From a virus, in IMG/VR virus record IMGVR_UViG_3300026519_000073, positions 1 through 21,140 of that record: 21,140 nucleotides of DNA; one strand, 5' to 3'. A program made the translations under genes and the position numbers. The notes under the pieces were generated by a model that searched no databases, was not told the origin of the DNA, and saw nothing but the letters and a program-made list of their open reading frames with translations. Position 1 is the stretch's first letter. Each line of letters starts with the position of its first letter. Shown in pieces: positions 1 to 21,140 of this stretch.

Positions 1-795
1 TCCTTCTTCGCTTGTCAAGAACTTCATCGTTTGCCTTATAAAGATGGCCGCTACCTGCGGGACGATGGCGTTTCCGTAGGCGCGTATTCGTCCCACTCGT
101 CCGGGAACCCCATCAGCCACCGGGAAAATGCCGGGTTTAGTTGGCCGGATTTTTCCGTCTGCGCATTCGACCCACTCGAGATCATCCCAATTTGCTGTGT
201 CAATGGAACCCCGGTATCGTGAGGCCTCGGCGGCTTGATTCCCCTCACCGCATCCTGTGCTGTTGGAGTAACCCACCCTGACCGCTCCCCAATACAATCT
301 CTGTCTGATATGCGGCGCACCGACGCCCGCAGCGCACAGATCGGCGGCCCCAACGGCATATCCCATTTCTTCCAGGTCAGAACGTACAGAGGAGAGCCAA
401 GCCCTTCCAGCAGGACTCGCAACCTGCTCTCCAAAGATAACTGAAGGTCTGCACTCATCAACGAGATTCCTGAATACAGGCCAGAGGTGTCTTTCATCAC
501 TCTCCCCTTTTTGTTTACCTGCGACAGAAAAAGGCTGACATGGCAAGGATGCCGTCCAGACTTCAACATCGTCAGGCCACCCAGCAAGTTGTAGCGCCAA
601 ATCCCATCCACCAATCCCGGCAAAGAAGTGTGCCCGTATAACGCCAAACATTTGCATTGCCGGGATCAGTGAATTAGGCTCAAGGTCGAGTATGCTTCTA
701 TGATCGACTATGCCAGGCATGATCTTATTGGCCTTGGCAAGATTCATTAGCCAAGTGGCTGCAAATTGGTCAAACTCGTTGTAGTAGGCTTGCAT
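1..795 (-). CDS. C5 cytosine DNA methyltransferase, partial (3' end outside window)
   Basis: This reading frame stays open to the left edge, giving 265 residues with no stop. It shows the C5-methyltransferase motifs in order: FAGIGGWD (58-65, AdoMet binding, motif I), PCQPFS (85-90, catalytic Cys86, motif IV), FGEQVAS (121-127, motif VI, where most relatives have ENV), APHIRQRLYW (160-169, motif VIII) and YGNAIVPQ (240-247, motif X). The target-recognition stretch between VIII and X is only about 70 residues. The enzyme should transfer a methyl group to cytosine C5, probably to protect phage DNA from host restriction; its target is unknown. The start is chosen because the N-terminus (MQAYYNEFDQFAA) looks like that of phage relatives, and it lies one base after the HNH stop (TGACATG). 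A start at 837 would add 14 residues. Confidence 0.93.
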   Translation of the reverse strand, partial: MQAYYNEFDQFAATWLMNLAKANKIMPGIVDHRSILDLEPNSLIPAMQMFGVIRAHFFAGIGGWDLALQLAGWPDDVEVWTASLPCQPFSVAGKQKGESDERHLWPVFRNLVDECRPSVIFGEQVASPAGRAWLSSVRSDLEEMGYAVGAADLCAAGVGAPHIRQRLYWGAVRVGYSNSTGCGEGNQAAEASRYRGSIDTANWDDLEWVECADGKIRPTKPGIFPVADGVPGRVGRIRAYGNAIVPQVAAIFIRQTMKFLTSEEG

Positions 796-796
796 G

Positions 797-1111
797 TCAA
801 CCACGGCGAAATAGTACGGCTTTGCCACGATGCACATTTTCCCTTGGGGTAACAGGGGACAGATGCGCTGGATTGCAGCAAGCCCGGTTTCGACATAGAT
901 GGTCAAGCACAATCTCAGACCTAATATCAGACCTTAGCATTTTGTAAACAAGTCTATGTGTCATGTGGCGAACACCATACAACCACACTCTACCGTACCC
1001 GTTTCTATTTTTCTCCCCAAGCCATACCCAACACCCGTCATCAGTTATTTCTATCTTTTTTGATATACTGTCTGGCAATTTTGATAACTGTTTGTAGGTA
1101 ATTCTGTTCAT
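797..1111 (-). CDS. HNH endonuclease
   Basis: A 104-residue protein of the small phage HNH family. An N-terminal CWVWLG (27-32) and NGYGR (37-41) precede the core DHLCRNRACCNPAHL (70-84), which supplies the metal-binding and catalytic D70-H71, N80 and H83, followed by ENVHRG (91-96). Cys27, Cys73, Cys78 and Cys79 could help bind zinc. It probably nicks or cuts double-stranded DNA. It may be a free-standing homing-type nuclease or may act in recombination or packaging, but it lies far from terminase here. The start overlaps the upstream stop by one base (TAATG) and the methyltransferase begins one base after its stop, so it is embedded in the operon rather than a loose insertion. Confidence 0.9.
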   Translation of the reverse strand: MNRITYKQLSKLPDSISKKIEITDDGCWVWLGEKNRNGYGRVWLYGVRHMTHRLVYKMLRSDIRSEIVLDHLCRNRACCNPAHLSPVTPRENVHRGKAVLFRRG

Positions 1112-1611
1112 TACACACCCCCAGCCCCAGGGAGTTCAGGCATCCACGCCCAGGCGACGACATCAGGAATGTCAAAATCGCCGTTCTCATTGTGCGTAGC
1201 TTCCCGTACATTTGTCTCCCCATCTTCGGCCTCAGTTAAAGCAATGACCTTCTCTCCATCAGGTGGCAGTTCGAGTTCAACAGGGATGAACTCGCCAACC
1301 ATTTCACGCTGGGGTGGCGTCTTGAACATGGCAGTATGTTTGTCACCTTTGCCGTTGTAACACCGTGCGATCTCGCTTACGTCCTGACCGTTCTCGTCTG
1401 ACATCAGAACAAACACACGACCATCGGGCTCATCCCAATAGATTGCAACAAACGGCGCACCAGACTCAAGCAGCTTTCCACGCAGCATGTCTGCCATGGG
1501 TAGTGGGGCGTTGATCGATGGGACCATCGTGCCAAGGAAGTTCATCTCACCAGCACACTTCCTGATCATAACGTCAATAGCCTGCTCAGGGATTGAATAA
1601 ATACTGTTCAT
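1111..1611 (-). CDS. DUF551-like phage protein
   Basis: A 166-residue soluble protein. The C-terminal third carries PPDGEKVIAL, then a stretch ending in VVAWAWMPELPG. This matches the pattern of DUF551 proteins, which begin with a 'lPpdGe.Vl' strand and end in a 'WMPLPEPP'-like motif. DUF551 is common in phages and has no established activity. The N-terminal half (MNSIYSIPEQAIDVMIRK) is not recognised. The start is the ATG that overlaps the helicase stop (ATGA), with GAGG about nine bases upstream. A longer frame beginning at 1704 would run through the helicase gene and is not preferred. The DUF551 call rests on the C-terminal motif only. Confidence 0.75.
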   Translation of the reverse strand: MNSIYSIPEQAIDVMIRKCAGEMNFLGTMVPSINAPLPMADMLRGKLLESGAPFVAIYWDEPDGRVFVLMSDENGQDVSEIARCYNGKGDKHTAMFKTPPQREMVGEFIPVELELPPDGEKVIALTEAEDGETNVREATHNENGDFDIPDVVAWAWMPELPGAGGV

Positions 1612-2990
1612 TTTCTTTGCCTCTTGTATTTTGTTGTTTGGTACAACTTTACCATGTCTTTGAGGGTTGACTGCGTATCTCTCTTGGCTTGTACACGCAT
1701 CCAAATGAGTTCATCAATCGTCCCCTCGCCTAGTATCAGGTTGACGATGACGGGCTTCTCTTGCCCCTGTCTATGCAACCTGGCTACAAACTGCTCATAC
1801 AACTGCAAACTCCAATCGAGCCCGTACATGGCAATGATGTTGCCGCCGTGTTGAAGGTTAAGACCATGCCCAGCACTCTTTGGATGCGCGAGCAAAATAC
1901 CAATCTCGCCATTGTTCCACTTCTCGACAGCTTTGCCTTCCTTGTCCATGACGACAGCATTTTTGAACCTGGACGTTATGGCCTTTATGTCTTCTTCAAA
2001 CTGGTAGGCGACAAGTACAGGCTCGCCAACCGCTTCATTTATCACTTCTTCCAGGGCGTCCAGCTTGGCAGTATGTATCTGTTCTGCGTATTTGTCTTCG
2101 TCATATATAAACCCATTGCTCACCTGGCGGCACTTCATCGTTAGCACACCGCCATTGACTGCCTCGATGAACTTGTCACCAAGCTCAAGCCACATATCCC
2201 TTTCCATCTTTTCATACACCCTATAGGCGCTGTCTGGGAGTCTGACAATGACAGGGTTTTCAATCAGCGGCGGCATATCAAGGTAGTCTTTCGCAGACAT
2301 TGACAGAGCAATGTCACTCACGGCTCTATGTATTTGCCCAGACGCACACTCTTTTGGTCGCCACACTGTCCCATATTCATTTACGCTTTCAGGCTCAAAC
2401 CACCTATCGCGCATGGCCTTTTGCGTATTCCCAAGACGCTTACCAAAATCGAGTACATAAATCTGCGACCACAAATCAAGAAGCCCGTTGTCCGCTGGCG
2501 AGCCTGTCAGTTCAACGATTCTTTTTACTGCTGGGCTGATGTGCCTAATGGCCTTAAACCGCTTACTGCTTTGATGCTTAATAAAACTAGACTCGTCTAT
2601 CACAACCATATCATACGGCCATTTGCCTTTTGTCTTGCCTAAAACATGCTTTACAAGCCAGACAATGTTGTCGAAGTTGATAATATGAATAGGGGCGCTG
2701 CTCTTTACCGCCCTTTCTCTTTTTTCCTTACTACCGAGTATCAACGAGTAATTGAGCCATTTTGTATGGTCCCACTTTTCTATCTCTAAAGGCCATACAA
2801 CCTTGGCGACACGAAGTGGAGCGACAATCAACACCCGTCTGACTTCGGCCATGTCAAGCAATTCGGATATAGCAGTCAGCGCAACAACAGTTTTCCCAAG
2901 ACCCATCTCAAGCCACAGTGCACAGCGTTCTTTTTCAAGAACCCACTTTATCGCTTTCTCCTGGTAGCTGTGGGGCACAAACTTTGTCAT
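1608..2990 (-). CDS. SNF2-type DEAD/DEAH-box helicase
   Basis: A 460-residue superfamily 2 ATPase. Visible motifs: PHSYQEKAI with Gln10 (Q motif), EMGLGKT (28-34, Walker A), VAPLRVAKVVWPLE (57-69, motif Ia), VVIDESSFIK (129-138, DExx box as DESS), ELTGSPADN (160-168, motif III). In the second RecA-like domain there is HGLNLQHGGN (motif V) and QFVARLHRQGQEKPV (motif VI with the arginine fingers). It probably moves along or remodels DNA during phage replication or recombination. In many phages the same family sits beside VRR-NUC and a family A polymerase, as here. It overlaps the VRR-NUC stop and the next start by ATGA at both ends, which implies translational coupling. Confidence 0.95.
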   Translation of the reverse strand: MTKFVPHSYQEKAIKWVLEKERCALWLEMGLGKTVVALTAISELLDMAEVRRVLIVAPLRVAKVVWPLEIEKWDHTKWLNYSLILGSKEKRERAVKSSAPIHIINFDNIVWLVKHVLGKTKGKWPYDMVVIDESSFIKHQSSKRFKAIRHISPAVKRIVELTGSPADNGLLDLWSQIYVLDFGKRLGNTQKAMRDRWFEPESVNEYGTVWRPKECASGQIHRAVSDIALSMSAKDYLDMPPLIENPVIVRLPDSAYRVYEKMERDMWLELGDKFIEAVNGGVLTMKCRQVSNGFIYDEDKYAEQIHTAKLDALEEVINEAVGEPVLVAYQFEEDIKAITSRFKNAVVMDKEGKAVEKWNNGEIGILLAHPKSAGHGLNLQHGGNIIAMYGLDWSLQLYEQFVARLHRQGQEKPVIVNLILGEGTIDELIWMRVQAKRDTQSTLKDMVKLYQTTKYKRQRK

Positions 2991-3307
2991 ATGAAGTCAC
3001 CAAACTGCGCCTCAAAGCTGAGATGCTTTGCAAGTTCTACAGCACCATCTTTTGTGTCTATAACATACACGTCAAAGCCCATTTCTGCCCTTCTTTCATG
3101 GTCTTCGAGTTGTTTCTTTGTCGGTTTTTTACCTGGTGCTTTACACTCAACAAATGCGATATACCCACCGGGGAAAAACACAATCCTGTCCGGCACACTG
3201 CGTTTCCCAGGTGAGCGAAACTTCTCAGCCACGCCACCGAGTTTTTTCACTTCCCTGACAAATACACTCTCGACATCTTTTTCAAGCACGTCGTTAAACT
3301 GTCTCAT
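2987..3307 (-). CDS. VRR-NUC domain nuclease
   Basis: A 106-residue protein that is essentially one VRR-NUC domain of the PD-(D/E)XK fold. Key residues are Glu13 in the N-terminal helix (EKDVESVFV), SVPDRIVFFPGG with Pro39-Asp40, VECKAPGKKP with Glu54 and Lys56, and Gln66 in a helix that follows. Free-standing VRR-NUC proteins of this kind are structure-selective nucleases found in phage replication modules. The start follows the polymerase stop by four bases and has AAGGA nine bases upstream, inside the polymerase end. A longer frame from 3466 would overlap the polymerase by 155 bases and is rejected. The nearby helicase suggests they work on branched intermediates, which is inference. Confidence 0.92.
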   Translation of the reverse strand: MRQFNDVLEKDVESVFVREVKKLGGVAEKFRSPGKRSVPDRIVFFPGGYIAFVECKAPGKKPTKKQLEDHERRAEMGFDVYVIDTKDGAVELAKHLSFEAQFGDFI

Positions 3308-3311
3308 TGTC

Positions 3312-5453
3312 TTAATCCTTCTTGTATCGTTTTGCAGTATACCCGCTCGCGGAGAGGGGTAGGTCGTCGTCAGCCCATGGAGGAATAGATGCAAGCATTT
3401 TGTTAATGCCGGATAGCGCATCTTCTGGCAGGGTTGATTCAGACACTTCACAAACAACTTCGTCATGCACAGTTAAAATTATATTGTACCGCTCTGCTAT
3501 CGCAAACATATTATGACAAAGCACATCTCTGGCGATGGCCTGTGTGACATTCTCAGCGATTTTACCGCCGTATAAGTCTGACTCCACCCATTTGTTTTGA
3601 TAAACACTCATGTATTTTATCTGCCCCTGGTCGTTTATCTTTGGGCTTCGGTAGCATAGAACCCTTCCTGATGGCAAGCGAATGAGCAAAAGATAAAACG
3701 GGTCATACACATCGCACAAAGCCTTTACCTTGCCGTTTGGTATGGCAAACGCCTTGCCGGGGTTTTCTATTGCAGACCTTACCATCGTATCCAGGTCATG
3801 CCATAGTTTAACGATTTTACTATTCGCTGCTCTCCACATTTGTTTGACTATATCGACCCCGATGATTTCCTCATCAGAAAGCACATCAAGGGCCTTATTG
3901 TTTGCTCTCAGCCACTCGACAATATACTCTGCCTTTTCAATCTGTTCTTCTGTCGCCTGCTCGATGACCATGTTATATATGTCAAGCATGGATGTGCCAA
4001 ACTTCTTGGCCTGTTTGTAGAAAGCACCAACACCACCCTCATAGCCAAGGGACAATTCTTGGTACTTTCCAATCTGGCGCTGACTCTTTCCAATGTCTTC
4101 AAATGGAACGCCAAATGACTTGTGGTAGGCGACTTTATACAAGTCTGGTCCTTCACCCATATCGTATTTCCTGAACGCTTCCAGCTTCCAGGTTTCGCCT
4201 GCCAACCATGGCAGTATTCTCCCCTCGATGTTGGATAAGTCCGACACGGCAAAATAGTGTTTGTCTGATGCCTTGATCGCTGCCCTGATGCAGCTTACAG
4301 CGACACCAACTACATCGTTATATAGCAGGTCAACACTATCATTGAGTATGGCTTCGGCTGCGGCTTCGGTGTCTTTGATAGATGGATGGGGAAGGTTCTG
4401 AGGCTGAAAGCGTCTGCCTCCATAGCGCCCGGTTCTGGTGGCTGCATAGTATTGCAGCCCACCCCTAAGCCTCCCATCGTCAGATGTTCCGTTTATTAGC
4501 GCAGTGTACTTTGTTGTGCTTGTTCTCCCTATCTCTCTCCTTATCTCAAGCAATTCCCTTACATCATCAGGAATATCATCTCGTTTCAGCGCCTCGGCAA
4601 TATCCTCCTTGCCGTAGCTCGGAAGTTCGACCCCTCTCTCCTTTACCCACCTTAACGCTGCATCACGCTTTGAGTGAGAGTCAACTTCACCATTGGTCAA
4701 TTCAGGAATACGCTTATCAAGTTCAGTAGTGTAATCTTCAACAAGCCTGACAGCCTTTTTTGCCATTTCAACATCGACAGGCATACCAAGGTCATTCATG
4801 TCTTCGGACAAGTGCCACAAGCGCATCTCAAACCAGCCTGTATTTGTACTTCTGTTTATGACGAGTTTTGGCATCCTGCTGTACGCCCAGCGCATTGACT
4901 CAACATCCTGCCTGGCGTACTCGATAAACTTAAACCAGTCTTTCGGGTCAGTAATCGCATCTCTGCGCTTGTACGGCTGGTTCCTTGTGACCTTTTGAGG
5001 CATACAAAACATCCTGACAAGACGTTTACCGTCTTTCAGTTTTTGCATATCATAATCAGCGCCAAGGTCAACGAGCATCAATTCAAGTGATCCACGGATG
5101 CCGATAGTGTACGCCATTACCATAGTGTCTTCCCACTGCTCTATCGGCACACAATACTTTTCCCTCCTTGGCAGTTTTAACTCCCTGGCGATTTTCTCTG
5201 AGTTGTTAATTACCGTTCTGTCAAAGTTGCTGTTATGAGCAACTTTGATTGTTGCATAGTTAAGTAAGGCTTTACGGAGGTCAGAGGGGATTTTGCTGCC
5301 ATCGGTGACATCCCACACTCTTACCGGGCCATCGTCTATAGCGTAGGCGAACAAAAGAATCTCCGTGCTTTCATGCTCGGCATACTTGTATGGGCCAACG
5401 TCTTTAAGGCTTATTTCACTGTATGTTTCAAGGTCAAGGAAAAGTGTTGGCAT
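3312..5453 (-). CDS. Family A DNA polymerase with 3'-5' exonuclease
   Basis: A 713-residue replicative polymerase. The N-terminal DnaQ-like exonuclease shows FLDLET (Asp7, Glu9, Exo I), AHNSNFDRT (72-80, Asp78, Exo II) and YARQDVES (179-186, Tyr179 and Asp183, Exo III). The polymerase domain shows TRTGRYGGRRFQPQNLP (339-355), motif A SDLSNIEGR (404-412, Asp405), motif B RQIGKYQELSLGYEGG (459-474, Lys463 and Tyr471) and motif C VHDEV (662-666). All catalytic carboxylates are present, so it should be active and proofreading. No 5' nuclease domain is seen. GAGGA stands upstream of the start. It follows the 58-residue ORF by two bases, and nuclease and helicase genes come next, forming the replication core. 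Confidence 0.97.
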   Translation of the reverse strand: MPTLFLDLETYSEISLKDVGPYKYAEHESTEILLFAYAIDDGPVRVWDVTDGSKIPSDLRKALLNYATIKVAHNSNFDRTVINNSEKIARELKLPRREKYCVPIEQWEDTMVMAYTIGIRGSLELMLVDLGADYDMQKLKDGKRLVRMFCMPQKVTRNQPYKRRDAITDPKDWFKFIEYARQDVESMRWAYSRMPKLVINRSTNTGWFEMRLWHLSEDMNDLGMPVDVEMAKKAVRLVEDYTTELDKRIPELTNGEVDSHSKRDAALRWVKERGVELPSYGKEDIAEALKRDDIPDDVRELLEIRREIGRTSTTKYTALINGTSDDGRLRGGLQYYAATRTGRYGGRRFQPQNLPHPSIKDTEAAAEAILNDSVDLLYNDVVGVAVSCIRAAIKASDKHYFAVSDLSNIEGRILPWLAGETWKLEAFRKYDMGEGPDLYKVAYHKSFGVPFEDIGKSQRQIGKYQELSLGYEGGVGAFYKQAKKFGTSMLDIYNMVIEQATEEQIEKAEYIVEWLRANNKALDVLSDEEIIGVDIVKQMWRAANSKIVKLWHDLDTMVRSAIENPGKAFAIPNGKVKALCDVYDPFYLLLIRLPSGRVLCYRSPKINDQGQIKYMSVYQNKWVESDLYGGKIAENVTQAIARDVLCHNMFAIAERYNIILTVHDEVVCEVSESTLPEDALSGINKMLASIPPWADDDLPLSASGYTAKRYKKD

Positions 5454-5455
5454 GG

Positions 5456-5632
5456 TTATTCCTCAAAATCAAACATACCAATTATACTGCCAAACCGTCC
5501 AATCAGTTCTTCCAACAACGCCATGGCGTATGCACATGAGTCATGCCCGTTGTTTATTGTAAACAGGGCATGGGTGTATAGTTCATGGTCAGTCATGTTG
5601 CTTATCTTCGTCTTGTAAAGGTCAATGTCCAT
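5456..5632 (-). CDS. Small hypothetical protein, 58 residues
   Basis: A short frame beginning MDIDLYKTKISNMTDHELY and ending GMFDFEE. It has a strong ribosome-binding site (AGGAG eight bases before the ATG) and its TAA lies two bases before the polymerase ATG, so it fills the gap between the hairpin and polymerase neatly. It is acidic, predicted mostly helical, and contains no recognisable motif. It may be a small replication accessory factor or may only couple translation into the polymerase gene; there is no evidence to choose. It is supported by spacing and its ribosome-binding site rather than by family. Confidence 0.75.
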   Translation of the reverse strand: MDIDLYKTKISNMTDHELYTHALFTINNGHDSCAYAMALLEELIGRFGSIIGMFDFEE

Positions 5633-5644
5633 GTCTATTCTCCT

Positions 5645-5677
5645 AAGAAGAAAGGCCCGGTATCTCTACCGGGCCTT
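5645..5677 (-). terminator. Terminator-like hairpin inside the leftward operon
   Basis: A perfect 11-bp stem (AAGGCCCGGTA paired with TACCGGGCCTT, loop of four) begins five bases after the DUF2815 stop. On the minus strand it is followed by TTCTTCTT, a T-rich but interrupted tail, which runs straight into the AGGAG of the 58-residue ORF. It would lower transcription of polymerase and downstream genes relative to the ssDNA-binding protein, or protect the upstream mRNA end. Complete termination is unlikely because the operon continues without another obvious promoter. Confidence 0.7.
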
Positions 5678-5682
5678 GTTGA

Positions 5683-6279
5683 TTATGCCAGCGGGTCATC
5701 ATCCTCGTCGTCGTCCCACGGGACATCGTTTGCCTGTCCCTGCACGCCATCGTCTGACGGCTCAAGCTCAGGAAAGTCGTCAGCCGTTGCCGGACGACCA
5801 CCGCCTCCAAAGGCGTCGCCATCCCGAACAAACTGAACGCCTCGCAGTTCGCAGTTGATACGCTTGCCGAACTTGTTGTCTTGCGCCCAAAACTCAATCT
5901 GGGCATTGACGTAGCACCCGGCGTAGGGGATGCCATCTTCCTCGGTCAGCGGCGAGCGGTCCACGTTGAAGACGCCAGGGCGTTTCCGGCTTGACGTAGT
6001 GATAAACACCACATCAGGACCGTACCCGTCAAGGTAATCTCCTTCCTTGTTCACCTTGGTCTTGCCGTCCTTCAGGCAAATCTTCTCTGCCGTCAGGTCG
6101 CCAGGGCGGTCGCCCCACTTGTCCTCGATGGTCTTGGCTATAGCAGCCTTTACGGCCTTGTGCGTCTCGCTTCCCTTCTCGAAGATAAAGTGGGCCTGGT
6201 ATTTCGGTTCCTGCTTCCCGTCAAAAGATGTGGGGCGAAACAGGGACGGATAGGACAAACGAACATTTTTGATAAGCAT
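5683..6279 (-). CDS. DUF2815 ssDNA-binding protein
   Basis: A 198-residue protein of the DUF2815 family, beginning MLIKNVRLSYPSLFRP and containing YQAHFIFEKGS, GPDVVFITTSSRKRPGVFN and AGCYVNAQIEFWAQDN. The family has an OB-fold resembling T7 gp2.5 and is taken to be the phage single-stranded DNA-binding protein. The last 25 or so residues are strongly acidic (VPWDDDEDDDPLA), as in SSB tails that recruit replication partners. AGGAG lies eight bases before the start. It is directly followed by a terminator-like hairpin, which fits high expression compared with the polymerase. Its final six residues recur in the protein from 7606 to 8037. Confidence 0.93.
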   Translation of the reverse strand: MLIKNVRLSYPSLFRPTSFDGKQEPKYQAHFIFEKGSETHKAVKAAIAKTIEDKWGDRPGDLTAEKICLKDGKTKVNKEGDYLDGYGPDVVFITTSSRKRPGVFNVDRSPLTEEDGIPYAGCYVNAQIEFWAQDNKFGKRINCELRGVQFVRDGDAFGGGGRPATADDFPELEPSDDGVQGQANDVPWDDDEDDDPLA

Positions 6280-6309
6280 AATTGCTTCTCCTGTACTCCT
6301 GATTGATGT

Positions 6310-7602
6310 TTACTGGCTGCCGCCAGCGGTTTCATCCTCAAACCCCAGTGCATCAGCACTACTGATCGCTGGGCGTTTGTCGGATTCTGGTGCCAGGGTG
6401 GGTTTCCCTGGCTTCTTCACAACATGCGTGGCAAGCTGTGAAGAAAACGTCTTCTTGCCAAGCTCCTTCTCTACCTGGGCGGGTGACTTGATCTTCTTGA
6501 CAAACGGCTCGATGCCAGCCGACTCAAGCACATGCTCGATGTCTTCGTCAGCCCAATCTCGACGGGACCGGCCATGGACAAGCTTATATCCTTGCGTGCC
6601 ATCGCTCACATCGACCCCGCTTTCCAGCAGCTTGACAGCATAGGCTTCGACGGCATTGGCCCAGTCTTTCGCCAGTGCAGCGATGTCAAGTGGGACATAG
6701 ACTTTCCCGTCCTCGCTCTGGGTAGCCTGCTCTTTCCCGTCAAGGATAGGAAACCCCTCCTGGATCATCGTCTGTAAATGGTCCTTGACTTCACCACAAA
6801 TAGGCTGCGCCGTACAGAACCGACAATGGCTCCCTGGTGTCCGTGCCGGATTGTCAGAGACACTTGCCTGATAGGCAGGGACAAGAACGTCATCAGCCCA
6901 TGCAAACAAGTCATCGACAAAATAGGCACAGCTTGAGATGTTGTCGATCCTTGGCTGATGGATTACACCAACAACGGTCTTGATGTCGAACAACGGTTCA
7001 AACCTGTCGAGTACAGCCAGAGCATATAGCTTTGCCTGCACATTGTCTTTGGCTTCGACCTTGACACCTTTCCCATATTTGAAGTCGATAACGAAAAGGT
7101 CTTTGCCGACGACTGCTACGGCGTCAGCCGTTCCATGATTGCCGGGGAGCCATCGGTCGAGAGAATACCTTGTCTCGGTAGCAAAGTATTGACAGTCGCT
7201 ATGGTTGCGTATGTCGTTGACATATTCGACAAACGACTGCACATGGTGAGCCATTTCATTGTCCACTGTGACGAGATAGCCTTTGTCACAAACATCCTCC
7301 CAGGTTTCCACCTGGTCGTTGTCGAACTCGATAGGCTCGTCAAGCCCGTCCTGCATAGGAACAAACAACTGTTCCCCAACCCAATCCTCAGCTTCGAGGA
7401 CGGTATCTTTCTCAAGACATAGCTCTGCCAACCTGTGCGCTGCGCTTCCAATGACGGCATAGACAGATTCCGTGATGACAAACCCAGGCTCTTTCGCCTT
7501 GGCCTTCCGCAAGACTTCTTCCTCGGCCTTCAGCGACCCGGCGCAAGCAATGCGCCGAGCCGCCACCGAAGGCCCCCACATGGTATGTGTTGGGATACTC
7601 AT
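6310..7602 (-). CDS. DUF2800 Cas4/RecB-like nuclease
   Basis: A 430-residue PD-(D/E)XK nuclease of the DUF2800 family. Motifs include VIGSAAHRLAE (50-60, His56), GNHGTADAV (155-162, Asp160), FVIDFKYGKG (170-179, Asp173 and Lys175) and DNVQAKLYALA (186-196, Gln189, Tyr193). Cys20 (ACAGS) together with Cys260, Cys263 and Cys269 (HCRFCTAQPICG) forms the split four-cysteine arrangement that in Cas4/AddB-type nucleases holds an iron-sulfur cluster. It is probably an exonuclease for recombination or replication, paired with the DUF2815 gene downstream as in other phages. The start lies three bases after the upstream stop with no clear Shine-Dalgarno, so it is probably translated by coupling. Confidence 0.92.
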   Translation of the reverse strand: MSIPTHTMWGPSVAARRIACAGSLKAEEEVLRKAKAKEPGFVITESVYAVIGSAAHRLAELCLEKDTVLEAEDWVGEQLFVPMQDGLDEPIEFDNDQVETWEDVCDKGYLVTVDNEMAHHVQSFVEYVNDIRNHSDCQYFATETRYSLDRWLPGNHGTADAVAVVGKDLFVIDFKYGKGVKVEAKDNVQAKLYALAVLDRFEPLFDIKTVVGVIHQPRIDNISSCAYFVDDLFAWADDVLVPAYQASVSDNPARTPGSHCRFCTAQPICGEVKDHLQTMIQEGFPILDGKEQATQSEDGKVYVPLDIAALAKDWANAVEAYAVKLLESGVDVSDGTQGYKLVHGRSRRDWADEDIEHVLESAGIEPFVKKIKSPAQVEKELGKKTFSSQLATHVVKKPGKPTLAPESDKRPAISSADALGFEDETAGGSQ

Positions 7603-7605
7603 GGC

Positions 7606-8037
7606 TTAGGCCAACGGGTCGTCATCGCCATTGGCCTGTTTTGCCAATGCGATAGCCGTCTCGAACTGGTCCTGTTCGAGTTCGCTGAGGCGAGATGCCC
7701 CGCACTCTGCCAGGATGCGCTTGACTTCATCACGCTCAAGCGGGACCAGAGCATCACGCACGTCCTCGATAGTGACGGACGGCAAACTGGGTTCTTCCGA
7801 AGTAGATACCCGAGCCGCTTTTTTCTTGGACGCCTTCTTCTTTGACCGCTTTTTTCTTTGCTGTTGCGGCGCATCGTCGGAAGGAGCCTCAGGACCAGCA
7901 TCATGAACAACCCCCTCACGACGTTCTTCAGGCATGTGACGACTGCCATCATAATCCTTGTGCAAAAGCTGACCGAGGTGAAGCGCAATGGCTTCCAGGG
8001 CGTCAGCGGTACGTTTCAAGTCCAGTTCAATACTCAT
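7606..8037 (-). CDS. Hypothetical protein with lysine-rich linker and acidic DDDPLA tail
   Basis: A 143-residue protein with three parts. An N-terminal helix (MSIELDLKRTADALEAIALHLGQLL) looks amphipathic. A central stretch (KKRSKKKASKKKAAR) is very basic and would bind nucleic acid or be disordered. The C-terminal part (SVTIEDVRDALVPLERDEVKRILAECG) resembles the helical region found in several phage ssDNA-annealing or replication accessory proteins, but I cannot name it. It ends in GDDDPLA, the same last six residues as the DUF2815 protein. AGGAGA lies upstream of the chosen ATG; the longer frame from 8130 overlaps the next gene and lacks such a site. It sits first in the core replication gene set, so an accessory role there is likely. 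Confidence 0.8.
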   Translation of the reverse strand: MSIELDLKRTADALEAIALHLGQLLHKDYDGSRHMPEERREGVVHDAGPEAPSDDAPQQQRKKRSKKKASKKKAARVSTSEEPSLPSVTIEDVRDALVPLERDEVKRILAECGASRLSELEQDQFETAIALAKQANGDDDPLA

Positions 8038-8051
8038 TTTAGTTTCTCCTG

Positions 8052-8432
8052 TTAGAAATTTATCTTGAGCCCAATGCTGTAGTTGTTCAGGACAATCGCC
8101 CCGCTTACAACAATGGTCCCTATTTGCCACTTTGCGCGATAGCGCCGTGGTAGAGCGAGCGACACGCCAAAATGGAGCATGGCAGCAGTCGCAAAGTATT
8201 GGGCGATGACCTTACTATCAGGACATCTACCCAAAATCGGGTTAAGTTCATACTTTTCCCCACATCTCTTTGAGATGTCTAACGTCTGACCTGCATCAAC
8301 GACATTGATTACTTGCCAGGCAATTTCTCTTTTAGTGTCACCGACCATCCACTCATCTGCGTGACACTGACCTGCGCCAATGACCAGCATTGTCAGCAGC
8401 ACCAGAAAAGCGAGTGGCCGGTGAATTGTCAC
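8052..8432 (-). CDS. Exported or membrane protein, function unknown
   Basis: A 126-residue protein starting with GTG that overlaps the upstream stop (GTGA), with AAGGAA about nine bases upstream. Residues 1-26 form a typical signal peptide: basic start (MTIHRP), hydrophobic core (LAFLVLLTMLVIGAG) and likely cleavage after CHA. The mature part holds EIAWQVINVVDAGQT, ELNPILG and two moderately hydrophobic segments near the C-terminus (VIAQYFATAAMLHFGVSLAL and IGTIVVSGAIVLNNY). Similar small exported proteins with a 'Q..n..D..QT' and 'NPILG' pattern occur in bacteria without known function. An exported protein inside a replication operon is unusual; it could act at the envelope, for example in superinfection exclusion, but this is a guess. 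Confidence 0.78.
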   Translation of the reverse strand: MTIHRPLAFLVLLTMLVIGAGQCHADEWMVGDTKREIAWQVINVVDAGQTLDISKRCGEKYELNPILGRCPDSKVIAQYFATAAMLHFGVSLALPRRYRAKWQIGTIVVSGAIVLNNYSIGLKINF

Positions 8433-8680
8433 TGCAATGTTTCCTTGTTGTAACTGGCAGCTTCCTTGTAAAGCTGTGCTGCTGCGCTACCAGCCCTTAC
8501 AGCTTCAAGGACATGATAACGCACCGTCTCGTTATAGTAAGGAAGAAGGTTTGACAGAAGAATGATGGCAGCGGTATCTGCATCGTCAGGCATATCCATC
8601 GACTCGTCAGGGTACTCAACTTTCAGTTTGGTGTACCCTTCTTCCTCGTGTACTTCAAAAGTCAAAACGTACTTTTTCAT
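8429..8680 (-). CDS. Hypothetical protein
   Basis: An 83-residue acidic protein beginning MKKYVLTFEVHEEEGYTKLKV and ending YKEAASYNKETLQ. The N-terminus is probably beta-strand and the C-terminus helical; no known domain is recognised. Two ATGs are possible. The one at 8680 is preferred: it overlaps the upstream TGA (ATGA) and has GAGG nine bases before it. The ATG at 8689 touches the GAGG and has no room for a ribosome-binding site. It overlaps the exported protein's GTG, so the two are probably translated together. Confidence 0.75.
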   Translation of the reverse strand: MKKYVLTFEVHEEEGYTKLKVEYPDESMDMPDDADTAAIILLSNLLPYYNETVRYHVLEAVRAGSAAAQLYKEAASYNKETLQ

Positions 8681-8913
8681 TTTCCACATCCTCTCGTATC
8701 TACTATGTAACCCTCGGGGACGAGCATTTCATTTTTGCACACAACGCATTTCAGTTTCGCTACCGCCTTCCCATCCAAAACCTTCATTCCAACAAGTGTA
8801 AATGAATGGTGGCTTTCTTTGTCTGATGGCATAAGCAAGGCGTCGATAGACGCCATGGCACCCATGACTTCTTCTGCTGTCTTGTCATTGGGTATTTCAA
8901 TCTTCAGTTCCAT
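8677..8913 (-). CDS. Hypothetical protein with CxxC motif
   Basis: A 78-residue protein with AGGAGAT upstream of its ATG. It begins MELKIEIPNDKTAEEVMGAM, suggesting a beta-strand followed by a helix, and has LKCVVCKNEM (54-63) near the C-terminus plus a last CGK. The CVVC pair could bind zinc alone or with Cys76. No family is recognised. Its first 17 bases overlap the end of the upstream gene and its stop overlaps the next start, typical of the tightly packed small genes in this part of the operon. Confidence 0.75.
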   Translation of the reverse strand: MELKIEIPNDKTAEEVMGAMASIDALLMPSDKESHHSFTLVGMKVLDGKAVAKLKCVVCKNEMLVPEGYIVDTRGCGK

Positions 8914-9148
8914 TTTCGATCTCCTTCAGGATTGCATAAACTTCATCCATGCTCTTATTGAAAGGCAGATTTGCATACAGCCTATAGATGTGACATTCCT
9001 CTTTGCAGCCTTTACGTTTGCTGCACTTGAAGCATGGACACTTACTTGCATCATCCATAGCCTGCCTGTATTTAAGCATGGGATCATGAAACTTCTTGCT
9101 ATAGAACCCACCATCAATCCCTAAACTTGCTCCGCTTCTGTCTTTCAT
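8897..9148 (-). CDS. Small cysteine-rich, possible zinc-binding protein
   Basis: An 83-residue protein with five cysteines in one cluster (CPCFKCSKRKGCKEECHIY, about residues 37-55). The spacing CxCxxC followed by C and C-H suggests a zinc knuckle rich in lysine, which could bind DNA or a host protein. The N-terminus (DRSGASLGIDGGFYSKKFHDP) and the C-terminal helix (SMDEVYAILKEIENGTED) are not recognised. The ATG overlaps the upstream stop (ATGA). Small cysteine-rich proteins in early phage operons often modify host functions; nothing more specific is visible. Confidence 0.75.
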   Translation of the reverse strand: MKDRSGASLGIDGGFYSKKFHDPMLKYRQAMDDASKCPCFKCSKRKGCKEECHIYRLYANLPFNKSMDEVYAILKEIENGTED

Positions 9149-9396
9149 AACGGCCAGTCCTGGTAGTCTTTGGTTTCATCCCAAAGCATCTTAAACACCC
9201 TTCCCCATTCAATCAGCCCTACAGCCAAGGCAATCGTTGCGATAATTGCCGGACCGTAGCTGAAGGGGATTGTCCCTGTGGCAAGCATGCCACCGAGATT
9301 GACAAACCAAAACGAGGCGATAAACACCGTGACAATCTCCAATAGGATCGTGTCAAGGATAAAACGATAAGTACCAGGCTCATAGTGTTTCATCAT
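9145..9396 (-). CDS. Small membrane protein with two transmembrane helices
   Basis: An 83-residue protein with two hydrophobic segments: ILDTILLEIVTVFIASFWFV and IIATIALAVGLIEWG, separated by a short loop (NLGGMLATGTIPFSYGP). It ends in a charged tail (KMLWDETKDYQDWPL). It is predicted to span the inner membrane twice. The ATG overlaps the upstream stop (ATGA) with GAGG upstream; a second ATG three bases on is equally possible. The longer frame from 9480 is rejected because it lies within the upstream gene. No family is recognised. It could be a holin-like or exclusion protein, but it is not near lysis genes and this is not supported further. Confidence 0.72.
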   Translation of the reverse strand: MMKHYEPGTYRFILDTILLEIVTVFIASFWFVNLGGMLATGTIPFSYGPAIIATIALAVGLIEWGRVFKMLWDETKDYQDWPL

Positions 9397-9785
9397 TCCA
9401 TTTCCTCTGGTGTGGGTCTGCGGCACTCGTCCCATGTGATTTTTAGCTCCGCAGTCCATGAAGTAGTCCCAGCGTTCCACGTTAAAGGCTTGCCGTTATC
9501 GTCAACCCCAGCAAAGTACCGCTTTTTCCATTTTATGTGGTATTTATCCTTTACCATCACTGGATCGTCGATCTGGAAATCGGCGTATGGCATATCTTCC
9601 ACAAGATCGTAATGGTGGTCTCTGCCCTGCTTTGCGAAAAGCCCTTCCTCAGTGTGGGTAAAAAGATAGCCATTTTTATCCATAGAAACCACAGGGTATT
9701 TGCAATTATTGCCATCTATACATAGAATCCGCGCGGACTCTCCGTTGCGGTAACGGTACTTTTTGCTCATGTCGATTTTGCTCAT
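9393..9785 (-). CDS. Hypothetical phage protein
   Basis: A 130-residue protein beginning MSKIDMSKKYRYRNGESARILCID, followed by YPVVSMDKNGYLFTHTEEG. This pattern of short beta-strands (a 'YrtrdG..ariL' start, then 'yPVv....G') is familiar from phage proteins of unknown function that seem to bind nothing known. The middle part (DDPVMVKDKYHIKWKKRYFAGVDDNGKPLTW) looks like a second repeat of the same strand pattern. Upstream there is only a weak GAAGA, so the start could also be Met6. It is coupled to the membrane protein that follows. Confidence 0.75.
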   Translation of the reverse strand: MSKIDMSKKYRYRNGESARILCIDGNNCKYPVVSMDKNGYLFTHTEEGLFAKQGRDHHYDLVEDMPYADFQIDDPVMVKDKYHIKWKKRYFAGVDDNGKPLTWNAGTTSWTAELKITWDECRRPTPEEME

Positions 9786-9796
9786 TGTTTCGTCTT

Positions 9797-10000
9797 CTAT
9801 TCAATTCGCAAATGTACAAATGCTTCTTTGTGGTATCGCTTTTCTGTGCCATCCTTCCTGATCACAGATACATATTCCCTACGCTTATGATCAAAGCGTT
9901 TTGTGAAAGACGCTACATCCTTCTCTATGTACGCTCTACCGAATTTGTCTGTAAAAATAAGCTTCATTGCCCGCCCCCATGATAGCGAAAGTTTCACCAT
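9797..10000 (-). CDS. Small hypothetical basic protein
   Basis: A 67-residue protein with many lysines and arginines (DVASFTKRFDHKRREYVSVIRKDG). The start at 10000 has AAGGA about ten bases upstream. A shorter form of 56 residues beginning MKLIFTDKFGRAY at 9967 has a G-rich stretch before it and is also credible. The body resembles a small beta-barrel with RKDGTEKRYHKEAF. No family is recognised. It is separated by 31 bases from the upstream stop, the largest gap between the small genes. Confidence 0.65.
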   Translation of the reverse strand: MVKLSLSWGRAMKLIFTDKFGRAYIEKDVASFTKRFDHKRREYVSVIRKDGTEKRYHKEAFVHLRIE

Positions 10001-10031
10001 TCTTATGCTTCCTTCCTAGTTTGGTCCATTG

Positions 10032-10244
10032 TTATTTCCCCCTTTCAAGCAGACGCATGACGACATCTCTAAGTTCGATATACGCACCTATAGATGTTAA
10101 CGAGTCTTTTTCTCTCTTTTTGACATACTTCACTGCTGCATACACAACCGGCATATAAACGCCATGCACGATGTCACGATACTCGTCAAAGTCCCTTTGC
10201 AGAGACTTCGCCAGGTCATGCAGCTTCTTTTCATCAACAGGCAT
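10032..10244 (-). CDS. Small hypothetical helical protein
   Basis: A 70-residue, probably all-helical protein (KKLHDLAKSLQRDFDEYRDI, then VYAAVKYVKKREKD and IELRDVVMRLLERGK). No family is recognised and it has no membrane segment. Its ATG overlaps the upstream stop (TAATG), and a G-rich stretch (GGGCGGGG) ahead of it can serve as the ribosome-binding site. It appears to be translated together with the gene before it. Confidence 0.7.
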   Translation of the reverse strand: MPVDEKKLHDLAKSLQRDFDEYRDIVHGVYMPVVYAAVKYVKKREKDSLTSIGAYIELRDVVMRLLERGK

Positions 10245-10579
10245 TACCCCGCCCTTCCATAATAGGTCACGCCAAGGACATCAATCTCGGTGTAATCGGC
10301 CTTCAGGTTTTCGGCAGTGGCTTCTTCGTCGACGACGATATACCAGGGAAGGTCAGAGGGGAGGTCGCCGCAATCTTGCAGCAGTTCAATGCAATACTTA
10401 GTAAAGTAGCTGTAACGGATAAGCGGCTCGTCATACTTGAAGTCAACGACTTCGCTGTCAGCTTCTTCGATGACCTGCTCTAACAGGTCAGCCGTCGTAT
10501 CGTCGCCTTCATTGCGAAGACGCTCAACTTCATCGACGAGTTCGGTTCGGGTGATTGTGTCCTGGTGTTGGATGCTCAT
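10244..10579 (-). CDS. Hypothetical phage protein with YTEIDVLGVTYYGR end
   Basis: A 111-residue acidic protein. The first half (TRTELVDEVERLRNEGDDTTADLLEQVIEEA) is a charged helix. The second half (FTKYCIELLQDCGDLP, then WYIVVDEEATAENLKADYTEIDVLGVTYYGR) matches a widespread phage domain seen in proteins annotated as antirestriction-like or hypothetical, with a helical 'yA.eLaed.g', a 'iDwe.tA..l..DYt.v' helix and a final 'G.tYy.R' strand. No activity is established. GGGAGAG lies before the ATG. The gene follows the heptamer repeat, which separates it from the pentapeptide-repeat gene. Confidence 0.8.
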   Translation of the reverse strand: MSIQHQDTITRTELVDEVERLRNEGDDTTADLLEQVIEEADSEVVDFKYDEPLIRYSYFTKYCIELLQDCGDLPSDLPWYIVVDEEATAENLKADYTEIDVLGVTYYGRAG

Positions 10580-10591
10580 GTCTGCTCTCCC

Positions 10592-10644
10592 GTTTACTGT
10601 TTACTGTTTACTGTTTACTGTTTACTGTTTACTGTTTACTGTTT
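10592..10644. repeat. Perfect tandem heptamer (GTTTACT, about 7.6 copies)
   Basis: Seven exact GTTTACT units are followed by GTTT. On the minus strand the unit is AGTAAAC. The array begins inside the end of the pentapeptide-repeat gene, whose TAA stop is supplied by one unit, and ends ten bases before the GGGAGAG of the next gene. Since 7 is not a multiple of 3, each extra unit shifts the frame, and the TAA in each unit gives stops in all three frames. Confidence 0.95.
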
Positions 10645-11172
10645 TGCCCCACGCAGAATGGCCCCGCGCAGGTTGGCCCCATCCAGGTAGGCTCCGCGGA
10701 TGTCTGTATTGCGCAAATCGGCCTCACGCAAGTCGGCCTTACGCAAGTCGGCTTCACGCAGGTCAGCCCAGCGAAGCCCCGAATCGCCAAGGCTGGCTTC
10801 ACGCAGATCGGCTTTGGGCAAGTAGGCATCGCGCAGGTTAGCCCCTCGCAGGTAGGCCCCACGCATGTTGGCCCTAAAGAAGTCGGCACCGCTCAGATTG
10901 GCCTCGTGCAGGTTGGCACCGCTCAGGTTGGCACCGCTCAGGTTGGCACCGCTCAGATTGGCCTCGTGCAGGTTGGCACCGCTCAGGTCGGCACCGCTCA
11001 GATTGGCCTCGTGCAGGTTGGCACCGCTCAGGTCGGCACCGCTCAGGTTGGCACCGCGCAGGATGGCCCTACGCAAGTCGACCTCACGCAAGTCAGCCTG
11101 TTCTCCCTCGACGTCCTCCGCAAGCCACGCGGCATGCAGGGTAAGGATTTCTTTCAGTTCTTGTGCATTCAT
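10636..11172 (-). CDS. Pentapeptide-repeat protein
   Basis: A 178-residue protein. A short helical N-terminus (MNAQELKEILTLHAAWLAED) is followed by about 28 pentapeptide units of the A(D/N)LxX type, with a run of ANLSGADLSG and ANLHE units between about residues 40 and 95 and more varied units afterwards. The repeats fold as a right-handed square beta-helix. Some members (MfpA, Qnr) mimic DNA and bind gyrase, but most have no known role. AGGAGA precedes the ATG and it is the first gene after the leftward promoter, so it should be made early. The frame beginning at 11265 would start upstream of the promoter and is rejected. Near-identical units at DNA level suggest recent unit duplication. Confidence 0.93.
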   Translation of the reverse strand: MNAQELKEILTLHAAWLAEDVEGEQADLREVDLRRAILRGANLSGADLSGANLHEANLSGADLSGANLHEANLSGANLSGANLSGANLHEANLSGADFFRANMRGAYLRGANLRDAYLPKADLREASLGDSGLRWADLREADLRKADLREADLRNTDIRGAYLDGANLRGAILRGAKQ

Positions 11173-11233
11173 ATCTGCTCTCCTGTCCTTCTGTTTGTCT
11201 GTTTTGCCCCGCCCACTCGGCAAGGTTGAGTCA

Positions 11234-11262
11234 ATCCTAGACCAGCTTTCCCCATGTGTCAA
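11234..11262 (-). promoter_or_regulatory. Leftward sigma70-type promoter
   Basis: On the minus strand a perfect -35 box TTGACA (11262-11257) is followed after 17 bases by TAGGAT (11239-11234, four of six consensus positions). It would start transcription about 60 bases before the pentapeptide-repeat gene and so drive the leftward operon. A second TTGACACA copy lies 13 bases further upstream and may be a repressor or activator site. Confidence 0.7.
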
Positions 11263-11290
11263 CATTTTGTGTCAAGATTTTGTTGCAACA
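11255..11290. promoter_or_regulatory. Candidate operator region between divergent promoters
   Basis: Two direct TGTGTCAA copies (11255-11262 and 11268-11275) are 13 bases apart, followed by the perfect palindrome TGTTGCAACA (11281-11290). They lie on or between the -35 boxes of the two promoters. A protein bound here could control both directions; the small HTH protein encoded just downstream is the natural candidate, by inference from position. Confidence 0.5.
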
Positions 11291-11311
11291 TCCTTCCGCC
11301 CAGCCTATGAT
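11283..11311 (+). promoter_or_regulatory. Rightward sigma70-type promoter
   Basis: TTGCAA (11283-11288, four of six consensus positions) and TATGAT (11306-11311, five of six) are 17 bases apart. The start of transcription would lie near 11318, about 40 bases ahead of the HTH regulator gene. The -35 box is inside the TGTTGCAACA palindrome, so a repressor there would block this promoter. Confidence 0.65.
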
Positions 11312-11357
11312 TGCCCTCAGACAACCGCACCCCAAAGCAAAATCAAGGACTTATACA

Positions 11358-11573
11358 ATGGACAAGTACCTGAAGACTGCTCTCGACCTGCACGGCACCT
11401 GGGCCAAGCTGGTCTATGAGATCAACAAACACCTGACCCGTGCCGGGCAACCGGCGCTCTCCCAGCAGGCCATCCAGAACTGGGCGACGCGGGGCATCCC
11501 CGCCAATCGCGCCTTTGTCATCGAACGAGTGACCGATGGCAAGGTCAAGGCCAAAGACATCATAAAGGGGTGA
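11358..11573 (+). CDS. Cro/YdaS-like HTH regulator
   Basis: A 71-residue protein with a helix-turn-helix (about 34-56: LSQQAIQNWATRGIPANRAF) followed by VIERVTDGKVKAKDI. This is the arrangement of YdaS/Cro-like small DNA-binding proteins, where the second helix contacts DNA and the 'IP..ra..iE..t.G' stretch closes the fold. AAGGAC lies eight bases before the ATG. A longer frame from 11256 would start upstream of the promoter and is rejected. As the first gene of the rightward unit next to two divergent promoters, it probably represses one or both. No opposing CI-like repressor gene is visible. Confidence 0.82.
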   Translation: MDKYLKTALDLHGTWAKLVYEINKHLTRAGQPALSQQAIQNWATRGIPANRAFVIERVTDGKVKAKDIIKG

Positions 11574-11579
11574 GCCATC

Positions 11580-13679
11580 ATGACGACCTATAGAGCAGCA
11601 GCCGTCGAACTGCTGGAAGCAGGCTATGAGCCTATCCCCATCATGCCAAACAGCAAACGCCCAGCCATCAAAGGGTGGACGGGCATTGACCTGACCAGAG
11701 ACACTGTTGTTACCCTGGCAGAGCAATACGCCGATTATGGCGTCGGCTTGCGCGGCGGAAAGCTCATGGTCATTGACATGGACATCACTGACAAGGACAT
11801 CGTGCAGCACCTTGTCGCCTGGTGCCGGAAACACCTTGGCCGGGGACTTTCCAGAATAGGCCAGCCCCCGAAAATCGCCCTGTTCTATCAGGCAGAAACA
11901 CCTTCCCCCATCAGGCAGTCAGCGACCTATTCCATAGGGCACATCGAGGCCCGGTCAACAGGCACACAGACAGTCGCCTTTGGCGTACACCCGGCAACAA
12001 ACCAACCCTATCAATGGCTTGACAAGACCCCAATCACAACCTCCCTTCACGACCTGCCTGTAGTCCCTGCCTCTAAAATCAATGCCCTGTTCGCCTATCT
12101 CGACTCCCTCTGCACCGAGCAGGGTATCGAGCCAGACACTCAGCCAGCCGACGATGACAGTACACATACTGGCGAGTGGATGGCCCCCAAGTACAGCATC
12201 AGCGACAAGGACTTGGCCCAGGCTCTTTCCTACTTGCCGTCCGATGATTACCATGATTGGGTCAAGGTCGGCATGGCCTTATATCATCATTACGATGGCT
12301 CGCCGGAGGGACTGGAACTCTGGGAGCTATGGTCATCCCGCTCGCCCAAGTTCCAGCCTGGCGACTGCGAAACAAAGTGGGATACCTTCCACGAAACAGG
12401 GAAACGCTCTACTGTCACCATCGGCACCATCCTGAAGCTGGCCCAGCTTGAGGGCTGGCATAACCCCGGCCCATACATCCCCATCAACACCGAAGACGCC
12501 GAGCAACAGGTCACGACTGCCGACCCCTCGACACTCATGGAGCGCATACTGACGACCGAGCCCCCACCGGTCGAATGGCTCATAGACGGGCTGCTGTTGG
12601 CGAATAGGGTCTGCCTGTTGGTCGCCCCAGGCGGGACCGGCAAGTCCATCCTGACTCTGCAAATGGCCTGGGCTGTCGCTACGGGGACGCCTTTCCTTGA
12701 CGCCACCGTAGAACAGGCCCCGGTTCTGGTTCTTGGGGCCGAGGATGACAACGACGACCTGCATAGGCGACTCCATGCCATCTACAAGGCCGCGCTCGAT
12801 GAGTTCCCGTCCAGTGATGACGCCATCGACAGCGATGCCATGGTAAGGGACGCTATCGCCAACCTGGTCCCCGTCTCCCTGGTTGGCAGATCGGTGCAAC
12901 TCATTCAGCGGGACGGGGCCGGGCACTCGATGACGCCCCTGGTCGATAAGGTCATCGCCAAGGCCAGCAGCGTCAACGCCAGGCTAATCATCATTGACCC
13001 GCTATCCCGTTTCGGATGCGGCGAAGAAGGGCCGGACATGATCCGATTCGCGGAAACCCTGGAACACATTAGAGACAAGACCGGGGCAACCATCCTGGCC
13101 GTCCACCACGCCAACAAGGCATCCATGCGGGAAGGTGGCGCAGATATGCAGTTCGCCGCTAGGGGACACTCCGCCCTGACAGACTCAGTACGGTTCCAGC
13201 TAAACATGGCTTCTATGCACCCGGACGATGCCAAGAACCATGGCCTGAAGCCGTCTGAGGCCCCAATGTACGTCAAGCTGGCCGTGAGCAAGACCAACTA
13301 CTCTGCCCGCTCAGATGGCCTCTGGCTGCGCCGTGGGGCGGGCGGCGTCATGGCCCTGGTGGACATCGACCAGCGGGTGCAGGACGTGGACGAGAAAGAG
13401 CGCGAGGCGCTGGATGACAGACTGCTATCGGCCATAGCCAGATATGCAAGAGCCGGGGGCCCGGCGACCAAGAGGGCGATAAAGGAAATGGCTGGGGAGA
13501 ATGGTCCGCTCAGGGCGTCCAGGGGGGCGGTCATGATGTCCATGGAAAGACTCATCGAGGCCGAAAAAGTCATCCTTGCGCCGAAAGGTGGGCGGGGTGG
13601 CGGGTATGTCTTGCTTCCTGCAATCGAGAGTGAAAACGAGGAAGAAAAGGGGGATGTCGATGACCTTCTTGACGTATGA
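11580..13679 (+). CDS. Prim-pol primase fused to RepA-like helicase
   Basis: A 699-residue replication protein. Residues 1-175 are a bifunctional primase-polymerase domain (YEPIPIMPNSKRPAIKGW, VIDMDIT with Asp66 and Asp68, IEARSTGTQTVAFGVHP). A PriCT-2-like domain follows (about 208-292: ALSYLPSDDYHDWVKVGMAL). Then a RepA/AAA_25 ATPase: APGGTGKS (349-356, Walker A), LVLGAEDD (383-390), LIIIDPLSRF (469-478, Walker B) and ILAVHHANK (505-513, sensor-type motif). A C-terminal part (610-680) looks like a winged helix. It should prime and unwind DNA for the family A polymerase encoded on the other strand. It starts six bases after the regulator stop, with GGGG upstream. The C-terminus is acidic (EEEKGDVDDLLDV). 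Confidence 0.95.
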   Translation: MTTYRAAAVELLEAGYEPIPIMPNSKRPAIKGWTGIDLTRDTVVTLAEQYADYGVGLRGGKLMVIDMDITDKDIVQHLVAWCRKHLGRGLSRIGQPPKIALFYQAETPSPIRQSATYSIGHIEARSTGTQTVAFGVHPATNQPYQWLDKTPITTSLHDLPVVPASKINALFAYLDSLCTEQGIEPDTQPADDDSTHTGEWMAPKYSISDKDLAQALSYLPSDDYHDWVKVGMALYHHYDGSPEGLELWELWSSRSPKFQPGDCETKWDTFHETGKRSTVTIGTILKLAQLEGWHNPGPYIPINTEDAEQQVTTADPSTLMERILTTEPPPVEWLIDGLLLANRVCLLVAPGGTGKSILTLQMAWAVATGTPFLDATVEQAPVLVLGAEDDNDDLHRRLHAIYKAALDEFPSSDDAIDSDAMVRDAIANLVPVSLVGRSVQLIQRDGAGHSMTPLVDKVIAKASSVNARLIIIDPLSRFGCGEEGPDMIRFAETLEHIRDKTGATILAVHHANKASMREGGADMQFAARGHSALTDSVRFQLNMASMHPDDAKNHGLKPSEAPMYVKLAVSKTNYSARSDGLWLRRGAGGVMALVDIDQRVQDVDEKEREALDDRLLSAIARYARAGGPATKRAIKEMAGENGPLRASRGAVMMSMERLIEAEKVILAPKGGRGGGYVLLPAIESENEEEKGDVDDLLDV

Positions 13680-13705
13680 AAAACGGAAGTGGGCAAGTGG
13701 GCCAA

Positions 13706-13755
13706 AAGTGGGCCAAGGGGGTTGGCCCACTTCTTTTTGCTGTTTTTACAGGTTT
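13706..13755 (+). terminator. Probable terminator after the primase-helicase gene
   Basis: The first repeat hairpin has an 11-bp stem (AAGTGGGCCAA and TTGGCCCACTT, loop of five G) and is followed by CTTTTTGCTGTTTTT, then GGTTTTTT. Placed 27 bases after the stop codon, it has the form of a Rho-independent terminator for the early rightward transcript. Confidence 0.65.
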
Positions 13756-13756
13756 T

Positions 13757-13785
13757 TTGACATTTCGCCTATTTTCACGTTGATT
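13757..13785 (+). promoter_or_regulatory. Weak candidate late promoter
   Basis: A perfect TTGACA lies just after the terminator tail. At 17 bases the matching -10 is only TTGATT (three of six). If transcription stops at the hairpin before it, a promoter somewhere in this stretch must feed the packaging genes. The site is suggestive only. Confidence 0.22.
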
Positions 13786-13827
13786 TTACCTAAGTGGGCA
13801 GACAGGTTGGCCCAGTTATTTGCATAT

Positions 13828-14164
13828 AAATCAATAGCTTGCGAGACAAAAAGAAGTGGGCCAGAAGTGGGCCAAGGGGACTGGCCCACTTACATTGAAA
13901 ACATGGCAAAAGAAGTGGGCCAGAAGTGGGCCAAACCGCTTGGCCAACTTTGGCCCACTTTCTGTTTCTATAAAAATCAAGAACTTACGAAAGTGGGCAA
14001 GTGGGCCAAAAGTGGGCCAAACAGCTTGGCCCACTTTGAGGCAAAAATCGCAATTTGTAAGTTGTTGATTTTTAACGATTTAAGTGGGCCAACAGGGCTT
14101 GGCCCACTTAGAAGTGGGCAGGCCCCTTGGCCCACTTCTTTTTCCTTCCAAATCAATAACTTAC
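13828..14164. repeat. Second dispersed 15-mer, AAATCAAnAACTTAC
   Basis: Copies at 13974-13988 (n=G) and 14150-14164 (n=T) are direct, 14057-14071 is inverted (n=C), and 13828-13842 is a direct copy with two changes (AAATCAATAGCTTGC). They sit in the AT-rich spacers of the larger array, between its hairpin clusters. The alternation of an AT-rich and a GC-rich unit resembles iteron arrays at replication origins. Confidence 0.75.
14112..14144 (+). terminator. Terminator-like hairpin in the repeat array
   Basis: A shortened forward unit pairs with TTGGCCCACTT over at least eight base pairs and is followed by CTTTTTCC. It has terminator form, but it lies 130 bases before the next gene and may be only one more repeat cluster. 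Confidence 0.4.
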
Positions 14165-14191
14165 AGCAACATGCCGGAAGTGGGCCACGGA

Positions 14192-14251
14192 CCCTCCCCC
14201 CTAAAGGGGGGAGGGCTTTTGGGTAGCCCTCCCCCGCTTGGGGAGAGGGGG
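14192..14251 (+). promoter_or_regulatory. Mutually exclusive GC-rich hairpins before the late genes
   Basis: Four segments can pair in turn: CCCTCCCCCC (14192-14201) with GGGGGGAGGG (14206-14215) by ten perfect base pairs, then CTTTT; GGGGGAGGGCT (14207-14217) with AGCCCTCCCCC (14225-14235) by eleven perfect base pairs; and that last segment with the imperfect GGGGAGAGGGGG (14240-14251). The 1:2, 2:3, 3:4 topology resembles an attenuator. It ends about eleven bases before the AGGAG of the next gene. Confidence 0.55.
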
Positions 14252-14270
14252 ATACCGCGCAGGAGTGAAA

Positions 14271-14648
14271 ATGCGAAAGGGCGAAAAACGAAAACTTTGG
14301 ACGAAACGGGAAGACGCGATTTTGCGAAAGCACTATCGCTTTGGGGTCAGGACCGTGATCGAAAAACTCCCTGGCCGAACGAAACGAGCGATTGTGCTGA
14401 GAGCCAGGCGGCTGAACCTGGACGGGAACACCTGGACGCCGAACGAAGATCACGTCATCGAGATGTGCTATCGGGACTTTGGGGCTGCGTATTGCCAGCG
14501 ATATATGCCCTACCGCACTCTGGTCGCCATCCGATGTCGAGCGGCGAGGATTGGCGTCAGGCGGGATTTGACGAAGCGGAAGAAGCCCCCGCCAAAGGGG
14601 GATTGGATTGCTGCGATGGACTATGCTTTGCGAAAACCTTGGAGGTAG
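14271..14648 (+). CDS. Two-repeat Myb/SANT-like DNA-binding protein
   Basis: A 125-residue basic protein with two copies of a helix-turn-helix of the Myb/SANT/GcrA type. The first (10-50) reads WTKREDAILRKHY, then LPGRTKRAIVLRARRL; the second (55-96) reads WTPNEDHVIEMCY, then MPYRTLVAIRCRAARIG. Both show the WT..ED start and the 'R..AI..RA.rl' recognition helix. A basic linker (RRDLTKRKKPPPKG) and short tail follow. It is probably a sequence-specific DNA-binding protein. AGGAG lies six bases before the ATG. It stands right after the repeat array and before the small terminase, so it may bind the array, or help choose the packaging site; both are inference. Confidence 0.82.
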   Translation: MRKGEKRKLWTKREDAILRKHYRFGVRTVIEKLPGRTKRAIVLRARRLNLDGNTWTPNEDHVIEMCYRDFGAAYCQRYMPYRTLVAIRCRAARIGVRRDLTKRKKPPPKGDWIAAMDYALRKPWR

Positions 14649-14653
14649 AAATC

Positions 14654-15376
14654 ATGGGAAAAAACCGAGAAGACGACAAAGAAGACCTGCTGAGGCTGCC
14701 TGAGGGCGGCCCTGGGAGGCCGAAACAGCTTGAGACACCCCAGGCTAGGGCTAAAAGGGCAAAAGGGCTCAGCAAGGCTCTCAGGCTGCCTGAGACGGTT
14801 GACCCGCCAAAGTGGGTAGAAGACCCGGAAGACAAGGACTCCTGGTGGCCGTACTACGACCCTGATCGTGACGGGTATCACTACGGGAAACCAAGGAAAA
14901 TCAAGTCCCCGGAGGAGTTTGATGCCCTTGTTGATGACTATTTTCGGCACTGCAAGAAGCTAAATCTCAGGCCGACAATGACTGGCCTAGTGCTTCATCT
15001 GGGGTTTGCAAGTCAGCAGTCACTAACCGACTACACCAAGCGATATGGTGGGATGTATGCTGACTCAATTAAACGCGCCCGGAATATGGTAAAGCTGGCA
15101 TACGAGCATCATCTGATCCGTGAGCAGGGTTCCGTTCAGGGTGTCATCTTCGCCCTTCGCAGCTTCGGGCGGCATGACGAAGATGGGCCTGACTTCGAGG
15201 ATGTGCAGCGAACTGAGTTGACCGGCAAGGATGGCAAGCCGGTGGCGATAGCCCAGCTATCAGCGACGCTGGAAAACATGAACGATGTCGAGAAGGCAAC
15301 ACGGCTGTATCACATCCTGAAAGCTGCGATGGAGAAGGGCAACGATGAGGGCGAAGACGATGAGCACGAAGCATAG
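14654..15376 (+). CDS. Terminase small subunit
   Basis: A 240-residue protein upstream of the large terminase. The N-terminus (about 1-80) is charged and probably flexible (PEGGPGRPKQL, KWVEDPEDKDSWW). Residues 80-175 hold SPEEFDALVDDYFRHC, RPTMTGLVLHLGFASQQSL, then YADSIKRARNMVKLAYEHH. This is the helix-turn-helix arrangement of gp3-like DNA-packaging proteins that bind the pac or cos site. The C-terminus is acidic (KGNDEGEDDEHEA) as in many small terminases that contact the large subunit. GGAGG lies nine bases before the ATG. A much longer frame from 14084 would run through the repeat array and the Myb-like gene and is rejected. Confidence 0.9.
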   Translation: MGKNREDDKEDLLRLPEGGPGRPKQLETPQARAKRAKGLSKALRLPETVDPPKWVEDPEDKDSWWPYYDPDRDGYHYGKPRKIKSPEEFDALVDDYFRHCKKLNLRPTMTGLVLHLGFASQQSLTDYTKRYGGMYADSIKRARNMVKLAYEHHLIREQGSVQGVIFALRSFGRHDEDGPDFEDVQRTELTGKDGKPVAIAQLSATLENMNDVEKATRLYHILKAAMEKGNDEGEDDEHEA

Positions 15377-15575
15377 AAGCTGGGTGTCAGACCGTATGGT
15401 GTTCAAGATGCAGGCGAGTGACATCACGACCATCAATATGCTTGCCGGTCGCTGCTTGTATGTTTGCATCGACAACCAGGTGAAAACGAAACGCGCCAGG
15501 TATGAGTTACTTCAGAGCCAGATAAAGGCGGCTGATGTTGCCAATCGGTTTTTGGCGAGGATGGTAACGCAATGA
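15360..15575 (+). CDS. Small hypothetical protein between terminase subunits
   Basis: A 71-residue basic protein (MSTKHRSWVSDRMVFKMQAS, then VKTKRARYELLQSQIKAAD and a helical end). No family is recognised. It overlaps the small terminase by 17 bases and its stop overlaps the large terminase ATG (ATGA). GAGG lies nine bases ahead; an alternative start at 15345 with GGAGAAGGG upstream would add five residues. Its position suggests it is coupled to terminase translation and may help packaging. Confidence 0.72.
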   Translation: MSTKHRSWVSDRMVFKMQASDITTINMLAGRCLYVCIDNQVKTKRARYELLQSQIKAADVANRFLARMVTQ

Positions 15576-17161
15576 GTGACATCGACGAGATTAAAAAGCT
15601 GTTGAAGAAAATCGAGGGTGATGAAGAAGCAAAGAACTTCATTGATTCACTCATCCTCGAATCGTACATCGAGAAGCCATGGGTGCCTCTGCCTGGCCCG
15701 CAGTCCGATGCCTACTACAGCGAGGCAGACATACTCGGATATGGTGGGGCAGCAGGTGGTGGCAAAACGGACTTGGCGTGTGGCAAGGCAATCACCATGC
15801 ACAAGCAGGTAGCGATACTGCGAAGGGAAGCAACACAACTCGGAGGCATCTATGAGCGGCTGACTGAGATTATCGGGAGCCGGGACGGCTTCAACGGACA
15901 GACGAGAGAGTGGCGTGTGCCAATCGGGTCACAGCCGACTATCGTATTTGGCTCGACACCAAACCCAGGAGATGAAACAAAACACCAAGGACGGTCAAAG
16001 GATTTTCTCGTCCTCGATGAAGCGGCCAACTTCTTAGAACAACAAGCGCGGTTTCTTATGGGCTGGGTGCGAACAACAGACCCAAACCAGAAGACTCAAG
16101 TATTGTTGACCTTTAACCCGCCAACCAATGCCGAAGGCCAGTGGATTCGTGAGTTCTTTGGGCCATGGCTTGACAAGAAGCATCCTGACTATCCGCAACG
16201 GCCAGGTAAGCTGTTATGGTATGTCACGCTTGACGGCAAAGACTATCGAGTCGATGGCAAGATTGAAGTGCAGCCGGGTGAGAAGATACCAGGGACCAAC
16301 ATCGTCAACCGGGAAGAATATCCGTTGATGTCAAAGAGCCGGACATTCATACCGGCGAAGATCAAGGACAACCCTTACCTGATGCAGACGGGATACGTCG
16401 CAACGCTTCAGGCGATGCCTGAGCCGCTGCGTAGCCAAATGCTCAAAGGTGACTTCTCGGCAGGGCTTGAGGATGACCCATGGCAGGTTATACCGACGAA
16501 GTGGATCGAGATTGCCATGGAGCGATGGGAAGAAAAAGCGCACAAGGGCGACATGACGAGCATGGGCGTCGATGTGTCAAGAGGGGCGAGGGATAAGTCG
16601 GTAATTGCAAGGCGGCATGGCATGTGGTTTGACCAGCTAATCAGGCTCGATGGGACTGCAACCCTGGATGGGCCAACATTAGCAGGACAAATTATCAGCT
16701 ATCGAAGAAATGCGGCCCCGGTGCATATCGACATCATTGGCGTCGGGAGTAGCCCGTATGATGCTCTCAAACAGAACGATGTCCACGTCGAGGGGATAAA
16801 CGTAGCGGAAAAAAGCTATGCTTTCGACATTGCCACGGGCAAGTTGCAATTCCTCAACAAGCGTGCAGAGCTATGGTGGCGTATGCGTGAGGCGCTAGAC
16901 CCGATCAACGATACCGGAATCGCTCTGCCGCCGGACCCGAAGCTGCTGGCTGACCTATCAACACCACTATGGGAATACCGCTCTGGTGGGATTATCAAGA
17001 TCGAAAGCAAGGAAGACATTATCAAACGCCTTGGCCGGTCGCCGGATGACGGCGATGCGGTTGTCCTGGCGTTGATTGATACACCAAAGCGGAAGCATGA
17101 TTTGCTATCAGGCAAGGCGCAGACGGTTACGCACAGCGACTTTGACCCATTCGACTTATAA
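15572..17161 (+). CDS. Terminase large subunit
   Basis: A 529-residue packaging motor and nuclease. The ATPase has GYGGAAGGGKTD (56-67, Walker A), FLVLDEAANF (145-154, Walker B with Glu150) and VLLTFNPP (177-184, coupling motif). The RNase H-like nuclease has MGVDVSRG (331-338, Asp334), VHIDIIGVGSSPYD (384-397, Asp387) and SPDDGDAV (490-497). All expected acidic residues are present. It translocates DNA into the prohead through the portal and cuts it at the end of packaging. It is coupled to the preceding ORF by ATGA. It ends in SDFDPFDL, a tail that may contact the portal. Confidence 0.96.
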   Translation: MSDIDEIKKLLKKIEGDEEAKNFIDSLILESYIEKPWVPLPGPQSDAYYSEADILGYGGAAGGGKTDLACGKAITMHKQVAILRREATQLGGIYERLTEIIGSRDGFNGQTREWRVPIGSQPTIVFGSTPNPGDETKHQGRSKDFLVLDEAANFLEQQARFLMGWVRTTDPNQKTQVLLTFNPPTNAEGQWIREFFGPWLDKKHPDYPQRPGKLLWYVTLDGKDYRVDGKIEVQPGEKIPGTNIVNREEYPLMSKSRTFIPAKIKDNPYLMQTGYVATLQAMPEPLRSQMLKGDFSAGLEDDPWQVIPTKWIEIAMERWEEKAHKGDMTSMGVDVSRGARDKSVIARRHGMWFDQLIRLDGTATLDGPTLAGQIISYRRNAAPVHIDIIGVGSSPYDALKQNDVHVEGINVAEKSYAFDIATGKLQFLNKRAELWWRMREALDPINDTGIALPPDPKLLADLSTPLWEYRSGGIIKIESKEDIIKRLGRSPDDGDAVVLALIDTPKRKHDLLSGKAQTVTHSDFDPFDL

Positions 17162-17194
17162 GCCTGTTGCTGAGATAAATACAGCGTCAACCAT

Positions 17195-17229
17195 AATCCC
17201 CTCATCGAGCAATCGCTGAGGGGATTTTT
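17195..17229 (+). terminator. Hairpin with T-run that also contains the next gene's ribosome-binding site
   Basis: AATCCCCTCA pairs with TGAGGGGATT over ten perfect base pairs; a further CGA/TCG pairing can form in the loop. TTTTT follows. This is a strong terminator shape, 33 bases after the large terminase stop. The 3' arm contains GAGGGG, eight bases before the ATG of the next gene, so the folded RNA would hide that ribosome-binding site. Confidence 0.7.
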
Positions 17230-17231
17230 CT

Positions 17232-17747
17232 ATGCCACGGCATACGAGAAGCAAGATCGACTACACCAAGCCTGACCGTAATCAGGGATACAGGTTTCTT
17301 GAGACACTAAAGAAGCAATATGACCCGAAGCGAGGTGGGTATCTCGTCCCAAGCAGCGCCAGGGGAAGGGCACCTACATTTGTCAAAAGCAAATACAAAC
17401 CAGAGGAAGGTGGATATTTTGTCGATAGCATGGAAAAAGCAAGAAATGCAATGTATGGCCCACGAGGAAGGCAGACAAAATTACAATTTGACAATAGTGG
17501 ATTTGCCATTGGTGGGTATGCTGAAGCGTTTAATCGACCAAGATGGCAAGTTGATAGCATAAAGACCTATCTCAACTCCGTGAGTGATGCGAAGCCAGGA
17601 ATAAGGCCAGCAGGAACAAGCACTGCCCCCCGTCGCGGAAAGCAACTCAATTTCCAGAGTTCAACACTTTTGACCAAGGCAAAGAAACTTGGTGCTGACG
17701 CAGAAGACGACACTCGCCTTAGTCGAAAAACACTTCTTGGAGGATAA
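17232..17747 (+). CDS. Hypothetical late protein
   Basis: A 171-residue basic protein with two similar short segments: YDPKRGGYLVPSS and YKPEEGGYFVDSM, which suggests an internal repeat of about 30 residues. The middle (NSGFAIGGYAEAFNRPRW) and the C-terminus (SSTLLTKAKKLGADAEDDT, ending LSRKTLLGG) look unstructured. The end is similar to that of the next gene (ILTSGKGLLTKA to KKSILGGA). No family is recognised. Its place between large terminase and portal fits a minor virion or assembly protein. Its ribosome-binding site lies within a terminator-like hairpin. Confidence 0.78.
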   Translation: MPRHTRSKIDYTKPDRNQGYRFLETLKKQYDPKRGGYLVPSSARGRAPTFVKSKYKPEEGGYFVDSMEKARNAMYGPRGRQTKLQFDNSGFAIGGYAEAFNRPRWQVDSIKTYLNSVSDAKPGIRPAGTSTAPRRGKQLNFQSSTLLTKAKKLGADAEDDTRLSRKTLLGG

Positions 17748-17750
17748 CTC

Positions 17751-17963
17751 ATGTGTATATCAACCCCTTCGATGCCTGACATGCCGCCACCGCCCCCGCC
17801 GCCAAGCCCAAAGGCTGATCCGCAAGTGCAGAAAAACATCGAGCGTGAGCGGAAACGATTGGCTGCTGCATTTGGCAAGGAAGACACAATCTTGACCAGT
17901 GGGAAAGGACTGCTGACCAAAGCAGCACGAACGGCCAAGAAGTCAATCCTCGGAGGCGCGTAA
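17751..17963 (+). CDS. Small proline-rich protein before the portal
   Basis: A 70-residue protein. The N-terminus is proline-rich (PSMPDMPPPPPPPSPK) and the rest is basic, ending in TILTSGKGLLTKA and KKSILGGA. Short proteins of this form, with a 'tiLTg.rGLl' and '.KtLLG' end, are common just before the head-tail connector gene in podoviruses; their role is unknown. GGAGG lies seven bases before the ATG, inside the end of the previous gene. Its TAA overlaps the portal ATG (TAATG), so the two are likely coupled. Confidence 0.8.
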   Translation: MCISTPSMPDMPPPPPPPSPKADPQVQKNIERERKRLAAAFGKEDTILTSGKGLLTKAARTAKKSILGGA

Positions 17964-19639
17964 TGCGTACACTCAGAGAGCACATGGAACAAACCTATGC
18001 AGCCCTTGACCGTGAGCGGTCATCATGGCGGCAGCATTGGCTTGACCTTCAGCAGTTCATTCTTCCCCGCCGTGGCCGATTCTTTACAACCGACGTGAAT
18101 AAAGGGAACCGCCGCAACAAGTCCATCATCGATAGCACTGGCACCATGGCGGCACGAAATCTTGGCTCTGGCATGATGGCAGGAATAACGTCACCTGCCC
18201 GTCCATGGTTTCGCCTCGCCCCACCCGACCCAGGAATGCGTGATTTTGCTCCTGTCCGCAACTGGCTCGATATTGTTGAGAGATTGCTGCGTGAGATTTT
18301 TGCACGGAGCAATGTTTATAACGTCCTTCATATGCAGTACAAGGAACTTGGGACATTCGGCACAGGTCCGATTCTCGTTCAGGAAGATTTCGACGACGTA
18401 ATCAGAGCTTACCCATTCACTGTCGGGAGCTATATGCTCGGAACCGATGAACGGCTAAGGGTAAATACTGTTTACCGTGACGTGCCAATGACAGTCGAGC
18501 AGGTTGTGCGTCAGTTTGGTTTGAGCAAGGTTACAAATGCCACTCGTGAGCTTTACGAGAAGGGCGATTACCATGTGTGGGTTGATGTTGTTCATGCCAT
18601 CGAGCCTAATGACGATGAGCTTGCAGACCAGTACATGAGCAGGCTCGATGGAAGGCAAATGGAGTTTCGTTCAGTCTATTACGAGAAGGGAAGCGACAGC
18701 GACAAGTTCTTGTCTGTTAGTGGGTATTATGAGTTCCCGGTCATGGCCCCTCGATGGGATGTCCTTGGAACGGATGTCTATGGTGGGAGTTGCCCCGGCA
18801 TGGACGCCCTGGGGGACTGCCAACAGTTGCAAGTCATGCAACGAGAGAAAGGCAAAGGCATTGCTAAGCAAGTCAACCCGCCAATGGTAGCCTCACCGAC
18901 GCTGAAAGACAGGGCGACAAGTACGCTCCCTGGTGGCGTTACGTTTGTCGATGCAGTAGGTGGAAAGCCTGGCTTTTATCCGGCATATCAGGTCCAGTTC
19001 GACCTTCGTTCACTTCAGCAAGACATTTATGAAACGCAACAGCGAATCCGCAGAGCGTTCTACGAAGACCTGTTTTTGATGCTAGCGCAGTCTGATCGAC
19101 GTGAGATGACAGCCCGTGAAGTCGAAGAACGGCACGAAGAAAAACTGCTGATGCTTGGGCCTGTTATGGAGCGGTTGAACGATGAGCTTCTAGGCCCGCT
19201 TATTGACCGGACATTCATGACCGCTATTAGGGCTGGGATTGTTCCTGAGCCGCCTAAGGAAATACAGGGTGCCGAGCTTCAGGTCGAGTACATCAGCATC
19301 ATGGCGCAAGCGCAGAAGATGATTGGTGTTACTGGTGTTGATAGGCTGGTTGGGTTCGTTGGCGGGCTCGCCCAGGTTAAGCCCGAAGTTATTGATAAGC
19401 TGGATGTTGACCAGGCCGTCGATGAATACGCTGACATGCTTGGGACACCGGCCAGTCTTGTACTGTCTGATGAACAAGTCGCGGAGCAGCGCAAGCAGCG
19501 ACAGCAGGCAGAGCAGCAACAGCAACAGCTTAATATGGCGCAACAGGCGGCAGATACGTTGTCGAGAGCGTCCCAAGCTAAGGCACAAGATGGAAAGAGT
19601 ATCGTTGACGCTATGCTTGGCTCTGTACCGGGAGCCTAA
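17963..19639 (+). CDS. Portal (head-to-tail connector) protein
   Basis: A 558-residue protein of the T7 gp8-like head-tail connector family. Evidence is the opening helix (REHMEQTYAALDRERSSWRQ), ILPRRGRFF, then NLGSGMMAGITSPARPWFRL (66-85), YKELGTFGTGPILVQEDFDD, DALGDCQQLQVMQ, QRIRRAFYEDLFLML and REMTAREVEERHEEKL. Length is close to that of other family members. It forms the dodecameric ring at the capsid vertex through which terminase loads DNA. The C-terminus is rich in glutamine (QRQQAEQQQQQLN), as is common. It follows the terminase block in the usual order. Confidence 0.95.
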   Translation: MRTLREHMEQTYAALDRERSSWRQHWLDLQQFILPRRGRFFTTDVNKGNRRNKSIIDSTGTMAARNLGSGMMAGITSPARPWFRLAPPDPGMRDFAPVRNWLDIVERLLREIFARSNVYNVLHMQYKELGTFGTGPILVQEDFDDVIRAYPFTVGSYMLGTDERLRVNTVYRDVPMTVEQVVRQFGLSKVTNATRELYEKGDYHVWVDVVHAIEPNDDELADQYMSRLDGRQMEFRSVYYEKGSDSDKFLSVSGYYEFPVMAPRWDVLGTDVYGGSCPGMDALGDCQQLQVMQREKGKGIAKQVNPPMVASPTLKDRATSTLPGGVTFVDAVGGKPGFYPAYQVQFDLRSLQQDIYETQQRIRRAFYEDLFLMLAQSDRREMTAREVEERHEEKLLMLGPVMERLNDELLGPLIDRTFMTAIRAGIVPEPPKEIQGAELQVEYISIMAQAQKMIGVTGVDRLVGFVGGLAQVKPEVIDKLDVDQAVDEYADMLGTPASLVLSDEQVAEQRKQRQQAEQQQQQLNMAQQAADTLSRASQAKAQDGKSIVDAMLGSVPGA

Positions 19640-19641
19640 CC

Positions 19642-19929
19642 ATGGCAGTATCGAGCACCATAGAAGGCCAGCTTTCTGACATAGGAAGTTCAGAGCAGGC
19701 AATCGTTACTCGCAAGCGATACAACCTGTCGATATGGGGTACGTTTGTGGCAACTATAGAGCTTCAACGATCATTCGATGATGGAGCAACATGGCTGGTT
19801 GCAAAGCAGGTAACGACGCCATTTGAAGGTGTCGGGATTGAAGTCGAAGCTGGCGTGCTATACAGAGTTTCCGTTGTTTCATACACGTCTGGCATAGTGA
19901 ATTACAGGCTTGGATTAACTAATTTGTGA
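19642..19929 (+). CDS. Small beta-rich virion-associated protein
   Basis: A 95-residue protein with no charged low-complexity. It has IWGTFVATIELQRSFDDGATW, then a short turn and EVEAGVLYRVSVVSYTSGIVNYRLG. This 'GtfvgTvqLqrSfDgGaTW...ea.v.yR......sG.i..rl' pattern belongs to a small beta-sandwich family found among the structural genes of many phages; a role in head decoration or tail attachment is possible but not shown. It starts two bases after the portal stop, with GGGAG upstream in the portal end. Confidence 0.82.
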   Translation: MAVSSTIEGQLSDIGSSEQAIVTRKRYNLSIWGTFVATIELQRSFDDGATWLVAKQVTTPFEGVGIEVEAGVLYRVSVVSYTSGIVNYRLGLTNL

Positions 19930-19939
19930 GGGCTGAAAA

Positions 19940-21140
19940 ATGCCGATAGTAGCAGCGGATTGGAGTGTAGATCGGGCGACAGGGAACATTCGCTATATTG
20001 GCGATGGGCACACTGGGGTAGCCCCGTCGTATGCTACTGTTCTTGAGTTCGTTCGGTGGCTGCTGGACCTGGCGGATGATTTGGAGTTCATCGGGGATGA
20101 CCAGGTGGACATCATTTCCAGCAACCCGGCCAACCGGCGGACAGACAGGTATGTGGAACTGTACCAGCCGTTCAATATCGACGCCGTGGCAGCGGAACAT
20201 CTGTATGGTGGTTCCATTGTGCAGAATGGTGGGGCAGATCGCTGGGATGGTATCGTCAACTACGCCAACTCGGCTGTGAACATCCAGATCATACAGAATG
20301 GCAGTGTGATCGCCAATGACTTCTGGAATACGAACGGCGGGCTGAACGCTGACCTGGCCAATGGTATCTCCCATCGGTTCTTGATTCAGACGCGAAGCGG
20401 CGGCGCTGACATCGACGGGCGGCGGCTGATTGGCGTTACCCGTGAATGGGGTAAACAGTATCAGGAGTTCAAGATCAACGGTACGGAGTACGGGCAGAAC
20501 GTCTTAGCCCTCAATCCTGGCAGTGATTTGAACAACCAGACTGCCGAGGCGACTGTTGCAGGCTGGGCAACGATTACGAATACGGAAGGTTATCGGCTGA
20601 TTGACGTGGATGGAGATGGTACGGCAGAGCCGTTCTACTCCGAGTGGAATCGGGACATCTACAGCATCAGTGACCTGTACGAACGGCTGAAGTACCTGAC
20701 CCGGAATGGTACTACAAGCACACTGTACGGCCTCAATGGCCTACTGTTTCGAGGCATCACCCATGAGATAGATGTGGATACCCCTACCGGCACCTTCCAG
20801 CAACCAGAGCCGGTAAGCTGGTCAACGGGCACAGGACAACTGCTTGCGATTGATAGCATTACCGCGCCGACGAAGATGTGGATTCAGCTTCTCACCGGCA
20901 CGGCCCCGACGGATAACCAGACCATTACCGGGGGCACAAGCGCCGCGACGTGTCTTGTTAATGTCAATGTGGTGCAGCGGGAAGTATCAGCCCCATTTGC
21001 AGGGCTTTCGACGGGCAGTGCCATCATTGGCGCATACGGTTTGGGCATCCAGGCTACTGACCTATCTGCCAATGATAGGTTGACAGGGCTGGATAATGTC
21101 ACCTACGCCCCGCCGAATAATGTGACATTCTCGGTCAATG
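19940..21140 (+). CDS. Large probable virion structural protein, partial (3' end outside window)
   Basis: The frame starts MPIVAADWSVDRATGNIRYIGD and stays open to the right edge, 400 codons with no stop. GAGG lies about nine bases before the ATG. The N-terminus reads YATVLEFVRWLLDLADD and NRRTDRYVELYQPFNID; later parts are beta-rich with many Gly, Asn and Thr (GGSIVQNGGADRWDGIVNY, NGSVIANDFWNTNGG, TNTEGYRLIDVDGDG). From about residue 310 the sequence looks like short beta repeats (TGTAPTDNQTITGGTSAA). This resembles phage tail or virion surface proteins of unknown exact role. Major capsid and scaffold genes are expected further right, but are not in the window. Confidence 0.85.
   Translation, partial: MPIVAADWSVDRATGNIRYIGDGHTGVAPSYATVLEFVRWLLDLADDLEFIGDDQVDIISSNPANRRTDRYVELYQPFNIDAVAAEHLYGGSIVQNGGADRWDGIVNYANSAVNIQIIQNGSVIANDFWNTNGGLNADLANGISHRFLIQTRSGGADIDGRRLIGVTREWGKQYQEFKINGTEYGQNVLALNPGSDLNNQTAEATVAGWATITNTEGYRLIDVDGDGTAEPFYSEWNRDIYSISDLYERLKYLTRNGTTSTLYGLNGLLFRGITHEIDVDTPTGTFQQPEPVSWSTGTGQLLAIDSITAPTKMWIQLLTGTAPTDNQTITGGTSAATCLVNVNVVQREVSAPFAGLSTGSAIIGAYGLGIQATDLSANDRLTGLDNVTYAPPNNVTFSVN

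Follow-up and report, generated by a model that had tools for sequence, protein, structure and literature searches.

A repeat array beside a phage primase-helicase gene is a probable iteron-type replication origin with IHF-type sites in its spacers

Introduction

Origins similar to the one proposed here are known in P4 and RSF1010. In RSF1010 the primase, the helicase and the iteron binder are three proteins (RepB′, RepA and RepC), and iteron plasmid origins such as those of pSC101 and R6K combine iterons with IHF sites. The P4 α protein carries primase, helicase and winged helix in one protein, which uses the winged helix to bind the repeats of its origin (PMC4234260). In PICI/SaPI elements (pri-rep-ori) the initiator gene is followed directly on its 3′ side by the origin, whose iteron sets are split by AT-rich DNA (PMC6092414). 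The Rep protein of the archaeal plasmid pRN1 is a Prim-Pol with a C-terminal winged helix, with the origin directly 3′ of rep (PMC4234260), and PLE RepA binds origin iterons (PMC7145576).

Here, we describe an array of 11-base repeats in a 21,140-nucleotide stretch of viral DNA (IMG/VR record IMGVR_UViG_3300026519_000073, positions 1 to 21,140; hereafter the window). We consider that the array is probably an iteron-type replication origin, bound by the adjoining primase-helicase, with IHF or an IHF-like protein bending the spacers. The element would work like the origins of P4, PICIs and RSF1010, but by all tested features it is a member of none of them, and appears to be an iteron origin of a new form.

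Like P4 α acting at ori/crr, the proposed initiator is a single chain with primase, helicase and winged helix, the last of these placed beside the helicase at the C-terminus by predicted structures only. However, P4 α has a Toprim-type primase (PMC4234260), and instead of such a primase fused to an SF3-type helicase we found Prim-Pol, PriCT_2 and a RepA-like AAA_25 helicase. The window also has IHF-type sites between repeat clusters, whereas we found no IHF-phased clusters described for P4 in PMC4234260. PICIs have two iteron sets around one AT-rich region, while the window has at least six clusters, which run in both orientations and are separated by IHF-type sites. The PICI initiator helicase also belongs to a different family from that of the window. 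With RSF1010 oriV the locus shares a helicase homologous to RepA and, on our reading, an iteron origin, but Prim-Pol, PriCT_2 and a predicted winged helix are here in the helicase chain rather than in separate proteins. At the pRN1 origin a 100-nt stem-loop takes the place of iterons and the helicase is SF3, in contrast to iterons and an AAA_25 helicase here; the Rep proteins of pSC101 and R6K are not helicase-primases, and in the window IHF sites alternate repeatedly with iteron clusters; and PLE RepA is of a different family from the window's primase-helicase. The original prediction, made from the DNA letters, had recognized no named element with this design. This was too strong, since PICIs are known to have clusters of iterons directly after the initiator gene (PMC6092414). 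The literature that we searched, with incomplete coverage, contained no paper describing such an element.

Results

The repeat array and its surroundings

The unit AAGTGGGCCAA occurs in 12 exact copies, or 18 at up to one mismatch, all within 13687–14188; a scan of all 21,140 bases of the window found none at up to one mismatch elsewhere. From base composition, 0.01 exact copies would be expected in the whole window. Including degenerate copies there are 22 units, six of them one-mismatch copies of AAGTGGGCCAA, and the predicted excess over chance (22 copies of an 11-base unit in about 500 bases) is confirmed. The core AAGTGGGC is present 14 times in forward and six times in reverse orientation, with two more reverse copies, at 13807 and 13940, that have one core mismatch. 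The units fall into the following clusters (F, forward; R, reverse; all assigned by repeat count, except for the closing hairpin):

13687–13732, no strand: iteron cluster 1, F (two mismatches) F F R; 13706–13732 plus CTTTTT is also terminator-like
13792–13817, no strand: iteron cluster 2, F (two mismatches) R (one mismatch)
13854–13891, no strand: iteron cluster 3, F F R
13913–13960, no strand: iteron cluster 4, F F R R
13991–14036, no strand: iteron cluster 5, F (two mismatches) F F R
14082–14137, no strand: iteron cluster 6, two F-R pairs (14082–14109 and 14112–14137)
14178–14188, plus strand: final single iteron, AAGTGGGCCAC
14192–14215, plus strand: G+C-rich hairpin followed by a T run, terminator-like, the end boundary of the element

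The tandem forward copies have a period of mostly 11 bases. The clusters do not all follow the forward-forward-reverse order originally described, but include FFFR, FR, FFR, FFRR, FR+FR and a single F. An additional inverted repeat is present at 14192–14217/14225–14250. Open reading frames over the array (for example, 13576–14226) merely read through the repeats. Short specific repeats packed densely into a single non-coding site, as here, are a feature of iteron origins. The genes on either side are:

11580–13679, plus strand: primase-helicase, 699 aa, the proposed initiator (Pfam, profile match and predicted structure)
13392–13613, plus strand: part of this gene coding for the proposed iteron-reading winged helix (structure model of moderate confidence, pLDDT about 48–85 by blocks)
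14271–14648, plus strand: small helix-turn-helix gene after the array, a weak match to a “D5-like regulator” family (PHROG 323, E = 3.9e-5), with a Myb-like match below cut-off (Pfam)
14585–15376, plus strand: terminase small subunit (gp3-like), start of the packaging module (Pfam GP3_package; PHROG 606)
15572–17161, plus strand: terminase large subunit (PHROG 2, E = 5.5e-37)

The stop codon of the primase-helicase gene ends at 13679, and the first repeat unit begins 8 bases downstream; a candidate cognate initiator gene thus adjoins the array, as in iteron origins. Upstream of this gene, a Cro-like protein is encoded at 11256–11573. The window's other repeat-rich stretch stems from a pentapeptide-repeat protein gene (10636–11265, minus strand), near the end of which the heptanucleotide GTTTACT is perfectly repeated in 7.6 copies (10592–10644). 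A C-5 cytosine DNA methylase gene (1–912, minus strand) extends past the end of the window.

The primase-helicase and its predicted winged helix

Pfam assigned a Prim-Pol domain (aa 8–160), PriCT_2 (aa 213–288) and a RepA-like AAA_25 helicase (aa 317–515) to the protein, and the family profile matched the RSF1010 RepA structure (1g8y, E = 1.4e-13). A C-terminal winged helix is predicted at about aa 605–678 from the order of helices (H) and strands (E) in the structure model: H605–624, H631–637, H648–660, E664–667, a wing, and E675–678. In a relative (L148), the C-terminal winged helix was predicted confidently, with a pLDDT of 94–98 over the helices and the wing. When the winged helix was compared by Foldseek alone, no match reached E = 0.001; VIA-align matched it to winged helices with Z as high as 7.6, though this may reflect no more than a common arrangement.

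IHF-type sites in the spacers

The array contains four sites that match the IHF consensus (WATCAANNNNTTR, as given in PMC10380432) perfectly. Each lies between repeat clusters, and all had been overlooked in the original prediction:

13829–13841, plus strand: IHF consensus site 1, AATCAATAGCTTG
13975–13987, plus strand: IHF consensus site 2, AATCAAGAACTTA
14058–14070, minus strand: IHF consensus site 3, AATCAACAACTTA
14151–14163, plus strand: IHF consensus site 4, AATCAATAACTTA

Shuffled arrays had a mean of 0.018 such sites, and none of 2000 shuffles reached four. IHF sites among iterons beyond chance are characteristic of IHF-assisted origins, although those of the window are consensus matches only.

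In related phages (see below), we counted 46 occurrences of WWTCAAN4TTR within the arrays (12.8 kb in all) and 17 in the 370 kb outside them, a 78-fold enrichment seen at 28 of 43 loci. When the halves WWTCAA and TTR were spaced by N5 instead of N4, there were no occurrences inside the arrays. The sequence WWTCAATGACTTR gave eight matches across the whole records of ten relatives, and their coordinates put them within the arrays or next to them. A weight matrix built from the spacer of the relatives ranked the window's sites within its nine best hits, but via the IHF core only, and the bases flanking the window's sites did not match the longer spacer of the relatives. The window and its relatives thus seem to have a common kind of IHF-type site, for which we do not claim aligned homology.

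Arrays in related phages

Neither the window's primase by itself nor a three-protein alignment (A1) returned anything in searches for related loci. A search with the protein of Rhizobium phage RHph_N65 and two alignments yielded more than 200 loci, reduced to 76 helicases after near-identical proteins were dropped. Around these 76, there were 47 dense arrays downstream of the helicase gene (in 253 kb) compared with four upstream (in 236 kb). An array was found in 41 of the 57 relatives with at least 3 kb of downstream DNA, leaving more than a quarter of such relatives without a dense one, and in about half of the array-bearing relatives it is not adjacent to the helicase gene but 0.4–3 kb downstream. 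Within 400 bases of the stop codon, at least five copies of one 8-mer were present at 20 of the first 75 loci, compared with 19 of 1178 control windows.

The repeats themselves differ. Homologous helicases with their own dense repeat near the gene end are found in EBPR siphovirus 5 (GGCGGAAGTA), in the isolated phage RHph_N65 (GGCGGAGAT; GCGGAGAT array at 34,936–35,132 of its record) and in Rhodoferax phage P26218 (CTGCTACAA), where a small gene of unknown family separates helicase and array and a terminase gene follows soon after. Other units among the relatives include GCGGAGGT, GCGGAAGT, ACGGAAGT, GCGAGGGT, GCGTAGGT, GCGAAAGT and ACGGAACT; the arrays of the relatives consist almost entirely of direct repeats. 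One array (L141, 4830–5066) contains two iteron types, about three copies of GGCGAGGGTT and then copies of GGCGAAAGTC, possibly a specificity switch under way.

Terminase relatives with a related helicase upstream had a small array of their own in the gap in six of eight cases (L015, L028, L033, L067, L086 and L088; units GCAACTTG, GGCACAC, GTGACGTGA, ACGTTGC, AACGTTCCAA and AACGTCGCAA), while no array was seen in the gap of L009 and L048, which have both flanking genes. In the helicase–terminase gap the place of the array is conserved; its sequence is not. The original prediction was to be abandoned if close relatives sharing both flanking genes all lacked an array there, or if the units were spread all over the genome, and it withstood both. 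In the whole records of nine relatives, the units were likewise concentrated in the array (7 of 7 copies, 9 of 10, 7 of 8, 9 of 12, 10 of 11, 9 of 9, 9 of 13, 12 of 16 and 7 of 9).

Iteron-like arrays also precede the terminase in three terminase relatives that have no AAA_25 match upstream: L040 (773–1176, GGTTGGGCA with GGTTAGGCA), L031 (403–565, GGGAACA) and L062 (4336–4493, GGTGATCTAGG). The layout may therefore extend to other initiator families. When the DNA of phages and plasmids was searched for the window's array, only weak pieces came up, including from Arthrobacter phages. In Arthrobacter phage Tokki (Gordonvirus; L098, 4010–4356), a similar-looking array of AAGTGGGCA occupies a gap that is mostly non-coding, and the stretch examined gave no AAA_25 match.

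The cumulative GC skew of the window is lowest at about 13.2 kb, 0.5 kb away from the array, which would fit an origin, but this measure is confounded by gene direction, which also switches close by. Among nine relatives, the minimum lay no more than 1.7 kb from the array in five and disagreed with its position in four.

Covariation of iteron bases with wing residues

Forty helicases whose iterons could be placed in one frame, x1-C-G-x4-x5-x6-x7-T (set by hand), were compared over 566 protein columns; residue numbers are those of the L148 protein. By mutual information across these 40 relatives, the best column for x1 was residue 683, that for x4 was residue 685 (0.63; next best, 0.34) and that for x6 was residue 687 (0.39; next best, 0.25). 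For x5 and x7, no comparable top column emerged from the same 566 columns and 40 helicases. All three residues (143, 145 and 147 of the L148 fragment) are located in the predicted wing hairpin. Iterons with a base other than G at position 4 go with R or H at 685 in six of six cases, compared with none of the 34 others, and D683 is found with four of five iterons that have A at x1 and with none of the 35 others; both counts are over tips, and their P-values ignore relatedness. In five sister pairs (L139/L138, L219/L137, L224/L217, L100/L216 and L202/L280), defined on a tree built without the C-terminal domain, x4 switches jointly with the change from K685 to R/H685. The L138-type domain has D683/K685 and goes with ACGG, the L139-type domain K683/R685 and GCGA.

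Counting the covariation branch by branch under parsimony gave a noisier and weaker result than the mutual-information ranking, and covariation with the whole motif did not favor the C-terminal domain (p = 0.17); only the single-position analysis did so. Taken from the relatives, there is good evidence that the helicase-primase's own wing would be the iteron reader. The window's protein has G683, R685 and G687 at these positions (alignment A1), but its 11-base unit does not fit the frame of the relatives' iterons, and the residue–base rule is drawn from the relatives only. Protein and repeats seem to have changed together in related phages, and it may become possible to deduce one from the other.

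Alternative functions of the array

In decreasing order of probability, the first alternative is an operator array, at which binding of a phage regulator (the helix-turn-helix protein of 14271–14648 or the Cro-like protein of 11256–11573) would turn transcription of packaging genes on or off. This we regard as unlikely. The helix-turn-helix gene is directly 3′ of the array, and one cluster and the end hairpin are terminator-like, but the arrays of relatives follow the helicase regardless of the next gene, their iteron bases covary with helicase residues, and no sigma-70-like promoter was found in 13500–14700.

Sites for the start of packaging (pac) are often located upstream of terminase genes, as is the array. 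That the terminase small subunit binds the repeats to start headful packaging at a pac/cos site is nevertheless very improbable: the position of the array is tied to the helicase and not to the terminase, annotated RHph_N65 lists no terminase near its array, and the iteron bases follow the helicase wing.

An even smaller chance is given to a structured RNA or terminator array, in which forward and reverse units would pair in the transcript. The RNA fold of the window has a z-score of −9.75, and terminator-like hairpins start at 13706 and 14192. However, an inverted pair of protein sites yields a hairpin anyway, and structure was not conserved in the relatives, whose arrays are mostly direct repeats: L138 folded no better than shuffles (z = +1.34), L142 moderately better (z = −3.11), and no Rfam family was matched.

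Least probable of all are recombinase arm sites or a partition site, with the repeats serving integration or segregation, since no integrase or partition gene was recognized among the scanned window proteins, and the two Burkholderiales genomes in which the window's 11-mer stands in tandem before tyrosine recombinase genes have 2–5 copies at these loci compared with 22 in the window. In these two contigs (L093, 2994–3058; L096, 4986–5017), two to five tandem TTGGCCCACTT directly precede the recombinase genes and are possibly arm sites.

The window's 11-mer also occurs in tandem, with an 11-base period, in phage contigs of Clostridia type and in a Eubacterium MAG (L089, 1254–1442; L090, 2121–2254; L091, 413–676; L092, 4286–4419). 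The three phage contigs gave no AAA_25 helicase match, and the two of them that were checked carry a DUF5906/D5-like primase-polymerase gene. Their tandem 11-mers may represent convergence or a common DNA-binding module. As candidate relatives, the Clostridia-type phages and the Burkholderiales integrase regions were rejected, and were taken as convergence or chance.

Discussion

The original prediction had offered a replication origin, a binding array for a phage protein or a structured non-coding RNA. We retain the first two jointly, because of the array itself, its position, the IHF sites and the covariation in relatives, and set aside the third.

As an iteron-type origin, the array would be gripped by the primase-helicase, a single chain of primase, RepA-like hexameric helicase and winged helix, which would use the winged helix to hold the 11-base iterons. 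The four spacer sites would be occupied by IHF of the host or by a similar DNA-bending protein, and the resulting bends would bring successive iteron clusters together. The assembled helicase would then load and open the DNA, after which its own Prim-Pol domain would start synthesis. We infer these steps of binding, bending, opening and priming, as well as the reading of AAGTGGGCCAA by this particular helicase.

We incline, with some reserve, to a wider reading, in which the window is a distant member, with the furthest-moved iteron, of a widespread family of phage origins. In this family a Prim-Pol/RepA-like initiator would read its iterons by a wing code (residues 683, 685 and 687 for bases 1, 4 and 6), iteron and wing would repeatedly switch jointly between sister phages, and the IHF-phased spacers and the position would be kept.

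For many environmental phages, the finding supplies a rule for locating the origin from sequence alone: it is to be sought just downstream of an AAA_25 primase-helicase gene, where IHF-type sites and short repeats alternate. A second outcome is a protein–DNA specificity code that can be tested. If this code holds, swapping two or three wing residues should switch the choice of iteron, and the code would explain how closely related phages could keep their replication systems separate.
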